From: Bacteroidota bacterium | GTDB lineage: Bacteria; Bacteroidota; Bacteroidia; NS11-12g; UBA955 | DNA length: 64,000 nucleotides | Direction of reading: 5' to 3' | NCBI GenBank assembly: GCA_023957335.1 | Contig: JAMLHC010000006.1 | Location: 124,001 to 188,000, forward strand | Shown: in pieces, positions 1 to 64,000 of the stretch | Position numbering within the stretch: position 1 is the first letter of the stretch | Layout of the letters: each line of letters begins with the position of its first letter | Made by a program: the position numbers and the translations under genes | The notes under the pieces: generated by a model | The model's database searches: none | Told to the model about the DNA's origin: nothing | Seen by the model: only the letters and a program-made list of their open reading frames with translations

Positions 1-1
1 C

Positions 2-400
2 TATCAAGGCAAACACATTACATATCTGTCAAGATATTTTGATTTAAATGATTCGCTTTTTCATGCTACCGATGAACAGATTAGCGGAAAAATGATACCT
101 CAACTCAAACTTATATTTCCAAAATTTGACTTGGACTCCATTCAACAAGTGCGTGTTTTCAGAACCTCATTTGCAGCAACAGTTTGTGATTTAAATTTTT
201 CACAAAAAATCATAGACTGCGAAACGGAATTTGCCAATTTATATATTGCCAATATGGCACATATCTACCCCGATGAAAGGAGCGTAAACAATAGCATCCG
301 CGTGGCTGCTGAAGCTTGCAGAGTAATGGGCTACAACTCTGTTAAAGTACCCGAAGGTTCCTCTCTTTCAGGCAAAATCGGTTTTGGCGAAAATCAATAA
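2..400 (+). CDS. NAD(P)/FAD-dependent amine oxidase-like protein, C-terminal part
   Basis: The frame is open from the left window edge, so only the last 132 residues are visible. The stretch LYIANMAHIYPDERSVN near the end matches the C-terminal FAD-contacting region of protoporphyrinogen-oxidase/amine-oxidase-like flavoproteins (pattern 'YLANTAQIYPEDRG'), which in Bacteroidota often sit beside glycosyltransferases of surface polysaccharide synthesis, as here. The Rossmann GxGxxG motif would lie outside the window, so the flavoprotein assignment depends on this C-terminal signature alone. An internal ATG at 92 is not the start, because the coding frame continues upstream of it. Substrate cannot be named. 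Confidence 0.65.
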   Translation, partial: YQGKHITYLSRYFDLNDSLFHATDEQISGKMIPQLKLIFPKFDLDSIQQVRVFRTSFAATVCDLNFSQKIIDCETEFANLYIANMAHIYPDERSVNNSIRVAAEACRVMGYNSVKVPEGSSLSGKIGFGENQ

Positions 401-511
401 TAAGGACACACTTCCAAAACTGTTATGACACTTATTTCATTTCAATTATGCTCTGATTTTCTCTGTTAATTTATCTGTTTATCACCATTTTACTTTTAAT
501 TCGCACTCGCC

Positions 512-1471
512 ATGATATCCATTGTAATTCCGATTTTCAACGAAGAACAAATTCTTCAACAGCTCTATGACCGCCTTGTTGGCGCAGCTCCATTATGGAA
601 AGAGGATTATGAAATTATTTTAGTAGATGATGGTTCGCGAGATAATTCAATAGAAATAATGCGCGGGTTTGTTGCCCAAAACTCACATTTCAAGGTATTA
701 AAACTAAGTCGAAACTTTGGACATCAACCTGCAATTACAGCAGGTATCAAGAAAGCCAAAGGAGATGCTGTGATAGTTATGGATGGCGATTTGCAAGACC
801 CTCCGGAAGAGCTTCCTCGATTTTTGGATAAATGGAGAGAAGGCTATCATGTTGTGTATGCCATTAGAACTAAGCGCAAAGAAGGATTGTTTAAACGAAT
901 TGCTTACAAAACCTTTTACAGACTGCTTGCCAGAATCAGTGATATAGATATTCCAATCGACTCAGGTGATTTTAGTGTGATGGACAGAAAAGTTGTCAAT
1001 GCATTAAACATCGAAATGCCGGAGAATATTCGATACGTGCGTGGTCTGAGAGCCTATGCGGGGTTCAAACAAATCGGAGTAGCTTATGAACGAGCTGAAA
1101 GAGCCGGTGGCGAGGTCAAATTCACTTTCAGAAAACTTGTCAAACTTGCTATTGACGGAATCTTTGACTTTTCAACTTTCCCGTTGAGATTGGCTACTTA
1201 CTTCGGACTTATCATTTCTATACCTTCTTTTCTGCTTGGTGTTTTCTTTATTGTTCATCGTATGCTCAATTTCAAAATATTTGGCTATTCACCACAAGAC
1301 ACACCCGGTATGGCAACGCTTGCAGTAGCAATGTTCTTTTTGGGGGGTGTGCTATTAGTCATTTTGGGCGTTATTGGAGAATATATCGGTAGGATTTACA
1401 TTGAGGTCAAAAAACGACCTTTTTACCTGATAGAAGAAGAAATTGTGAATGAAGGGAAAAAACAGGTTTAA
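512..1471 (+). CDS. Glycosyltransferase family 2, polyprenol-phosphate type (DPM1/GtrB-like)
   Basis: This 319-residue protein has a GT-A fold N-terminus: ISIVIPIFNEE at the start, the nucleotide-sugar motif VDDGSRDNS at about residues 38-46 and DGDLQDPPE at about 91. Two hydrophobic segments near residues 220-250 and 265-295 end in the signature GVIGEYIGRIYIEVKKRP, typical of membrane enzymes that load a sugar onto undecaprenyl/dolichyl phosphate (DPM1, GtrB, ArnC families). It probably acts at the inner face of the cytoplasmic membrane in surface glycan synthesis. The sugar is unknown. The start ATG at 512 gives the full N-terminal motif. A flavoprotein lies immediately upstream. Confidence 0.88.
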   Translation: MISIVIPIFNEEQILQQLYDRLVGAAPLWKEDYEIILVDDGSRDNSIEIMRGFVAQNSHFKVLKLSRNFGHQPAITAGIKKAKGDAVIVMDGDLQDPPEELPRFLDKWREGYHVVYAIRTKRKEGLFKRIAYKTFYRLLARISDIDIPIDSGDFSVMDRKVVNALNIEMPENIRYVRGLRAYAGFKQIGVAYERAERAGGEVKFTFRKLVKLAIDGIFDFSTFPLRLATYFGLIISIPSFLLGVFFIVHRMLNFKIFGYSPQDTPGMATLAVAMFFLGGVLLVILGVIGEYIGRIYIEVKKRPFYLIEEEIVNEGKKQV

Positions 1472-1580
1472 ATTTAATCACGACTCCCCTACTTCCGCAC
1501 TCATCCCTCAAGGTACAGAAGCTCTTTTTTTATCCCAAATATTTACCGAATTTTGGAAACTCAATTTTCAACTAAACTTA

Positions 1581-2405
1581 ATGCGATTTTATTTACATGT
1601 TGCCCTTGTCTTGGGTATTTTATTAACAGCCTCCAATCGTTTGGAAGCCCAAAAGAAAAAAGATATTATTTATGAAAATGCTACTATCGGATTATCCATA
1701 GTGCCTTCACTTCATGGTGGTTTCCTTGCGATGAAAGGAACTTCTAAAGAACTGAAAGATTCATTGCGTAAAGCAGACCAACTTAAAAGTGTTCTTGATT
1801 TTGGGGCACAGTTTAGATTTAATACAGGAAAGGACTGGATTGTAACCACCGGTATTTACTACAGCAACAAAGGATTGAGAAGAGTTAAAGAACCAATCAA
1901 TCTCTTGGATGTCATTCACGACAACATGCCTCCGGACAAAGTAAAGATTAGTGATGATATGCAAGGTTTTACAAGACAGATTTATTACAATATCAATTAC
2001 CACTTCTTAGAGATTCCGGTGCTATTCGGAAAGGACTTTACCCCTAAGAGAATGAAAAATGAAGAGTTGCGTTTCTCTTGGTACTTTGGCGGTTCTCTTG
2101 AAGGATTACTAAAACACGACATGAAAATCGAGTTCAGAGGCTTTGAGCCTTATGGAATGAAAGAATACACGCTCAACAAAAATGAGACCGAGCTAAAACC
2201 TTTGATTGTAAACGCTTCTGTAATTATTGGAGCGAGAGTTGATGTTGATTTATATCCCAAAATGCGGCTCTATTTTCAACCTAATATCAGAAAGCAAGTC
2301 ATTTTTGCCAGTTACGGCATAGAAAAGCACCACCTTTATACTTTGAGTGCTGAAATAGGTATCAACTATGCGGTGAGCACAAACAGAAAAAACAAAACAT
2401 TATGA
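1581..2405 (+). CDS. Outer-membrane beta-barrel (PorT-family-like) protein
   Basis: A 274-residue protein starting at MRFYLHVALVLGILL, a clear Sec signal peptide ending near LEAQ. The frame is open back to an ATG at 1449, but that start would overlap the upstream glycosyltransferase and add a non-secretory leader, so 1581 is preferred. Alternating hydrophobic strands (GAQFRFNTGKDWIVTTGIYYSNKG, SWYFGGSLEG, IIGARVDVDLYPKMRLYFQP, in separate places) fit a small outer-membrane beta-barrel of the PorT/OmpA-like porin type common in Bacteroidota. The stop overlaps the dtd start (ATGA at 2402-2405), indicating translational coupling. Function unknown. Confidence 0.7.
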   Translation: MRFYLHVALVLGILLTASNRLEAQKKKDIIYENATIGLSIVPSLHGGFLAMKGTSKELKDSLRKADQLKSVLDFGAQFRFNTGKDWIVTTGIYYSNKGLRRVKEPINLLDVIHDNMPPDKVKISDDMQGFTRQIYYNINYHFLEIPVLFGKDFTPKRMKNEELRFSWYFGGSLEGLLKHDMKIEFRGFEPYGMKEYTLNKNETELKPLIVNASVIIGARVDVDLYPKMRLYFQPNIRKQVIFASYGIEKHHLYTLSAEIGINYAVSTNRKNKTL

Positions 2406-2854
2406 GGGCACTTGTCCAACGAGTTTCTGAAGCATCTGTTGTGGCAGATGGCAAAACTTCGGGCTCCATACGACAAGGATTGTTACTATTTATTGGGATT
2501 GAAGCAGAAGACACGCTGGATGACATTCGCTATCTTGTCTCCAAGATTACTCAACTGCGCATTTTTACCGATTTGGAAAACAACATGAATCTTTCTATTC
2601 AGAACATCAACGGAAGTTTGCTTGTTGTGAGTCAGTTTACGCTGCACGCATTGACCAAGAAGGGAAACAGACCTTCATTTATAAAAGCTGCTCCTGCGCT
2701 TGTTTCTCAACCTTTATTTGATACCTTTGTCAAAGAGTTGAAGGAATTTTCAGGCTTGGAAGTGCAAACCGGAATCTTTGGAGCAGATATGAAAGTACAC
2801 CTGATTAATGATGGACCTGTAACAATTTGGTTGGACAGTAAGAACAAAGAGTAA
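2402..2854 (+). CDS. dtd: D-aminoacyl-tRNA deacylase
   Basis: This 150-residue protein (the usual family length) hydrolyses D-aminoacyl-tRNAs and mischarged glycyl-tRNA(Ala), a cytoplasmic proofreading step in translation. Visible family features are the N-terminal MRALVQRVSEASV, the active-site strand LVVSQFTLHA (SQFTL motif) around residue 80, and the C-terminal NDGPVTIWLDS, which carries the cross-subunit Gly-Pro element. It starts inside the stop of the preceding gene (ATGA) and is followed after 5 bases by the helicase gene, so the three are likely co-transcribed. Full length, nothing missing. Confidence 0.96.
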   Translation: MRALVQRVSEASVVADGKTSGSIRQGLLLFIGIEAEDTLDDIRYLVSKITQLRIFTDLENNMNLSIQNINGSLLVVSQFTLHALTKKGNRPSFIKAAPALVSQPLFDTFVKELKEFSGLEVQTGIFGADMKVHLINDGPVTIWLDSKNKE

Positions 2855-2859
2855 AGAAT

Positions 2860-5121
2860 ATGGACAAAAACCTATTAGACAGCAATTCATTATTTGATTT
2901 AGCAGTTAAGTATGTTAACCAAACCCAATGCAATCTCTTTATTACCGGACGTGCTGGAACGGGCAAAACAACTTTCCTGCATTATATTGTCAAAAACTCA
3001 CTCAAAAAAAGTGTCATAGTCGCTCCTACCGGTGTGGCAGCTATCAATGCCGGTGGCGTTACCATCCATTCACTCTTCCAACTTCCTTTCGGACTTTTTT
3101 TGCCTGACAGCACATTGTCTAATACTCATTCTGCAATCACCGTCAACAACCGTTATTCTTTGATGCAGCATACAAGAATGGGAAGCAGCAAACGCAAGTT
3201 GCTGCAAGAAATGGAACTGCTTATTATTGATGAAGTGTCCATGGTCAAAGCCGACACTTTTGACGCCATAGATACGGTATTGAGAAATATACGCAGAAGA
3301 CCCAATGAACCATTTGGAGGAGTGCAACTTTTATGTATTGGTGACTTGTTTCAATTACCGCCTGTGGTGAAAGACGATGAATGGCGTTTGATGAGCGAAT
3401 ATTATAAAAGTCCATTCTTTTTTGATGCACAGGTAGCAAAAGAAATGCACTTGATTCAAATAGAATTTGAGAAGGTTTATCGCCAAAGCAATCGCTCTTA
3501 TATAGGCTTGCTCAACAGAATCAGAGAAAATCGCGCAGAATACGAAGACTTAGATGATTTGAATCAAAATCATTACAAACCGGATTTTGTTCCAAACGAT
3601 GGTGAGAATTATATAACCTTATGTTCACACAATGCTGCAGCCGATGATATTAACCGCAAACAACTTGCGTCATTAAACTCTCGTGAACATTTTTACGAAG
3701 CCGAAATTTCCGATGACTTTGCAGAGAACCTGTTTCCGGCTCCTCGAATTTTGACACTCAAAGAAGGTGCGCAAATCATGTTTATCAAGAACGACAGTGG
3801 CAATGACCGCAAATTCTATAACGGTAAACTTGCTGTGATAGAACGTATTAGCAGCGGAGAGATTTGGGTCAAATTTGAAAATGAATCGGAACTGTTTCAA
3901 ATACCAAAATTAGAATGGGAAAATATCCGCTATAACTTTAATGAAAAAACACATAAAATAGAAGAGAAAAAGCTGGGTTCTTTCAAACAATACCCCATCA
4001 AACTCGCTTGGGCTGTAACCATTCACAAAAGTCAAGGCTTAACATTTGAGCGCGCAATCGTGGATGCAGGGCGTTCTTTTTCTGAAGGGCAAGTGTATGT
4101 AGCCCTAAGTCGTTTAAGTTCCCCCGAAGGTTTGGTGTTAAAAACACCTATTGAGCCGCGCAGTGTCAGAAGCAGTCTGCAAGTGGTTGAATTTATGGAA
4201 GACATTACTTCCGAAGACGAACTTGAAGAGCAGCTTCCAAATTGGCAAAGGGAATACTTACATCATATTCTGCTCAACAACTTTAGTTTGACAAAACTTG
4301 AAGAAGATTTTACTCAATTTCGTAATATATTAAATGAAATAACGGTTCCAGACAGGGTTTTGACAGACAGAAATGCACGTAAGTGGCTTGCTATCATTGC
4401 TGACATGAACAAAGTAGCAGAGAAATTTATTGTCAGTTTACGCAACTCTATTCTACCCAATGCCGACAAAGACGGCTATCAACTCTTGGCACAAAGAGTA
4501 GAGTCTGCAATGACTTATTTTATAAAGGAAATTGACGAAAAAATACTGTTTTCTATAGCCAAATACAGAGCAGATATCAGACACGAAAAAGTATCTAAAA
4601 AATTCAACACCCTAATCAGCACGCTCTCAGATGAAGTCGAGCTCAAAAAAGCACTGTTCAAATCCACAAATGCGTTGATACAAGGGCTCATGAGAGCAGG
4701 TAATATCTCTCAGCTTTTGGATGAATATTACAACGGGGTCATTAACTCCGTACAAACTATCAAGGAAGAAGCAGTACCGATGAAAGTAAAAAAAGCCGAA
4801 AAAGGCGACAGCAATCGCGCTACACTTATTTTATTCAAAGATGGTAAAACATTAGAAGATATTATGGAAACAAGGTCTTTGGCTAAATCAACCATAGAAG
4901 GGCACTTGGCATCTTTTGTTCTGACAGGCGAAATATCTCCTTTTGAGTTAATGGATAAAGACAGAGTGCAGGAGTTGCTTGCTGCCATCAAAGGCAACCC
5001 CGACAAATCAATAGGTGAAATCAGGCAGATGCAAGGCGAATCGTGTAGTTTTAGCGAACTTCGCATTGTACAAAACTATTGGAAATACTTGCTAAACCTC
5101 AAAGCACAATCCAAAAATTAA
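2860..5121 (+). CDS. Pif1-like SF1 helicase with C-terminal HRDC/HTH region
   Basis: 753 residues. Helicase motifs run in order: Walker A GRAGTGKTTF (about residues 30-39), APTGVAA (Ia), LIIDEVSMV (Walker B, about 123-131), GDLFQLPPV (III), AVTIHKSQGLTFE and VYVALSRLSS (V and VI, about 385-425). This is the Pif1/RecD2-like branch of superfamily 1, 5'-3' DNA helicases in replication-fork and G-quadruplex maintenance. The tail (about residues 450-753) has an HRDC-like helical region followed by a helix-turn-helix of the HTH_40 type (LEDIMETRSLAKSTIEGHL), the architecture common in Bacteroidota. It follows dtd after 5 bases. Confidence 0.9.
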   Translation: MDKNLLDSNSLFDLAVKYVNQTQCNLFITGRAGTGKTTFLHYIVKNSLKKSVIVAPTGVAAINAGGVTIHSLFQLPFGLFLPDSTLSNTHSAITVNNRYSLMQHTRMGSSKRKLLQEMELLIIDEVSMVKADTFDAIDTVLRNIRRRPNEPFGGVQLLCIGDLFQLPPVVKDDEWRLMSEYYKSPFFFDAQVAKEMHLIQIEFEKVYRQSNRSYIGLLNRIRENRAEYEDLDDLNQNHYKPDFVPNDGENYITLCSHNAAADDINRKQLASLNSREHFYEAEISDDFAENLFPAPRILTLKEGAQIMFIKNDSGNDRKFYNGKLAVIERISSGEIWVKFENESELFQIPKLEWENIRYNFNEKTHKIEEKKLGSFKQYPIKLAWAVTIHKSQGLTFERAIVDAGRSFSEGQVYVALSRLSSPEGLVLKTPIEPRSVRSSLQVVEFMEDITSEDELEEQLPNWQREYLHHILLNNFSLTKLEEDFTQFRNILNEITVPDRVLTDRNARKWLAIIADMNKVAEKFIVSLRNSILPNADKDGYQLLAQRVESAMTYFIKEIDEKILFSIAKYRADIRHEKVSKKFNTLISTLSDEVELKKALFKSTNALIQGLMRAGNISQLLDEYYNGVINSVQTIKEEAVPMKVKKAEKGDSNRATLILFKDGKTLEDIMETRSLAKSTIEGHLASFVLTGEISPFELMDKDRVQELLAAIKGNPDKSIGEIRQMQGESCSFSELRIVQNYWKYLLNLKAQSKN

Positions 5122-5205
5122 ATTTTCTCCCTATTTTAGGATAAATCCAAAACGCGTTTAGTCAAAATCTTGCAATTTTATCCTTTATTACATGGGCGCA
5201 ATGAC

Positions 5206-5213
5206 TATTTTTG
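5206..5213 (+). promoter_or_regulatory. Putative Bacteroidota -7 promoter box for kdsA
   Basis: TATTTTTG fits the Bacteroidota consensus TAnnTTTG. The last G lies 7 bases before the ATG at 5220, so transcription would begin at or beside the start codon (leaderless). A convincing -33 TTTG was not found. Confidence 0.5.
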
Positions 5214-5219
5214 CACTTC

Positions 5220-6035
5220 ATGACTCCAAACATTCCGGGCATCGCTCATGGCGACAGTTCAAATTTCTTTTTGCTTGCAGGACCTTGCGCAGCCGAAAGT
5301 CGCGAACTGATGATGCAAGTAGCTGAACAGCTTGTCAAAGTAACAGACAAACTCAAAATTCCTTATATATTTAAGGCATCCTACAAAAAAGCCAACCGCA
5401 CACGCTTGGACTCTTTTACAGGCGTGGGTGATGAAAAAGCACTCCAATGGCTGGCTGATGTCCGCAAAGAATTTGGCATTCCTGTGGTTACTGATATCCA
5501 TTCAGATCTTGAGGCAGAGATGGCGGCTGAATATGCAGATGTGCTGCAAATCCCTGCATTTTTGTTCAGGCAAACCGAATTGCTTGTAGCAGCAGCCAAA
5601 ACAGGCAAATTTATCAATATCAAAAAAGGTCAATTTGCAGGTCCCAACGCCATGCAACATGCGGCTCAGAAAGTCAAAGACTGCGGCAACTCTCATATTA
5701 TGCTCACAGAACGCGGCACATTCTTTGGTTATTCAGACCTCGTAGTGGATTTCAGAAGCATACCTGCAATGCAAGCGTTTGGCAGTCCGGTTGTAATGGA
5801 TGTAACCCATTCATTGCAACAACCCAACACGAGTTCGGGCGTAACGGGCGGTTTGCCACATTTAATCGGAAAAATGGGAAATGCGGCTATTGCTATGGGA
5901 GTGGACGGTATTTTTATGGAAACCCACCCTGAACCGAGCAAAGCACTCTCTGACGGAGCCAATATGTTACCCTTGGCACAAGTTGAAGAGAAACTCACCC
6001 AATGGACAAGAATTCGCGAGACTATTTTGAAATGA
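5220..6035 (+). CDS. kdsA: 3-deoxy-8-phosphooctulonate (KDO-8-P) synthase
   Basis: Condenses phosphoenolpyruvate with arabinose 5-phosphate to KDO-8-phosphate, the first committed step to the KDO of lipopolysaccharide, in the cytoplasm. The 271-residue chain shows [10 protein letters not shown] near the N-terminus, [12 protein letters not shown] (PEP/phosphate binding), [20 protein letters not shown] and [10 protein letters not shown], all family hallmarks. The ATG at 5220 is preferred over an in-frame TTG at 5211, because the TTG lies inside the promoter box. It overlaps the next gene (ATGA). Being beside lolD, it places envelope biogenesis genes together. Confidence 0.95.
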
Positions 6036-6682
6036 TTAAAGCAGAAGGCATACAAAAAAATTTCGGACGTTTGCAGGTACTCAAAGGTATAGACCTTGAG
6101 ATTGGCAAAGGAGAGATTGTTACCATTGTAGGGGATTCGGGTGCAGGCAAAACCACCTTACTGCACATTTTAGGAACATTGGACAAACCAGACTCCGGAC
6201 GATTGGAAATCAATGGAAATCGAATTGACACTTTGCGTTCTAACGCTTTGTCAAAATTCAGAAACAAAAACATAGGCTTTGTATTTCAGTTTCACCATTT
6301 ATTGCCTGAGTTTACTGCTCTCGAAAACGTATGTATTCCGGCTTGGATAGCCAAAGAGAATAAAAAAAGTGCCATGCAAAGAGCCAAAGAATTATTGGAC
6401 TTGCTAAAACTCTCCGAACGCTTTGAACACAAGCCTTCGCAACTGTCGGGGGGAGAGCAACAAAGAGTAGCAGTAGCAAGGGCTTTAATCAATAATCCGG
6501 CAGTAATTTTTGCAGATGAGCCGAGCGGAAATTTAGACTCAAAAAATGCTGAAGATCTGCACAAATTGTTTTTTGATTTAAGACAAAGCTACAATCAAAC
6601 CTTTGTGATTGTTACCCACAACAAGGAATTGGCTAACCAAAGCGACCGAACATTGACCATCAAAGACGGATTAATTTTATAA
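6032..6682 (+). CDS. lolD: ABC transporter ATP-binding protein, LolD-like
   Basis: 216-residue ATPase with Walker [11 protein letters not shown]-loop [11 protein letters not shown], signature [15 protein letters not shown] and Walker [14 protein letters not shown]. The sequence and length fit the LolD/MacB (MJ0796) class, which powers release of lipoproteins from the inner membrane (LolCDE) or export through FtsX-like permeases. No permease gene is adjacent, so LolD is inferred from similarity of motifs and from frequent solitary occurrence in Bacteroidota. The chosen ATG (6032) overlaps the kdsA stop as ATGA. An alternative ATG at 6002 would overlap kdsA by 34 bases. Confidence 0.82.
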
Positions 6683-6687
6683 GAAAA

Positions 6688-7905
6688 ATGAGAAAAATCG
6701 CAAATACAATGCACAAAAAACTCTTTTTAGTTTGGGTTGCAATCTTCTTTCCCCTACTGCAATCATGTGCGCAACCACCGGAAACCCCTCTCACTTATGC
6801 ACAAAGATTGATACAAGACAAACAATACTTCACTGCATTTGAATTTCTTGACAGCCTTGACCCCGGCAACAAAAACCCCGATATTTTCCTTGCCAAACAA
6901 GACATTGCCATTAAGTATCACATTGCCACTGTGATGCACCAAATGTTTGCTTTTGAAAACCTTAATAAAAATCAAAATATTCTGCAAATGCGCAAACAAC
7001 AAGGCAATTTCCAGATGAAGAACTTCCCTGTTCAAGCAATTTTTGACACATTAATACAACAAAATCCTGAGCGTTATGATTTGTACAACGGAGCTGCCGA
7101 GTTTTATTACGAAATTATGAAAAACTATCCTGAAGGCTGGATCATGAAAAAGAATGAAATTGTAAAAAAGATAGAAAAATACGCCCCTGTTGCCGTTAAG
7201 AACAAAGTGGCATCTGCCAAGACCTATTATGTAATGGCATATTTGTATTCGCAGAAAGAGGATTACAACCAAGCAATGACCTATTATGCCATCACCTTGG
7301 ACAAAGACCCTGCATTTGCTGATGCCTATTATAATTTAGCACTTACTCAAATGTATCGCAAAGAGTTTTTGGCTGCCTTGTCTGCCGTACAATCTGCCAT
7401 GGATTTATATACCGACAGTATTTCTCAATCCGAATCTAACCGCCTTGCCGGCTATATCTGCGAAGAACTTTCGGACGATGTGCAAGCCTACAAATATTTC
7501 CTCCAAGCATGGAATCTCAACCCTAAGAACCTTGACAATATCCACGCACTCACTGACATTTCTATCAGACTCAAAAAATCAGAATACAAGAAATACACCC
7601 TGATTTATTTTGAAACAGAACCCGAAAATGCAGCAGTTTATGGTGGGTTAATTGAAATCTATGCCCAATACAACAAAGCCAAAGAATTGATTTCATTCTT
7701 TGAGGAACAAATGCCCAAATACACGAGCAACAGCAAAGTGCTGGCTAATCTTTACTATTTCACAGCCGGATTAATCTACAAAACTGATAAAGACAAAGCG
7801 GCTCAATATCTAAAAGAAGCCAAAACACAATTCAAGAAATTTTTGCCTGAAAAAGATGAAATTTTCACCCTCATTGATGACAAGTTAGAAGAACTCAAAA
7901 GATAG
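6688..7905 (+). CDS. TPR-repeat lipoprotein
   Basis: 405 residues with a lipoprotein signal peptide (FPLLQSCAQ, lipobox Cys), so it is probably anchored in the outer membrane facing the periplasm. An in-frame ATG at 6709 (MHKKLFLVW) gives a more compact signal peptide and may be the true start. Tetratricopeptide-like helices are visible in the middle (AKTYYVMAYLYSQKEDYNQ, then DPAFADAYYNLALTQM and the following pair), roughly residues 165-285. TPRs mediate protein-protein contacts. No specific partner can be named. It lies 5 bases after lolD and abuts the next gene, in one probable operon. Confidence 0.8.
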   Translation: MRKIANTMHKKLFLVWVAIFFPLLQSCAQPPETPLTYAQRLIQDKQYFTAFEFLDSLDPGNKNPDIFLAKQDIAIKYHIATVMHQMFAFENLNKNQNILQMRKQQGNFQMKNFPVQAIFDTLIQQNPERYDLYNGAAEFYYEIMKNYPEGWIMKKNEIVKKIEKYAPVAVKNKVASAKTYYVMAYLYSQKEDYNQAMTYYAITLDKDPAFADAYYNLALTQMYRKEFLAALSAVQSAMDLYTDSISQSESNRLAGYICEELSDDVQAYKYFLQAWNLNPKNLDNIHALTDISIRLKKSEYKKYTLIYFETEPENAAVYGGLIEIYAQYNKAKELISFFEEQMPKYTSNSKVLANLYYFTAGLIYKTDKDKAAQYLKEAKTQFKKFLPEKDEIFTLIDDKLEELKR

Positions 7906-8340
7906 ATGCCCTCCACAACTGTACCCATATTACAATCTAACATTATCGTCTTCTTTGATGGCGTTTGTAATCTGTGCAATAGCGCTGTACAGTTCATCAT
8001 TAAACGCGACAAAAAAAATATCTTTCTTTTTTCGGCACTCCAATCACAGGCTACAGAACAACTTTTACAACAACAAGGAATTAAGTTAAACAATACAAAG
8101 CAACCGGAATCTATCATTGTGCTGACCAATGGCAAATGTTATGACAAAAGTTCGGCTGCTCTTATCATAGCCAAACATCTGGGCTTATTTTGGTCTTTAA
8201 TGCAAGTTTTTTGGATAATTCCCAAACCGCTTAGAGACGCAGTTTATATGTTTATTTCCAGAAACCGATACAAATGGTTTGGCAAACAAGAAAGCTGCAT
8301 GATTCCCACCCCTGAACTCAAAGCAAAATTTATTGCATGA
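7906..8340 (+). CDS. DCC-family thiol-disulfide oxidoreductase (DUF393)
   Basis: 144 residues. The motif FFDGVCNLCNSAVQFIIKRD contains the DGxCxxC-type dithiol that names the DCC family, and the FSALQSQ that follows is also typical. A role in thiol-disulfide exchange is predicted from the family, with no substrate known. The start directly follows the stop of the TPR gene, and the stop overlaps the methyltransferase start (ATGA at 8337-8340), so it is translated within the same operon. The family is well represented in Bacteroidota. Confidence 0.87.
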   Translation: MPSTTVPILQSNIIVFFDGVCNLCNSAVQFIIKRDKKNIFLFSALQSQATEQLLQQQGIKLNNTKQPESIIVLTNGKCYDKSSAALIIAKHLGLFWSLMQVFWIIPKPLRDAVYMFISRNRYKWFGKQESCMIPTPELKAKFIA

Positions 8341-9119
8341 ACCTGATTACCAGCAAAGACAATCCATTGTTCAAGAAGATTCTCAAACTTGATAAGTCAA
8401 GAGAGCGTAGAGAAAGTGGGTTGTTTGTAATAGAAGGAAAGAAAGAACTGTTAATGGCAGTTGCAAACGGATATGTGATTACAGATGTAGTGTTAGCAGA
8501 AACCACAGTACTTACAGAATCCGAGCAAAAACAATTAGCTAACATTCCCAATCAACAAAGGTTCAGCAATTCACTTTTCAGTAAATTAACCTACCGCAAT
8601 GAGCTATCATCTTGCTTGGCAATAGCCAAAATACCCCATCATGATTTAGACAAAATTAAACTATCCAAAAACGCACTTGTGATAGTGCTCGAAAGCGTTG
8701 AAAAACCAGGAAATTTGGGCGCTATCCTTCGCACTGCCGATGCTTGTGCTGCAGACGCTGTCATTGTTTGTGAAGAGAAATCAGATTTTTACAATCCTAA
8801 TGTAATTCGCTCCAGCGTAGGAACAATATTCTCTGTAAACAAAGCTTCAGCAGACAAAGAACAAGTCCGCAAGTGGATGAAAGATAAGCATCTCCACGTG
8901 TTTACTACTTTTATTGAAAATGCCCTACCCTATCATCAGGCTGACTTCTACTCATCTTGCGCCATCGTATTAGGCACAGAAGCAACGGGACTAACCGATT
9001 TCTGGCGACACAAGGACTATCAAAACATTGTGGTTCCAATGCAAGGGCAAAACGACTCACTGAACGTGTCTGTGGCAGCCGCCATTATGATGTTTGAAGC
9101 AAGAAAACAAAAAGGATAG
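8337..9119 (+). CDS. TrmH/SpoU-family RNA 2'-O-methyltransferase
   Basis: 260 residues. The SPOUT knot motifs are plain: motif 1 EKPGNLGAILRTADA, motif 2 IVLGTEATGL and motif 3 PMQGQNDSLNVSVAAAI. The N-terminal region (KDNPLFKKILKLDKSRERRESG, split over about residues 5-28) resembles the substrate-binding L30e-like domain of RlmB/TsnR enzymes. It methylates a ribose 2'-OH in rRNA or tRNA using AdoMet. The exact position (for example 23S G2251 for RlmB) cannot be decided by eye. Last gene of the kdsA operon. It ends one base before the convergent T9SS gene. Confidence 0.9.
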   Translation: MNLITSKDNPLFKKILKLDKSRERRESGLFVIEGKKELLMAVANGYVITDVVLAETTVLTESEQKQLANIPNQQRFSNSLFSKLTYRNELSSCLAIAKIPHHDLDKIKLSKNALVIVLESVEKPGNLGAILRTADACAADAVIVCEEKSDFYNPNVIRSSVGTIFSVNKASADKEQVRKWMKDKHLHVFTTFIENALPYHQADFYSSCAIVLGTEATGLTDFWRHKDYQNIVVPMQGQNDSLNVSVAAAIMMFEARKQKG

Positions 9120-9120
9120 C

Positions 9121-10413
9121 TTATTGCTTAATAATTTTCTCTCTGACTATTCTGTCAGAGCCTAAACCATTGGATAACTCTATGTAGTAAACCCCGTTAG
9201 GCAAATTGCTTATGTCAATCTGTTGAGACTGTTTACTCTCTGCCACAATATGAGTGGTAGCTAAAGAAAAAATCTTTATATCAGGTTGCACCATTCCGGA
9301 AATATACACGATACCATTAGAGGGATTAGGATAAATAAGTACATTATCATCAGTACCTTCCCAATAGTATTTCTGAACCTCGCTGTATTGATACACACCA
9401 TCTATATCGACTTGTTTTAATCTATATAAATTATATCCGGGCAGAGGTTGATTATCAATAAACTCATAAGAATGATTCTCATAGCTGTTTCCTGCTCCCT
9501 GCTTACTTCCGATGGTATTCCAAAACACCCCGTCTGTACTTTTTTGTACTTCAAAGTGGCTGTTATTGTTTTCGGTAGCAGTCGTCCAATGATACACAAT
9601 GCTGTTTGTAGTAGCAGTAAGAGTTTGGTTAACATAGCTTACAGGCAAAGGAACCGTAAGTGCGCCAAAAGGCAGAAACCAAAAAGAATTCTGACGGTCT
9701 GTAGCGTTGGCGCTACGTGTACCAATGACACCTGCTCGTATATCAAAATTTTGAACATTGACAAAGTTCATCTGTACTTGTGCCGCATGAATAGAAGAAT
9801 CAATGTTATTGTAAACAGGATACCCGCTCACATTCACTATCCAATTGCCAATCATACCGGAAGTTACTGCTGAACCAGTTATCCCATAAGGCATTGAAGG
9901 AGCAGACACCCAAACTGTTTCTTTAAAAGCATTTGTTCCGGTAGAATTTCCGCTTCCATCTATATCAAGAATGGTCATAGCCAAACAAGGGAAAGTGTAG
10001 GGATTATTATTGAAACTATTTGCCCCTGCTCCGTTGCGGGATGCAAACTCTACTTTAAATTCAGCCCAAGCGGTGTCGGTAGCAGAGGTTGACCTGGGCA
10101 CTGTAACGACAGGTTGCCAAGATGCAGCATAGCCACCGGCAGTATAATCCCAATTGCCGACAGTAACTGCAGAACTAGAACGTGCAATCCAAGTTATTCT
10201 CATAAAAATATCAGGTGAAGTTCCTATTTGTATTGTTTTAGAACGAGTGCCACCGGTCGTTTGACCACCCGAAGAAGTCCAACTCGCATTAGAACCGGGA
10301 TTTGAAATTACAACATTGTGAACCGGATAAACACATTGTGCATTTACATCCGAAAAATTCAATAAAAATCCTATTGCAAAAAATTGAACTACATTTAAAA
10401 TTGATTTTTTCAT
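9121..10413 (-). CDS. T9SS-secreted protein with type A sorting domain
   Basis: 430 residues. The start at MKKSILNVVQFFAIGF (10413) begins a clean signal peptide ending at VNAQ; the frame extends to 10452 without adding signal features. The C-terminus carries the type A sorting signal of the type IX secretion system: YPNPSNGIVYISG, an internal NLPNGVYYIEL, and a basic end. The body has no recognised catalytic motif. A region of about 70 residues before the sorting domain (VYHWTTATENNNSHFEVQKS) resembles the Ig/FN3-like module often found in front of T9SS tails. Probably a cell-surface or secreted protein. Confidence 0.85.
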   Translation of the reverse strand: MKKSILNVVQFFAIGFLLNFSDVNAQCVYPVHNVVISNPGSNASWTSSGGQTTGGTRSKTIQIGTSPDIFMRITWIARSSSAVTVGNWDYTAGGYAASWQPVVTVPRSTSATDTAWAEFKVEFASRNGAGANSFNNNPYTFPCLAMTILDIDGSGNSTGTNAFKETVWVSAPSMPYGITGSAVTSGMIGNWIVNVSGYPVYNNIDSSIHAAQVQMNFVNVQNFDIRAGVIGTRSANATDRQNSFWFLPFGALTVPLPVSYVNQTLTATTNSIVYHWTTATENNNSHFEVQKSTDGVFWNTIGSKQGAGNSYENHSYEFIDNQPLPGYNLYRLKQVDIDGVYQYSEVQKYYWEGTDDNVLIYPNPSNGIVYISGMVQPDIKIFSLATTHIVAESKQSQQIDISNLPNGVYYIELSNGLGSDRIVREKIIKQ

Positions 10414-10710
10414 TTCCTTGCTGCTTTTTGTTTTAAAACACCTTGATAACATACGCTAACGCAATGCGCGAATTCTATACCATATAACACGTTCACACTT
10501 TTTTTCATCCATTAATTTCATCATTCATCTATAAGATTGCGAGAACCGTTCTTTATCCTAAATCTACTCATGCAAAAAATAAATAAGCGGCAAATCTAAA
10601 TAGTAACATTTTGTCTGTGCACAAAGGCAATATGGCAGAGATGGCAGTTTTGTCATATTCCCTTCACTTATCAGACAACAAAAACATAACTGTACTTTTA
10701 ACCTGATTCA

Positions 10711-10737
10711 GAGTGTGTATGTTGAACATTCATACTC
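10711..10737. promoter_or_regulatory. 27-base imperfect palindrome, possible operator
   Basis: Arms of 13 bases around one central G, with 11 of 13 positions paired (GAGTGTGTATGTT and AACATTCATACTC). It lies just downstream of a TACTTTTA box and about 340 bases before the dndC remnant. A binding site for a dimeric repressor is an inference from symmetry only. Confidence 0.35.
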
Positions 10738-10754
10738 AAAATCACTTTAAACAG

Positions 10755-10767
10755 TGCAAATTTTGCA
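10755..10767. promoter_or_regulatory. 13-base perfect palindrome TGCAAA-T-TTTGCA
   Basis: Six-base arms around a single T, 18 bases after the larger dyad and 25 bases before a small ATG-initiated frame. The right arm includes TTTTGC, which resembles a Bacteroidota -7 box, so the palindrome could overlap a promoter. Confidence 0.3.
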
Positions 10768-11073
10768 TAAAAATTATCTAAGACAACAACCATGCAAACC
10801 CTCGCCAATCAAGGCTTTCAACAAGAACTAAAAAACTTGCATTGAAAAGGTATTTGGTTTAGTATTGCAGGTGGTTGGGAATAGGGAGATAGTGTATTTG
10901 ACAACGGTGCAAACATTTAGCAGAATAACAAACAACAGACTAAATGCAAACTTACAAATAACACATTGGGTTTTATCCGACACGCAAGGCAACCTTTCAA
11001 AAAAAACAAATGAGCCACTTTTTAGAATACGCTTTTACAAAATGTTAAATAACAAGAAGAAAGTAAAACAACC

Positions 11074-11238
11074 ATGTCATTAAACATACAGCATTTAGAA
11101 AACGAAATTATAGACCAATACCTCTATGACGAGAACCCAACAAGACCTTGGATAATAGGTTTTAGTGGTGGAAAGGATTCCACAATGCTTTTACAAGTCG
11201 TTTGGAATGCACTTAAAAAAATTGAAAAGTTGTATTAA
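11074..11238 (+). pseudogene. dndC: dndC remnant: N-terminal 54 codons of a DNA phosphorothioation sulfurtransferase
   Basis: The frame begins MSLNIQHLENEIIDQYLYDE and contains WIIGFSGGKDSTMLLQVVW, where SGGKDST is the PP-loop that binds ATP in DndC/PAPS-reductase-like enzymes. The flanking W-x-x-G and LLQ-V-W are characteristic of DndC, which with DndA/IscS, DndD and DndE places sulfur in the DNA backbone. DndC is normally about 500 residues. Here it stops (TAA) after 54, just past the PP-loop, and 20 bases later the endonuclease gene begins. The rest of dndC and any dndD/dndE are absent, so this looks like a deletion scar. A short genuine protein is unlikely because the PP-loop fold is incomplete. 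Confidence 0.72.
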
Positions 11239-11258
11239 ATAAAATAAATCATACGAGC

Positions 11259-12221
11259 GTGCAAGAGCTTTTACAGAAATATCTCAAAGCATTTAAAAAG
11301 CTAAGAATAGACAGGGCTCATGGCGTTGCTCCACACAAACCTATTTTGCTGATATCTGTATTACAAACTTTTCAAAACGGAATTAACAACAACCAAAGAA
11401 TTTACATCACTCCTGAGTTAGTAGCTCTTTTCAAATCAAATTGGAATTCTCTTGGTACTTCAAATCACGATTGCAGATTTGCCTTACCCTTCTATCATTT
11501 AACCAGCGATAAATTTTGGAAACTTATTCCAAATCCAGGCTTTGAAAATATTCTTCTACTATCAGCATCCATGCGAAGTTTTTCCAACCTAAACGCTGCC
11601 GTTAATTGTGCAGTAATAGATGAAGAATTACATGAATTGATAATAGACAAGAAGTGTAATGAAATTTTGATGCAGTTTTTATTGGACGATTATTTCCCAA
11701 ATAGTAAAGGTAATTTCAATAATTCAACTGGTTGTCAACAAAATTTATTTGATGACATAGAAAATAAAATCCTCAAAGAACCACCAGAAGAGTATCGCCA
11801 GGAAATCAAAAAACTGCTTGAACAAAAAGACGATGAAGAAATTTTCCTTCGAGGAAGTTTATTCAAGAGAGAGATTCCAAAAATTTACAACAATACTTGT
11901 TGCGTATCAGGGATGAAGATTGATGCAACAATAAATGTATCCATGATTGATGCCTGCCACATTGTGCCCTTTAGTATAAGCTATGATGATTCTGTAACGA
12001 ATGGCATTGCTTTATGCCCGAATTTACACAGGGCTTTTGATAGAGGATTGATTGCCATTGATGACGATTATCGGGTGGTTGTTTCAAAAAGTTTTAAAGA
12101 AGTTGAAACGAGCTATAACATAAGGGCGTTTGAGGGGAAAGAAATACAGTTGCCGAGAATGAAAAGTTATTATCCTTTGAGCGAGAATTTTGGATGGCAT
12201 AGGAAAAATGTGTTTAAATGA
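11259..12221 (+). CDS. Sulfur-binding-domain/HNH endonuclease (putative phosphorothioate-dependent restriction enzyme)
   Basis: 320 residues, GTG start. The N-terminal half (about 1-150) has RAHGVAPHKPILLISVL (APHKP at 24-28) and, around residues 70-82, HDCRFALPFYHLTSDKFWKL. This layout matches the sulfur-binding domain (SBD) of ScoMcrA-type enzymes that recognise phosphorothioated DNA. The C-terminal half is an HNH_2-type nuclease: NNTCCVSGM near 211-218, DACHIVPF with H234, and ALCPNLHRAFDRGLI with N255 and H257. Expected role: cleavage of modified DNA. It sits 20 bases after a dndC remnant and overlaps the following helicase gene by 4 bases (ATGA), which supports a joint defence function. 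Whether it needs phosphorothioate is inferred, not shown. Confidence 0.75.
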   Translation: MQELLQKYLKAFKKLRIDRAHGVAPHKPILLISVLQTFQNGINNNQRIYITPELVALFKSNWNSLGTSNHDCRFALPFYHLTSDKFWKLIPNPGFENILLLSASMRSFSNLNAAVNCAVIDEELHELIIDKKCNEILMQFLLDDYFPNSKGNFNNSTGCQQNLFDDIENKILKEPPEEYRQEIKKLLEQKDDEEIFLRGSLFKREIPKIYNNTCCVSGMKIDATINVSMIDACHIVPFSISYDDSVTNGIALCPNLHRAFDRGLIAIDDDYRVVVSKSFKEVETSYNIRAFEGKEIQLPRMKSYYPLSENFGWHRKNVFK

Positions 12222-15200
12222 ACTCAATAGCATTCATTGATACGGAAGTTGAGCCAAAGAGCCGAAAGATTCTTGACATCGGAAGTGTCAAGGGTGATGG
12301 AAGTTCTTTTCATAAAACTTCGGTTGCTGAATTCATATTGTTTCTGAACGGAACACAATTCATTTGCGGACACAACATTTTCAACCACGACATAAAATAT
12401 ATCGGCAAAGCACTCAATGATGCGGGAGTAAATTCTGCAAACATCATTGACACTTTATTTCTCTCTCCCCTGATATTTCCGACAAAGCCATATCATGCTT
12501 TGTTGAAAGATGACAAACTTCAATCAGAGGATTCTAACAATCCTTTGAATGATTCTATTAAAGCAAGAGATTTGTTCAATGACGAAGTTGCCGCCTTCAG
12601 GCAAACAGACGAAACACTGAAACAGATTTTCTATTTGCTTTTGAAAGACAAAAAGGAGTTCCACTCCTTTTTCCGTTTCATTGCATACACGGGAGTAAGC
12701 ACAGAAATTGAACAACTGATTCGCCAAAAATTTAAAAATGAAATTTGCGAACAAGCTGACTTGAAGAAAATAATTTCCGAATACCCGATTGAACTTGCAT
12801 ACTGTTTATCGCTTGTAGATTCTTTCATTCAACACAAGAAAATACATTCCATCACACCGCCTTGGGTGCTGAAAAATTATCCTGAAGTTGAACGGATAAT
12901 GTTTCGCTTGCGAAACAAACCTTGTGTAAGCGGTTGCGTGTATTGCGACAACGCATTAAACATTCACAAGGGATTGAAACGACTTTTCGGTTTTGATTCA
13001 TTCAGAACCTACGGAGGTGAACCACTGCAAGAGAAAGCAGTCAAAGCAGCCGTTGACAACAAATCCATTCTTGCAGTTTTCCCGACAGGCGGAGGCAAGT
13101 CAATCACTTTTCAAGTTCCTTCATTGATGAGTGGAGAATGTTCAAAGGGTTTGACAGTTGTGATTTCTCCTTTGCAATCATTAATGAAAGACCAAGTTGA
13201 CAATCTTGAAAAAGTTGGAATCACAGATGCGGTTACAATAAATGGTTTGCTTGACCCGATTGAAAGAGCAAAATCTTTTGAACGAGTTGAGGATGGTTCT
13301 GCTTCTATTCTTTACATCTCGCCTGAATCACTTCGTTCACGGACAATTGAGAGATTGATTTTGGGAAGAAAGATTGTTCGCTTTGTTATTGACGAAGCAC
13401 ATTGCTTTTCTTCGTGGGGACAGGATTTCCGTGTTGACTATTTATACATAGGTGATTTCATCAAGCAAATTCAGGAAAAGAAAAATCTTGAAGACGGAAT
13501 TCCAGTTTCATGTTTCACAGCAACAGCTAAGCAAAAGGTTATTGAAGATATTCGGGACTACTTCAAAGAAAAACTTTCGCTTGACCTTGAACTGTTCACT
13601 TCAAAAGCATCAAGAACAAATCTTCAATACAAAGTTTTTGAAAAAGGAGACGAGGAAACAAAGTATCAGCAAGCAAGAGACCTGATTGTGGAAAAAAATT
13701 GCCCGACTATCATTTATGTTTCAAGAACACGAAAAGCCGATTTATTGGCAGAAAGGTTGTCCAAAGACGGTTTTAGTGCAAGACCTTATCACGGCAAAAT
13801 GGATAAGCAGGAAAAATCTGAAAACCAAGATTTGTTTATCAATGGAGATACACAAATAATGGTGGCGACTTCTGCTTTCGGAATGGGAGTTGACAAGAAA
13901 GATGTTGGAATGGTGATTCACTATGAAATTTCCGATTCACTTGAAAACTATATTCAGGAAGCAGGAAGAGCTGGACGAGATGAAAATATAACAGCTGATT
14001 GCTTTGTGTTGTTTAACGAAGAAGATTTAAGCAAACACTTTATTCTTCTAAATCAAACTAAACTTTCAATTAAAGAAATTCAACAAATTTGGAAAGCAAT
14101 AAAAGAGATTACAAAGTTCCGTTCAACAGTTTCAAACTCCGCTTTGGAGATTGCACGGAAAGCAGGTTGGGATGATAATGTTGTAGAGATTGAAACAAGA
14201 GTAACGACAGCGATTGCCGCTTTAGAAGATGCTGGTTATTTGAAGCGAGGACAAAACATGCCGAGAGTTTTCGCTAATAGTATTCTTTCAAAGAATGCAC
14301 AAGAAGCCATTGACAAAATTAATGGTTCGGAACGATTTGAGGAAAAGCAAAAAGAAAAAGGAATCCGAATTATCAAGAAACTTTTTTCAAGTAAGAGCAG
14401 AAAGCAAGCAAACGATGAAGCAGCCGAATCAAGAATTGATTACATCAGCGACCATTTGGGAATTGTAAAAGAAGAAGTGATAAACATTGTGAATCTTCTT
14501 CGTGAGGAAAAGATTTTGGCTGATGCAAAGGACTTGACCGCTTTTATTAAGAAAGGAGAAAATAGAAACCGTTCTCTCAACATAGTTGAAACATTCAGTA
14601 AGATTGAAAATTTCTTGCTTCCAGTTTTTAAGGAACAGGAAAAGACATTTCACATCAAGGAACTTAACGAAGAAGCAGAGGCAAACGGTTGTGAAGATGT
14701 AAATACAAACAAGCTGAAAACCATTATCAACTTTTGGGCAATCAAGAATTGGATTAAGAGACAGAATCTTGAATACTCAAAAAATAATGTTGTGGTTCTT
14801 TGCCTGCATCCAAAAGAAACGCTGAGAGAAAAATTGGATAAGCGGCATGAGTTGGCAAAGTTCATAGTTGAACATCTCTATGAGAAAAGTAAACTGAATG
14901 TTTCAGAAGATGATAAAGACAAAGAGGAAGTATTGGTTGAGTTTTCAGTTCACGAATTGAAAGAGGAGTTTGAAAGGAAGCCGAAGTTGTTTGAAATAAA
15001 AATTACTCTTGACGATGTAGAAGACACTCTTTTCTACTTGTCAAGGATTGATGCCATAAAAATTGAAGGAGGATTTCTTGTTGTCTATAACAAACTGACC
15101 ATTGAAAGAGTTGAGCAAGATAATTACAAAAAATACACAAAAGAAGATTATCGGAAGCTAAATCAGTTTTACGAAAACAAGGTTCAGCAAATTCATATTG

Positions 15201-17041
15201 TTGGCGAATATGCCAAGAAAATGATTGATAACTACAAGGACGCATTACAATTTGTGGAGGATTATTTTCAATTAAACTACTGTTCGTTTCTTAAAAAGTA
15301 TTTCCCTGGAAGCAAAGTTGATACTCTAAAACTCAAAATGACTCCGGGAAAATTCAAACAACTTTTTGGAGATCTTTCTCCAACGCAGTTGAAAATTATA
15401 AACGACAATGAATCTAAAAACATTGTCGTAGCAGCTGGACCTGGAAGCGGTAAAACAAGAGTGTTGGTTCATAAATTGGCTTCATTGCTTTTGATGGAAG
15501 ATGTAAAACATGAGCAGTTGCTCATGGTAACTTTCTCAAGGGCAGCAGCAACTGAATTTAAGAAGCGTTTGTTAAAGTTAATTGGCAATGTAGCAAACTA
15601 CATTGAGATAAAAACCTTTCACTCCTACTGCTTTGATTTGTTAGGTAAGGTTGGAAGTTTGGAAAAGTCCAATGTGATTTTGAAAAAGACGATTGAAAAA
15701 ATTAAAAACAAGGAAGTTGAAGCAAACCGAATTACCAAAACTGTTTTAGTGATTGATGAAGCACAAGACATGGATGAAGATGAATACAATCTGATAAACG
15801 CCTTGATGGAACAGAACGAAGAAATGAGAGTGATTGCAGTTGGTGATGATGACCAGAACATTTATGAATTCAGAGGAGCAAGTGCAAAATATCTTGAACA
15901 TTTTATTCACGTGAGCAAAGCAGTCAAGCATGAATTGGTTGAGAACTACAGAAGCAAAAACAATCTTGTTGAATTCACGAATCAGTTTGTAAAAAGAATT
16001 CGTCATCGCTTAAAAGACACTCCAATCATTCCGAAGCAAGCCGACAACGGAAAAATAAAATTGGTTCGTTATCAAAGCGGCAATCTCATTACTCCGATTG
16101 TGCATGACATACTCACAACTGGACTTACAGGAACTACATGTGTGCTAACAAAGACGAATGAAGAAGCACTCCAAATCACTGGGCTCCTTTTAAAACATGA
16201 CATGCAAGCGAAGTTGATTCAAACCAATGATGGTTTCAGTTTGTATAATCTTTCCGAAGTCAGATTCTTTTTAAGCCAATTGAATTTGGCTGACGATGTT
16301 TTCATAATCAGCGATGATGTTTGGGCAAATGCGAAGCGGGAATTGATAGACAAGTTTAGGAACAGCACCAAATTGGAAGTATGCAACAACATCATCAAAG
16401 ATTTTGAAGCGACCAACCCAAAGAAGAAATACAAATCTGATTTGGAAGTTTTCATTCGTGAATCCAAGTTGGAAGATTTCTTCAATGAGAACGGAGAAAC
16501 AATTTTTGTTTCAACCATTCACAAAGCAAAAGGGAAAGAGTTTGACAATGTTTTCCTGATGCTAGAAAACTTCAATCCTGCAACTGACGAAGCTAAACGG
16601 CTCTTGTATGTTGCAATGACAAGAGCAAAGCAGAATTTGACCGTTCACATTAATTCAAATTTCCTTGATAATCTCTCGGTAGAAAATATAGAGCGAATTG
16701 ACGATAGAGAAATTTATTTACCGCCAAACGAAATAGCAATGCACTTGACATATACAGATGTTTGGCTTGATTACTTCATTAACAAACAACATTTAATTTC
16801 TCAACTAACAAGTGGAGATACTTTGACTTTGAACGGAGAAGAATGTTTGAATTTAAAAGGACAATCAGTTTTGAAATTCTCACAGAAGTTTGTAAGCCAA
16901 ATTGAAAGTAAGAAAGCGGAAAACTATTGCTTGAAGAGTGCAAAAGTAAATTTCATTGTTTACTGGAAAAAAGAAGACACCGAACAGGAAGTAAAAATAA
17001 TTTTACCAGAGCTTTATTTTGAAAGAAAAAGCAAGGAATGA
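12218..17041 (+). CDS. DEDDh exonuclease-RecQ-UvrD three-part helicase/nuclease
   Basis: 1607 residues, unusually long. (1) Residues 1-190: DnaQ-like 3'-5' exonuclease with IAFIDTEVEP (D8, E10), GHNIFNHD (H57, D58) and a distal H...NDSIKARDL pair. (2) About 225-245: cysteine cluster PCVSGCVYCDNAL. (3) About 260-600: RecQ helicase with FPTGGGKSITF (about 283-289), VIDEAHCFSSWGQDFR (about 390) and QEAGRAGRDE (motif VI). (4) About 1050-1520: UvrD/PcrA-like helicase with AAGPGSGKTRVL (about 1071), VIDEAQDMDEDE (about 1176), VENYRSKNNL, STIHKAKGKEFD and YVAMTRAKQNL. The usual four-Cys zinc site after the RecQ core is not visible. It overlaps the HNH gene by ATGA, so the two are translated together. 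Likely a DNA-processing partner in a restriction or repair system. Confidence 0.88.
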   Translation: MNSIAFIDTEVEPKSRKILDIGSVKGDGSSFHKTSVAEFILFLNGTQFICGHNIFNHDIKYIGKALNDAGVNSANIIDTLFLSPLIFPTKPYHALLKDDKLQSEDSNNPLNDSIKARDLFNDEVAAFRQTDETLKQIFYLLLKDKKEFHSFFRFIAYTGVSTEIEQLIRQKFKNEICEQADLKKIISEYPIELAYCLSLVDSFIQHKKIHSITPPWVLKNYPEVERIMFRLRNKPCVSGCVYCDNALNIHKGLKRLFGFDSFRTYGGEPLQEKAVKAAVDNKSILAVFPTGGGKSITFQVPSLMSGECSKGLTVVISPLQSLMKDQVDNLEKVGITDAVTINGLLDPIERAKSFERVEDGSASILYISPESLRSRTIERLILGRKIVRFVIDEAHCFSSWGQDFRVDYLYIGDFIKQIQEKKNLEDGIPVSCFTATAKQKVIEDIRDYFKEKLSLDLELFTSKASRTNLQYKVFEKGDEETKYQQARDLIVEKNCPTIIYVSRTRKADLLAERLSKDGFSARPYHGKMDKQEKSENQDLFINGDTQIMVATSAFGMGVDKKDVGMVIHYEISDSLENYIQEAGRAGRDENITADCFVLFNEEDLSKHFILLNQTKLSIKEIQQIWKAIKEITKFRSTVSNSALEIARKAGWDDNVVEIETRVTTAIAALEDAGYLKRGQNMPRVFANSILSKNAQEAIDKINGSERFEEKQKEKGIRIIKKLFSSKSRKQANDEAAESRIDYISDHLGIVKEEVINIVNLLREEKILADAKDLTAFIKKGENRNRSLNIVETFSKIENFLLPVFKEQEKTFHIKELNEEAEANGCEDVNTNKLKTIINFWAIKNWIKRQNLEYSKNNVVVLCLHPKETLREKLDKRHELAKFIVEHLYEKSKLNVSEDDKDKEEVLVEFSVHELKEEFERKPKLFEIKITLDDVEDTLFYLSRIDAIKIEGGFLVVYNKLTIERVEQDNYKKYTKEDYRKLNQFYENKVQQIHIVGEYAKKMIDNYKDALQFVEDYFQLNYCSFLKKYFPGSKVDTLKLKMTPGKFKQLFGDLSPTQLKIINDNESKNIVVAAGPGSGKTRVLVHKLASLLLMEDVKHEQLLMVTFSRAAATEFKKRLLKLIGNVANYIEIKTFHSYCFDLLGKVGSLEKSNVILKKTIEKIKNKEVEANRITKTVLVIDEAQDMDEDEYNLINALMEQNEEMRVIAVGDDDQNIYEFRGASAKYLEHFIHVSKAVKHELVENYRSKNNLVEFTNQFVKRIRHRLKDTPIIPKQADNGKIKLVRYQSGNLITPIVHDILTTGLTGTTCVLTKTNEEALQITGLLLKHDMQAKLIQTNDGFSLYNLSEVRFFLSQLNLADDVFIISDDVWANAKRELIDKFRNSTKLEVCNNIIKDFEATNPKKKYKSDLEVFIRESKLEDFFNENGETIFVSTIHKAKGKEFDNVFLMLENFNPATDEAKRLLYVAMTRAKQNLTVHINSNFLDNLSVENIERIDDREIYLPPNEIAMHLTYTDVWLDYFINKQHLISQLTSGDTLTLNGEECLNLKGQSVLKFSQKFVSQIESKKAENYCLKSAKVNFIVYWKKEDTEQEVKIILPELYFERKSKE

Positions 17042-17321
17042 AAAGCCCATTCACAATCAATAAAACACGCTTGCAAGCCACTCAAAGCCAACGCCTGAAC
17101 CAAAGCTCGCAAGAGTGTATTTTTTGTCCAAGCCGAGCAAGGTAGTAGAATAGTGACAGCCGTCAACAAACGGTTTGGACGCAAGCAGGGTATTCCCAAA
17201 ATCTGCATAATCCTAAACTCAAAGTCGGTATTTCAATTAAGGTACAATAGGTATAAATACCTACTTCAGCATATTGGGAGATATCTTAAATTTGTTTCGA
17301 ATTAAAAGAAATAGAAAAAAG
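17042..17321. other. Non-coding boundary segment downstream of the defence pair
   Basis: 280 bases with no supported gene. About 17080-17200 looks more GC-rich than its surroundings and contains the dyad CAAAC-G-GTTTG at 17167-17177. A 64-codon minus-strand frame here has no protein-like signature. It may be the edge of the acquired region, but no direct repeats or tRNA end were found. Confidence 0.4.
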
Positions 17322-18623
17322 ATGAAACTAAAAGCAATACTTATTGCAGCTTGTTTATTAAGCTCTTCCCTATCAAATTACGCTCAAGACTTAATACCTT
17401 TTAGAAGCGGGCATTTGTGGGGATTTTGCACACCCGATAAAGAAGTTGTTATTCCTCCTATCTATGAATATGTAACTAACTTTCAAGACGGTTTAGCTGC
17501 TGTTTCCAAAGGATGTTTTGATTGTTATGACCAATACGATGGAAAATGGGGATTCATTAACGAAAAAGGAGAAACCGTCATTCCCTTTCAATATTATCAT
17601 GCTTACCCTTTTTATAAAGGTTACACATGGGTAAGATTAGATGGTTACATGGACTTTTGGGCTAAAATTAATAAGAAAGGAGAGTTATTAGACTCTACCG
17701 ATTCTGAACCTTACTTAAATAAACAAGTAAAGAAGAATATCTTAAATTCTAAAAAACAGAATAAAAAATACACCTTCAATGAAGATACGGTGACACAAAT
17801 AGGAAATATTGCCATTCAAAAGGGATATCAATCTAAGACCACAAATTATTGGGAAGACCCCGAAGCAGTTTATTTCTATCCTGTTTCCATTAGTTCTAAT
17901 AAAAAAGATTTTTCTCAATCTACAAAAGACACGCTTCAATTTACGATAGCGAGCAACCGATTTTCTAATGAATTAGACGCACAGTCATTGACACTTCCCC
18001 CTACTTTAGTAGTATTAACACAAACTGATACAGGAATTACAGTCGTCAAAACATTTCCATTAGGAGCAGATCAAAAAACAGAGAACTCGATAATATACAA
18101 TAAGGTATTAGATTCAGAGGGCTTAATTCCTTATCTAAGAATGATTACGGATGCAGATGAAATTGAAGAATTTGTGGCAGGAAACAACTATATAATAATG
18201 TTAAGCACTTCTTTATTTATTCCAACCAATGCCCTTAAGGAAAATGTTTTTTTTGAGTTATATAGAAAAAGAATCTTCCTAATATCAACAATAGAGGGAA
18301 CGGCCTTCTATCATATTTATACGAGTCCTTATGAATTAATGAATGAGCAGAGAGTCAATGAAATTCTAACGGAAATGATTGATGACATTAAAAATGCTGG
18401 AGATCTTTTTAGTTTCGATGAAAGATTAACTACAAGTATTATTGATATGAATAATCCGTATTTTGGAAGAACAATTGCAGAAGTTATGATAAATGTTACC
18501 AAAGATGAAGTGCTGATATTTTTAAATTATATGAACGCTAATCCTTATAGCTATATGGGAGAAACATGGACGTTATCGGAAATATTTGCAACCTGGGTAG
18601 AACGTGGAGCGCCAACAAAGTAA
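17322..18623 (+). CDS. Secreted WG-repeat protein
   Basis: 433 residues from ATG 17322, which opens a signal peptide (MKLKAILIAACLLSSSL, cleavage near YAQ); an upstream in-frame ATG at 17274 would bury it. The N-terminal third holds WG-type repeats: LWGFCTPDKEVVIPPIYEYV and KWGFINEKGETVIPFQYYHA, plus a weaker third copy (DFWAKINKKGELLD). WG repeats are probable beta-structured surface modules of unknown ligand. The remaining 280 residues have no motif I recognise. The gene stands alone after the helicase/nuclease pair, with no close neighbour. Confidence 0.75.
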   Translation: MKLKAILIAACLLSSSLSNYAQDLIPFRSGHLWGFCTPDKEVVIPPIYEYVTNFQDGLAAVSKGCFDCYDQYDGKWGFINEKGETVIPFQYYHAYPFYKGYTWVRLDGYMDFWAKINKKGELLDSTDSEPYLNKQVKKNILNSKKQNKKYTFNEDTVTQIGNIAIQKGYQSKTTNYWEDPEAVYFYPVSISSNKKDFSQSTKDTLQFTIASNRFSNELDAQSLTLPPTLVVLTQTDTGITVVKTFPLGADQKTENSIIYNKVLDSEGLIPYLRMITDADEIEEFVAGNNYIIMLSTSLFIPTNALKENVFFELYRKRIFLISTIEGTAFYHIYTSPYELMNEQRVNEILTEMIDDIKNAGDLFSFDERLTTSIIDMNNPYFGRTIAEVMINVTKDEVLIFLNYMNANPYSYMGETWTLSEIFATWVERGAPTK

Positions 18624-18795
18624 TCTTAATGTCGGCTAATAAATAGCACATTGAAAATCAAGAATAACGGAAGCATATTGGTACAAGTTCATTTTCAATA
18701 AAAATGATAAATACCGGTTTCATTAGTTTTCACCAATGCTTTTCTATTCTTAATATTGTCTTTAAAGCTAATCTTATTTCAGATAAACTCAATTT

Positions 18796-18810
18796 GATAG
18801 CATTGCTATC
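18796..18810. promoter_or_regulatory. 15-base palindrome upstream of the DedA gene
   Basis: GATAGCA-T-TGCTATC, perfect seven-base arms around one T. It ends 18 bases before the TACTTTTG box at 18829, covering the area where the -33 element would be expected, so it could be an operator. Confidence 0.4.
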
Positions 18811-18828
18811 ATGTAACCCGCTTGTCCT

Positions 18829-18836
18829 ACTTTTGC
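18829..18836 (+). promoter_or_regulatory. Putative -7 promoter box for the DedA gene
   Basis: TACTTTTG followed by C, matching TAnnTTTG(C). The predicted transcript start is about 15 bases before the TTG initiation codon at 18858. Confidence 0.5.
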
Positions 18837-18857
18837 AAGCCGAAAGAATAATCTACT

Positions 18858-19508
18858 TTGGAAATATTAATTGAAACATTGCAACATTTAACAAATCCTG
18901 ATTGGATAATGAAAAATGGGGGCTTGTATTTGGTTCTATTGATATTATTCATTGAAACAGGTATAATCATTGGATTCTTTCTTCCGGGAGACCCGTTATT
19001 ATTCATCTCGGGAATGATCATTGCCTCTGTAAACGAGCTTCATTATCCATTCTCAAACGAGATACTCAATTTGACTTTTTGGATGTTTATGTTTGCAATT
19101 TCAACAATCTTAGGTAACTTTTTTGGTTATTGGTTCGGGTATAAATTTAAACATATCGTAATCAGAGAAAAAGACACTTGGCTCGTTAAAAGAAAACACA
19201 TACAAACCGCTCACGAATTTTATGATAAAAGAGGTGGATTTGCAATTTCAATAGCTCGTTTTCTACCTATTGTAAGAACGTTTGCTCCAATTATTGCAGG
19301 AACTGTTAAAATGGATTTTAGAAAATTCTCAATATACAATATAATAGGTGCATTTGCCTGGGTGGGAATTATTATGACAGCAGGTTATATTTTGGGAGAT
19401 ATTCCGTGGGTTCAAAACAACTTGGAATACATTTTATTAGGATTAGTGTTTATAGTAACTGCTCCTGTGTTATTCAAATTAGTGAGTAAAAAGAAAAAAA
19501 CGGCATAA
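18858..19508 (+). CDS. DedA-family membrane protein (VTT domain)
   Basis: 216 residues. The motif ETGIIIGFFLPGDPLLFISG (residues about 35-54), the central GYWFGYKFKH and ARFLPIVRTFAPIIAGT identify the DedA/VTT family of membrane proteins, linked to undecaprenyl-phosphate or phospholipid flipping and envelope homeostasis. Four to five membrane segments are evident. Initiation is probably TTG at 18858, because the upstream frame is closed by a stop at 18849 and the family's LTNPDWI stretch precedes the first ATG. It is preceded by a promoter box and a palindrome. Confidence 0.88.
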   Translation: MEILIETLQHLTNPDWIMKNGGLYLVLLILFIETGIIIGFFLPGDPLLFISGMIIASVNELHYPFSNEILNLTFWMFMFAISTILGNFFGYWFGYKFKHIVIREKDTWLVKRKHIQTAHEFYDKRGGFAISIARFLPIVRTFAPIIAGTVKMDFRKFSIYNIIGAFAWVGIIMTAGYILGDIPWVQNNLEYILLGLVFIVTAPVLFKLVSKKKKTA

Positions 19509-19606
19509 TTTGACCAATTGAGAATGTCTGACAAACAATATCAGTAAGTGTTTCACAGCTTTCACTTCCATCTAACCTTAATCTTTTCATGACAAGACAT
19601 TATGAA

Positions 19607-19622
19607 TAAGTTGCAAAACTTA
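19607..19622. promoter_or_regulatory. Dyad TAAGTT-gcaa-AACTTA upstream of the EamA gene
   Basis: Six-base arms and a four-base spacer, ending 4 bases before the TACTTTTG box. It could be an operator, or chance in AT-rich sequence. Confidence 0.25.
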
Positions 19623-19626
19623 AGAC

Positions 19627-19634
19627 TACTTTTG
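19627..19634 (+). promoter_or_regulatory. Putative -7 promoter box for the EamA transporter
   Basis: TACTTTTG followed by CACC, 19 bases before the ATG at 19654. Fits TAnnTTTG. Confidence 0.5.
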
Positions 19635-19653
19635 CACCCCAATTTCAGTATTT

Positions 19654-20535
19654 ATGCTTAATACCAAGTTTGGTCAATTTACCATTCTAATTATACTCGG
19701 CTTTATTTGGGGCAGCTCATTTATCTTGATGAAAAAAGGGCTGATTGCATTCAATAGTTTTCAGGTTGCTTCCATGCGTTTATTTTTTGCGGGGCTTATT
19801 GCTGTGCCTTTTCTTGTAAAATACCGCAAAGAAATTGAGCCCAAAGACTGGATATGGCTGATAGTGGCAGGTTTTATTGGAAATGGATTTCCGGCATTCA
19901 TGTTCACCTATGCACAGAAATCAGGGTTGGATAGTTCCATGGCGGGTGCACTCAACGCACTCACCCCTGTTTTTACACTCATCGTGGGTGTTCTTGCTTT
20001 CAATATTAAATCTAATTGGAAACAAATTACGGGTTTAATCATAGGTCTAGCCGGTGCTGTTTTCATGATTTTCAGCAAGATGGAAATCCAAATAAAGGAA
20101 TTCTCTTTTATCCCATTCCTATTAGTGTTTTTGGCAACGTTCTTTTATGGAATTAACCTCAATATTATTAAATCAAAAATTGGTCATATCAAACCCATTC
20201 TTGCCGGTATGTTGCCATTGAGCATAGTGGCATTTCCTGCAACGGGAGTGCTTTTTGTAAGTGATGCCCCTAATGTTTTGCAAGCTCCGTCAACTGATTG
20301 GGATATTTCTTTAACAGCTATCATAGTGTTAGGAGTCATTGGGACTGCCCTTTCATTGTTTGTTTACAATGCACTTATCCAAAAAACAAATGCGCTGTTT
20401 GGTGCTGCGGTAAATTATATGCTCCCTTTTGTTGCAGCAATGTGGGGTGTGATGGATGGTGAAGCATTTGGCAAAGCCGAACTTCTTTCGTTAAGTTTTA
20501 TCCTTGTAGGCATTTACCTGATTAGAGGTAAATAA
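19654..20535 (+). CDS. EamA-family (DMT superfamily) transporter
   Basis: 293 residues with ten predicted hydrophobic segments in two EamA halves. The first opens with FIWGSSFILMKKGL and the second has FLATFFYGINLNIIK; GLDSSMAGALNALTPVFTLI is the classic TM3-4 region. The drug/metabolite transporter superfamily exports small metabolites such as amino acids or nucleosides. The substrate cannot be told from sequence. Monocistronic, with its own promoter box and converging with the WG-repeat gene downstream. Confidence 0.9.
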   Translation: MLNTKFGQFTILIILGFIWGSSFILMKKGLIAFNSFQVASMRLFFAGLIAVPFLVKYRKEIEPKDWIWLIVAGFIGNGFPAFMFTYAQKSGLDSSMAGALNALTPVFTLIVGVLAFNIKSNWKQITGLIIGLAGAVFMIFSKMEIQIKEFSFIPFLLVFLATFFYGINLNIIKSKIGHIKPILAGMLPLSIVAFPATGVLFVSDAPNVLQAPSTDWDISLTAIIVLGVIGTALSLFVYNALIQKTNALFGAAVNYMLPFVAAMWGVMDGEAFGKAELLSLSFILVGIYLIRGK

Positions 20536-20559
20536 CGTAATTATGCATTCAGAACAATA

Positions 20560-21108
20560 TTAATTGAGAAAGGGGAAACGAAATTTTCCATTTTTTTTAT
20601 CGTATTGACATGGTACAACTTCTTTACCCTCATTATCAATAAATCCGTACATACTCTCCTGTTTGACCAATGCCCAATTTTCTCTAATAGCGCCAAATCC
20701 AAAAATCTGATCGTATTGACATGGTACTACTTCTTTACCGCTCATATCAATAAATCCGTACATACCTTCCTGTTTGACCAATGCCCAATTTTCCTTAAAA
20801 ACGCCAAATGCAAAAATCTTATCGTATTGACATGGTACAACTTCCTTACCCTCATTATCAATAAATCCGTACATACCCTCCTGTTTGACCAATGCCCAAT
20901 TTTTTCTAATAGCGCCAAATTCGTAAATCCTATCGTATTGACATGGCACTACTACTTTACCGTTAATATCAATAAATCCGTACATACCCTCCTGTTTGAT
21001 CAATGCCCAATTTTCTCTAAAAACGCCATATTCTTGAGGTTGTGCATTACTTTCAAATACGCCACAAGCCAATACACTCAGTGCCATTATTTTTAATATA
21101 TTTTTCAT
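20560..21108 (-). CDS. Secreted WG-repeat protein made of four near-identical 37-residue units
   Basis: 182 residues from MKNILKIMALSVLACGV (signal peptide; cleavage near SNAQ). The mature part is almost only four repeats of 37 residues with core NWALVKQEGMYGFID, then GKEVVPCQYD. The coding DNA is correspondingly repeated every 111 bases. Each unit is one WG-like repeat in which the glycine-phenylalanine of YGFID is kept. Every unit carries one cysteine (CQYD). The C-terminus ends abruptly after unit 4 (KKNGKFRFPFLN). Function unknown. Likely a periplasmic or surface module subject to repeat-number change. Confidence 0.8.
   Translation of the reverse strand: MKNILKIMALSVLACGVFESNAQPQEYGVFRENWALIKQEGMYGFIDINGKVVVPCQYDRIYEFGAIRKNWALVKQEGMYGFIDNEGKEVVPCQYDKIFAFGVFKENWALVKQEGMYGFIDMSGKEVVPCQYDQIFGFGAIRENWALVKQESMYGFIDNEGKEVVPCQYDKKNGKFRFPFLN
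20599..21042. repeat. Four tandem 111-bp repeats inside the WG-repeat gene
   Basis: The 15-mer ATCGTATTGACATGG recurs at 20599, 20710, 20821 and 20932, an exact 111-base period (37 codons). Units alternate in type: protein repeats 1 and 3 share a GVF(R/K)EN start, while repeats 2 and 4 share FGAIR and DNEGKEVV. This suggests that a two-unit 222-bp block was duplicated. Confidence 0.9.
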
Positions 21109-21203
21109 AACACAAATGTTTTTAGTTCGAGTCAAAATTAAATATAATTTTTAAACTACCAAATTGATGTTATCAAAATCATATCTTATTATATACAAAA
21201 TCC

Positions 21204-22856
21204 TTACCCCAACCCAAATTTCTTGGCTGTTTCTTCTGCAATTTCATAACCTGCATCGGCATGTCTGATAACACCCATGGCAGGGTCATTATGCAACACA
21301 CGTTTTAATCGTTTGGCGGCATCATCGGTACCGTCTGCAACTATCACCATACCTGCATGGATTGAATACCCCATCCCCACGCCTCCTCCATGATGCAGAC
21401 TCACCCAACTGGCTCCACCGGCTGTATTTATCAATGCGTTTAATATGGGCCAATCTGCTACTGCATCGCTGCCGTCTTTCATTGCTTCGGTTTCGCGGTT
21501 GGGAGATGCTACTGAACCGGTATCCAAATGATCTCTGCCAATTACAATTGGTGCATCCACTTTTCCGCTTCTAACTAATTCATTGAATGCAAGCCCAGCT
21601 TTTTCTCTCTCCCCTTGTCCAAGCCAACAAATGCGTGCCGGCAATCCCTGAAACTCCACTCTTTCTTGTGCCATCTTAATCCAACGTTTGAGCCCTTGAT
21701 TTTCAGGAAAAAGTTCCAAAATAACCTTGTCTGTTTCATAAATATCTTGCGGGTTGCCACTCAACGCCACCCAGCGAAAAGGTCCTTTCCCTTCACAGAA
21801 CAAAGGGCGGATATAAGCAGGTACAAATCCCGGAAAGTCGAATGCGTTTTTCAACCCTTTCTCTAAAGCTCTTGCCCGTAGATTATTTCCATAGTCAAAA
21901 GTAATCGCACCGCGTTTTTGCAGTTCCAACATTTGGCTCACATGCTTATATATGGTTTGATAGGATAGTTCAACATATTTATCAGGGTTAGTCTCACGCA
22001 ACTTGATTGCCTCATCAACAGTCAAACCTTCAGGAAAATATCCAATCAAGGGGTCGTGTGCCGAAGTCTGGTCTGTAAGGGTGTCGGGTGTGATGCCTCG
22101 TTCTATCAGCCTGCCCAATAGTTCTACCGCATTACAAAGCACCCCGATAGATGTAGCCTCACCTTTTGATTTTGCTTCAAGTGCCAAGTCAATCGCTTCG
22201 TCAATATTCTTAGACATCTTGTCAATGTACCTTGTATCCAATCTTTTTTGGATTCTCCACTCTTCCACTTCTGCAACCAAGGCAACTCCTTCATTCATAG
22301 TAATAGCAAGCGGTTGCGCTCCACCCATTCCGCCAAGTCCTGCCGTTACATTGAGTTTACCTTTGAGTGTTCCTCCATAGTGTTTATTTGCAAGTGCCAA
22401 ATAGGTTTCATAAGTACCCTGTAAAATTCCTTGTGTCCCAATGTATATCCACGAACCGGCAGTCATCTGCCCATACATCATCAGTCCTTTGGCTTCGAGT
22501 TCTCTAAAATGTTCCCATGTAGCCCATTTTGGCACAAGCTGAGAGTTTGATATCAGAACCCTGGGAGCATCTTTGTGTGTGGGAAGTACCCCAACGGGTT
22601 TACCGGACTGAATCAACAATGTTTGATCTTCTTCCAGATTTTTTAGGGCTTCCAATATGTTGTCAAAAGCATCCCAATTTCTGGCGGCTTTGCCCAAGCC
22701 TCCATACACTATCAATTCCTCAGGCTTTTCTGCAACCTCCGGATCTAAATTGTTTTGTATCATGCGAAAAGCGGCTTCTTGTAACCACCCTTTGCATGTT
22801 AATTGGGAACCTCTGGGGGCTCTCACTATTCTACTTTTGCTCCTATCTGTGTTCAT
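21204..22856 (-). CDS. hutU: Urocanate hydratase
   Basis: 550 residues, the normal length. Converts urocanate to imidazolone propionate in histidine degradation, using tightly bound NAD+. Recognised by [24 protein letters not shown] at the N-terminus (read in two parts), [14 protein letters not shown], the NAD-binding [14 protein letters not shown] and the C-terminal [19 protein letters not shown]. No other hut gene (hutH, hutI, hutG) is in the window, so the pathway must be completed elsewhere or the gene is isolated. It is divergent from the pterin dehydratase gene, with 99 bases between their starts. Confidence 0.97.
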
Positions 22857-22929
22857 ATTGCTTGCAAATATTTTAATTTTCGTTCAGATTTCCTTGTGTT
22901 TGACTGTGTTTATTTTATAAAAGTTTCAA

Positions 22930-22937
22930 TAATTTTG
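22930..22937 (+). promoter_or_regulatory. Putative -7 promoter box for the pterin dehydratase gene
   Basis: TAATTTTG, 18 bases before ATG 22956. Fits TAnnTTTG. Confidence 0.45.
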
Positions 22938-22955
22938 ACCTATCATTTTACAGAC

Positions 22956-23210
22956 ATGGATATAGCAAAAATTACCGGCTGGGAAACTACACCATCAGGA
23001 CTTTATCGTAAGTTTATCTTCAAGGATTTTAATGATGCTTTTGCTTTTATGATTAAGGTATCACACTTAGTTGAGCAAGCTGACCACCACCCCACTTGGA
23101 CTAATACTTATAATAAAGTAGAAATTTGGCTTGTAACACATGATCAAGGGAATCAAATCTCGGCAAAAGATACCACACTCGCACAAGCAATCAATGCACT
23201 CATTAAATAG
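22956..23210 (+). CDS. 4a-hydroxytetrahydrobiopterin dehydratase (PCD/DCoH)
   Basis: 84 residues. The active-site segment VEQADHHPTWTNTYNKVEI contains the His-His-Pro triad of the family, and SAKDTTLAQAI is the usual C-terminal pattern. The enzyme dehydrates the pterin carbinolamine formed by aromatic amino-acid hydroxylases; in bacteria without them it can act in molybdopterin metabolism. The start is ATG 22956: the open frame extends to 22803, but those residues overlap the hutU promoter region and lack family similarity. It could work with the homogentisate dioxygenase encoded at 39.6 kb in Phe/Tyr breakdown. Confidence 0.92.
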   Translation: MDIAKITGWETTPSGLYRKFIFKDFNDAFAFMIKVSHLVEQADHHPTWTNTYNKVEIWLVTHDQGNQISAKDTTLAQAINALIK

Positions 23211-23268
23211 GACTGCATTCACTTGAACGAAGATTGAAATTGCTACTTGTCGCAACAATACAGTTAAC

Positions 23269-23294
23269 ATGACTTTTGTCATAGATTGTCAATC
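23269..23294. promoter_or_regulatory. Two adjacent dyads upstream of the MbnP-like gene
   Basis: ATGAC-TTTT-GTCAT (23269-23282) and GATTG-T-CAATC (23284-23294). The second lies 10 bases before the TACCTTTG box, over the expected -33 position. Possible operator pair. No regulator gene is adjacent. Confidence 0.35.
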
Positions 23295-23304
23295 AAACAG
23301 ATAG

Positions 23305-23312
23305 TACCTTTG
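23305..23312 (+). promoter_or_regulatory. Putative -7 promoter box for the MbnP-MbnH operon
   Basis: TACCTTTG, 20 bases before ATG 23333. Fits TAnnTTTG. Confidence 0.45.
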
Positions 23313-23332
23313 TATCATAAACTTTATTTATT

Positions 23333-24055
23333 ATGAAACATTTAACTTTTATTTTAATCACATTAACTTTATTGACATTTGGGGGCTGTAAGAAAGTGCC
23401 CAAGAAAGGAAATGGCACTACAGCTTTCAAAGTAACTTACAACGTGGATGGCACTGCTCTTATGACCGATACCTTTGCTTATACAAGCGAAGCCGGTTAC
23501 AACTACAAAATTACAAGGATGGAATACTTTCTGTCCGGCTTCAAGTTTAAGCACGAGAATGGAGATGTTTATAAATCATCCAAGGTAATTTATGTGAATG
23601 CATTTAAACCTGAAACAAATTCATTCTCATTTACAGATATCCCTTCAGGTAAATATAACGAGATTACTTTCTACTTCGGAATTGACTCCGCACATAACAT
23701 TTCACGTTCATTAGATGCCAATATTGACATGGCAAACATGTCTTGGCCCGATCAAATGGGCGGAGGATATCACTTTATGAAGTTTGAAGGGGTGTATAAG
23801 AATAATGATAAAGAGGAAGGATTTGCAATGCACATTGGAAACAATAAAAACCTCATTGCAATTCAACTCAAACATTCTTTTGAAGTTGGAATAGACAACA
23901 CTACTCATATTTCACTTTCAATGAATTTGAATGAATGGTTCAAAAACCCCGAAGTGTATGATTTTGTTACGGATGGAAGTTACTCCATGAACAAACCTCC
24001 TGCAATGATGAAACTTAAAAATAATGGTGCTGACATTTTCTCTATTAAAAAATAA
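23333..24055 (+). CDS. MbnP-family copper-binding lipoprotein
   Basis: 240 residues with a lipobox signal (LLTFGGCKK). The features FKVTYNVDG, ITRMEYFLSGFKF, DIPSGKYNEITFYFGID and NMSWPDQMGGGYHFMKFEG match the MbnP family. In methanotroph MbnP a tryptophan is oxidised to kynurenine by the partner MbnH to create a copper site; W138 in the MSWPDQMGGG motif is the obvious candidate here. The partner-like di-heme enzyme gene starts 4 bases after the stop, which supports the assignment. Expected in the periplasm or on the outer membrane, in copper handling. No methanobactin genes are present, so the role is likely more general. Confidence 0.82.
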   Translation: MKHLTFILITLTLLTFGGCKKVPKKGNGTTAFKVTYNVDGTALMTDTFAYTSEAGYNYKITRMEYFLSGFKFKHENGDVYKSSKVIYVNAFKPETNSFSFTDIPSGKYNEITFYFGIDSAHNISRSLDANIDMANMSWPDQMGGGYHFMKFEGVYKNNDKEEGFAMHIGNNKNLIAIQLKHSFEVGIDNTTHISLSMNLNEWFKNPEVYDFVTDGSYSMNKPPAMMKLKNNGADIFSIKK

Positions 24056-24059
24056 AATC

Positions 24060-25073
24060 ATGAAAAGACTTCTGTTTATATTATTGGTTGCGTTGTTTGC
24101 ATTTAGCGCATGTAGGAGAGAAAAGCCTAAGCCGCCAGCGGATTCAGATATAAAGCAAACTCCTATTACCCTTGACATTCCACGATTTTTTCCGGAAATG
24201 CTTTTTCCCTCTGATAATAAAATGACCAAAGAAAGATTGGCATTAGGACGCAAGTTGTATTATGACCCCATTTTATCCAATGACGGACGTTCATGTTCTC
24301 AATGTCATTTTCAATCCGAGGGCTTTACATCTGACCCCGGGTTTCCGACAACCGTCTTGCCGCACGTAAATTTAGGCTGGAGTAAAAATTTTTTATGGAA
24401 GGGAAGAAAAGACCAAGGACTTGAGAACGTGATGCTTTATGAGGTAGTCGAATTTTTCCAAACAGATTTATCCAAAATCAACGCAGATGCTGCCTACAAA
24501 AAAGCTTTTAAAGAAGCTTTTGGTGTAGATGAAATCACTTCAAAAGAAATCGCTTATTCACTTGCACAATTTTTCAGGTCTTTAATTTCGGGAAATTCCA
24601 AATATGACCAATATTTGAGGAACGAGGTAGCACTGACACAAGCCGAAATGGACGGCATGGATATTTTCTTTACTGAAACCGGTGATTGCTTTCACTGTCA
24701 TGGAAGTATGCTGTTTACAGACAATGATTTTCACAATATCGGTTTAGACAGCGTTTTTAATGGCAGCAAAGGCAGGTATGATGTAACAGGCAACATGTCT
24801 GACTGGGGCACCTATAAGACACCAACGCTGAGAAATGCTACATTAAGAAAGCGATTTATGCATGATGGACGCTTTTCTTCGCTTGAACAAGTTATAGAAT
24901 TCTACAACAGTGGGGTTCACATGAACTCTCCCAATATTGACCCTTTGATGATTCTGCCACAAAAAGAAAATGGTCTGATGCTTACACAAGAACAGAAGGA
25001 TAACTTGCTGGCATTTCTCAAAACATTGACAGATGAATCTTTTACAACAAACCCTAATTATTCAAAACCTTAG
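24060..25073 (+). CDS. MbnH/MauG-like di-heme cytochrome c peroxidase family lipoprotein
   Basis: 337 residues. Two haem c sites, C79-SQ-C82-H83 and C210-FH-C213-H214, with the conserved TYKTPTLRNATLRKRFMHDGRF stretch (read in two parts) that holds the peroxidase/MauG C-haem surroundings. The N-terminus is a lipoprotein signal (FAFSACRRE). The start at ATG 24060 is chosen because the longer frame (24024) overlaps the MbnP gene. With its MbnP neighbour it probably catalyses high-valent-iron oxidation of the partner's Trp. A plain cytochrome c peroxidase is the alternative. Confidence 0.88.
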   Translation: MKRLLFILLVALFAFSACRREKPKPPADSDIKQTPITLDIPRFFPEMLFPSDNKMTKERLALGRKLYYDPILSNDGRSCSQCHFQSEGFTSDPGFPTTVLPHVNLGWSKNFLWKGRKDQGLENVMLYEVVEFFQTDLSKINADAAYKKAFKEAFGVDEITSKEIAYSLAQFFRSLISGNSKYDQYLRNEVALTQAEMDGMDIFFTETGDCFHCHGSMLFTDNDFHNIGLDSVFNGSKGRYDVTGNMSDWGTYKTPTLRNATLRKRFMHDGRFSSLEQVIEFYNSGVHMNSPNIDPLMILPQKENGLMLTQEQKDNLLAFLKTLTDESFTTNPNYSKP

Positions 25074-25108
25074 TCTTATTTTCGCAGACGTTTTTGAGAC
25101 ACCCGGAA

Positions 25109-25465
25109 ATGGAGATTTACAAAGAGTTTAATTTTGAGGCAGCGCATTACTTACCCAATGTTCCCGAAGGGCATAAGTGTAGAAATATTCACGGACATTC
25201 ATACCGCTTTACAATCTATCTCAAAGGTGAAGTAGATAAAGAAACAGGCTGGATTATGGATTTTGGCATTATGAAAACTGCAATCAACCCGCTTGTAAAC
25301 CAATTAGACCACCAAACACTCAACAATATCAAGGGACTTGAAAATCCGACTGTCGAGAATCTTGCAATTTGGTTATGGGACGTGCTCAAACCTCAACTGC
25401 CACTTCTCTCCAAAATTTGTGTACAAGAAACAGCAAGCTCCGGCTGTATTTACGAGGGAAAATAG
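25109..25465 (+). CDS. queD: 6-carboxy-tetrahydropterin synthase
   Basis: 118 residues. Zn-binding and catalytic residues appear in AAHYLPNVPEGHKCRNIHGHSY (two overlapping parts: the first His, then CRNIHGH), followed by DFGIMK and LDHQTLNN, and a C-terminal CVQETASSGCIYEG. QueD converts 7,8-dihydroneopterin triphosphate to carboxytetrahydropterin for queuosine synthesis. ATG 25109 is preferred; the open frame reaches a TTG at 25094. No other que genes are next to it. The gene lies 35 bases after the di-heme enzyme. Confidence 0.93.
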   Translation: MEIYKEFNFEAAHYLPNVPEGHKCRNIHGHSYRFTIYLKGEVDKETGWIMDFGIMKTAINPLVNQLDHQTLNNIKGLENPTVENLAIWLWDVLKPQLPLLSKICVQETASSGCIYEGK

Positions 25466-25516
25466 TCGGATTGCCTCTTGTAACGACAAATAACAAATAT
25501 AACATCTGAAAAGACT

Positions 25517-25524
25517 TATATTTG
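25517..25524 (+). promoter_or_regulatory. Putative -7 promoter box for the lytic transglycosylase
   Basis: TATATTTG followed by CC, 16 bases before ATG 25541. Fits TAnnTTTG. Confidence 0.5.
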
Positions 25525-25540
25525 CCTTTAAACTATTTCT

Positions 25541-26497
25541 ATGACCACACCACAAATGATTTTAAAAAGAGGACTGCAAATTCTCGGATTAGCCGGATTA
25601 CTTTTGATTATTATTGCTTTATTGCAATCTTTTAAGAGTAATGCTGCCAACACTTATATTCCGGTTGAAGCTTCCAACTATACATCCGAAGAAAACGTTC
25701 GTGTACAAAACATACACGCCCCTGCCCTACCCAAAAAACCTGATTTTTGCGGAGAACCCATAGATTTTTCAGACCCTGATTTGACAGAGAGATTTGATAG
25801 AGAAATGGTCGTAAATACTTTTTTGCACAGTTCTACCATCTTAATTTTGAAAAAAGCCCAACGTTATTTCCCCATCATTGAAAAAATTCTAAAAGAAGAA
25901 AATGTACCAGATGACATGAAATACTTGTGTGTAGCAGAAAGCGGCTTGTCACAGGTTATATCTCCGTCAGGTGCTGCAGGAATGTGGCAGTTCATGAAAG
26001 AAACCGCTCCGACTTATGGTTTGTTTATTGACAGCGAAATTGATGAAAGGTATAATATTGACAAAGCAACCCATGCTGCTTGCAAATACTTAAAAGAAGC
26101 GAAAGCAAAGTTTGGAACTTGGACAATGGCAGCCGCAGCCTACAATGCAGGTATGGAAGGAATGATGAGACAAATCAATGCTCAAAATCAAACTTCATAT
26201 TACGATTTATTTTTGAATGACGAAACCTCACGTTATATATTTAGAATTTTAGCTTTAAAATATATTATACAAGCCCCTAAGCACTATGGATTCCACTTGG
26301 ATGACAACCAATTCTATCAACCTTTTGAATATAAGAAAATCACCATTTCTGATTCAAATATTAACTGGGTTGAATTTGCTGCACAAAACAGTATTAACTA
26401 TAAAACCCTTAGATATTACAATCCTCAAATCCGTAAAATGGGATGGGAAAATAAAAACAACATCAGTATTGATATATATTTGCCGATACAGCCATGA
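25541..26497 (+). CDS. Membrane-bound lytic transglycosylase (SLT domain, MltD-like)
   Basis: 318 residues: a short cytoplasmic start, one membrane anchor (LQILGLAGLLLIIIALLQSF) and an SLT lysozyme-like domain from about residue 95. The catalytic glutamate is E133 in CVAESGLSQ, followed by SPSGAAGMWQFM and AAAAYNAGM, the three signature elements of family-1 transglycosylases. It cleaves the MurNAc-GlcNAc bond of peptidoglycan with anhydro-MurNAc formation, in the periplasm. The C-terminal 70 residues (VEFAAQNSINYKTLRYYNPQ) resemble a degenerate LysM-like region. A 19-codon frame overlaps the stop. Confidence 0.9.
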   Translation: MTTPQMILKRGLQILGLAGLLLIIIALLQSFKSNAANTYIPVEASNYTSEENVRVQNIHAPALPKKPDFCGEPIDFSDPDLTERFDREMVVNTFLHSSTILILKKAQRYFPIIEKILKEENVPDDMKYLCVAESGLSQVISPSGAAGMWQFMKETAPTYGLFIDSEIDERYNIDKATHAACKYLKEAKAKFGTWTMAAAAYNAGMEGMMRQINAQNQTSYYDLFLNDETSRYIFRILALKYIIQAPKHYGFHLDDNQFYQPFEYKKITISDSNINWVEFAAQNSINYKTLRYYNPQIRKMGWENKNNISIDIYLPIQP

Positions 26498-26553
26498 GCA
26501 AAGCAACTGCTAAGAAAGCGATAGATTATATAGGGAGGATTTACCAAAATTAA
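26494..26553 (+). other. 19-codon frame overlapping the transglycosylase stop
   Basis: ATGA overlap at 26494-26497, then MSKATAKKAIDYIGRIYQN and a stop. The arrangement imitates a translationally coupled gene, but the product has no signal peptide or family similarity. It may be a decayed gene start or chance. Confidence 0.2.
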
Positions 26554-26610
26554 CTTTTCCTACTTTCATACTTTTACTTTAGGTGATATTTATTATTATT
26601 TAAAAATTAT

Positions 26611-26618
26611 TACTTTTG
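26611..26618 (+). promoter_or_regulatory. Putative -7 promoter box, leaderless lipoprotein gene
   Basis: TACTTTTG followed by CGCC, with ATG starting 5 bases after the G at 26623. Either a leaderless mRNA or initiation at the second ATG (26629) is implied. Confidence 0.5.
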
Positions 26619-26622
26619 CGCC

Positions 26623-27171
26623 ATGAAAATGAAACACACATCTTCAATCATCTCTCTTATAATTTTAGGAGCAATGATTTTCACAAGTTGTTCAAAAACC
26701 GAAACAGTACGCATCAGATTGGATGAAACAGCATCTGTTGCAATCCCAGACACAGTCGATCGCTATGCCTTGGTAACTGTAAACTCAGCAGACGTAACCA
26801 ATTCGCTTAGTTTAAAACTTTCAGAAAAGGGATACACGATGGATCAGGTAAAAAGCATGACGCTCAACGCAATGGAGTTGAATATGATCACCCCCGACAG
26901 TTCAAATTTTAGATTTTGCCGTAATATTAAAATTTATCTTTCAGCCGAAGGAATGCAAGACACTTTGATAGCATTAATTGGAAATGATTCTACAACCAGA
27001 TTAGAATCTACAACACTCTTCTTGACACGCCCTGCAACAGAATTGAAGGAGTATTTTACAAAAGCCAAATACAGTTATAAAGTCGTATTTCAAATGCGTG
27101 AGGTATATGCTGAACCAATGAGCGTAAGACTTCAACCAATCTACTTTGCAGAAGCAGAAAAAGACAAATAA
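26623..27171 (+). CDS. Lipoprotein of unknown function
   Basis: 182 residues with lipoprotein signal (IFTSCSKTE). No family is recognised. The body contains regularly spaced beta-strand-like segments (VRIRLDETASVAIPD, YALVTVNSADVTN, FRFCRNIKIYLSAEG, YKVVFQMREVYAEPM), suggesting an all-beta periplasmic domain. A strong terminator follows. The start could be the second ATG at 26629, because the promoter box almost touches the first. Monocistronic between the transglycosylase and lepA. Confidence 0.7.
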   Translation: MKMKHTSSIISLIILGAMIFTSCSKTETVRIRLDETASVAIPDTVDRYALVTVNSADVTNSLSLKLSEKGYTMDQVKSMTLNAMELNMITPDSSNFRFCRNIKIYLSAEGMQDTLIALIGNDSTTRLESTTLFLTRPATELKEYFTKAKYSYKVVFQMREVYAEPMSVRLQPIYFAEAEKDK

Positions 27172-27191
27172 CCATACTTTCTGATAGTTTC

Positions 27192-27225
27192 AAAAGCCTT
27201 TACAGTATCTGTAAAGGCTTTTTTG
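27192..27225 (+). terminator. Rho-independent terminator
   Basis: Perfect hairpin AAAAGCCTTTACAG-TAT-CTGTAAAGGCTTTT with a T run (27192-27225), 20 bases after the lipoprotein stop and before lepA. One of the clearest terminators in the window. Confidence 0.92.
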
Positions 27226-27251
27226 TTCAATAAAATTTCCTTTCTTGTCCT

Positions 27252-27259
27252 TATATTTG
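27252..27259 (+). promoter_or_regulatory. Putative -7 promoter box for lepA
   Basis: TATATTTG followed by CGCC, 11 bases before ATG 27270. The predicted leader is only a few bases. Confidence 0.5.
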
Positions 27260-27269
27260 CGCCCCCTAA

Positions 27270-29060
27270 ATGAAACACATACGTAATTTCTGTATTATCG
27301 CTCATATTGACCACGGAAAAAGTACTTTGGCTGACCGCTTGTTGGAATACACAAAAACTATTTCAGCGCGAGATATGAAAGAGCAATTGTTGGACAGTAT
27401 GGATCTTGAAAGAGAACGCGGTATTACCATCAAAAGCCATGCTATTCAAATGGATTATACGTTGGATGGACAGAAATATGTGTTAAATCTGATAGACACA
27501 CCCGGGCACGTTGACTTTTCCTATGAGGTTTCGCGCTCCATTGCAGCTTGCGAAGGTGCTTTATTGATTGTGGACTCAAGCCAAGGAATCCAAGCACAAA
27601 CCATTTCAAACCTCTATCTTGCTTTAGATAATGATTTGGAAATTATTCCCGTACTCAACAAAATAGATTTACCCGGTGCTATGCCGGAGGAAGTTTCAGA
27701 CCAAATTATTGATTTAATTGGATGCAAAAAAGAAGATATAATTCATGCCAGCGGAAAGACAGGACAAGGCGTGTACGACATCCTGAGAGCGATTGTTGAA
27801 AAGGTTCCGCATCCGGTTGGTGCTGCAAATGCACCATTAAAAGCACTTATCTTTGATTCTGTTTTCAATTCATTCAGAGGTATTATTGCCTACTACAAAA
27901 TCCTTGATGGCGTTGTTAGAAAAGGCGACCATATCAAATTTATGAATACCGGCAAGGAATATTATGCAGAAGAAGTCGGAGTGTTACGCTTGGGCTTAGA
28001 GCCAAGAAATCAAGTTGAAACAGGCGATGTGGGGTATATTATCACAGGTATTAAAAATGCACGTGAAGTAAAAGTAGGCGACACGATAACCTTAAAAAAC
28101 AGCCCAACATCTGAAGCTATCAAAGGATTTGAAGATGTTAAACCCATGGTTTTTGCCGGGATTTATCCTGTTGACACCGAAGATTACGAAGAGTTGAGAG
28201 ATGTCATGGCAAAGTTGCAACTCAATGATGCTTCTTTAGTTTTTGAACCGGAATCTTCGGCTGCATTAGGCTTTGGTTTCCGTTGTGGATTCTTGGGAAT
28301 GTTACACATGGAAATCATACAAGAAAGATTAGAGAGGGAATACGGAATGACCGTAATTACAACCGTTCCGAACGTTGGATATAAGGCATACACGACCAAA
28401 GGAAAATTCATCGAAGTAAATAACCCCAGCGACCTTCCTCCACCCGAATTAATTGACAAAGTAGAAGAACCTTACATCAATGCATCTATCATTACAGCTG
28501 CTGATTATGTAGGTTCTATCATGTCACTCTGTTTGGAAAAACGTGGAGTGATTAAAAACCAAATTTATCTTACCACTTCAAGAGTGGAACTCTCGTTTGA
28601 GATGCCTTTGGCAGAAGTTGTTTTTGACTTTTATGACAAACTTAAAACCATCTCCAGAGGCTATGCTTCTTTTGACTACTCCCCTTCTGAATACAAAGAT
28701 TCCAAACTTGTAAAGCTCGATATAATGCTCAACAAAGAGCCGGTTGACGCTCTTTCAGCCATTATTCACAAAGACAGAGCGTATGATTTAGGAAAAAAGA
28801 TTTGTAAAAAACTCAGGGAACTCATTCCCAGACAACAGTTTGAGATTGCAATTCAAGCTGCAGTCGGAGCAAAGATTATTGCCCGCGAAACTATTTCTGC
28901 ATTGCGCAAAGATGTTACAGCCAAGTGTTATGGTGGCGATATAAGCAGAAAACGCAAACTCTTAGAAAAGCAAAAAGCAGGGAAAAAACGTATGAGACAA
29001 GTTGGAAGTGTAGAAATCCCACAGAGTGCCTTCCTTGCAGTGCTTAAACTTGATGAATAA
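27270..29060 (+). CDS. lepA: Elongation factor 4 (ribosomal back-translocase)
   Basis: 596 residues, normal length. GTPase domain with [16 protein letters not shown] (G1), RERGITIK (G2), [12 protein letters not shown] (G3) and NKIDLPGA (G4). The LepA-specific C-terminal domain ends with [18 protein letters not shown]. The cytoplasmic translational GTPase acts on stalled or mistranslocated ribosomes. It stands between a terminator and the peptidase gene with its own promoter box. Confidence 0.98.
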
Positions 29061-29156
29061 CCTAAATTCTATGTCTTTATTTTAGAACAATCTTAATTAT
29101 TGACAGATTAAATTATCCTAACTACACTTGTTTTTTCTCTTAATTGCAAGCGCAAA

Positions 29157-30374
29157 ATGAAAATTAAATTTATATTCAAACAAAGTGCTTTAACATTAGC
29201 ACTTCTTGTAATGACTCTTGCCGTCTTTGGCAGTGACACTCTTACAAATTCCAAAAAAAGTTTTTATCGTTTTTCTGTGATAAAAGCCAACGAAGCAATG
29301 CCGGTGCAAGACCAGAACCGAAGTTCAACTTGTTGGAGTTTTTCTACCTTGTCGTTTTTGGAATCCGAACTACTCCGCATGGGAAAAGGTCAACATTTGC
29401 TTAGTGAAATGTATATTGTACGCAATGCATGGATGGGCAAAGCTGATATGTACGTAAGAATGCAGGGCAACCACAATTTCTCCGGTGGAGGTGCTTTTAA
29501 TGATATTCCTTGGGTGATAAGAAGATATGGCATTGTGCCTCAATCAGCATATCCCGGACTTCATTACGGGACAGAAAAACACAATCATGCTGAAGTAGAT
29601 GCTGTGCTCAAGGGGTTTGTGGATGCTCTAAAAGACAATCCTCAAAAATCTCTCACTACAGCATGGAAAGGAGCATTTAACGGAATACTCGATGCGTATT
29701 TTGGTACTGTTCCAGAAAGTTTTGAATATCAAGGAAAGAAATACACCCCACAAAGTTTCACCAATTATCTTGGATTAAATATGGACGACTATGTTTCCCT
29801 GACATCATTTACACACCATCCTTTTTATAGTAGTTTTGTAATAGAAGTGCCCGATAATTGGGCTATGACTTCCAGTTACAATCTACCCTTAGATGAATTT
29901 ATGCAGGTCATGGAAAGTGCCATTAACAATGGTTACACCTTTGCATGGGGTTCGGATGTGTCTGAAAAATGTTTTTCACATAAAAACGGCTTAGCCCTTG
30001 TCCCTGCTGATGATTCAATGATTCAAGTAAAAGGAAAAGACAATGTTGTTTTCAACAACCCAAGCGAAGCGGAACGTTCAGGTAATGCTTTCATTTACCC
30101 TATGGCTGAAAAACCGATTACGCAGGAAATGCGCCAAATTGCGTTTGACGCTCAGGAAACCACAGATGATCACGGAATGCATATTACCGGCTTGGTTAAA
30201 GATCAAAACGGAACCAAATATTTTATTGTAAAAAACAGTTGGGGAACCAAACATAATGATTGTGACGGATATCTTTATGCTTCATGGAATTATGTAGCCT
30301 ATAAAACAATCAATATTATGATTCACAAAGATGCTTTACCTAAGAATATAGCCAAAAAGCTTGGTATTAAATAA
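29157..30374 (+). CDS. C1-family cysteine peptidase (aminopeptidase C/bleomycin-hydrolase-like), secreted
   Basis: 405 residues. A signal peptide (LTLALLVMTLAVFGSD) directs it to the periplasm or outside. The papain-fold catalytic set is visible: QNRSSTCWSFS with C59 (preceded by the oxyanion Gln of VQDQN), DDHGMHITG with H339, and VKNSWGTKHND with N360. Aminopeptidase C family members are normally cytoplasmic; Bacteroidota have secreted versions such as this. It probably degrades peptides. A small lipoprotein gene follows after 21 bases. Confidence 0.9.
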   Translation: MKIKFIFKQSALTLALLVMTLAVFGSDTLTNSKKSFYRFSVIKANEAMPVQDQNRSSTCWSFSTLSFLESELLRMGKGQHLLSEMYIVRNAWMGKADMYVRMQGNHNFSGGGAFNDIPWVIRRYGIVPQSAYPGLHYGTEKHNHAEVDAVLKGFVDALKDNPQKSLTTAWKGAFNGILDAYFGTVPESFEYQGKKYTPQSFTNYLGLNMDDYVSLTSFTHHPFYSSFVIEVPDNWAMTSSYNLPLDEFMQVMESAINNGYTFAWGSDVSEKCFSHKNGLALVPADDSMIQVKGKDNVVFNNPSEAERSGNAFIYPMAEKPITQEMRQIAFDAQETTDDHGMHITGLVKDQNGTKYFIVKNSWGTKHNDCDGYLYASWNYVAYKTINIMIHKDALPKNIAKKLGIK

Positions 30375-30395
30375 GAATTCAAAAGATAAAAATAA

Positions 30396-30518
30396 ATGAA
30401 AAAAACAATCACCCTATTGATGTTATTATTTGTGATAGTGTCAATGTTCAGCTCTTGCTATTCAGCTAATAAATGTAATGGAAATCGCAAAATGAGCACC
30501 CCTATGGGAAATATGTAA
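30396..30518 (+). CDS. Small (40-residue) lipoprotein
   Basis: ATG 30396 opens MKKTITLLMLLFVIVSMFSS followed by a lipobox Cys (FSSCYS). The mature peptide is about 20 residues, rich in Lys/Asn, ending NRKMSTPMGNM. The strong signal peptide, the closely preceding stop of the peptidase (21 bases) and the terminator right after the stop support a real gene. The mature part is too short for an enzyme. Function unknown. Confidence 0.68.
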   Translation: MKKTITLLMLLFVIVSMFSSCYSANKCNGNRKMSTPMGNM

Positions 30519-30541
30519 ACTCTCTTAAAATAAAAATTCTG

Positions 30542-30572
30542 AAATGCGACTCATAGAGTCGCATTTTTTGTT
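30542..30572 (+). terminator. Rho-independent terminator
   Basis: Eleven-bp stem AAATGCGACTC / GAGTCGCATTT with a 3-base loop and T run, 23 bases after the small lipoprotein stop. On the opposite strand it also follows tmk, so it may work in both directions. Confidence 0.9.
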
Positions 30573-30587
30573 TAGGCACTTGAATGC

Positions 30588-31271
30588 TTAAATCCCAACA
30601 AGACTTAGTATTCTTGAATGAATTTGTTCTATACTTTTCATTGAACCATTCTCGTTGTAACATACAACGCGCTGAAAATCATTCTCTGTCTGAATCAGAC
30701 TTTCATATTCATTTTTTACAGATGCTTGGAGGTCTATATCCTTTTCGTGAATATCTGATTTGCCTTGTAAATAAACGCGATCCAGCCCTTCCCTTTCGTC
30801 TTCCAGAGCTTTGCGAGTAAAGTTCAATGGAACATCTAAATACAGGGACAAATCCGGTTGGGGAATTTGATTATACTCAAATTCTAAGGTGAGAATCCAT
30901 TTTTTAAGCGCCATTTTCTCCAACGGGTCTTGGATTTTTGCACATTGATAGGCAATATTGGAATACACGTAGCGGTCTACAAGTACATAACAGCCTTCGC
31001 TCAACCAGCCTTTTAAAGTATGTGCAAATTCTTTTCTATCTTCTGCAAAAAGCAATGCAACCAATTGTGGATGCACTTTATCCGATTCTCCAAATTCACC
31101 TCTCAGGAATCTTGCAATCACTTCTCCAAAAAGTCCTTTGTTCAGTCGCGGGAAATGCACAAAACGGGTTGCAACACCTTTGTGTTCAAGGTACTCTGTG
31201 AGCAGTTTTATTTGAGTTGATTTGCCTGCCCCGTCTGCACCTTCTATGGCTATAAATTTGCTTTTTTGCAT
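30588..31271 (-). CDS. tmk: Thymidylate kinase
   Basis: 228 residues. Phosphorylates dTMP to dTDP. The P-loop EGADGAGKSTQIKLL is at the N-terminus, followed by the DR(Y/H) motif LVDRYVYSNIAYQ that binds dTMP. The LID region (DEREGLDRVYLQ) differs from the usual short form, and the protein is somewhat longer than typical (about 205-215). The start is MQKSKFIAIEG at 31271; the frame continues to 31316 but would overlap the MscS gene. It lies 11 bases downstream of the MscS gene on the same strand. Confidence 0.92.
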   Translation of the reverse strand: MQKSKFIAIEGADGAGKSTQIKLLTEYLEHKGVATRFVHFPRLNKGLFGEVIARFLRGEFGESDKVHPQLVALLFAEDRKEFAHTLKGWLSEGCYVLVDRYVYSNIAYQCAKIQDPLEKMALKKWILTLEFEYNQIPQPDLSLYLDVPLNFTRKALEDEREGLDRVYLQGKSDIHEKDIDLQASVKNEYESLIQTENDFQRVVCYNENGSMKSIEQIHSRILSLVGI

Positions 31272-31282
31272 ATAGAAATATC

Positions 31283-32041
31283 TTATTTTTCTAATTGTTG
31301 TTTGAGCAACGCCCATTTGTTAATCCATTTCTTGCGAATTTCTTTGTCAATCTCCCAATCTGTTTCATGAAGAATAATGGACAAACGCACAGTTACAACA
31401 TCTTTTTGAATATCAACAATACGCACATTAAAGCTATTCAAATTGGCTTTGTGATTAAACTCGCTGATTGTTTCTTTAAATACTCGCTCTGTTTTTTCTA
31501 TATCCTCAAACATTATAATCGGCAATGGTAATTCAACCTGTGCCTTGCGCGTATCTCCTTTAGTATAATTTACTATCTGGTGGTTCAAAACAAGATTGTT
31601 TGGAATCAACACTAAATCCCCCTCTTCGCTTTTCAGTTGCACATTCATTAAACTCAGGTTGATGATTTTGCCTTTTTGTTCATCAATTTTCACATAATCT
31701 CCTATTTCAATATTGGTATTGAACATAAGCGTCATTCCATTGATAGCATTAGAAATATAATCTTTGGACAAAATTGCGATAGCGGCAGCAATAATGGAAA
31801 TAGAGGTAAAAAAGTGTTTGATTTCAATATTAACGAGTTGAAGAAAAGCAAAGAACAACAGAACAAGAATGATAATAAGTGAGATTGTATTGATACCCAC
31901 AATAAAATTATCTAAACCATTCACAATGTTTTTTCTGCGTCTGTATAAATGCAAAACAACCGCTCGCAGTGTAAGTACAGAAGCTATAAATAGTCCGTTA
32001 ATGAGCAGTTTTCCAATGGTTGTATCAATATGGCTGAACAT
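31283..32041 (-). CDS. MscS-family mechanosensitive channel
   Basis: 252 residues. Two to three membrane segments at the N-terminus, the pore-lining helix region (FFTSISIIAAAIAILSKDYI), and the cytosolic beta-domain start with IGDYVKIDEQKGKIINLSLM and VLIPNNLVLNHQIVNYT, the MscS signature. The channel releases solutes on osmotic downshock. The short form lacks extra N-terminal domains. It lies 8 bases downstream of parC. Confidence 0.88.
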   Translation of the reverse strand: MFSHIDTTIGKLLINGLFIASVLTLRAVVLHLYRRRKNIVNGLDNFIVGINTISLIIILVLLFFAFLQLVNIEIKHFFTSISIIAAAIAILSKDYISNAINGMTLMFNTNIEIGDYVKIDEQKGKIINLSLMNVQLKSEEGDLVLIPNNLVLNHQIVNYTKGDTRKAQVELPLPIIMFEDIEKTERVFKETISEFNHKANLNSFNVRIVDIQKDVVTVRLSIILHETDWEIDKEIRKKWINKWALLKQQLEK

Positions 32042-32049
32042 ATCTTAAA

Positions 32050-34971
32050 TTATAAATCAAAAAGGCTTTTTTGTCCAAAACTATCGGCATTATCCTCGTC
32101 CTCATTCTTGGTTCGTGTGTCAACCACGGTCATCTTGATTTCAGGTATATCTTGGCGGGGACTTTTAATTACCGGCTTTTTAGGTTGAGGCTCATTTTCG
32201 GTTTGCTTATCGACCGGTTTTTCTTTTTCTGTTTTAGGCTGTTTTATCACTGTCTCTTGCACAACTTCTTCAGATATGGGCAAAGGCGGTATTTGTATTG
32301 GCGAAGTCTCATCTCCATCATCTTTTTCAACATCTTCAATATCTTGGGATTCAATCTGCTGTTCTTCTTTGTTTGGTATATTATCCCCAATATTTTCTTT
32401 TGTTATTTCTCCTTTTAATGGTGAAAGTAATTTGATACTTGTCAACCTTTCAGAAGTAAGCTTATTTCCTGTGGCTTTCCACCCTTTAACATCAATAAAA
32501 TCTGCAAGTGTTACTTTTTGAGAAATTTTCACCCCGCGTTCATTCTTATAACTATATTCAATTTCAGGATTTTCAAATGTAGATGCTATAAGCAACTTAG
32601 CTCCTCGACCTTCGCTGATAAAACTAAATTTTCTGCCCAGTGTAGTTGTTTCAATCTTAAAGCGTTTAACAAAAACAGCTTTTGTATCCGGGTCGTAATG
32701 AACCGCATTAATGGGTTGAGCAGTATTAAATTTCTGAAGAAACAGAATCTCTTTACCGTCAAATTTGTGCGTCAGTTCATTATCCGTAATCTCGTAACTT
32801 CCATCGTGAAAAATTGCCAAAATTCTATCTTCCGAAGTAAAAGAACCTAGGTATTCTCCCCGCCCATCAGTGTTAAGCCTTCCAATTTCAAGTTCATAAT
32901 AAATATCGCGCCCCCTTTCCGTTGAAACACCTTTTTCAGTCATCTCAATTTTCCTAATAGGGTGTTTGGTCAGCAAATTGCCGCGAGAGTTTCTGCCTTT
33001 GATGGCTAATTCTGTAAAATTGTATTCTAAGAGTTTCTTTTTTGCACTTGCAAGCGAACTTAAATAAATACCAATCTTTTCGGCTTCTGAATTGTAATTA
33101 GCAGTAAAATACAACACTTTAGAACCGGGTGTTCCGCTAGTAAGGTCATATTCCTTGTCGCGTATAAGACTTAATACATTAAAACGTTTCACATAGGCAA
33201 TTTTACTTTTCCCGTCCACATACACAACGTTGTACACTTTGCGATCATCGTTCTTTCTGAATACATCCACATGAATCAGGTCTTTGCCCATAAACTGCTT
33301 ACCTGCCACCTTACTAATCTGATATTTCCCGTCTTTTCGGAAAGCGATAATATCATCAATATCAGAGCAATCCGTAATGTATTCATCTTTTTTTAGTTCC
33401 ATACCTACAAACCCTTCTGCAAAATTTGCATAGAGTTTTTCATTAGCAACCGCAACAACATTAGCTTCAATGGTATCAAACAATCTGATTTCTGTTTGCC
33501 TTTCTTTTCCTTTACCATATTTTTTCACCAGATTTTCAAAATAATCAATGGCATAATCCACAAGATGTTCAAGGTTATAAAGCACTTCTGCAATCTGTTT
33601 TTCAAGTGCTATCAGCAGTTCATCTGCTTTGAAAGAATCAAATTTGGAAATACGCTTGATTCGAATTTCAGTCAATTTGGCAATATCCTCAACAGTTACA
33701 TCTCTTTTGAGCTTGGGTTTAAATGGTTCTAATCCTTTATCTATGGTTTGTATGATTTCTTCCCAAGTTTCACACTCTTCAATGTCGCGATAAATCCTTT
33801 CTTCAATAAAAATTTTCTCTAAGGAACTAAAATGCCATTTTTCATTCAGTTCCGCTAATTTTATTTTGAGTTCCTGCTCAAGTAAATCAACAGTCTTATG
33901 TGTGCTGATTTCAAGCATTTCATCCACCGACAGAAAAACCGGTTTATCATCTACAATCACACATGCACTGGGAGAAATAGAAACTTCACAATCCGTAAAA
34001 GCATAGAGTGCATCTATCGTCATTTCAGGACTGATACCGGGCATTACCTGAATTTCAATTTCAACATCTTTGGCAGTATTATCAATGACTTTGCGAATTT
34101 TGATTTTGCCGTTGTCGTTGGCTTTCACAATAGAATCAATCAAAGACCCGGTTGTAGTACCGTAGGGAATTTCTTTTACCAGCAGTCTTTTCCCTTCTGC
34201 CTGTTCAATGCGTGCCCTCACCCTGATTTTACCACCCTTCATTCCGCTGTTATAGTTAGAGAAATCAGCCATGCCACCGGTTAAGAAATCCGGCAGTATA
34301 TGTGTTTTTTTGCCCTTGAGCACATCTACGGACCCTTGACACAATTCTTTGAAATTGTGAGGCATAATTTTGGTTGCAAGTCCCACAGCAATCCCTTCTA
34401 TTCCTTGTGCCAGAACTAAAGGAAACTTAACAGGCAGGTGCAAAGGCTCTTTTTTTCTACCATCATAAGAATTAACCCAAGTGGTTGTTTGTGGATTATA
34501 GAGCACTTCAAGTGCAAATGACGTGAGTCTGGCTTCAATGTATCGGGAAGCTGCTGCACTATCACCGGTTCGAATATCACCCCAGTTACCTTGTGTGTCA
34601 ATGAGTAAATTTTTTTGTCCTAAATTCACAATCGCATCACCAATAGAGGCATCACCGTGAGGATGGTATTGCATGGTCTGTCCGATGATATTGGCAACTT
34701 TGTTGTATCTGCCATCGTCCATCTCTTTCATCGCATGTAAAATTCTGCGCTGAACAGGCTTTAAACCATCATTGAGGTCAGGAACGGCTCGCTCCAAAAT
34801 AACATAAGATGCATAATCTAAAAACCAATTTTCATATAAGCCAGAAACCGGCAATACGCCACCATCTGCATTGTTATCATGCACAATTCCACCATCCGAT
34901 TCTTCTAATGAATCAACTTCTTCTTCATTCAAATTTTCTTCTTCTATGGGATCTTCTTCTTCGTAACTCAT
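32050..34971 (-). CDS. parC: DNA topoisomerase IV subunit A
   Basis: 973 residues. Breakage-reunion domain with ERAVPDLNDGLKPVQRRIL and the catalytic tyrosine Y144 in AAASRYIEARLT. The coiled coil and C-terminal beta-pinwheel follow, then a charged 130-residue tail rich in Glu/Lys/Pro. Together with ParE it decatenates daughter chromosomes. It is named topoisomerase IV rather than gyrase because the GyrA-box (QRRGGKG) is not visible in the pinwheel and parE is its neighbour. The parE gene lies just upstream, so the two are co-transcribed. Confidence 0.93.
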   Translation of the reverse strand: MSYEEEDPIEEENLNEEEVDSLEESDGGIVHDNNADGGVLPVSGLYENWFLDYASYVILERAVPDLNDGLKPVQRRILHAMKEMDDGRYNKVANIIGQTMQYHPHGDASIGDAIVNLGQKNLLIDTQGNWGDIRTGDSAAASRYIEARLTSFALEVLYNPQTTTWVNSYDGRKKEPLHLPVKFPLVLAQGIEGIAVGLATKIMPHNFKELCQGSVDVLKGKKTHILPDFLTGGMADFSNYNSGMKGGKIRVRARIEQAEGKRLLVKEIPYGTTTGSLIDSIVKANDNGKIKIRKVIDNTAKDVEIEIQVMPGISPEMTIDALYAFTDCEVSISPSACVIVDDKPVFLSVDEMLEISTHKTVDLLEQELKIKLAELNEKWHFSSLEKIFIEERIYRDIEECETWEEIIQTIDKGLEPFKPKLKRDVTVEDIAKLTEIRIKRISKFDSFKADELLIALEKQIAEVLYNLEHLVDYAIDYFENLVKKYGKGKERQTEIRLFDTIEANVVAVANEKLYANFAEGFVGMELKKDEYITDCSDIDDIIAFRKDGKYQISKVAGKQFMGKDLIHVDVFRKNDDRKVYNVVYVDGKSKIAYVKRFNVLSLIRDKEYDLTSGTPGSKVLYFTANYNSEAEKIGIYLSSLASAKKKLLEYNFTELAIKGRNSRGNLLTKHPIRKIEMTEKGVSTERGRDIYYELEIGRLNTDGRGEYLGSFTSEDRILAIFHDGSYEITDNELTHKFDGKEILFLQKFNTAQPINAVHYDPDTKAVFVKRFKIETTTLGRKFSFISEGRGAKLLIASTFENPEIEYSYKNERGVKISQKVTLADFIDVKGWKATGNKLTSERLTSIKLLSPLKGEITKENIGDNIPNKEEQQIESQDIEDVEKDDGDETSPIQIPPLPISEEVVQETVIKQPKTEKEKPVDKQTENEPQPKKPVIKSPRQDIPEIKMTVVDTRTKNEDEDNADSFGQKSLFDL

Positions 34972-34994
34972 TTACTTCAATGCTCTCTTAATAA

Positions 34995-36902
34995 TCAGGC
35001 TGCTACTTCTTCTTCTTTTTTGGCTGAAACTACTGTCGAATCTATTTCTTCTTTAACAATATCCTCTTTTTCTATTTTTAGATTCTCTATAATGAACTCT
35101 TGTCGGTCAGGGGTATTTTTCCCCATATAATATTTCAGAAGTTTTTCAATAGGAGTATCTTTTCTGAGGATAATTGGTTCAAGCCTCATATCCGCACCAA
35201 TAAACATCCCGAACTCGTCAGGAGAGATCTCTCCCAGCCCTTTGAATCGCGTAATTTCAGGTTTGTTGCCCAACTGGGAAATAGCACTTTGTTTTTCAGC
35301 TTCGTCATAGCAATACACCGTCTGTTTCTTATTTCTCACCCTAAATAGTGGTGTAGTTAAAATATATACATGACCATTTTTAACTAAATCAGGAAAAAAT
35401 TGCAAAAAGAAAGTCATCATCAATAAACGGATATGCATACCATCCACGTCTGCATCAGTAGCAATAACAACTTTGTTATACCTCAAAAACTCAATCCCCT
35501 CTTCTATTCCCAAAGCGTGTTGTAACAAATTAAACTCTTCATTTTCATACACTACTTTTTTGCTAAGCCCATAGCAGTTCAAAGGTTTACCGCGCAATGA
35601 AAAAACCGCTTGTGTTTCCACATTTCGGGATTTAGTAATTGAGCCCGAAGCTGAATCCCCTTCTGTAATAAATAAAGTGGTTTCAAATCTTTCATCTTTG
35701 TTTTCATCCGTAAAATGAATTCTACAATCTCTAAGTTTTTTGTTGTGAACATTGGCTTTTTTGGCTCTTTGATTGGCAAGTTTCCTAATTCCTGCCATAT
35801 CCTTTCGCTCCCTTTCAGATTGCTGAATACGCGAAAGCAAAGCATCTGCAATTGATGGATTTTTGTGCAGGAAGTCGTCTAACTCCTTTTTGATAAAATC
35901 ATTGACAAATACCCTGAGAGAATTCCCTCCGGGATACATTTCAGTTGAACCTAATTTGGTTTTAGTCTGACTTTCAAAAACCGGCTCTTGAACTCTAACT
36001 GCAATAGCTCCAACGATTGCAGAGCGTACATCAGAAGGGTCAAAATCTTTTTTGTAAAAATCACGCAAGGTTCTCACCAATGCTTCCTTGAAAGCAGATA
36101 GATGTGTACCACCTTGTGTAGTATTTTGACCATTTACAAAAGAATAATACTCTTCACCATATTGATTTCCATGAGAAAAAGCGACTTCAATATCCTTTCC
36201 TTTAAAATGTAAAATCGGATAGCGAAGTGTTTCAATATCAGCTTTGCGTTCCAGCAAATCCAACAATCCTCTTTTGGAATGAAAGATTTGACCATTAAAA
36301 TTCAATGTTAAACCTGCATTCAGAAAGCTATAGTTCCAGAACTGATCCTCCATAAAGTGCGGGATATAGCGAAAATTTCTGAAAATGGTATTATCCGGTT
36401 CAAAAACAATCAATGTACCATTGGTTTGTCCGGTAGCTGCCAAGGGTGCGTCATTGACCAAAACACCTTTTTCAAACTCGGCTGTTTTGACTTTGCCATC
36501 TCTAAATGATTGCACCATAAAATAATTAGACAGTGCATTGACTGCTTTGGTTCCCACACCGTTCAAACCCACAGATTTCTGAAAAGCACCTGAATCATAT
36601 TTGCCACCTGTATTGATTTTAGAAACACAATCAATCACTTTGCCAAGTGGGATACCTCTCCCATAGTCTCTCACCGAAACTCTATTCCCGGCAATACTCA
36701 CTTCAATCTTATTGCCAAACCCCATCATGTGTTCGTCAATAGAGTTGTCCACCACTTCTTTAATCAAAACATAAATACCATCGTCCGCAGCAGCGCCATC
36801 ACCCAGCTTCCCGATATACATACCTGGGCGCAGTCGTATATGCTCCTTCCAATCAAGGGATTTAATATTATCTTCTGTATATGAAATAGGGTTTTCCGCC
36901 AT
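34995..36902 (-). CDS. parE: DNA topoisomerase IV subunit B
   Basis: 635 residues. GHKL ATPase with [21 protein letters not shown] (Mg-binding Asn/Glu), VRDYGRGIP and [13 protein letters not shown], then the TOPRIM domain EGDSASGS and [11 protein letters not shown], and the C-terminal [16 protein letters not shown]-driven partner of ParC in decatenation. The ATG at 36902 (MAENPISY) is preferred to a TTG at 36914. It precedes parC by 23 bases on the same strand. Confidence 0.95.
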
Positions 36903-37050
36903 AGCTTGAATCAAACAGCGAAATTAATCCTACAGCCTCTGTGGTTATCCGAAAGTTTTAAACATGATTTGACAAATAATTCCAGTCGCAATTAGACAGG
37001 ACAAGGGGATGTAAAAAAATCTCATGATTGACAATAACGGTAAGTAACGA

Positions 37051-37689
37051 TTAATAATAACTCGTTACTAATGCATCTGCTAAATGGTCGGTATTATTTT
37101 TCATCACAATCTCAAATCTCCTGTCGTCAACTTGTTCCAACACGTAAAGCCCTAAATTGGTATGGGGAAACAAATGCATATTTTGTTGAGATTGGCATGT
37201 GAGTAGGCACATGAAGCTGCGCAATGCTCTGCCATGTGAAGAAATAAGTATTTTCTTAGCATCTGTTTTCAGGATGTCGTCTAAACTTTGTGTTTGTCGA
37301 TGCATCAATTGTCTTGGCGTTTCACCGTTTTCGATGGCTTTATCAAGGTTTCCCATACGCCACTCTTTCATGATTTCATCAAAGATTTTTCGTTGCTGTG
37401 GTGAATTTTCTTTACCTTCCAAAACACCCCAGTTGATTTCATTCAGTCCAAGATGAATTCTATGTTCAAACCCATTTTGAATAAATGAATCAACACTTTG
37501 GATAGCTCGCTTCAATCCTGATGTATAAACAATGTCAAACCCTTCGTCTTTATAGAAATCGTAAAAACTCTCAGCTTGCAAACGACCAACAGTGTTTAAG
37601 TCGGAGTCTATACCACTTCCTTGTACAATATTTCTTTTGTTGAAATCTGTTTGACCGTGTCTGATTATATAAAGAGTTTTTGCATTCAT
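37051..37689 (-). CDS. Histidine phosphatase family protein
   Basis: 212 residues. RHGQTDFNKRN supplies the catalytic His of the phosphoglycerate-mutase/phosphatase family, and SSHGRALRSFMC holds the second active-site His. GLNEINWGVLEG supplies the acid residue. Broad phosphatase of unknown substrate; bacterial family members may act on phosphosugars or cobalamin precursors. The start is MNAKTLYIIRHGQ at 37689. Confidence 0.85.
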   Translation of the reverse strand: MNAKTLYIIRHGQTDFNKRNIVQGSGIDSDLNTVGRLQAESFYDFYKDEGFDIVYTSGLKRAIQSVDSFIQNGFEHRIHLGLNEINWGVLEGKENSPQQRKIFDEIMKEWRMGNLDKAIENGETPRQLMHRQTQSLDDILKTDAKKILISSHGRALRSFMCLLTCQSQQNMHLFPHTNLGLYVLEQVDDRRFEIVMKNNTDHLADALVTSYY

Positions 37690-37768
37690 ATATAAATGAA
37701 ATTCAAGCACTCAATAATACACAATTGAATAAGCATACCCCCAAAAACTATTTCACAAGACACCTACA

Positions 37769-38491
37769 CTACATGATGACATAGTCATCTTCAATTGGTT
37801 TTAATCCTTTCAATTTCATTAGAACACGTGCAGTAGTGACTACATCCTTTTTACAATAAGTAACAATCCTATGTAAGTCATTTTCCTGCCAATATACTGC
37901 ACCCACCATTGAGCCGTCAATATCGTCCTTGGGTGAAGGAATATCCAAAACGGCTGCAAGCACATTCAAAGAGGTATAGGCTTTATAATCTCCAAATTTC
38001 CACAATTCCAATGTATCAATATGCTGTATTTCCCAAGGTTTAAGACCGCTCATATCCATCATTGCCGGTAATTTAATTCCATTGATAATCATTCTACGAC
38101 AAAGATAAGGGATGTCAAATTCGCGTCCATTGTGTGTACAAAAACGTGACAGACCTGATGTGAAATGTTTATTCAGCATATCTGCAAAATCGTTCAACAA
38201 TACGGATTCATCATGTCCTGAGAAGTCCTTTAATTTGAAGAACCACTCTCCTTCTTTTTTGATAAAAATACCACAGCAAATAGAGATGACTTTGCCAAAT
38301 TCACTATAAATAGCAGCCCTTGGATAGAGCGATTCAGGAGTGTCTTCTTCTGCCGCCTTAATGTTGTTTGCCTTCTTGCTCCACAGTTGTTGCCATTTTT
38401 CGGGTAAATCTGAAAAATTTTTGCAACCCGATACTGTTTCAATATCCATTACCAGAACAGATTTGAGGTCTATGTTTTCAAGTATTCTCAT
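37769..38491 (-). CDS. DnaQ/PolB-like 3'-5' exonuclease
   Basis: 240 residues. DEDD exonuclease residues appear in order: VMDIETVSG (DxE), THNGREFDIPYL (second D), and the terminal YCKKDVVTTARVLMKL. The architecture resembles the 'predicted PolB exonuclease-like 3'-5' exonuclease' family (PF10108). A role in repair or RNA/DNA degradation is likely but unproven. It stands between the TPR lipoprotein and the histidine phosphatase on the same strand. Confidence 0.83.
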   Translation of the reverse strand: MRILENIDLKSVLVMDIETVSGCKNFSDLPEKWQQLWSKKANNIKAAEEDTPESLYPRAAIYSEFGKVISICCGIFIKKEGEWFFKLKDFSGHDESVLLNDFADMLNKHFTSGLSRFCTHNGREFDIPYLCRRMIINGIKLPAMMDMSGLKPWEIQHIDTLELWKFGDYKAYTSLNVLAAVLDIPSPKDDIDGSMVGAVYWQENDLHRIVTYCKKDVVTTARVLMKLKGLKPIEDDYVIM

Positions 38492-38517
38492 AGTTTAAAT
38501 TATTGTTAAAATTTATA

Positions 38518-39546
38518 TCAGCCTTTGCGCAACTCTTCTAACTCAGCTTTGATTTCTTGATTATCGGGCTGTAGCCGACTGGCTTTTTCCAGGTCATTAT
38601 AAGCATTGTCAAACATCTTCATCTGTTTATAGATTGCACCTCTGAAATATAACCCTTGAACAAAATCCGGGTCAATATTCAATAGCTTATCAAGGTATTC
38701 TAATGCTTTGTTCATGTTTTTATCGACTTCTGCATTTATGTAAGCTAACCTAAAATAAGCAAATCTGTGCTGTGGGTTCAATTCAATTGTGCGTTTATAA
38801 AACTCTTTTGCAATAGTATATTCACCTCTGTCTTCAAGAATCAACCCTTTGGCATAATGAGCTTCATCGCTGAATTCATCCACTCTTATAGCATTATCTA
38901 CGTAAGACAAAGCAAGTTGCGGGTCTTTATCTATATATAAAAATGCAAGTTGCATATAGGCATTGTAATAACCATTGTCTATATTGGCAGTTTCCTGAAA
39001 ACGCTTGATTGCATTTGCAGTATCACCTGTTTCCTTATTAACCATCCCTAAGTAAAACATCGCATCTGCATTAGAAGAGTTGATATTTAAAACACTCGTC
39101 AGTTGTTCAACAACTTCTTTGTATTGTTGCTTAGCCAATAATAATATGGCGTACTTTAAGTGCGTTTCTTCTTTGCTCGGGTCAAGTTCAATAGATTTCA
39201 AATAAGCTTTCTCAGCCTCTTTAGCATTTGCTGTATCGCCTGACATATAATATTCCCCGAGCTTCATATAATAAAAGGCTACCTTAGGACTCAGTTCAAT
39301 GGCGACATTAATATCCGCAATTGCATCTTTAAATTTATTCTCTACAAAGAAAATATTGGCTCTTTTGTAATAAAGTTCAGCATTTTTAGAGTCCTTATTA
39401 ATCCTTCTGCTTACTGAACGGACATCTACGGAATAATGAGTGTCTTCAGGGTCTATATATCTTTTGACTTCATGCTTACAAGCTACAAGCAATATAACCA
39501 TACTAAAAAAAGTAATTAAACACTTTTTTAAGGTTCGTGTTTCCAT
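38518..39546 (-). CDS. TPR-repeat lipoprotein
   Basis: 342 residues from METRTLKKCLITFF, with a lipobox signal (ILLVACKHE). Seven or so consecutive tetratricopeptide repeats fill the rest, with the typical A/G/Y spacing (for example FYMKLGEYYMSGDTANAKEA and AHYAKGLILEDRGEYTIAKE). Probably an outer-membrane-anchored scaffold for periplasmic assemblies. No partner can be named. It is divergent from hmgA, with 47 bases between the starts. Confidence 0.85.
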   Translation of the reverse strand: METRTLKKCLITFFSMVILLVACKHEVKRYIDPEDTHYSVDVRSVSRRINKDSKNAELYYKRANIFFVENKFKDAIADINVAIELSPKVAFYYMKLGEYYMSGDTANAKEAEKAYLKSIELDPSKEETHLKYAILLLAKQQYKEVVEQLTSVLNINSSNADAMFYLGMVNKETGDTANAIKRFQETANIDNGYYNAYMQLAFLYIDKDPQLALSYVDNAIRVDEFSDEAHYAKGLILEDRGEYTIAKEFYKRTIELNPQHRFAYFRLAYINAEVDKNMNKALEYLDKLLNIDPDFVQGLYFRGAIYKQMKMFDNAYNDLEKASRLQPDNQEIKAELEELRKG

Positions 39547-39561
39547 GCTTGCAAAAATGCT

Positions 39562-39569
39562 TAATTTTG
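39562..39569 (+). promoter_or_regulatory. Putative -7 promoter box for hmgA
   Basis: TAATTTTG, 24 bases before ATG 39594. It is in the short divergent intergenic region shared with the TPR lipoprotein gene. Confidence 0.45.
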
Positions 39570-39593
39570 ACACAATTTAAAAGACTTACTAAT

Positions 39594-40751
39594 ATGCCAT
39601 TTTACCAACGAATAGGTCAAGTGCCACCTAAGAGGCACACACAGTTTCGCAAACCGGATGGAAGTCTATATGCGGAGGAGCTTATCAGCACAGAAGGATT
39701 TTCAAGTATTTACTCAATTGTTTATCATAATTACCCTCCTACAATGATTAAGCAAATAGGCAAATCCGTTGACATTAGCCCTAAATATGTTACTACAGAT
39801 AATATTACCCCGCGCTGTTTGCAGGGCTTTAATGTTCAACCCAAGGAAGATTATTTGGAAAGCAGGGTTGTCTTATTCGGCAATAATGATGTAAACGTTG
39901 CTGTTGCTGCACCCAAAAAGAGTATGACAGATTATTTCTTCAAAAATTCTGAAGGAGACGAAATTATTTTTGTGCATCACGGTTCTGGAACCATGAAGAG
40001 TATTTATGGAGAACTTCAGTTCAAATATGGTGATTATATTGTGGTTCCCAGAGGCACCATTTATCAAATGCATTTCAATGATGAAGATAACCGACTTTTA
40101 ATTACACAATCCTTTAGTCCGGTTACATTCCCAAGACGTTACACTAACAATCAAGGTCAATTACTTGAGCATTCTCCTTTTTGTGAACGCGACATCAAAA
40201 CACCACAAAATTTAAAAACTTATGACGAGCATGGCGATTTCCTTGTGAAAGTAAGAAAAACAGGTTATCAATATGATTTTGTGTATGCAACACATCCATT
40301 TGACGCAATCGGTTGGGACGGTTTGGTTTACCCTTATATTTTTTCAATCCATGACTACGAGCCGATTACAGGCAGGGTTCACATGCCCCCTCCCATACAC
40401 CAGCAATTTGAAGGACATAATTTTGTCATTTGTTCATTTGTCCCAAGGATGTATGACTACCATCCTCTTGCAATCCCTGCTCCCTATCACCACAGCAATG
40501 TGGATAGTGACGAAGTGCTTTATTATGTAGATGGCGAATTCATGAGCCGCAAGCATGTTGACAAAGGGATGTTTACAATTCACCCCAAAGGGATTCCGCA
40601 TGGTCCACATCCGGGTACACTCGAGAAAAGTATTGGTCAAAAAGAAACACGCGAACTCGCTGTGATGATAGACACATTCAACGCCAGCTACCTAACTCAG
40701 GCGGCTCTTGACGTGGAAGATAATCAGTACTACCGCTCTTGGCTTGAATAA
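39594..40751 (+). CDS. hmgA: Homogentisate 1,2-dioxygenase
   Basis: 385 residues. Opens the ring of homogentisate in tyrosine catabolism using Fe(II). The N-terminus MPFYQRIGQVPPKRHTQFRK, the central YVDGEFMSRKHVDKGMFT, HPKGIPHGPHPGTLEKSIG (metal His residues) and RVHMPPPIHQQFEGHNFVIC fit the bacterial homogentisate dioxygenase family of this length. The MFS gene follows 3 bases after the stop, suggesting uptake of a related compound or simple co-transcription. No maleylacetoacetate isomerase or fumarylacetoacetase gene is in the window. Confidence 0.9.
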   Translation: MPFYQRIGQVPPKRHTQFRKPDGSLYAEELISTEGFSSIYSIVYHNYPPTMIKQIGKSVDISPKYVTTDNITPRCLQGFNVQPKEDYLESRVVLFGNNDVNVAVAAPKKSMTDYFFKNSEGDEIIFVHHGSGTMKSIYGELQFKYGDYIVVPRGTIYQMHFNDEDNRLLITQSFSPVTFPRRYTNNQGQLLEHSPFCERDIKTPQNLKTYDEHGDFLVKVRKTGYQYDFVYATHPFDAIGWDGLVYPYIFSIHDYEPITGRVHMPPPIHQQFEGHNFVICSFVPRMYDYHPLAIPAPYHHSNVDSDEVLYYVDGEFMSRKHVDKGMFTIHPKGIPHGPHPGTLEKSIGQKETRELAVMIDTFNASYLTQAALDVEDNQYYRSWLE

Positions 40752-40754
40752 TCT

Positions 40755-42056
40755 TTGACAACAGAAAAGAATATTAAATCACAAACCAGAGCTTGGAGTC
40801 TTTATGACTGGGCAAACTCTGCATTTTCACTCACCATTACGAGTGCAATTTTTCCTATTTATTTTGAAATCGTAACAGCCAGTAAAGCTGAAATGCTAAG
40901 AGTTTGGGGCATACAAATACAAAATACTGCTCTCTATTCTTTCATTCTGGCTTTTTCATTTTTAATAGTTGCACTCATCAACCCTCTGCTGTCCGGCTTA
41001 TCAGATGTAGCGGGATTGAAAAAACGCTTTCTCACACTCTTCACCTTATTGGGAAGTTTATCATGTGCATTTCTCTATTTTTTTTCTGAAGAATATCTTT
41101 GGATTGGAATATCCGGGTTTGCATTATCTACGATAGGTTATGCAGGCAGCCTGGTTTTTTACAACGCCTATCTACCCGAAATATCCACCCCCGACAGATT
41201 TGACAAACTCAGTGCGCAGGGCTTTGCTATGGGTTATGCAGGCAGTATGATTTTGCTCATCATTAATCTGATTTGTATATCCTTTTTTGACACATTTGGA
41301 TTTGCGGATTCAAAACAAGCTACACGATTTGCATTTTTGAGCGTGGGGATCTGGTGGGCATGTTTTGGTTTGTATTCAATATCCAAAATGCCCCATTCAC
41401 CAACTGTGAACACACCACAAGGACTATTAAAAAAAGGATATCTTGAAGCCCTTCAAGTGCAGCAATCTATTAGAAAGGTGCCGGTTCAATCTAAGTTTTT
41501 GCTCGCATTCTTTTTCTACAGTATGGGCGTCCAAACGGTGATGTACATCGCCACTTTATTTGGCACTAAGGAACTGCACCTTGAAAGCAGCAAACTCATC
41601 ATTGTGATTTTGCTCATTCAGTTAGTAGGTATAGCCGGTGCATATTTTTTTGCCTTTATATCCAAGATTAAAGGTACTTTCTTTTCAATCAGCATTATGC
41701 TTTTTGTTTGGATTGCAGTTTGTGTAAGCGCCTATTTTATTAAGACAGCAACCCATTTTTATATTTTAGCCGTAGCCGTAGGTGCTGTAATGGGTGGCAC
41801 ACAGAGTCAATCGCGTTCGGCATTTGCAAGCATCATTCCGGGCAAGAAAGACAATGCATCCTATTTTAGTTTTTATGAATTAACCGAGAAGGTAGCAATT
41901 TTCATTGGTACACTTAGCTATGGTATTCTCATTCAAATAACGGGAGGCATGCGCAATAGTGTTATTTTATTAGCTTCTTTTTTCATTGCAGGTTTATTTT
42001 TTATGTGGAAACTACAGATAGCCAACAAAAAAAATCAATGGAAACCCATGCCCTAA
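40755..42056 (+). CDS. UMF1/Atg22-like MFS transporter
   Basis: 433 residues, about 12 membrane segments. The motif WSLYDWANSAFSLTITSAIF near the N-terminus is the signature of the UMF1 (vacuole-effluxer Atg22-like) branch of the major facilitator superfamily, and GTQSQSRSAFASIIP is the matching loop in the second half. It probably exports or imports amino acids or peptides. The initiation codon seems to be TTG at 40755, since no ATG lies before the signature. It follows hmgA directly. Confidence 0.86.
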   Translation: MTTEKNIKSQTRAWSLYDWANSAFSLTITSAIFPIYFEIVTASKAEMLRVWGIQIQNTALYSFILAFSFLIVALINPLLSGLSDVAGLKKRFLTLFTLLGSLSCAFLYFFSEEYLWIGISGFALSTIGYAGSLVFYNAYLPEISTPDRFDKLSAQGFAMGYAGSMILLIINLICISFFDTFGFADSKQATRFAFLSVGIWWACFGLYSISKMPHSPTVNTPQGLLKKGYLEALQVQQSIRKVPVQSKFLLAFFFYSMGVQTVMYIATLFGTKELHLESSKLIIVILLIQLVGIAGAYFFAFISKIKGTFFSISIMLFVWIAVCVSAYFIKTATHFYILAVAVGAVMGGTQSQSRSAFASIIPGKKDNASYFSFYELTEKVAIFIGTLSYGILIQITGGMRNSVILLASFFIAGLFFMWKLQIANKKNQWKPMP

Positions 42057-42098
42057 AAAAAGACTTCAAACAATATATATTTTATTTAGAAAATACAT

Positions 42099-42106
42099 TA
42101 CTTTTG
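42099..42106 (+). promoter_or_regulatory. Putative -7 promoter box for rpsP-rimM
   Basis: TACTTTTG followed by CACC. The predicted transcript start (about 42113) falls at the beginning of the hairpin 42112-42134. Confidence 0.55.
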
Positions 42107-42111
42107 CACCC

Positions 42112-42134
42112 CCGCAAATCAGGAGAACTTGCGG
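42112..42134 (+). promoter_or_regulatory. 5'-terminal hairpin in the rpsP leader
   Basis: CCGCAA-11 bases-TTGCGG. Six perfect pairs, at the predicted mRNA 5' end and 21 bases before the ATG. It might stabilise the message or serve as a ribosomal-protein control site. Confidence 0.4.
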
Positions 42135-42155
42135 TTAAATTAAATAACAAACAAA

Positions 42156-42746
42156 ATGGCAGTAAAATTAAGATTACAAAGACATGGTAGAAAGAAAAGT
42201 GCTTTCTATCACATTGTGGCGGTTGATTCACGTGCTCCAAGAGACAGTAAGACCATTGAAAAATTAGGAACTTATAATCCTAATACAAACCCTGCAACTA
42301 TTGAGTTGAACCTTGATAGTGCAGTAAAATGGCTTGAAAGAGGTGCACAACCTACCGACACTACACGCGCAATCCTTTCTTACAAAGGAGCAATTTACAA
42401 AGCACACCTTAACCGTGGTGTAAAGAAAGGTGCTTTAACTCAAGAACAAGCCGATGCAAAATTTGATGCATGGTGGGAACAAAAAGTCAGCAAAGTAGAA
42501 GGCAAAAAGACTCGAGTTGTGAAGTCTAAGGCTGATATCATGGCTGAAAGATTGAAAGCTGAAACAGCGAAGAAAGAAGCAAGAAGCGCTAAAATTCTTG
42601 CTAAAAACACACCTGTAGAGGAAGTAGCGACAGAAGAGCCTACTGAAGATGTAGTAACTGATGAAACAAGCGAAGAAGTGGTTGCAGAAGTTACTCCGGC
42701 AAATGATACTACTGCTGAAACAAGCGAAGAACCTACTGCTGAATAA
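42156..42746 (+). CDS. rpsP: 30S ribosomal protein S16 with long acidic extension
   Basis: 196 residues. The first 80 residues ([48 protein letters not shown]) are the universal S16. The remaining 110 are a Bacteroidota-type extension with a Lys-rich helix ([20 protein letters not shown]) and a Glu/Thr-rich low-complexity tail ending [11 protein letters not shown]. The tail is expected to be disordered. It is upstream of rimM, the usual neighbour, and preceded by a promoter box and a hairpin leader. Confidence 0.97.
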
Positions 42747-42758
42747 TCAAAATAACGG

Positions 42759-43289
42759 ATGTCAAACCGTTTAACAGCAAATATTCATTCAAAACCCACC
42801 CAAAAGGTGGGTTTTATTGTGAAAGCACATGGATTCAAAGGTGCTGTCAAAATTGCCGTTGATTCTGACGACATTTTCAATGCTATTACTCAATCGGGAT
42901 TTATGCTTTTGAAAAGAGAAGGAAGATGGGTGCCCTATAAAATTGAGTCTTATAATGCTGACAATGAATATATCAAACTGGAAGACATCAACAGTGAAAA
43001 AGAAGCACAATCCATTGCCGGGCTTGATATTCAAATACATACATCTGACTTGCCTGACAATCAGGAGATAGATTATCACAACTTTATCGGGCTTGAACTC
43101 TTTAACCAGAACAATGAAAGAATTGGAATTATTAAAGAATTGATTCAAATGCCCATGCATGATTTATTGGATATTGAAATGGAGAATAAGTCTATACTCG
43201 TCCCTATTCATCATAGTCTTATTATAGATGTTGATCATTCTCTTAACAGACTTGTACTGGAAATGCACGAAGGGTTGACTGATTTATAA
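42759..43289 (+). CDS. rimM: Ribosome maturation factor RimM
   Basis: 176 residues. Binds ribosomal protein S19 in the 30S head during assembly. KVGFIVKAHGFKGAVKI is the N-terminal RimM signature, and the C-terminal PRC-barrel has MPMHDLLDIEMENKSILVPI. It starts 12 bases after rpsP, the conserved gene order. No trmD gene follows, unlike in many bacteria. Confidence 0.93.
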   Translation: MSNRLTANIHSKPTQKVGFIVKAHGFKGAVKIAVDSDDIFNAITQSGFMLLKREGRWVPYKIESYNADNEYIKLEDINSEKEAQSIAGLDIQIHTSDLPDNQEIDYHNFIGLELFNQNNERIGIIKELIQMPMHDLLDIEMENKSILVPIHHSLIIDVDHSLNRLVLEMHEGLTDL

Positions 43290-43549
43290 TCCTCATTTAC
43301 CATTTATAATTCTCAAATCCCTTAGTGAATGTAATTTGTTTACTAGATAAAAGGAATTTGCACAATTCTTATTTATTCCGACTACCCAACATCAACAAGA
43401 CTTTCATTGCTTGCTAAAAGTGCAATGTAGAATATATACAATTAAGTATTTTGCACCAAAAGTCTGCCTGGATTAAAACTTGTGCAAACATTGATTTTAT
43501 GTTTATAAAATTGAAAAAGATGAGTGAATAGCCTATGTACTTTTACCCC

Positions 43550-43864
43550 ATGTATTATTACAATGTAACCTGCCATGCAGAACATGCCATTGAAACAAAA
43601 TGGCTTGAATGGATGAAGCACACTCATATTCCTGAAGTAATGCAAACCGGTTGTTTTACAGAATGCAGAATGCTCAAACTGATTTCTCCGGAACACATTG
43701 AACACGGTCCAACTTATGCAATTCAATATCTATATAACTCTCCTACTGATTTTGACAAGTATATTGCAAAACACGCGGATGTATTAAGGGACAAGACTTT
43801 CAAAGAATTTGGAAATGCCATCCACGCTTTTAGAACCCAACTTGAAATTATTGCACAATTCTAA
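43550..43864 (+). CDS. DUF4286 family protein
   Basis: 104 residues. The pattern MYYYNVTCHAEHAIETKWLE, MKHTHIPEVMQTGCF and GPTYAIQYLYNSPTDFDKYI is that of DUF4286, small cytoplasmic proteins of unknown function widespread in Bacteroidota. The ATG at 43550 is preferred to one at 43535, since a TACTTTTA box (43538-43545) lies between and would put the promoter inside the gene. It lies 6 bases before the Mpl-type ligase gene. Confidence 0.87.
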   Translation: MYYYNVTCHAEHAIETKWLEWMKHTHIPEVMQTGCFTECRMLKLISPEHIEHGPTYAIQYLYNSPTDFDKYIAKHADVLRDKTFKEFGNAIHAFRTQLEIIAQF

Positions 43865-43870
43865 TCTTAT

Positions 43871-45184
43871 ATGCGAATACACCTTATAGCCATTGGCGGT
43901 GCGGTTATGCACAATCTCGCTCTGGAGCTTCAATTCAGAGGTCATCATGTGAGCGGAAGTGATGACACCATATTTAGTCCTGCAAAAGAGAGATTACAAA
44001 ATGCCGGGCTGCTACCCGAAAAAGAGGGTTGGTTTGAAGATAAACTCTCAAAAGATATAGACCTCATTATCCTTGGTATGCACGCCAAAGCCAACAATCC
44101 TGAGTTGCTGAAAGCCCAATCACTAGGACTCAAAATTCAATCATTTCCCGAGTTCATTGCCTCTCATGCAGCAAGCAAAACACGTATTGTAATTGCGGGG
44201 AGTCATGGCAAAACCACTACAACCGCAATGGTGATGCACAGTTTAAAACAACATCAAATCCGGTTTGACTACTTAGTAGGCTCACAACTTGAGGGATTTG
44301 AAAGAATGGTATGCCTGAGCGATGCACCTTATATGATTATTGAAGGTGATGAGTATTTATCGTCTGCACTCGATTCCAAACCTAAATTTCTACATTACAA
44401 ACCGCATGCAGCCGTAATTACAGGGGTTGCGTGGGATCACATCAATGTTTTCAAAACTTATCCTGAATATGTAGAACAGTTTAATTTTTTTACGGGCAGT
44501 CTGGCACAGGGCGCAAAGTTATTTGTGCATAAAACTGTAGCTGATGAGCCCTATTTTAAAAGTAAAATCCTTTTTGAACAGTATGATGCTTTTGAGTTTG
44601 AAGATACTGAGTCCAACTCAAAAGTAATCGTTGACTCACATCAATATCCAATGAAAGTCTTTGGTGCCTTTAATTTTCAAAATATGAAAGCTGCTTCTTT
44701 GCTTTGTAAAACCATAGGTATTGAAACACAAAGTTTTCTTAACAGTATGATGTCATTTGGTGGTACGGGCAAAAGACAAGAAAAAATTTTTGAATCCGAA
44801 TCTGTAATTGTCATGCGCGATTTTGCTCACTCTCCATCCAAGGTAAAAGCCGCAGTGCAGGCTGTCAGACAAAAATATGCCAATCGCCATTTTGTGTGCA
44901 TGTTGGAACTACATACCTACAGCAGCTTGAACGAAGATTTCATACCACATTATCAGGATGCATTAAACTGTGCCGATGCAGCCCTTGTGTTTGTTGACAA
45001 ACATGCTCTCGCGATCAAAGAGAAACCTTTCCCTAACGAAGACTTACTTAATAAAACCTTTCCAAATGCCATTATTGCCAAAAGTATCATCGATATTCAG
45101 ACATTTGCAAATGAGCAGAAAACAAAAGAGCCTGCGGTATGGATGATGATGAGTTCGGGAAACTTTGCCGGTTGGAAATTTTAA
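43871..45184 (+). CDS. mpl: Mur-ligase family protein, Mpl type (peptidoglycan peptide recycling)
   Basis: 437 residues. HLIAIGGAVMHNLALELQ at the N-terminus, the ATP loop AGSHGKTTTTAMVMHSL, EGDEYLSSALDSKPKF and FGGTGKRQEKIFE are the marks of UDP-N-acetylmuramate:L-alanyl-gamma-D-glutamyl-meso-diaminopimelate ligase, which reuses murein tripeptide. MurC is the alternative, but IAIGGAVMHNLA and the DEYLSSALD arrangement favour Mpl. It follows DUF4286 by 6 bases and converges with the radical SAM gene. Confidence 0.85.
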   Translation: MRIHLIAIGGAVMHNLALELQFRGHHVSGSDDTIFSPAKERLQNAGLLPEKEGWFEDKLSKDIDLIILGMHAKANNPELLKAQSLGLKIQSFPEFIASHAASKTRIVIAGSHGKTTTTAMVMHSLKQHQIRFDYLVGSQLEGFERMVCLSDAPYMIIEGDEYLSSALDSKPKFLHYKPHAAVITGVAWDHINVFKTYPEYVEQFNFFTGSLAQGAKLFVHKTVADEPYFKSKILFEQYDAFEFEDTESNSKVIVDSHQYPMKVFGAFNFQNMKAASLLCKTIGIETQSFLNSMMSFGGTGKRQEKIFESESVIVMRDFAHSPSKVKAAVQAVRQKYANRHFVCMLELHTYSSLNEDFIPHYQDALNCADAALVFVDKHALAIKEKPFPNEDLLNKTFPNAIIAKSIIDIQTFANEQKTKEPAVWMMMSSGNFAGWKF

Positions 45185-45190
45185 AATCTG

Positions 45191-46228
45191 TTATTTTCTG
45201 CTGAGAAACACTTTGGTTCCTTCCGAGCAGTTTTGACAAATATCAATCTCTTTGCGCCCCAAAAAGAGTTTCTGTCTGAAGCCCATGTATTTGCGTCCCT
45301 GCCAGATTTCTGCAAACGTATTTTCATTCAAATTGCCAAAATTGTGTTTAGCGTCTTTATCAAAACAACACGGCACAACTCCTCCATCCCAGGTTACTAC
45401 TGCGCTATGCCACATTTTCCAACAATGGTTTAACAGGCTGTTCTTAAAGATAAATTTACCATCAACTTTTTTGTAGCGACTTTTACTTTCCTCATCCGGT
45501 ATCCAATCATCTCCGGTTTCGTAATTATAGACTTGTGCTGTTTTGATTTGCAAACCATCTACTTTGTATTTTTTTGCAAGATTTTTAATAGCAGAAATCT
45601 CATTTTGATTATGTTTAAATACAATGAACTGCCAAACCACATAAGGTGTAGAACTCTTTAGCCGTTTCTTAGCTTCAAAAATTTCTTGGGTTCCTGACAG
45701 CACTTTTTCAAGTTGTCCGCCAACTCTGTAATGCTCATAACTTTCTTGGCTGACTCCGTCTATGGAAATGATTAATCTGCTCAGTCCGCTTTTAACGGCT
45801 TCTTCTGCCATTTCTCTGTTTTTGAAAAAATGTCCGTTCGTACTGGTAATGGTATAAATTTTTTTGTCTGCCGCTAAACGTACAATTTGGTTAAAATCCT
45901 TGTTCAGGTATGGTTCTCCTTGAAAATATAAAGTAAGAAACATCAGCGTAGGCGCAAGCTCATTAATTACTTTCTCTGCCAATTCCGGCTGCAACATTCC
46001 TGTAGGGCGCGTAAAAGCCCTTAAACCGCTTGGACACTGAGGGCATCTCAGGTTGCATGAGGTGGTTGGTTCAATATTCAAGGCAGCGGGGAAATACTTT
46101 GCTTCTCGTGGAACTTGTTTACGCGCTTGTTGATATGACCTATACAGCCCAATGGCATTGACAATACGATGTCTATTCAACACTTTCATAAATTGAAAGA
46201 CATCTGTCAAACGTGCTTTATACCCCAT
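45191..46228 (-). CDS. Radical SAM/SPASM domain protein
   Basis: 345 residues. The [4Fe-4S]-SAM site is C58-NLR-C62-PQ-C65 (CNLRCPQCPSG), followed by LTLYFQGEPYLNKDF. The C-terminal SPASM-type cluster region has VPCCFDKDAKHNFGNL and ICQNCSEG. Enzymes of this type modify peptides or small substrates by a radical route. The substrate is unknown and no precursor peptide was seen nearby. It lies 6 bases downstream of the ferredoxin-reductase-like gene, which could supply electrons. Confidence 0.88.
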   Translation of the reverse strand: MGYKARLTDVFQFMKVLNRHRIVNAIGLYRSYQQARKQVPREAKYFPAALNIEPTTSCNLRCPQCPSGLRAFTRPTGMLQPELAEKVINELAPTLMFLTLYFQGEPYLNKDFNQIVRLAADKKIYTITSTNGHFFKNREMAEEAVKSGLSRLIISIDGVSQESYEHYRVGGQLEKVLSGTQEIFEAKKRLKSSTPYVVWQFIVFKHNQNEISAIKNLAKKYKVDGLQIKTAQVYNYETGDDWIPDEESKSRYKKVDGKFIFKNSLLNHCWKMWHSAVVTWDGGVVPCCFDKDAKHNFGNLNENTFAEIWQGRKYMGFRQKLFLGRKEIDICQNCSEGTKVFLSRK

Positions 46229-46234
46229 AGCACA

Positions 46235-46954
46235 TTAGTCAAAAAGTTCGAATTTAATTTCTTTGCGCGAATAGCCCATCTCTTTGAGATTGTTCTTCGC
46301 CTCTCGCACCATACCCGACCATCCGCAAATATAAAACTGCATATTTTGTTTGCCTACAAAATCAGGGTTATTCAAATACACTTGATGCAAATATCCTTTA
46401 TATCCATCCCAGTTTTCACGAGACAAAACCGGCAAATAGGCTATCCTTTTATCTTGTGCTGCAAGTGCTTCAAATTCATCTCTATAAAGTAAATCCTCTT
46501 GAGTTCTCCCGCCAAAAATCAGTATGATTTTTTCAAAAGGCAGATTGTTATTTATCAAATGATGAATCATAGACCTAAAAGGTGCTACACCGGTTCCGGT
46601 ACAAATAAAACAAAAGGTTTTTCCTGCTGTTTCCTCAACTAACACAAACTTTCCCTGAGCAGCACTAAAATGGATTTTATTACCTTCTTGCATGTGAAAC
46701 AGCAAGGGGCTTGCGGCACCGTCTTCTTTCAAAACTACACACAATTCAAAGGAATTGCCATTAGGTGCAGAGGCTATCGAATAGCTACGATAAGGGAACT
46801 GGTGATGTATTCCTGGAAATGAGATTATGACAAATTGACCCGGTATAAAATCAAAAGAATCTTTGTTGCTGAGTTCAACTTGATAATGTTTTACCGAAGG
46901 GGAAAGGTTTTTTACAGAACGAATAATCCCACTGTTTTCAAATTTTTCTTCCAC
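46235..46954 (-). CDS. FAD-binding ferredoxin/flavodoxin-NADP reductase-like protein
   Basis: 239 residues, GTG start at 46954. FPYRSYSIAS is the FAD-binding RxYS motif, FICTGTGVAPFRSMI the NADP/pyrophosphate site, and YICGWSGMVREAKNNL the C-terminal part of ferredoxin-NADP reductases. No 2Fe-2S domain is present. It may reduce a ferredoxin or flavodoxin. A TAATTTTG box is 6 bases upstream of the GTG. The radical SAM gene follows after 6 bases, and an electron-donor role for it is an inference. Confidence 0.87.
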   Translation of the reverse strand: MEEKFENSGIIRSVKNLSPSVKHYQVELSNKDSFDFIPGQFVIISFPGIHHQFPYRSYSIASAPNGNSFELCVVLKEDGAASPLLFHMQEGNKIHFSAAQGKFVLVEETAGKTFCFICTGTGVAPFRSMIHHLINNNLPFEKIILIFGGRTQEDLLYRDEFEALAAQDKRIAYLPVLSRENWDGYKGYLHQVYLNNPDFVGKQNMQFYICGWSGMVREAKNNLKEMGYSRKEIKFELFD

Positions 46955-46959
46955 GACTG

Positions 46960-46967
46960 CAAAATTA
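46960..46967 (-). promoter_or_regulatory. Putative -7 promoter box for the reductase-radical SAM pair
   Basis: On the minus strand TAATTTTG followed by C. Its G is 6 bases before the GTG start, a near-leaderless arrangement. Confidence 0.45.
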
Positions 46968-47000
46968 AAATTTCAAATGACATGGGATAATGAATTATTG

Positions 47001-47582
47001 TCAGTGAATACGTCCTTTTCTATATTCAAACTGTTTCATAATCTCTGCTTCTCCATCTAAGTAATATTGCCAGCGTTTGTCAACATAATCGGAGGGCATA
47101 ATGTCTTTTGCAAGTTTGATAAACAGTGTGTAATGCCCTGCTTCAGACACCATGAATTCATGATAAAACTCTTTGAGTGCTTCATCCTGAATATGCAATG
47201 ACAACAGCCTGAATCGCTCGCAACTCCGAGCTTCAATCATCGCACAGATAAGTAGTTTTTCGGTCAATGCCTCAGCTCTGCTTCCCCCTTTTTTTTCAAG
47301 CTTATAAAGTGCGTTTACATATTCATCTTTTCTCTGTGCACCTAACTTTAGATTGCGTTTTTTTAATTCTTTCAAAACTTTGCGAAAGTGCCCCCATTCC
47401 TCTGCAATTACAGGAGTTACCTCCTCTAACATATTCTCAAATTCTGAGAATTTTGAAATTACGGTAATTCCATTGGTAGCAGCTTTTTGCTCACACCATG
47501 CATGGTCTGTGAGTATTTCTTCGAGACTCATACTTGCAATGTCCACCCAACGCGGGTCTGTGGCTAATTTTAATCCTAACAT
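47001..47582 (-). CDS. miaE: tRNA-(ms2io6A)-hydroxylase
   Basis: 193 residues. A ferritin-like di-iron protein: the helices carry HAWCEQKAATN, VIAEEWGHFRKVLKEL, EARSCERFRLLS and MVSEAGHYTLFIKLA, with Glu and His ligands at the expected spacing. MiaE hydroxylates the isopentenyl side chain of ms2i6A37 in tRNA. Family length is normal. It lies 6 bases downstream of the fRMsr gene, in a minus-strand run. Confidence 0.9.
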   Translation of the reverse strand: MLGLKLATDPRWVDIASMSLEEILTDHAWCEQKAATNGITVISKFSEFENMLEEVTPVIAEEWGHFRKVLKELKKRNLKLGAQRKDEYVNALYKLEKKGGSRAEALTEKLLICAMIEARSCERFRLLSLHIQDEALKEFYHEFMVSEAGHYTLFIKLAKDIMPSDYVDKRWQYYLDGEAEIMKQFEYRKGRIH

Positions 47583-47588
47583 GATTTA

Positions 47589-48068
47589 TTAATACGGTAT
47601 TATTAAAGTGATGTTGTTCGACACAAAACTCACAATCTTTTCTAAATAGACTGCATCTGTTTCATCAAAGTGATTAAGCTCCTTGCTGTCAATATCTAAA
47701 ACTCCCCAAACAGAATTGTAACACATTACAGGAATAACAATTTCCGAGTTAGATTCCGAATTACAAGCAATATGTCCCGAAAACTCATGTACGTTTGGCA
47801 CTACAATAGTTTGTTCCTGCTCCCATGCAGTGCCACAAACGCCTTTTCCTTTGGCAATTTGCGTGCAAGCAACCGGTCCTTGGAAAGCACTCAGTTGAAG
47901 TTTATTATTGATTATTTGATAAAAACCAACCCACCAAAAATCAAAATGTGTTTTGAGTATTGCTGTGATATTGGCAAGATTACCTGTCAGATGAATATCC
48001 TTATCCCAAACAGCAACGATTTCTTTCATTGCAAGTTCATATTTTTCGGCTTTTTTCATGTGAAGCAT
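47589..48068 (-). CDS. Free methionine-(R)-sulfoxide reductase (GAF domain)
   Basis: 159 residues, a single GAF domain. WWVGFYQI and LQLSAFQGPVACTQIAKGKG open the pocket. The three redox cysteines of the fRMsr family appear in PVACTQ, GVCGTAW and HIACNSES, followed by SEIVIPVM and GVLDIDS. It reduces free methionine-R-sulfoxide using thioredoxin. The ATG at 48068 is used; a second ATG at 48059 (MKKAEK) is possible. First gene of the minus-strand run after the tRNA. Confidence 0.92.
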   Translation of the reverse strand: MLHMKKAEKYELAMKEIVAVWDKDIHLTGNLANITAILKTHFDFWWVGFYQIINNKLQLSAFQGPVACTQIAKGKGVCGTAWEQEQTIVVPNVHEFSGHIACNSESNSEIVIPVMCYNSVWGVLDIDSKELNHFDETDAVYLEKIVSFVSNNITLIIPY

Positions 48069-48092
48069 AAAGGGAAGATTAAATGATTACAA

Positions 48093-48125
48093 AAACAAAA
48101 GGGAAGACTGAACATCTTCCCCTTT
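48093..48125 (-). terminator. Terminator downstream of tRNA-Lys
   Basis: Read on the minus strand: stem GGGAAGA / TCTTCCC, 7-base loop, then a T-rich tract (TTTTGTTTTTG). It begins just after the tRNA 3' end. Confidence 0.7.
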
Positions 48126-48126
48126 G

Positions 48127-48199
48127 TGATCCCGCTGGGATTCGAACCCAGGACCCCTACATTAAAAGTGTAATGCTCTACCGGCTGAGCTACAGGATC
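48127..48199 (-). tRNA. tRNA-Lys (anticodon TTT)
   Basis: 73 bases on the minus strand with a full cloverleaf: acceptor stem GATCCTG/CGGGATC, D-arm GCTC...GAGC, anticodon loop CTTTTAA giving anticodon TTT, T-arm with GTTCGAATC. The discriminator is A, followed by C (no full encoded CCA). A terminator hairpin follows. Confidence 0.96.
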
Positions 48200-48318
48200 A
48201 TTTTTACAAAAATTTCAGTTGGTTTTGTACTTCCGCCCCTTCTGAAAACGTGGGTGCAAAAATAGTTTTTTATCTATTCAAAACAAGTTTGATTTTTATT
48301 TTTTTCAAGAACCTAAAT

Positions 48319-50499
48319 TCAATCCACAATCAAACGAAGAACTTGGTGATTTACCTTTAAGATATAGACTCCTCCTTTTAATTCCGTTAGAGAAAGTTTG
48401 ACTGAAAACATTTTCTCCGAGAAATCTTCTTTGGAAATCAGCACACCATTCATGGCATATATTGCAATCTGTTCAATCGGTTCTTGTTCAGATTGAATGG
48501 TAACCTCATCAAAGCTCGGGTTTGGGAATGCAATAATCTTAGGAACTTGGAAATGGATACCACCTGTACTTAGAATTCTATATGATTCTTTTACAGCTTC
48601 ATAGGTATTGACCTTTCCCCATCCTGCGTTATTATTTGGAACCGCACCTGTTTTACTGTCAACAATTGCAGTTTTAGCAAGAATCTGCTTAATCTGAAAT
48701 GATGTAAGCTTTGGGTTAGCTTGCAACATCAAAGCTACTGTGCCTGTTACTTGAGGTGAAGCCATTGAAGTACCTGAAAAAACCCCATAAGCAAATGTGT
48801 CAGCATTAAATTCAGTAATGGCAACCAGTCTATTCTTTGACCACCCTGGGAATTCTTGTAGAAAAATAGGGGCTGCCACATCCATACCGGGCGCTAAGAT
48901 ATCGGGCTTTATTCTGCCATCTGCTGTCGGACCACGACTGCTAAAAGGAGTAATATTGCCAATGGCTGAATACCCTTGGTCATTAAAAGTGTCATTAAAA
49001 ATACCATAGTAAAGGTTCTTTGCAGTCATTGCGCCTGCAGTAATAACACTCTTGGAAGTCCCACCATTCTCCCCTACTGTATAATCTGTATTGCCGGCTT
49101 TGTATGTTGATGAAAAATTAATTTGATTGTATTGGTTCACAAATCGTCCTGAAGTATAACGATAAATCCCCCCTGAATTCCAAGCATGAACATCGGAGTA
49201 AGGTGATGTGATAGACAAACCAATATTGTATTTTGCCGGGTCCGGATTGGTAAGAAGCAAGCGAATATTAGGTTTCCCGTTGGGCACATAATAAGAATTG
49301 GTAAAAGTGATAATTGAAAATTTTCCGGAATCTGTGTCAAAAAATTTGGTGTCAGTTCCTGCTTTTGATGAGGATAGATAAGCGCTTTCGTACACAATAT
49401 TTCCTGTTGTATCAATCAAATGTGCCGACACAGAAAAAACAGAGTTCCCACTGCCCCACATATCCACATAAACTTCTTCTTTTGGATATGAAAATCGTTC
49501 ATTCTCAATTACAATAGTTTTTACAGTATCTCCTCTCAACTCAGCTTCAAAATGCATAGGGTTAGTACCTTCATTGCCAGCGGCACCCACCAGAATCAAG
49601 CCTTCGCCAATTAAATTATTGGTAGCCAAATCGAACAAAGAAGTTCCATCATGCGGACCCGTGTGCATTCCCCAGCTTAGGTTGATAACAGCAGGTTTAC
49701 CCACCGACTTGGCATAATTAAAAATATAGTTATAGGCATCAATAATGGCAGGGTTTGCAATCAGATAATCGCTCATGGCACTTCCCGGCAATTGCTCATT
49801 AAAATATTTAATACTCACAAAAACAAGTTCTGCATCAGGTGCATGTCCTTGATACTTGAGGTCAGGCGAGCCTATGCCACTACCTGCCGCAATACCGGCA
49901 ACGTGTGTACCATGCGTTCCGTTCAAGTCAAGGTCTGTGAAGATTTCTTCTTTCCCGATAAGTTCTGAACCGTAATCATATCCTGAGGGTGGTGTTCCTT
50001 CATCATGATTTTGCTGCCATACCCGACTTACCCTATAGGTAACACTGTCTGCTGCATAAAATGCAGGATGCTTATAATCAAACCCAATATCAACAATTCC
50101 TACAATGACCCCTTTGCCGGTAAAATTCTGTGGCAATCCATTGTTTATCCCATCGTGAACTTGGTCCACTCTCATCAATTTGCGCACAGAATCCATTTTG
50201 GCATGCGTTGCATTCAGCCTGAGTGCAGGCTCAATGGCTTCTACACCCTTTACCCCCGATAAGTATGCAAGCTGTGATTGTGGAACAAGCACGCTCCACA
50301 CGTTACCCGCCTTGGTCTCAACTTTGATATGCAATTGAGTTAATTCGCTCTCATTAATTGCAGAATTGACCAGAATCAAAGTTGGAATTTCACCATTTTC
50401 ATTGGCAAGCACCGGTTGTTGATTGTAATTACTTGGAGTTTGAGCTTTAAGCCCAAAATATAGAAAACAACTTAGAAAAATGAATATCGTTTTTTTCAT
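48319..50499 (-). CDS. Subtilisin-like S8 serine protease with T9SS sorting domain
   Basis: 726 residues. Signal peptide (FIFLSCFLYFGLKAQ), then the subtilase triad: IVDIGFDYKHP (Asp about 137), GTHGTHVAGIAAGSG (His about 196) and FSGTSMASPQVTG (Ser about 578). The large gap between His and Ser reflects an inserted region of 200-odd residues. The C-terminus has FPNPSFDEVTIQSEQ and GGVYILKVNHQVLRLIVD, a type A sorting signal for T9SS export. Probably a secreted or cell-surface protease. Confidence 0.93.
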   Translation of the reverse strand: MKKTIFIFLSCFLYFGLKAQTPSNYNQQPVLANENGEIPTLILVNSAINESELTQLHIKVETKAGNVWSVLVPQSQLAYLSGVKGVEAIEPALRLNATHAKMDSVRKLMRVDQVHDGINNGLPQNFTGKGVIVGIVDIGFDYKHPAFYAADSVTYRVSRVWQQNHDEGTPPSGYDYGSELIGKEEIFTDLDLNGTHGTHVAGIAAGSGIGSPDLKYQGHAPDAELVFVSIKYFNEQLPGSAMSDYLIANPAIIDAYNYIFNYAKSVGKPAVINLSWGMHTGPHDGTSLFDLATNNLIGEGLILVGAAGNEGTNPMHFEAELRGDTVKTIVIENERFSYPKEEVYVDMWGSGNSVFSVSAHLIDTTGNIVYESAYLSSSKAGTDTKFFDTDSGKFSIITFTNSYYVPNGKPNIRLLLTNPDPAKYNIGLSITSPYSDVHAWNSGGIYRYTSGRFVNQYNQINFSSTYKAGNTDYTVGENGGTSKSVITAGAMTAKNLYYGIFNDTFNDQGYSAIGNITPFSSRGPTADGRIKPDILAPGMDVAAPIFLQEFPGWSKNRLVAITEFNADTFAYGVFSGTSMASPQVTGTVALMLQANPKLTSFQIKQILAKTAIVDSKTGAVPNNNAGWGKVNTYEAVKESYRILSTGGIHFQVPKIIAFPNPSFDEVTIQSEQEPIEQIAIYAMNGVLISKEDFSEKMFSVKLSLTELKGGVYILKVNHQVLRLIVD

Positions 50500-50586
50500 G
50501 TGAATAATTGAATTGCAATTTTAATGGATAAGTTTCATACTGATTTTTTTTATTGAAATGAGCAAAAATCAATATCCTCTATGGGT

Positions 50587-51456
50587 TTATACTAATTTAT
50601 AGTTTCTAAACTCACCGATGCGCCATCCGCTTAGCTTTTCTATTTTCATTAAAATTTTATTTTTAAGTGATAGGTGAGTGATATTGGGGTCTCGGTCAAA
50701 AGTCCAGTTTTGTTTGGCTATTCGTTCATGATATACTTTGGGATGTGAACCCGTAAACCTCTTTATAGAATCAATTTTCCCGTAGTCAAACTCTTGTTCA
50801 ACTGCTACTTTTTCGAAAATGAATTGGTCGTCATGCCACAGTTTGCGTGCCTGAATTTGTTTAGACATTTGCTCTTGGGGATGTTTTACCCAACCATAAT
50901 GAAAAATGCGAGCGTTTATTTTTTTTGCCGGTAATCTCTGATTAGCAATTCTGAAACCTTGCGCATCCATATAGGAGCGGATTTGTGGATTGTTTCTGAT
51001 AATTCTCACTTCGTGTCTATACCACTTACGCGAGTCAGCAAGAAAATCATAAGAACCATAAAAATGCAAATACTCAAAGACCAAACCCTGAACCGAATTG
51101 TCATTGAGCCATTTCTGCATACTGATTCTAATGTTGTCATAATCATCCTCATGTACACATTCATCGGCTTGAATATAAAAGCACCAGTCTGATTTAGGGG
51201 AGACATGTTCTAATGCTTTGTTTGTTTCAACAGCAAGTACTTTACCGCCTTCTCTCAAAGTGTCATCCCAAACAGTTTCAACGATTTTGATTTTATCAGA
51301 ATCTATGGATTGAATCAAACTTAGTGTGCCATCCGTTGACTTTCCTACAGCCACAATCATTTCGTCCACCAAAGGCAAGATAGACAATATGGCTTCTGAG
51401 ACCGGATAGCCTCCTGTTACACCATTACGGATAATTGTAAAACCGCTGACAAACAT
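50587..51456 (-). CDS. Glycosyltransferase family 2-like protein
   Basis: 289 residues. MFVSGFTIIRNGVTGGYPVS and DEMIVAVGKSTDGTLSLIQS form the nucleotide-sugar-binding start. FYIQADECVHEDDYDNI holds the acidic metal-binding stretch. The RNG in the first strand and long middle with HYGWVKHPQEQM resemble a soluble family-2 glycosyltransferase set seen in Bacteroidota. Acceptor and sugar are unknown. It begins 4 bases after the asparaginase gene, so the two form one minus-strand operon. Confidence 0.78.
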   Translation of the reverse strand: MFVSGFTIIRNGVTGGYPVSEAILSILPLVDEMIVAVGKSTDGTLSLIQSIDSDKIKIVETVWDDTLREGGKVLAVETNKALEHVSPKSDWCFYIQADECVHEDDYDNIRISMQKWLNDNSVQGLVFEYLHFYGSYDFLADSRKWYRHEVRIIRNNPQIRSYMDAQGFRIANQRLPAKKINARIFHYGWVKHPQEQMSKQIQARKLWHDDQFIFEKVAVEQEFDYGKIDSIKRFTGSHPKVYHERIAKQNWTFDRDPNITHLSLKNKILMKIEKLSGWRIGEFRNYKLV

Positions 51457-51460
51457 ATTA

Positions 51461-52504
51461 TCAAGCGGTTTGGGATTGATTTATATTAAAATTGAGTTCG
51501 GGATTGGGTCTGATTTCTCCCACAATCAAACCTCCAAAATTTTTTGTTTCATAATGAACAAACCTTTCCAAAATAGCTGCTTGTGCTTTTGAAATTAACC
51601 CTGAATTTGAGAGTAAAGATTGTGCAACTACATATTGAATTCCCATTTTACCATCATCTACTTTTATACAAACAGCTAAGTCTTGGTTGAAAATTGACAT
51701 ACAATACACTCCGTCTGCTCCTGTTTTTCCAACTACATTATCACCGGCAACACCCATTAACTCAGTGCAATATCTCTTTGTACCGGCAATCATAAACGGA
51801 TACGTGGTTACTGCCTCTATCATTACAGCACAGGCTTTCTGCTCTTTTTCAGGAAAGTCTATAGGGTTAATCAAGTTTTGATATGCAACCGCTTGTTTAT
51901 AAACAGTATATGAAAAAATAGGCGCAGAACACCCATCAATCCCAATATGTGAATCCGAAATCGGTGTTTCGTAGTAACGTGAACAGGTTTCTGCAATGAT
52001 TTTTTGAATAGTGTGTTCAGGTGAAATATAATTTTTGTGGTCCACACCAAGAAGTCTGCAAAAAAGCAAAAATCCGGTATGTTTACCTGAGCAATTATTG
52101 TGAATACTACTTGGTTTTTGTTCGCTTTTTATTAAATCTGCCTGGTCGCTTGACAACTCAGGCATTTGAGCACCACATTCCAAATCATTTTCAGTAAAAC
52201 CACCCTTTGCCAATATTCTTTTTACTGTTTCAACATGTTGCTTTTCACCATTGTGCGAGCTGCATATCAAAGCAATTTCTTCCAATGTTAAATCAAATTC
52301 TTCTGCTCCCCCACGTGAAAAGAAAGGTATGTGTTGAAAAAATTTCATTGCCGAACGCGGATAGCAAACTTGTTCCACATCTCCCAGACTGAAAACAATC
52401 TTTTTTTCTTTGTTTATTACACATATCACCCCTCTGTGAAAACTCTCGACAACCTCGCCTCGCATTGATTGTACTAAAATAGGATTCGCTGTTTTATTTT
52501 TCAT
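51461..52504 (-). CDS. Asparaginase (L-asparaginase II family, PF06089)
   Basis: 347 residues. Recognised by VESFHRGVICVIN, CSSHNGEKQHVETVKRIL, NNCSGKHTGFLLFCRLLG and GIDGCSAPIFSYTVYKQAV, the hallmarks of the R. etli-type asparaginase/thermolabile family that hydrolyses L-asparagine to aspartate and ammonia. Not related in sequence to the bacterial type I/II enzymes with the TGGTI motif. A TACATTTG box on the minus strand (52563-52570) lies 58 bases upstream. The glycosyltransferase gene follows. Confidence 0.9.
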   Translation of the reverse strand: MKNKTANPILVQSMRGEVVESFHRGVICVINKEKKIVFSLGDVEQVCYPRSAMKFFQHIPFFSRGGAEEFDLTLEEIALICSSHNGEKQHVETVKRILAKGGFTENDLECGAQMPELSSDQADLIKSEQKPSSIHNNCSGKHTGFLLFCRLLGVDHKNYISPEHTIQKIIAETCSRYYETPISDSHIGIDGCSAPIFSYTVYKQAVAYQNLINPIDFPEKEQKACAVMIEAVTTYPFMIAGTKRYCTELMGVAGDNVVGKTGADGVYCMSIFNQDLAVCIKVDDGKMGIQYVVAQSLLSNSGLISKAQAAILERFVHYETKNFGGLIVGEIRPNPELNFNINQSQTA

Positions 52505-52562
52505 TGTTGATTTAGTCTTGTGGTTGGATTATATTGGCATGCCCGACATTGTTACAAGACTG

Positions 52563-52570
52563 CAAATGTA
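52563..52570 (-). promoter_or_regulatory. Putative -7 promoter box for the asparaginase-glycosyltransferase pair
   Basis: Minus-strand TACATTTG followed by CAG, 58 bases before the start. Fits TAnnTTTG. Confidence 0.45.
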
Positions 52571-52724
52571 TATTTTGGACTATGGATTGAGAAATTTAAT
52601 TGCATTTCTTCCAAACGATTATTATTGGGCACTTTGTTAACTTATAACTGTGCCACATTTGACAAAAAAGGGATTATTCCTATTCAAATTCCACTATCAA
52701 AAAAATCATGCATCAGTTTTTCAT

Positions 52725-52732
52725 TATATTTG
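52725..52732 (+). promoter_or_regulatory. Putative -7 promoter box for the giant T9SS protein gene
   Basis: TATATTTG, 32 bases before ATG 52764. Fits TAnnTTTG. It shows that the longer open frame starting at 52650 is not the true gene start. Confidence 0.45.
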
Positions 52733-52763
52733 TTGCTTCAAACTCAATCAGACGCTCCAAAAT

Positions 52764-55700
52764 ATGATTAAATATTTACTGAAATTATACTTATTTTTCC
52801 TTATCACACTGCCTTCCATTGTGTACTCGCAGAGCACCACTATCGGTTCGGGTACGTTCACATCTAATGCTTATGGTCCGATGTACACTACAACGAGTGT
52901 GAATTCGGTGAGTCGTTTTGCATATATATACAGTTCATCATTACTGGGAGAGTTAGAACATGGTGATAGCATTTGGTCTGTTAGCTTTTTCAAAGACAAT
53001 ACAGATGATTTAACAGGAAGTAATAACCTCAAAATTTATATCAGACCAACCTCACAAACAGATTTTGGCGCAGGAAGTTTGTCGTGGTCAAGTGAAATCA
53101 GCGGGCTTGGTTTTGTCAAAGTGTATGACAACAATCCAAACTCAGTAATGAACGGCAAACGAGGATTTATCACATTTACTTTTAGCTCCCCTTACTATTG
53201 GGATACTACTTTAGGACAAAATTTTGAAATTCTGGTTGAATACACCCAACCCAATACTCAAACCGCCCAAATCAATTGGTACTATGACAATGCTTCTACC
53301 CAATCAGGTTATCTTTCCAACCAAAATAAGTATTATTCGGCAACTAACACACTTACGCCCAGTAACACTTTAAGTTCAAGCAATGAACGCAAACCCATGA
53401 TTAGGATAAATTATCCGAGATATGATGTTGAAATTGGAGTTTCGGCATTGTATTCATTGGGTAAAATTCCTGTACCTTTGGGCAACCCGGACACTGTCAA
53501 AGTGCTATTATTAAATTCCGGGAAACATGATGTGGTTGGACACCACGCTTATTTATACAGTTATGGGGCTAATGTTTTTATTGACACATTGACATTCAGC
53601 CTAAAAGCAAGTGAACAAGACTTATTTGCTTTTCCTATCAGGAACCTTCACTATATAGGGATGGACACCCTGATAGTATTGCTAGAGCCGGATGGCATTG
53701 CAAGCAACGACACCATTGACGGACTTCGTGAAGCCACTGCTTTTACATATTCATACAGAAACCTAAAAGAACCACCGGCACCCGGAGGAATAGGTTTTAA
53801 CGGTGGCACCGGTGATTTTGTAGCCAAATTTATTTCATCTCAAAAGAAGGCGATTAACCAAATCAGTGTCATGTTCGGTTTCGGGAATGAGCCTTTTAGA
53901 ATCGGGATTTGGGATGCAACCGGACCGCAAGGAAAGCCAGGTACACTGCTCTGGCAATCTGATTCCCAAACCTCAAAACCGGGAGAATATATTATGCCTG
54001 TATGGCCTCCCGTTTCTGTCAATGGTACTTTCTTTGTTGGGGTACGACAAATAGGCACAAACAATATTGCCTTTGGGTTTCAATACGAAGACCCAGTGAG
54101 AAATGGCACTTTCTTTGAAACTTCACCCGTTGGCTCTTCTACATGGAATGATTTCAGTCCTGATGCTCCATTTAGGTTTATGATTGAGCCCCGCATTCAA
54201 GCGGATAATGACATAACGCCAGTGTCCTTTGACTTTCCTAAAGACACACTGGTCTTTGGCACTTTTGACACGCTGGCACCGCAAGCAACCATTCGAAATA
54301 TTGGAACCAACGATCAAATTATCCCGTTTGAGACTATATGTAACATCAAATACTATGGAGGTACTTTGATATACTCTTCCTCAGTGTTTGACACCTTATC
54401 ATCAGGCAACAACCGTAAAGTAACTTTTGACAAATCCTTCTTCCCTACAACCACAGGTGACTATACCGTTGAAATTATCACCAAACTCACCACTGATCAA
54501 TTTACGCAAAACGACACACTGAATGCCCACGTTTTAGCCGGCAAATATTCAGATGTAGGAATGACACTTGTTTTTACCCCATTTAATGGAGGAACCTATC
54601 AATACAATATAGATACAATTTTCCCGACTGTCAAAGCGGATAACTTTGGATTTGATGACAGAACCTTTCAGGTATATGGACAAATTTATGATTCTAATAA
54701 TGTTTTGATGTGGCAAGACATAGCAACTAAATCAGTCAAAGGCGGACAGAGTGTAACAGTTGGCTTCAGCGAATTCATTGCACCCAAAACAAGTACTTAT
54801 AAGTTCGTAACCTATACCAAAATGACAGGTGACAACGACCTACACAACGATACCATTATTAGGTATTTTATTGTGGGTATGGAAAATGATGTAGCTGCAA
54901 ACTTTGCGATAGAGCCTATTTCATTATATAACTATCCTGCAAATATCACAGCCATTAAACCCAAATTGAATGTTAAAAACAAGGGTGAGTTTCATCAATT
55001 GACTTATTTCCCTGCCTATTGTTTTATATACAAAGACAATACGCTTGTATATACAGATACAGCCATGTTGCAGGTATTTATTGGAGACTCAACCAGCATT
55101 TCATTTCCTAAATCTTTCAATAATCCACCTCAAGGAAATTATCGAGCATTTTTCCAAACGGCTCTCAGCACAGACCAAGACAGGAGTAATGATACTTTAA
55201 CAATATATTTTAAAGTTGGGGTTGAGAATGATGTGGAAGTAGTATCGATTGAAAGCCCTCAAAATGACAGTGCATTGCACCTTTCATACCTCTATCGCCC
55301 AAGGGTCTTGGTTCGAAATAACGGATTTAAAGACCAAAATGTGCCATTTCAAGTTGTTTTTCAAAGCTATGACAGTACAGGAGCCGTTATACAGACTCTG
55401 CTTAAAAACATTACCATTGCTGCCAATAACACTAAGTATCTTGATTTTGACAGCACATTCAACGCAAGACCCGAAGGCAGCATTTCTGTTAAATCATATA
55501 CTAATTTAGGGACAGATGAAAGTCTGAACAACGATACAGCCATTATTTCATACACAGTCCAAAAGACTTTTGATTATGAAATTTGGGATAAAATCAAGAA
55601 CAACCCAAGCGAAGAAATTGAAGTAAACAGAGGTTCATATAGTCCTCGCATTGTTATTCAAAACAATTCAAGATTACTCACTGATTCTGCTTTTATCTCA

Positions 55701-56534
55701 GTTATGATTTGGACACCGGATAATACAATCATATATAACTATATCCGCAAATCTCTTCCCTCACTTTTTGGAGGACTTGACACCATTGAGTTTCCGCCCT
55801 ATTATCCTACCATGACAGGTACATATACGGTGCAAGCTTCCGGCTATCAGTCCTTAGATCAAAACCCATTCAATGATACCCTAACATTTACTTTTGAAAG
55901 TATCCTGAACAATGATTTAGAAGTAAGCGAAATTGTTACACCCAAACAGAATGACACGCTTATTATTGACAAAAACATTCCAACTTATGCAGCAGTCAAA
56001 GTTACTAATAACGGTCGCGAGCAGCCCGACAGTGTGGTTTTAAAGGTTTATTTATTAGATTCACAAAATAATGTTCTCAAATCAGATTCACAGTCCGTTT
56101 CTGCCAATTTAGTGCAATCAGCCACACAAACACTTATTTTCAACAATTTCTTTGACAATATAAATTTTGAACAGGATGCTCATTATAAAATCCATGCAAA
56201 AATTGATTATGCCTTAGACCAAATTCCTAACAACAATAAATTAATTTCTGATTTTTATGTAGTTGCAAATACTTCAACTTCTGTTATTGCCGTTTCTGAC
56301 AATATTAAAGTATCCCCAAACCCATTCGATAAGTTTATCCAAATTGATTTGAATGATGCTTCATACTACACTATCACTCTTATTTCATCGGATGGAAAAA
56401 CTGTTTATGAGACACGAACTACTGCTGAAAAGCAAACTTTTACCATAGCCACTGAAACATTGTCGGCAGGTGTTTATTACTTGAAACTTAACAACGGAAA
56501 ACACATCTTTGCAGCCAAGTTTATAAAATTATAA
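52764..56534 (+). CDS. Giant T9SS cell-surface protein with repeated CARDB-like domains
   Basis: 1256 residues from MIKYLLKLYLFFLITLPSIV (signal peptide, cleavage near VYSQ). After an N-terminal beta-sandwich-like region, the body contains about five to six copies of a roughly 110-residue module with pattern NDV...V+NNG...F.V....D..L+NDT+ (for instance VENDVEVVSIESPQND and NDLEVSEIVTPKQNDT), resembling CARDB-type adhesion modules. The tail VSPNPFDKFIQIDL and LSAGVYYLKLNNGKH is the T9SS type A signal. Likely a surface adhesin or scaffold. The biotin-carrier gene begins right after its stop. Confidence 0.85.
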   Translation: MIKYLLKLYLFFLITLPSIVYSQSTTIGSGTFTSNAYGPMYTTTSVNSVSRFAYIYSSSLLGELEHGDSIWSVSFFKDNTDDLTGSNNLKIYIRPTSQTDFGAGSLSWSSEISGLGFVKVYDNNPNSVMNGKRGFITFTFSSPYYWDTTLGQNFEILVEYTQPNTQTAQINWYYDNASTQSGYLSNQNKYYSATNTLTPSNTLSSSNERKPMIRINYPRYDVEIGVSALYSLGKIPVPLGNPDTVKVLLLNSGKHDVVGHHAYLYSYGANVFIDTLTFSLKASEQDLFAFPIRNLHYIGMDTLIVLLEPDGIASNDTIDGLREATAFTYSYRNLKEPPAPGGIGFNGGTGDFVAKFISSQKKAINQISVMFGFGNEPFRIGIWDATGPQGKPGTLLWQSDSQTSKPGEYIMPVWPPVSVNGTFFVGVRQIGTNNIAFGFQYEDPVRNGTFFETSPVGSSTWNDFSPDAPFRFMIEPRIQADNDITPVSFDFPKDTLVFGTFDTLAPQATIRNIGTNDQIIPFETICNIKYYGGTLIYSSSVFDTLSSGNNRKVTFDKSFFPTTTGDYTVEIITKLTTDQFTQNDTLNAHVLAGKYSDVGMTLVFTPFNGGTYQYNIDTIFPTVKADNFGFDDRTFQVYGQIYDSNNVLMWQDIATKSVKGGQSVTVGFSEFIAPKTSTYKFVTYTKMTGDNDLHNDTIIRYFIVGMENDVAANFAIEPISLYNYPANITAIKPKLNVKNKGEFHQLTYFPAYCFIYKDNTLVYTDTAMLQVFIGDSTSISFPKSFNNPPQGNYRAFFQTALSTDQDRSNDTLTIYFKVGVENDVEVVSIESPQNDSALHLSYLYRPRVLVRNNGFKDQNVPFQVVFQSYDSTGAVIQTLLKNITIAANNTKYLDFDSTFNARPEGSISVKSYTNLGTDESLNNDTAIISYTVQKTFDYEIWDKIKNNPSEEIEVNRGSYSPRIVIQNNSRLLTDSAFISVMIWTPDNTIIYNYIRKSLPSLFGGLDTIEFPPYYPTMTGTYTVQASGYQSLDQNPFNDTLTFTFESILNNDLEVSEIVTPKQNDTLIIDKNIPTYAAVKVTNNGREQPDSVVLKVYLLDSQNNVLKSDSQSVSANLVQSATQTLIFNNFFDNINFEQDAHYKIHAKIDYALDQIPNNNKLISDFYVVANTSTSVIAVSDNIKVSPNPFDKFIQIDLNDASYYTITLISSDGKTVYETRTTAEKQTFTIATETLSAGVYYLKLNNGKHIFAAKFIKL

Positions 56535-57047
56535 ATGGATTACAAAATCACACTCAACGATAAAACTGTAGCATACTCGAACAAGGGAGGCGGAGTAAAA
56601 ATTAACAATACAGCCATAGTACAAACTTTTAAATGGATTAAGAAATCTGAATTGGCTTTTTTGAATGTAAACAACCATTCATACAGCGTAGCTGTAGTTC
56701 AATTAGATAAAGAAAATAAAAAAGTTACACTTCGCATCAACGGAAAAAAACTAGTTTTAAATCTGGCAGACCCAATGGATGAACTGCTCAAAGACTTAGG
56801 ATTGGACAAATTATTAAACAAAGGTGCTGGTGAAGTGAAAGCACCTATGCCGGGACTGGTTCTCAAAGTATTGGTTGAACCGGGCATGCAGGTAAACAAA
56901 GGTGATTCTTTATTGATTTTGGAAGCTATGAAGATGGAAAACGTGATTAAAAGCCCTATTGATGGGGTAGTAAAAGCGATACACATAACTGACAAACAAG
57001 CGATTGAAAAAAACAAAGTTATGATTGAATTATCAGCTAACAGTTGA
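56535..57047 (+). CDS. Biotin/lipoyl attachment domain protein (biotin carboxyl carrier-like)
   Basis: 170 residues. A C-terminal biotinyl domain (about 95-170) has EVKAPMPGLVLKVLVEPGMQ and EAMKMEN, with K133 the biotin-attachment lysine, ending PIDGVVKAIHI. The N-terminal 90 residues are a separate beta-rich part without a family name. It is the carrier of a biotin-dependent carboxylase (propionyl- or methylcrotonyl-CoA type). The carboxylase subunits are not adjacent, but an acyl-CoA dehydrogenase gene follows. The start directly follows the previous stop. Confidence 0.87.
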   Translation: MDYKITLNDKTVAYSNKGGGVKINNTAIVQTFKWIKKSELAFLNVNNHSYSVAVVQLDKENKKVTLRINGKKLVLNLADPMDELLKDLGLDKLLNKGAGEVKAPMPGLVLKVLVEPGMQVNKGDSLLILEAMKMENVIKSPIDGVVKAIHITDKQAIEKNKVMIELSANS

Positions 57048-57068
57048 TAATATTTTGAGTTATTAAAT

Positions 57069-57076
57069 TACATTTG
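57069..57076 (+). promoter_or_regulatory. Putative -7 promoter box for the acyl-CoA dehydrogenase
   Basis: TACATTTG followed by CACC, 18 bases before ATG 57094. Fits TAnnTTTG. Confidence 0.5.
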
Positions 57077-57093
57077 CACCACAAAAAAATGAT

Positions 57094-58233
57094 ATGAATT
57101 TCCAATTAACAGAAGAACAAGAAGCAGTAAGAGATGCAGCTCGAGACTTTGCACAGACTGAATTACTTCCCGGTGTAATAGACAGAGATATCAAAGAAGA
57201 ATTCCCTAAAGTACAGATTCAAAAACTGGGAGAACTAGGTTTTATGGGAATGATGGTTTCGCCTCAATACGGTGGCAGCGGAATGGATGCAGTTTCTTAC
57301 GTTCTGGCAATGGAAGAAATATCCAAAGTAGATGCCTCGGTGAGTGTCTGTATGAGTGTAAACAACTCTCTTGTTTGTTGGGGACTGGAAGAATATGGAA
57401 CAGAAGAGCAAAAACAAAAATACCTTGTACCATTAGCAAAAGGCGAAGTGCATGGTGCTTTTTGTCTTTCAGAGCCTGAAGCCGGCTCTGATGCTACCTC
57501 TCAAAAAACAACAGCAGAAGACAAAGGAGATTATTATTTATTGAACGGAACCAAAAACTGGATTACAAATGGCAGTTCGGCAGATACCTATATTATAATT
57601 GCACAAACTCATCCGGATAAAGGACATCACGGGATCAACGCATTTATAGTTGAAAAAAGTTGGGAAGGTTTCCACATTGGCAAAAAAGAAGATAAAATGG
57701 GAATCAGAGCTTCCAACACACATACACTGATGTTTACTGATGTCAAAGTACCTAAGGCAAACAGAATCGGAGAAGACGGTTTCGGATTTAAATTTGCCAT
57801 GAAAGTGCTTGCCGGAGGAAGAATTGGCATTGCATCTCAAGCACTAGGAATCGCATCAGGTGCTTATGAATTGGCACTTGCCTACTCTAAACAAAGAAAA
57901 GCATTTGGAACAGAAATAATGAACCACCAAGCCATCCAATTCAAATTGGCTGATATGGCTACTGAAATAGAAGCTGTCCGCCTTCTTTGTTTAAAAGCAG
58001 CTTGGCTAAAAGATCAACATCAAGATTACGGATTAGCTAGTTCTATGGCTAAACTTTATGCTGCAGAAACAGCAATGAAAGTTACTACCGAAGCCGTTCA
58101 AATACACGGAGGATATGGCTACGTTAGAGAATATCATGTTGAAAGGCTGATGCGTGATGCCAAAATTACACAGATATACGAAGGCACAAGCGAAGTACAA
58201 AAAGTGGTTATATCAAGAACCATCCTCAAATGA
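57094..58233 (+). CDS. Acyl-CoA dehydrogenase
   Basis: 379 residues, normal length. FCLSEPEAGSDATSQ (FAD and substrate), KNWITNGSSADTYIIIAQ, RKAFGTEIMNHQAIQFKLAD and QIHGGYGYVREYHVERLMRD are all ACAD landmarks. The catalytic base glutamate is E363 in QIYEGTSEVQ, the position found in short-chain enzymes. It oxidises acyl-CoA to enoyl-CoA with FAD, passing electrons to ETF. Its closeness to a biotin-carrier gene suggests a branched-chain amino-acid or propionate route. A small lipoprotein gene overlaps its stop (ATGA). Confidence 0.95.
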   Translation: MNFQLTEEQEAVRDAARDFAQTELLPGVIDRDIKEEFPKVQIQKLGELGFMGMMVSPQYGGSGMDAVSYVLAMEEISKVDASVSVCMSVNNSLVCWGLEEYGTEEQKQKYLVPLAKGEVHGAFCLSEPEAGSDATSQKTTAEDKGDYYLLNGTKNWITNGSSADTYIIIAQTHPDKGHHGINAFIVEKSWEGFHIGKKEDKMGIRASNTHTLMFTDVKVPKANRIGEDGFGFKFAMKVLAGGRIGIASQALGIASGAYELALAYSKQRKAFGTEIMNHQAIQFKLADMATEIEAVRLLCLKAAWLKDQHQDYGLASSMAKLYAAETAMKVTTEAVQIHGGYGYVREYHVERLMRDAKITQIYEGTSEVQKVVISRTILK

Positions 58234-58421
58234 AAAAGTTTTTTTTAATATCCATATCATGGGTTGCTATCATAACATTTTCTTCGTGCTCCGGAGGAAA
58301 TGAAAAATTGAATTCACAAGAAGAGACCGAAGTGAATGACATGATGAAGAAGGATCAAGAGAAAATGGATTCAATGAAGCGTGTGTTGGAAGAAAAATAC
58401 CAAACAATCAAAGAGGAATAG
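58230..58421 (+). CDS. Small lipoprotein with charged helix
   Basis: 63 residues. Signal peptide FFLISISWVAIITF and lipobox SSCSGG are clear. The mature part is a single highly charged helix rich in Glu, Lys and Met (NDMMKKDQEKMDSMKRVLEE). No family name is recognised. It overlaps the dehydrogenase stop by ATGA (58230-58233), showing that it is translated as part of that operon, so it is probably real despite its size. Confidence 0.75.
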   Translation: MKKFFLISISWVAIITFSSCSGGNEKLNSQEETEVNDMMKKDQEKMDSMKRVLEEKYQTIKEE

Positions 58422-58454
58422 TCTCTTAAAACAAGCCGCAGGGCAACATAAATC

Positions 58455-59888
58455 ATGGAAAATGTTACCCATAAAGGTTTGAAAAAGTCATTCGGTCTTC
58501 GAATGGCAATCGTCATAGTAATCAGCTCTATTATCGGGTCGGGAGTATTCAAAAAAGTAGCTCCCATGTCTGAATCACTCGGCTCTCCCCTATTAGTCGT
58601 GGCAGCATTTGCTCTTGCAGGTTTGCTGACTTTGTTTGGCATGTGGAGTATTGCTGAGTTGGGCTCTATGTATCCGGAATCAGGTGGACCGTTTGCATGG
58701 CTTGAAAAAATCTATGGCAAAACGGTTTCATTTTTATATGGATGGGCATCATTTACAGTAATTCAGACTGCTGCCATTGCTTCTATTGCATACGTGTTTA
58801 CAGGAGCCATAGGTACTTTTTTTCCACTGCCACATTTGCCTGAAGAAATTGCGTCTTTCTCAATCTTGGATATTCAACCTTTTGATAATATTGGCGCAAA
58901 ACTCATTTCTTGTGCCTTGATTGTTATTCTGACCTTAGTCAATATCAGAGGAGCCAAATGGGGTGGTAATCTCAGCATGGTCTTTACTTTTATTATCATC
59001 TGCTGTATCTTGTTCATTGCGTTGCTTGCTTTTGGAAGCAAAGTTGGCAGTGTTGCTACCCTCACAAAACCTTCTTCAGTTATTTCTATCAAAGAATTAA
59101 GTTTTTGGAGTATGTTGGGGGCTATCATTATTGCAATGCGACATGCCTTTTGGGCTTATGAAGGTTGGATGGCATTGGGATTTGTGGGAGAAGAGCTGGA
59201 AAAACCCGAGAAAGATATTCCTAAGGCTGTTTCGATAGGATTGTTACTCATTGTTTCCCTATATGTATTAGTAAATGCAGCCTATTTGTATGTCATGCCC
59301 ATTGATGATATTATTAGAGAAACTACTGCCGACACCAACAAAATTGCTGCCGTGCTTGTCATAGACAAAATATTTGGAACAGGGGGAGCCGGCTTGATTA
59401 GCGCCATGATATTGGTTGCAACATTTGGCTGCACCAATGCTACTATACTCGCTTCTGCCCGAATCTATTATGCAATGGCACATAAAGGGCTATTTTTTGA
59501 AAAAATTAAAAAATCTCATTCCAAATACAGTACACCACATAACTCCCTTGTTTTACAATGCGTATGGGCTTGTTTGCTGGTTTTTTCCGGCTCTTTTGAT
59601 TTGCTGACCGACTTGGTTGTAATCGTTGCTTTCTCTTTTTATGGACTCATTGTTTTTGGGGTGGTTATACTTAGGTATAAAGACAAAGAAAGAATCAGAC
59701 CTTACAAAACTCTCGGATACCCTATTATTCCCATTATTTTCTCCGTTTTTTGTGTCATATTGCTGGCAGTTACTTTCATTGACTCACCCACTCAGTCACT
59801 TACCGGGATGTTTCTTATTTTCTCCGGTCTGCCCTTTTATTACTATTGGAAAAAGAAATTAAAGACTACACCACAGAAGCAATTGTAG
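58455..59888 (+). CDS. Amino-acid permease (APC superfamily)
   Basis: 477 residues, 12 membrane segments. GLRMAIVIVISSIIGSGVFK at the N-terminus is the APC motif of TM1 with its unwound GSG. ESGGPFAWLEKIYGKTVSFL and AFWAYEGWMALGFVGEELEKP belong to TM3 and TM6. It imports amino acids or exchanges them across the inner membrane, with specificity unknown. It is 33 bases after the small lipoprotein and overlaps the ComF gene end by 23 bases, tail to tail. Confidence 0.9.
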   Translation: MENVTHKGLKKSFGLRMAIVIVISSIIGSGVFKKVAPMSESLGSPLLVVAAFALAGLLTLFGMWSIAELGSMYPESGGPFAWLEKIYGKTVSFLYGWASFTVIQTAAIASIAYVFTGAIGTFFPLPHLPEEIASFSILDIQPFDNIGAKLISCALIVILTLVNIRGAKWGGNLSMVFTFIIICCILFIALLAFGSKVGSVATLTKPSSVISIKELSFWSMLGAIIIAMRHAFWAYEGWMALGFVGEELEKPEKDIPKAVSIGLLLIVSLYVLVNAAYLYVMPIDDIIRETTADTNKIAAVLVIDKIFGTGGAGLISAMILVATFGCTNATILASARIYYAMAHKGLFFEKIKKSHSKYSTPHNSLVLQCVWACLLVFSGSFDLLTDLVVIVAFSFYGLIVFGVVILRYKDKERIRPYKTLGYPIIPIIFSVFCVILLAVTFIDSPTQSLTGMFLIFSGLPFYYYWKKKLKTTPQKQL

Positions 59889-60561
59889 CAAAGGATATCG
59901 TACAGTTTATTTCTTTTTGTAAACAACTCCCTAAGGATAGTAATGTTGCACCGGTTGTAATAGTATCATCCACAATCAACACGTGCTTGTTTTGTAGTCC
60001 ATGATTGGTTGTGATACGAAAAATGTCTTTAACATTATTATGTCTTTCAGAAGCGGAAACTTTGGTTTGAGATATATTGTTTACCACCCTTTCTACTGCA
60101 TGGTTCATCATGGGCAATCCCAACACCTCCGACATTCCTTTCACGATATACTCTGATTGGTTATAACCTCTTTGCACCAATTTTTTTGGGTGCAATGGTA
60201 GCGGAATAATACCCTCAATGCCCTCTATAAATGCAGTTTCTCTTAGTTTTTCACCAAACTTACGCCCCAAATATACCCCTACCCCTTTATTGCCATAGTA
60301 TTTCATTTGATGCATCATTCCTTGAACTATTCCCTTCTTATTAAATTTCAAGTATGATGCAGCATTCTTGAAATCAAGCTTACCCCAAAATATCTTTGCC
60401 ACAGGATTATCGCTCATCATATAATAATCAGTAACAGGCAACTCCATTTCGCAATCAGGACAAATAATCAAATTGTTTTGAGGCAAAATAGCTTCACATC
60501 CGGGGCAAAGATTCGGATAGACAGAATGGATGATGCTATTTATTATTTTGACTTTCTCCAT
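59866..60561 (-). CDS. ComF-family phosphoribosyltransferase-like protein
   Basis: 231 residues from MEKVKIINSIIHSVYP. A four-cysteine zinc motif at the N-terminus (NLCPGCEAILPQNNLIICPDC, read in two parts) precedes a PRTase domain with IIPLPLHPKKLVQRGYNQSE and the PRPP loop VLIVDDTITTGATLLSLG. ComF is linked to DNA uptake in competent bacteria. In others its role is unproven. The C-terminus overlaps the permease gene by 23 bases, tail to tail. It is divergent from thiL. Confidence 0.9.
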   Translation of the reverse strand: MEKVKIINSIIHSVYPNLCPGCEAILPQNNLIICPDCEMELPVTDYYMMSDNPVAKIFWGKLDFKNAASYLKFNKKGIVQGMMHQMKYYGNKGVGVYLGRKFGEKLRETAFIEGIEGIIPLPLHPKKLVQRGYNQSEYIVKGMSEVLGLPMMNHAVERVVNNISQTKVSASERHNNVKDIFRITTNHGLQNKHVLIVDDTITTGATLLSLGSCLQKEINCTISFATIASVV

Positions 60562-60587
60562 CAAAAACAGATTTGGAACATAAAGAC

Positions 60588-60595
60588 TAATTTTG
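60588..60595 (+). promoter_or_regulatory. Putative -7 promoter box for thiL
   Basis: TAATTTTG followed by C, 24 bases before ATG 60620. Fits TAnnTTTG. Confidence 0.45.
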
Positions 60596-60619
60596 CAAAC
60601 ACGAAGATAAAGCAATCAA

Positions 60620-61654
60620 ATGTTTGAAAATCAGGAAAAATCAAAAATAGAATTATTGGGCGAGTTCGGTTTAATAGACCACTTAACAGGAATTTTTCAT
60701 AACACACAACCCTCTACCATCAAAGGAGTCGGAGATGATGCAGCCGTGATTGATTGCGGTGAAAAGTATATGCTTGTGAGCAATGATATTTTGTTAGAAG
60801 GCGTTCATTTTGATTTCGTTTATACACCATTGAAACACTTGGGCTACAAGGCTGTATCAAGCAATATTTCTGACATAGCTGCCATGAACGGCAAAGCCAC
60901 TCAGATTGTGGTTTCCATTGGTTTGAGCAGCAAGATTACGCTCGAAGCCATTGAGGAAGTATATGCGGGAATCCATGCAGCTTGTGAACATTACGAAGTA
61001 GATTTAGTGGGTGGCGACACTTCATCCTCCAGCAAGGGCCTTTTTATTTCCATTACAGCCATTGGTTTTGCGGACAAAAACAAAATCACTTATCGCAAAG
61101 GGGCAAAAAAGGCAGAATTGGTTTGTGTTAGCGGAGACTTAGGAGCTGCCTATACCGGGTATATGTTATTAGAAAGGGAGAAGCGTCTTTTTATGGAAAA
61201 CCCTGATGTACAACCGGACATGGAAGGCAATGATTATATCCTTCAAAGACAATTGAAACCGGAAGCAAGAGTTGACATTATTTCTCTTCTAAACAAGTTA
61301 AATATCACCCCTTCGTCAATGATTGACGTTTCAGATGGAATCAGTAGCGAACTGCATCATTTATCCAAACATTCTGAACTTGGCTTTGTGATTTATGAAG
61401 ACAAACTGCCGATTGACCAAGCCACATTTGACAAAGCCAGAGAACTGGGTTTAGACCCCACTGTTTGCGCACTCAATGGAGGCGAGGATTATGAGTTGCT
61501 ATTCACGCTGAAGCAGGAAGATTATGATAAAATAAAAAACAATGCGGATATTAGTATAATTGGTTATGCAACTGATTTGAGCGAAGGTATCTGTATGATT
61601 TCGCGCAATGGCAATAAACATAAATTAGAGGCGCAAGGCTGGCAACATGTTTAG
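60620..61654 (+). CDS. thiL: Thiamine-monophosphate kinase
   Basis: 344 residues. Phosphorylates thiamine phosphate to thiamine diphosphate. GVGDDAAVIDCGEKYMLVSN, NDILLEGVHFDFVYTP, AVSSNISDIAAMNG, VGGDTSSSSKG and the C-terminal NGGEDYELLFTL are PurM/ThiL landmarks. No other thi gene is adjacent. Its stop overlaps rsmE by 4 bases, tail to tail. Confidence 0.95.
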   Translation: MFENQEKSKIELLGEFGLIDHLTGIFHNTQPSTIKGVGDDAAVIDCGEKYMLVSNDILLEGVHFDFVYTPLKHLGYKAVSSNISDIAAMNGKATQIVVSIGLSSKITLEAIEEVYAGIHAACEHYEVDLVGGDTSSSSKGLFISITAIGFADKNKITYRKGAKKAELVCVSGDLGAAYTGYMLLEREKRLFMENPDVQPDMEGNDYILQRQLKPEARVDIISLLNKLNITPSSMIDVSDGISSELHHLSKHSELGFVIYEDKLPIDQATFDKARELGLDPTVCALNGGEDYELLFTLKQEDYDKIKNNADISIIGYATDLSEGICMISRNGNKHKLEAQGWQHV

Positions 61655-62349
61655 TTGTCATAGGCAAACTTTGCCATTACAGCCATCAATGCTGCAGTTT
61701 CAGTTCTGAAACGTTGTTTGCCTAAACTAATGGGCTGAAAACCCGCCTGAATTGCGTTTTGATATTCTTCGGGTGTAAAATCACCTTCAGGACCCACTAA
61801 GATACATATCTCTTTTTGTACTTTCAAAGCAGACAAGGGTTGTATCCCATCCAAGTCAGGGCAAGCGGCTATGAATTTGGCTTGGGCTTTACAGGATTGA
61901 ATAAAATCCAAAAACTTACTTTCATTGATTTCAGGTAACAATAATTGTCCGCTTTGTTTTGCGGCAGCAACCGCAATTTTTTCAAGTCTTTCCACATTGG
62001 TATGCTTGCGTTCTGTGCGTTGTGTATAGATAAGTGTAAGCCGGTGAATGCCCGTTTCAATGGCTTTTTCAAGCAACCATTCAATTCTATCCGCGCTTTT
62101 GGTGGGCGCAACTGCCAAATGAAATTTATAATTGAGTGTGGGTGTTGCGTGAGTTTCAGCAAGCATTTTTACTTCTCCGGTTTTGTTAGTGTTGAGTTCA
62201 ACTTCTGCTTCCCACAAACATCCTTTGCCATTTAACACACCTATCTTATCACCTACTTGCTTGCGCATTACACGCATACAATGTGCAATTTCATCTTTGC
62301 TTAATACAAGCTTACCTTCGGCATTAATATCCCCAAAAAAATTATCCAT
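61651..62349 (-). CDS. rsmE: 16S rRNA (uracil-1498-N3)-methyltransferase
   Basis: 232 residues. The SPOUT methyltransferase RsmE is recognised from HCMRVMRKQVGDKIGVLNGK at the N-terminal PUA-like domain and LVGPEGDFTPEEYQNA, ISLGKQRFRTETAAL in the C-terminal knot that binds AdoMet. It methylates U1498 in the ribosomal decoding centre. A TAAATTTG box on the minus strand ends 9 bases before the start. Confidence 0.95.
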   Translation of the reverse strand: MDNFFGDINAEGKLVLSKDEIAHCMRVMRKQVGDKIGVLNGKGCLWEAEVELNTNKTGEVKMLAETHATPTLNYKFHLAVAPTKSADRIEWLLEKAIETGIHRLTLIYTQRTERKHTNVERLEKIAVAAAKQSGQLLLPEINESKFLDFIQSCKAQAKFIAACPDLDGIQPLSALKVQKEICILVGPEGDFTPEEYQNAIQAGFQPISLGKQRFRTETAALMAVMAKFAYDN

Positions 62350-62357
62350 TCACATTA

Positions 62358-62365
62358 CAAATTTA
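62358..62365 (-). promoter_or_regulatory. Putative -7 promoter box for rsmE
   Basis: Minus-strand TAAATTTG. Its G is 9 bases before the ATG at 62349, a very short leader. Confidence 0.45.
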
Positions 62366-62386
62366 TTCAATTAGCATTTGTTTAAA

Positions 62387-63010
62387 TCATAATCCGCTTA
62401 TTAACTCACTTTCTAATCTCCGGATTCTTGACAGAATTGAGCACTTAGATTCAATTTCAGAATCTCTCTTATTTCTGATTGTTTCAGCTTTCTTATAAAG
62501 CGGGTGATTGTCATCCATATACGGACAATAACCATAAAGGACATCCGGTCTGTGATATTGTAACTCACTACCCTTCTCTTTATCTAACACAATACAAACC
62601 GAGTCAATTTCAGCATACACGAGCGAAAGTTGCTGAGAATAATACTCATTCAATGAATCTGATTTTGCAATTTCATTTAAAATTGCTGCATAAGTTACCT
62701 TATTTGATTCCAACAACTTAAAGATTTTATTGCTTACATATTGAAAGTCAAGCTCATTGAGCATAATCTCATCCAAGTCCTCCGGTTTTGAGCCTGTCAT
62801 CAAATTAGCCAGATATTTTTGATAAGATTTTCTGCCTTGATTAATCTCAAAAAGGTTCTCAAAGAAATCTCTCTGCGAAGCGGAAAGACTTTTGCCTTGT
62901 TTGATTTTATCCCACACTAATGGCAGGTTATCAGCATTTATATACTTATCCTTGTAAGGGTTACAAGCCATTAGAAGTAATGAAATACTAACGAATAAAT
63001 AGTTTTTCAA
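62387..63010 (-). CDS. Lipoprotein of unknown function
   Basis: 207 residues with signal peptide LFVSISLLLMACNPYKDKY (lipobox LMAC). Start TTG at 63010 is preferred because it begins a compact signal peptide; the frame is open to a GTG at 63043, overlapping the GH3 gene. The mature protein is mostly helical and charged (DNLPLVWDKIKQGKSLSASQ, CSILSRIRRLESEL). No family recognised. It lies just downstream of the GH3 gene and is probably co-transcribed. Confidence 0.7.
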   Translation of the reverse strand: MKNYLFVSISLLLMACNPYKDKYINADNLPLVWDKIKQGKSLSASQRDFFENLFEINQGRKSYQKYLANLMTGSKPEDLDEIMLNELDFQYVSNKIFKLLESNKVTYAAILNEIAKSDSLNEYYSQQLSLVYAEIDSVCIVLDKEKGSELQYHRPDVLYGYCPYMDDNHPLYKKAETIRNKRDSEIESKCSILSRIRRLESELISGL

Positions 63011-63018
63011 AGTAATAT

Positions 63019-64000
63019 TTAACCAACTTTTACTCCATGACACTCATTCAAAAACGCTTGCCAATCCTTGTATTTTTCATCGGTCAGGACTCTCGGAAAT
63101 TTGTTTTGCGACCCTGTTCTTCCTTGACGCTCCATCCATTGAAGAAAAGTGTCATTAGGTATTAAAGTAACCATAATATTTTTTAAAGCATGAAGCCTTT
63201 CGGTTGCATAGTCGTCATTGAGCGATTTCAAAGTGTCGTCAAGTAATTTTCTAACTTCATCTTCATTTACATTATCACCGTTTACACCGATATACCATTG
63301 ATGAGCAAAGAAATTTTCGTAAGGAACTCCTTTGACCGTAAACTCAATAAAATTTGTGTTCAATTTCTCTGATACGATTTGAAGCGCTTGGTTCATATTG
63401 CCGACAGATAAGTGCTCACCACACATACTCAAAAAATGTTTAGTTCTTCCTGTAATTTTAATTTCACAATTTTCTACATCCACAAATTTGACCACATCGC
63501 CAATCATATAACGCCATGCCCCAGCACAAGTAGTAAGCAAAATTGCATATTCGACTCCTTCTTCTACCTCAGTAATGGGAACAACAGTAGGATGTTCTAC
63601 CAACTCCCCATGCACATTAAAGTTATTGCTATCAAAAGGAATAAACTCATAAAACATTTCATTTCTAAAGATTAGTTTCATACCTTTTGAATTAAGTTTG
63701 TGCTGAAAAGCAACAAACCCTTCCGAAGCGAGATATGTTTCAAAATACATAATGGGTTTGCCCATCAGTGCATCGAAACTTTTTCTATAAGGAGATAAAG
63801 CAACCCCTCCATGAACAAATACAGACAAATTAGGCCAAATTTCATGAATATTATTGAGGTTATATGTCTTGATAATATTCTCAAAAAGTAGTTGAATCCA
63901 TGCTGGAACACCCGCTACCATTACTACATCCCATTTTTTGGCATCCGAAGTAATTTTATCTATCTTTTCTTGCCAATTTTTAGTACCTCTCACCTCCATG
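63019..64000 (-). CDS. GH3 auxin-responsive-promoter-family acyl-adenylate enzyme, N-terminus beyond window
   Basis: The window edge cuts the gene, leaving the last 326 residues. VVMVAGVPAWIQLLFENI, LSVFVHGGVALSPYRKSF, PIMYFETYLASEGFVAFQ and YAILLTTCAGAWRYMIGDVVKF are typical of GH3-fold adenylating enzymes, which in plants conjugate amino acids to jasmonate or auxin. Bacterial homologues are common in Bacteroidota, with unknown substrate. The C-terminus HFLSMCGEHLSVGNM is the expected pocket. It lies upstream of the lipoprotein gene. Confidence 0.86.
   Translation of the reverse strand, partial: MEVRGTKNWQEKIDKITSDAKKWDVVMVAGVPAWIQLLFENIIKTYNLNNIHEIWPNLSVFVHGGVALSPYRKSFDALMGKPIMYFETYLASEGFVAFQHKLNSKGMKLIFRNEMFYEFIPFDSNNFNVHGELVEHPTVVPITEVEEGVEYAILLTTCAGAWRYMIGDVVKFVDVENCEIKITGRTKHFLSMCGEHLSVGNMNQALQIVSEKLNTNFIEFTVKGVPYENFFAHQWYIGVNGDNVNEDEVRKLLDDTLKSLNDDYATERLHALKNIMVTLIPNDTFLQWMERQGRTGSQNKFPRVLTDEKYKDWQAFLNECHGVKVG

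Follow-up and report, generated by a model that had tools for sequence, protein, structure and literature searches.

A 54-codon frame in the 64,000-nucleotide stretch of Bacteroidota DNA analysed here (the window) represents the 5'-terminal part of a dndC gene, about its first 51 codons. DndC is the sulfurtransferase of DNA phosphorothioation. The fragment, here called the stump, lies just ahead of a gene for an endonuclease of the SBD-HNH type and is probably the promoter-proximal remnant of a dnd island displaced by that nuclease, an exchange that would have occurred recurrently. Together with similar loci in other genomes, it suggests a recurrent footprint of epigenetic conflict in Bacteroidota, beyond a single local scar.

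The Truncated dndC Gene

The frame (Table 1) runs from ATG to TAA, encodes 54 amino acids and contains WIIGFSGGKDSTMLLQVVW. It matches DndC profiles near their N termini, PADLOC PDLC02662 at E 4.2e-14 and TIGR03183 at E 7.5e-11, the latter only over positions 6-42 of 447 and with 38.6 bits, below the curated cut-off of 290. Competing PP-loop families score far more weakly (NcsA, 1.9e-4; TilS, 1.4e-3; Pfam PP-loop, 0.0044), which rules them out as better matches. Dnd annotation of plasmids agrees, as 13 of the 17 plasmid records matching the frame carry dndC under the match, with a best identity of 60%. Protein identity to intact dndC products reaches 90% over 51 residues, and in DNA the closest intact gene, from genome G597, shows 86% identity across 170 bp, the similarity ending after codon 51.

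In a profile search of the window genome (G000) the stump was the sole DndC match, and DndD (TIGR03185) found no match. Insertion of a nuclease cassette into dndC, with the 3' part of the gene lying beyond it, is ruled out for G000 since there is no second DndC match. The earlier note had called the frame DndC-like from its PP-loop and had taken the modification genes to be gone; the first statement holds up against the other PP-loop families, and the second for DndD and the rest of DndC. To the left, an interspersed sequence of about 80 bp stops exactly at the start of the dndC-homologous block.

TABLE 1. Features of the window at and around the dndC stump
Feature	Position	Strand	Basis or detail
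Interspersed repeat directly left of the dndC-homologous block	10954-11035		70-76% matches in G403, G407, G397 and own contig C5
First part of the homologous block: dndC upstream segment also present at the G432 stump locus	11036-11073	+	blastn, 92% over 149 bp to G432 C33, from 11036
54-codon frame	11074-11238	+	Codons 1-51 (11074-11226) dndC-derived, PP-loop SGGKDST included; DndC profiles, DNA identity to intact dndC
Junction/spacer from dndC-derived codons to nuclease start codon	11227-11258	+	6/31 aligned bases differ from G432 versus 5/153 in the stump
SBD-HNH endonuclease, 320 amino acids, GTG start	11259-12221	+	SBD about residues 1-150; HNH residues 214-268 (11898-12062)
RecQ-UvrD fusion helicase, 1607 amino acids, 4-nt overlap with the nuclease gene	12218-17041	+	TIGR00614 recQ, 1.6e-82; UvrD, 1.8e-33

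The Adjacent SBD-HNH Nuclease

The stop codon of the stump is separated from the GTG of the nuclease gene by 20 bp. The encoded protein matches NF045808 (PT-DNA restriction endonuclease) over positions 6-284 of 284 at E 1.2e-36, although its 126.3 bits miss the curated cut-off of 180, and its HNH domain matches Pfam HNH_2 at E 7.9e-14 (51.7 bits, above the cut-off of 21). A profile of the nuclease compared with the PDB finds the SBD of Hga (8h0l) at E 5e-22. Foldseek, run with an AF2 model, finds the same structure (E 6e-9, TM 0.87 on the target) and also the 7ccd and 5zmo SBDs, and its top 13 hits comprise only SBDs and the whole enzyme ScoMcrA. In this model, built from a 13-row alignment with a mean pLDDT of 72 and poor in the HNH half (below 50 in residues 218-254), the first ~150 residues adopt the fold of phosphorothioate-binding domains of known structure.

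The sulfur-cavity residues H26, K27 and P77 are invariant in all 13 aligned relatives, are aligned in SBDHga1, and, from the alignment together with the account in PMC6224610, correspond to ScoMcrA H116, R/K117 and P165. At the position of the tyrosine lid the nuclease has Leu, as does the solved SBDHga1; the lid tyrosine is reported as conserved in just 7 of 23 homologues (PMC6224610). From its sequence and modeled fold, the window nuclease very probably cuts phosphorothioated DNA, following type IV logic. The earlier note had likewise described an SBD-like N terminus twenty bases beyond the stump and proposed a modification-dependent, type IV-like enzyme, which appears to be the best reading of this protein.

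An EcoWI-like gene occurs in 234 of 5426 E. coli genomes. Viral contigs yielded one weak partial nuclease match (L172) only, and the nuclease has no match in the 21 viral loci whose sequences resemble the DndC N terminus.

A Junction Shared with Another Family

Genome G432, from the same order and another family, has the same stump and junction at 94% DNA identity. As G432 was assembled independently, misassembly, which the earlier note had wished to see excluded, is unlikely. The G432 nuclease is internally deleted, with residues 1-45 joined to 209-320, and no helicase is present at that locus. Among 108 genomes of the order, DndC is confined to G000 and G432, in both merely as stumps, and in G432 no DndC was found beyond the stump. 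A dnd system is thus probably not native to the order, and the stump probably arrived with a mobile block. Because the junction is common to the two genomes, it is old and mobile and not a recent local deletion. No sister strain with an intact island was found, the synteny of G395 with the window ending at 10341, nor was any strain pair showing an intact and a replaced island at one site.

Since the junction is shared, the differences between the two stumps arose after truncation. Only 5 of 153 sites differ, four changes being synonymous and one conservative (E51D), versus 14 of 69 in the flanks (8/38 upstream and 6/31 downstream; Fisher 8e-5), and the synonymous excess has p 0.009. The upstream count is that of the blastn alignment; MAFFT misplaced this stretch, giving 14/38. 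For this one pair of sequences, the pattern is unlike mere decay and suggests a translated leader.

Recurrent Stumps with Different Breakpoints

A full-length dndC query matched 26 of 395 genomes of the class, the matches being intact genes, some weak non-N-terminal matches, and four short 5' stumps (G000, G432, G531 and G617). All four are 5' ends on the same strand as an SBD-HNH gene, within about 21 bp of its start or overlapping it. Approached from the other gene, upstream regions of SBD-HNH genes contain a stump in 6 of 36 cases, some of these regions being truncated where the contig stops (that of L273 at 71 bases); this adds G525 and the decayed G711. Breakpoints, as read from the sequences, follow codon ~51 (G000 and G432), 39 (G711, frameshifted), 36 (G531), 32 (G617) and 20 (G525), and the stumps of G617 and G525 lack the full PP-loop. 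If breakpoints were uniformly distributed, the chance that all five would fall within the first 51 of 438 codons is about 2e-5. In all six loci the stump stops close to the nuclease start or overlaps it; the G525 stump contains the ATG of the nuclease gene.

In the nuclease tree, stump-bearing members fall in two clades, with the stumpless G537, L155, L158 and L084 between them. For the G617 stump the nearest relative is not another stump but the intact dndC of G597. In a stump tree of at most 153 bp with weak support, the constraint of five stumps to one clade is rejected only at p-AU 0.04. These relationships suggest repeated capture or exchange of the stump arrangement, with a confidence that is modest because the stump sequences are short. 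Homology between the G432 stump and an intact dndC extends into their upstream regions. In G000, only 38 bp of the dnd upstream region is left and the island iscS is gone, so that for the window itself promoter capture is no more than a possibility.

Retained iscS and Variable Cargo

A second trace of dnd islands lies to the right of the nuclease, where an iscS gene on the opposite strand is intact in G617, G531 and G711 and fragmentary in G432 and G525. An island IscS is thus found at 5 of 6 stump loci versus 0 of 7 stumpless loci (Fisher 0.005), a set of seven that excludes L289 and L158, where too little sequence is available to the right. Intact dnd islands in G803, G692, G791, G552 and G673 have a convergent iscS at the same relative place. 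In the IscS tree, the full-length island copies from the stump loci of G617, G531 and G711 and from the intact islands of G803, G692 and G791 group with the C57 copy of G597 in a single clade (support 98/96) that stands apart from housekeeping IscS; the G673 protein falls outside it. A KilA-N neighbor lies beside iscS in G597 as in G617, the link of the G597 contig to its dnd island being unproven. Only one of the 16 genomes in the family of G617 has the island IscS, which therefore came with the island. Housekeeping-type IscS (51-55%) is present in G000, G432 and G525, whose island copy is lost or decayed, and no separate housekeeping-type IscS was found in G617, G531 and G711, whose island copy is intact.

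The cargo between stump and iscS varies, from the nuclease and small genes only to a system in G531 that we take to be Wadjet-like from its gene layout and a DUF3584 match, and to Hachiman HamA plus helicase in G711; BRO and RmuC are often present. Beside SBD-HNH genes, BRO, RmuC and a 102-amino acid protein occur in varying combinations (L286, 5873-9112; L287, 13311-16173; L294, 6886-12157; L084, 6242-8577). None of the three occurs in any of the 12 intact islands that were tested. From their gene content, the stump loci look like former dnd islands in which dndCDE was displaced by a presumed anti-phosphorothioate nuclease.

The Helicase and the Right Flank

The RecQ-UvrD helicase has relatives of about 1600 residues (69-90% identity) in 80 retrieved loci (L084-L163), none with dndC within the retrieved DNA, and an SBD-HNH gene abuts the helicase upstream in only three of them (L084, L155 and L158). 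The helicase is a fast-moving gene that travels independently and possibly has a defensive role. As a Dnd component it is ruled out by these loci and by its varying neighbors. The helicase is found in many Bacteroidota and also in records labelled Brocadia, Fibrobacter and Lentisphaerae, and its neighbors are hardly ever the same. Further right in the window, two WG-repeat proteins are encoded, one on each strand (17274-18623 and 20560-21135).

Reverse Scars and Coexistence

Intact SBD-HNH genes are present at none of 24 dndC loci within the retrieved stretches, and broken copies at two. In G099 (L072, 8656-9000), a nuclease 5' fragment of ~70 codons lies ~120 bp before an intact dndC-dndD-dndE-DGQHR operon; in G374 (L070, 5415-5897), a nuclease pseudogene lies ~3 kb upstream of intact dndC. 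On a plasmid of Picosynechococcus PCC 7117 (L310, 6949-13262), an intact nuclease gene is found ~3.5 kb from a dndC 3' fragment (residues 183-434) and a dndD 5' fragment. Among ten loci with both genes close together, a list that is not a systematic sample, at least one of the two is broken in nine (G000, G432, G617, G525, G531, G711, G099, G374 and PCC 7117). The exception is a Chlorohelix plasmid, in which an intact SBD-HNH homologue (31% identity) abuts an intact dnd cluster; in G080 both are intact on different contigs. The incompatibility is therefore not absolute, and avoidance at the level of genomes is not demonstrable from so few cases, G080 being the one genome with both.

Experimental reports describe such a conflict. 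Co-expression of dndA-E with ScoMcrA is reported to kill cells, and an introduced dnd cluster to select rare mutants (PMC3009677). SBD homologues are described as restricting dnd transfer up to 1000-fold (PMC6224610), and EcoWI as blocking dnd+ plasmids (PMC7461809). According to the last of these sources, SBD-HNH genes lie near dnd clusters in less than 3.6% of cases, and for linked cases mutated dnd genes or an inactive nuclease were proposed as the explanation in 2020. A caution for displacement comes from SBD-SRA-HNH genes just downstream of dnd genes, described as possible restriction partners (PMC10853773).

How the Stumps May Have Arisen

In the displacement scenario, one cell could not hold both an SBD-HNH nuclease and an active dnd operon whose sequence specificity matches, so that a lineage acquiring the nuclease would survive if dnd were destroyed. 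A nuclease placed right behind the dndC start would inherit the expression signals of dndC. With five breakpoints between codons ~20 and 51 and a member of the nuclease family always next, displacement would have happened, or been re-trimmed, several times, and the dndA-type iscS would often persist at the far end of the island. A bolder version, which must be considered rather doubtful, would make the stump islands self-propagating anti-dnd replacement cassettes with the dndC 5' end and the dndA-type iscS as homology arms. A double crossover would then convert a related dnd island, ending modification and taking the promoter in one step, and the stump would be kept for its role as homology arm, as translated leader, or in both capacities.

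The same geometry would result if an ancestral island had dndCDE followed by an SBD-HNH restriction partner and lost everything from dndC codon ~51 up to where the nuclease begins. Microhomology for such a deletion could have been provided by a poly-A tract, which is seen at the dndC junction and again ahead of the L084 nuclease. SBD-type HNH nucleases with an SRA domain do occur just downstream of dnd genes in the account of PMC10853773, and Chlorohelix has both intact side by side. The scenario is nevertheless unlikely: the 24 dndC loci hold no intact SBD-HNH gene, BRO, RmuC and the 102-amino acid gene of the stump islands are missing from the intact islands tested, nucleases of the same clade exist without stump and without iscS, and the junction common to G432, in another family, is hence not a local event. 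What survives of the deletion scar proposed in the earlier note is the truncation of dndC; a recent local deletion does not, given that junction and the other breakpoints elsewhere. That note had also viewed nuclease and helicase as leftovers of a Dnd system, which the dndC loci and the 80 helicase loci described above do not support, and had stated that its reading would be refuted by sister genomes that have this frame but lack Dnd genes altogether; as far as tested, G432 is such a genome, its only DndC being the stump.

Displacement and deletion are both compatible with a stump that still functions, as a small gene or as a leader, its DndC N-terminal piece being translated and either needed for nuclease expression or acting on Dnd complexes. 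This is a tentative possibility, consistent with the sparing of the stump relative to its flanks and with stop codons close to or overlapping the nuclease start in every case, including the ATG within the G525 stump; against it are the single informative pair, the frameshift in G711, the existence of stumpless relatives, and the missing PP-loop residues in G617 and G525. Finally, a dndC fragment and a nuclease gene might have been joined by chance at a defense hotspot, as defense islands are rich in broken genes and the cargo beside the nuclease varies freely. Mere debris is very improbable, however, in view of the four stumps that were found independently of the nuclease and all adjoin it, the clustering of breakpoints, and the iscS association.

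Displacement by the nuclease, as the probable history, would give recurrent genomic scars, in both directions, of a conflict between phosphorothioation and SBD nucleases known from the laboratory. The scars would point to one way in which dnd islands disappear and may account in part for their patchy occurrence. With the stump, one can put to the test whether a restriction gene uses expression signals taken from the system that it destroyed.

Comparison with Known Systems

Compared with DndC and the DndABCDE islands, codons 1-51 of the stump match and the stump islands retain a dndA-type iscS, whereas the window genome lacks nearly 90% of DndC and all of DndD. The nuclease resembles the SBD-HNH PT-dependent endonucleases (EcoWI, SprMcrA, Hga; NF045808) in domain order, length and SBD fold, but scores under the cut-off of their family profile and sits behind a dndC stump. 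In the openly accessible literature (outside subscription sources), covered mostly as titles and abstract openings, no description of dndC stumps before SBD-HNH genes was found, and the section of PMC7461809 on genomic neighborhoods does not include the recurrent 5' stump geometry with retained iscS. As in the ScoMcrA-dnd conflict of Streptomyces (PMC3009677), a PT-dependent type IV enzyme and dnd genes appear mutually exclusive; that conflict, as reported there, is a laboratory observation involving separate islands, whereas the present loci are genomic scars inside one island type. For the linked cases discussed in PMC7461809, they provide concrete examples of both broken dnd genes and broken nucleases.

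What the first reader, a model, noticed from the sequence alone, without database searches (positions are those of the whole stretch)
11259..17041. Candidate defence pair: SBD-HNH endonuclease coupled to a DEDDh-RecQ-UvrD fusion
Seen: two genes overlapping by ATGA, an APHKP-type SBD plus HNH nuclease and a 1607-residue chain with exonuclease, RecQ and UvrD motifs. Inference: the nuclease recognises and nicks or cuts DNA (perhaps phosphorothioated), and the large protein unwinds and degrades it from the break in both polarities, since RecQ and UvrD are both 3'-5' but could load on opposite strands. This could be a self-contained restriction-degradation module whose exact combination I do not recall as a described system.
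Basis: partly seen in the sequence, partly recalled or inferred. Interest (0 to 1): 0.85.

Follow-up and report, generated by a model that had tools for sequence, protein, structure and literature searches.

The report
Sulfur-sensing nuclease coupled to helicase-exonuclease
A bacterial gene pair joins an enzyme predicted to cut sulfur-marked foreign DNA to a very large DNA-unwinding and chewing protein; the pairing arose at least three separate times, and the cutter sits right behind the broken-off start of a gene that makes the same sulfur mark, as if the mark's maker had been replaced by its destroyer.

Summary
11259-12221 encodes a full-length SBD-HNH protein: NCBIfam PT-DNA restriction family over residues 11-320, SBD-Hga as best sequence and fold match, sulfur-pocket residues H26/K27/P77 conserved. 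12218-17041 encodes an intact 1607-aa protein with DEDD exonuclease, four invariant Cys, RecQ and UvrD. They overlap by ATGA.

The pair is real but uncommon. Of 70 large-protein loci, 3 others carry SBD-HNH directly upstream with the same 4-base overlap (about 0.0007 expected by chance). The paired large proteins sit on three separate branches (AU p=2e-43), so the junction formed at least three times. Usually the large gene is alone, or near McrBC, AbiEii, HNH or Schlafen-type genes. The same SBD-HNH clade also precedes Hachiman HamAB and an Mks/Wadjet-like operon: an exchangeable front module, not half of one fixed system.

Such stubs precede SBD-HNH in five further loci, and the desulfurase that ends intact dnd loci lies beside several SBD-HNH genes: PT-cutting genes repeatedly occupy former PT-making (dnd) loci.

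Best reading: a type IV PT-dependent restriction enzyme co-expressed with a separate, probably defensive helicase-exonuclease. Cut-then-degrade cooperation is untested.

The parts
11074..11238 (+). Truncated dndC start ('stub'), 54 codons including the SGGKDST loop, ending 20 bases before the SBD-HNH start codon
   Evidence: TIGR03183 DndC E=7.5e-11 and PRK06850 E=1.8e-12; TIGR03183 E=1e-9 in a whole-genome search; 87-88% identical to the start of an intact 442-aa DndC
11259..12221 (+). SBD-HNH predicted phosphorothioate-dependent restriction endonuclease, 320 aa, GTG start
11259..11693 (+). Sulfur-binding domain (aa 1-145); pocket H26, K27, P77 = ScoMcrA H116, R117 (Lys in most homologues), P165
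   Evidence: 8h0l E=5e-13 and TM 0.83; pocket residues from PMC6224610; conservation
11841..12218 (+). HNH_2 nuclease domain and C-terminus (aa 195-320); H234, N248, H257 invariant
   Evidence: PF13391 E=7.9e-14; conservation
12218..12221 (+). ATGA overlap (stop of SBD-HNH, start of large gene)
   Evidence: same overlap in L102, L173, L176
12218..17041 (+). Large protein, 1607 aa: DEDD exonuclease - four-Cys region - RecQ - middle region - UvrD - C-terminal domain
12218..12592 (+). DEDD 3'-5' exonuclease-like domain (aa 1-125): D8, E10, D58, D112; N107 in place of the classical His; H93 invariant
   Evidence: AlphaFold2 pLDDT 84; best folds DinG exonuclease, RNase AS, oligoribonuclease; conservation
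12746..12946 (+). Four invariant cysteines C177, C236, C240, C243: candidate Zn or Fe-S site between exonuclease and RecQ
12959..14137 (+). RecQ-type SF2 helicase core (aa 248-640), Walker lysine K294, DEAH box 392-395
   Evidence: TIGR00614 278 bits, above its cut-off; PDB RecQ/BLM E=3e-51
15356..16687 (+). UvrD-type SF1A helicase (aa 1047-1490), Walker lysine K1079, DEAQ box 1180-1183
   Evidence: PF00580 E=1.8e-33, PF13361 E=2e-24

Best explanation
The locus is a two-gene operon at a former dnd (phosphorothioation) site. Gene 1 is a type IV restriction endonuclease of the SBD-HNH kind that binds Rp-phosphorothioated foreign DNA and cuts beside it. Gene 2 is a separate, usually solitary, DEDD exonuclease-RecQ-UvrD machine, most likely a defence protein, that unwinds DNA 3'-5' and digests 3' ends. 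In this and three other genomes the two are translationally coupled, so cutting and degrading machinery are made together; degradation starting from the HNH cut is the likely benefit. Shown by sequence: domains, intact active-site residues, recurrent 4-base coupling with at least three independent joinings, a dndC stub in front, no dnd system in the host. Inferred: PT-dependence, DNA degradation, cooperation, defence role.
For: SBD fold and pocket; intact HNH, DEDD and both Walker motifs; same ATGA junction in four genomes against 0.0007 expected; three separate joinings (helicase tree AU p=2e-43, SBD tree AU p=6e-4). No DndC or DndD in the host beyond the stub and no DndC in the genomes of L102, L173, L176. 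Patchy distribution (15 of 395 Bacteroidota genomes) and copies on plasmids. The large gene's other close partners are McrBC, AbiEii, HNH_2, Schlafen-g3 helicase, MTase-HIT, and some copies lie beside HsdM/HsdS- and DUF262-like genes (read by eye). The same SBD-HNH clade fronts Hachiman and Mks/Wadjet-like operons.
Against: 67 of 70 large-protein loci have no SBD-HNH upstream, so the large protein does not need it. The exonuclease lacks the classical motif-III histidine (N107), so its activity is uncertain. Several copies sit by housekeeping or plasmid partition genes, which also fits DNA repair or plasmid maintenance. No phage or PT assay exists. Sequence specificity of the SBD is unknown.
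Confidence: 0.55

Rival explanations
1. Two independent defence genes that merely share a transcript. SBD-HNH is a portable type IV restriction gene whose 3' end (Lys-stop, AAATGA) readily couples to whatever defence operon lies behind it; the large protein acts alone.
For: SBD-HNH of one clade precedes four kinds of downstream operon: large helicase, Hachiman HamAB, Mks/Wadjet-like, and a 67-aa gene. Most large-protein genes are solitary.
Against: The same junction with the same large-protein family formed at least three times independently, which favours some specific benefit.
Confidence: 0.35
2. The DEDD-RecQ-UvrD protein is a general DNA repair or replication-fork protein (WRN- or DinG-like), not a defence protein; adjacency to SBD-HNH helps repair breaks the nuclease makes in self DNA.
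For: Domain parallels: WRN fuses a DEDD exonuclease to RecQ, DinG a DEDD exonuclease to a helicase. Several copies sit beside ordinary genes or ParA/ParB on plasmids.
Against: Patchy, partly plasmid-borne distribution and frequent close partners of the restriction/toxin kind.
Confidence: 0.2
3. One reading: an obligate two-component system in which the large protein loads on the HNH cut and degrades both strands with its two 3'-5' motors.
For: Tight coupling in four genomes; motor and nuclease motifs intact.
Against: Neither gene is usually found with the other. No evidence for complex formation.
Confidence: 0.15

Closest known systems
SBD-HNH PT-dependent restriction endonucleases (EcoWI, Ksp11411I, Bsp305I; ScoMcrA and SprMcrA with SRA)
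   Same: Same two domains, sulfur-pocket residues conserved, host without dnd; SBD-HNH genes are rarely near dnd clusters (PMC7461809)
   Different: Coupled by ATGA to a large helicase-exonuclease, and preceded by a dndC stub; neither was mentioned in the passages read of PMC7461809 or PMC6224610
Hachiman (HamA nuclease + HamB helicase)
   Same: Nuclease plus helicase as neighbouring genes; a close SBD-HNH relative sits in front of a true HamAB pair in L222
   Different: Large protein here is RecQ-UvrD with DEDD exonuclease, not HamB; no HamA
Gabija GajB / UvrD-type defence helicases and DpdF
   Same: PADLOC GajB and DpdF models match the UvrD and RecQ parts
   Different: Matches cover single motor domains only; none of the models listed covers the whole protein
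WRN (DEDD exonuclease + RecQ) and DinG (DEDD exonuclease + helicase)
   Same: Exonuclease fused to a helicase; fold of the exonuclease closest to DinG
   Different: Second motor (UvrD) and four-Cys region added; classical catalytic His replaced by Asn
dnd loci (DndCDE with cysteine desulfurase)
   Same: Window has the dndC start; related SBD-HNH loci keep the desulfurase at the same side
   Different: dndDE and most of dndC are gone; a PT-cutting gene stands in their place

Membership tests
SBD-HNH PT-dependent (type IV) restriction endonuclease | N-terminal sulfur-binding domain with His, Arg/Lys and Pro of the sulfur pocket | tested here: met
   H26, K27, P77; fold match to SBD-Hga, SprMcrA, ScoMcrA
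SBD-HNH PT-dependent (type IV) restriction endonuclease | C-terminal HNH nuclease with intact catalytic residues | tested here: met
   HNH_2 E=8e-14; H234, N248, H257 invariant
SBD-HNH PT-dependent (type IV) restriction endonuclease | Reaches the curated NCBIfam cut-off of NF045808 (180 bits; not a biological criterion) | tested here: not met
   126 bits over residues 11-320; an 'exception'-type model of a narrow named family, so that narrow name is not claimed
SBD-HNH PT-dependent (type IV) restriction endonuclease | Host carries no PT-modification system of its own | tested here: met
   only the stub and TilS found with DndC/PAPS-reductase models, no DndD
SBD-HNH PT-dependent (type IV) restriction endonuclease | Cuts PT-DNA, not unmodified DNA | not testable with these tools
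   needs purified enzyme
DEDDh exonuclease | Four DEDD acids | tested here: met
   D8, E10, D58, D112, at least 99% in 95 homologues
DEDDh exonuclease | Motif-III histidine five residues before the last Asp | tested here: not met
   N107 in 92 of 95, S in 3; H93 invariant elsewhere
RecQ helicase | SF2 RecQ core with all motor motifs | tested here: met
   TIGR00614 278 bits, cut-off 220; K294, D392, H395
UvrD/Rep SF1A helicase | UvrD N and C motor domains with Walker A/B | tested here: met
   PF00580 117 bits, PF13361 87 bits; D1180, Q1183
Fixed two-gene defence system | The two genes are usually found together | tested here: not met
   3 of 70 large-protein loci; SBD-HNH mostly without it
Fixed two-gene defence system | Protects against phage or foreign DNA | not testable with these tools
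   needs phage and plasmid assays

The most novel reading that the evidence does not exclude
SBD-HNH is a plug-in 'front end' that, through its ATGA end, is repeatedly joined to independent DNA-destroying machines (DEDD-RecQ-UvrD, Hachiman, Mks/Wadjet-like), giving them a PT-directed entry point. It enters genomes by converting dnd loci: the PT-writing genes between the dndC start and the cysteine desulfurase are swapped for a PT-cutting gene, so the two never coexist active. The mirror case (an SBD stub before intact dndC-dndD, L230) would be conversion in the other direction.
Probability: 0.3. Interest if true: 0.8.

Novelty: new variant of a known kind. Interest (0 to 1): 0.6.

Why it matters
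It points to a widespread, apparently undescribed helicase-exonuclease family (Bacteroidota, with plasmid copies elsewhere) as a likely defence effector. It also gives direct genomic traces of a conflict so far mostly argued from absence: PT-writing and PT-cutting systems replacing each other at the same locus. Both are testable in laboratory strains with PT and non-PT plasmids.

Tried and rejected
Chance juxtaposition: rejected after three more genomes with the same overlap. One ancestral pairing carried along: rejected for the large protein (AU p=2e-43) and for the SBD (AU p=6e-4). Pair linked to present dnd systems: rejected. Pair carried by phages: no match of the large protein in phage records or viral contigs; SBD-HNH gave one weak viral hit. 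DndC stub as a conserved nucleic-acid element: not supported; stubs end at different codons and are about as close to an intact dndC as to each other, with mostly synonymous differences, so they look like recent relics. Profile search of the N-terminal domain against PDB sequences found nothing useful; the fold search did. The AlphaFold2 model of SBD-HNH is poor in the HNH half (pLDDT below 50 at 205-258), so only the SBD half is interpreted. Empty-site analysis incomplete: synteny with a congener stops at 10341 and only DedA is found elsewhere.

Full report
OBSERVATION. Both genes are present as described. The first, 11259-12221, starts with GTG and ends ...AAATGA; the second starts at the ATG inside that end (12218). 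The first is SBD-HNH: HNH_2 E=8e-14; NF045808 over residues 11-320 at 126 bits, below the 180-bit cut-off; best PDB sequence SBD-Hga 8h0l. In a predicted structure (reliable only in the SBD half) the top fold matches are SBD-Hga, SprMcrA and ScoMcrA. The sulfur-pocket residues of ScoMcrA, H116, R117 (Lys in most homologues) and P165 (PMC6224610), correspond to H26, K27 and P77, all conserved.

The large protein has RecQ (about 248-640) and UvrD (about 1047-1490) cores with all motor residues. Pfam sees no exonuclease at its N-terminus, but four acids in DEDD positions are at least 99% conserved among 95 homologues and the predicted fold (pLDDT 84) is closest to the exonuclease of DinG. The classical DEDDh histidine position is Asn107 in 92 of 95; an invariant H93 lies nearby. 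Four further invariant cysteines (177, 236, 240, 243) suggest a Zn or Fe-S site.

HOW COMMON IS THE PAIR. The large protein occurs in 15 of 395 Bacteroidota genomes, with 238 relatives in a scan of 84,980 species, no phage copies and some plasmid copies. In the 14 genomes first examined no SBD-HNH stands directly upstream; L029 has only an HNH-half relative, on the opposite strand downstream. Among the 80 best loci of the larger scan, L102, L173 (Roseivirga spongicola) and L176 carry SBD-HNH directly upstream with exactly the same 4-base overlap; L170 has one nearby on the other strand. With 26 of 395 class genomes holding such an SBD-HNH, about 0.0007 such neighbours would be expected in 70 loci with upstream DNA; three were seen (a rough estimate that ignores clustering in defence islands; L102 has only 340 bases beyond its SBD-HNH). 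The paired large proteins fall on three separate, well supported branches and a single clade is rejected (AU p=2e-43); the paired SBD-HNH proteins are not a clade either (AU p=6e-4) but lie in one 7-member group. So the junction was most likely made at least three times.

OTHER PARTNERS. Most large-protein genes are solitary. Close upstream or downstream partners elsewhere include McrBC (L142, L178), AbiEii (L120, L174), an HNH_2 protein (L134), an MTase-HIT fusion (L124, and L170 with a 4-base overlap), a Schlafen-g3 helicase (L177), DUF4268 and an N6-methylase fragment. Conversely, close SBD-HNH relatives front Hachiman HamAB (L222) and an MksE/MukB-like operon related to Wadjet (L223, 4-base overlap). 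PADLOC JetC support for L223 is weak (22 bits), so 'Wadjet-like' is used with care.

A RELIC OF A PT-WRITING LOCUS. Just upstream, 11074-11238 encodes the first 50 or so residues of DndC. The genome has no other DndC and no DndD. The same kind of stub, cut at different codons, lies directly before SBD-HNH in L219, L220, L223, L229 (its locus is split over the ends of two contigs, L229 and L261) and, weakly, L222. Every DndC stub shorter than 70 codons found in 385 class genomes has SBD-HNH behind it. Intact dnd loci L263, L264, L267 and L269 end with a convergent IscS/DndA-like desulfurase; the same gene lies on the matching side of SBD-HNH in L220, L222, L223, L065 and L234 and as fragments in L219 and L229. 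L230 is the mirror image: an SBD start of about 60 codons before intact dndC-dndD. The window itself keeps the stub but not the desulfurase. I read this as PT-cutting genes taking over PT-writing loci; whether by direct exchange or by stepwise loss is open. A published parallel is the conflict between a methylation system and a methylation-dependent HNH endonuclease, solved there by silencing (PMC8989522). PMC7461809 found dnd genes next to fewer than 3.6% of such endonucleases and suggested mutated dnd clusters as one reason. One genome, G080, holds both an intact dndC and a distant (41%) SBD-HNH on different contigs, so coexistence is possible.

MECHANISM. Most likely, SBD-HNH cuts incoming PT-DNA, and the co-translated large protein unwinds and trims the broken DNA. 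Cooperation, PT-dependence and a defence role are inference.

VERDICT. Observation confirmed; interpretation partly supported. New variant of a known kind: type IV PT-dependent restriction coupled to a large uncharacterised helicase-exonuclease, at a converted dnd locus.

Noticed in passing
window 11074-11238: DndC N-terminal stub in front of SBD-HNH; the same in L219, L220, L222 (weak), L223, L229
   Followed up: yes
L230 8662-8850 and 8983 onward: Mirror case: SBD N-terminal stub of about 60 codons directly before an intact dndC-dndD operon
   Followed up: partly
L222 6351-10801: SBD-HNH directly in front of a Hachiman HamA-HamB pair, between a weak dndC stub and a cysteine desulfurase
   Followed up: partly
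L223 6483-12911: SBD-HNH overlapping by 4 bases the first gene of an MksE/MukB-like (Wadjet-like) operon; that first gene (398 aa) has no Pfam, NCBIfam or PADLOC hit
   Followed up: partly
window 12746-12946: Four invariant cysteines between the exonuclease and RecQ parts: possible Zn or Fe-S site
   Followed up: no
L124 9144-9998; L170 9129-10004: A methyltransferase-HIT fusion directly upstream of the large gene (gap 2, and overlap 4 bases): another recurrent partner
   Followed up: no
window 10341-17274: Synteny with a same-genus genome ends at 10341, so the pair lies at an accessory site; right border not resolved
   Followed up: partly
L232 (genome of L170): DndC-like PAPS-reductase protein below the DndC cut-off, at a contig end, in a genome that also has SBD-HNH
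   Followed up: no
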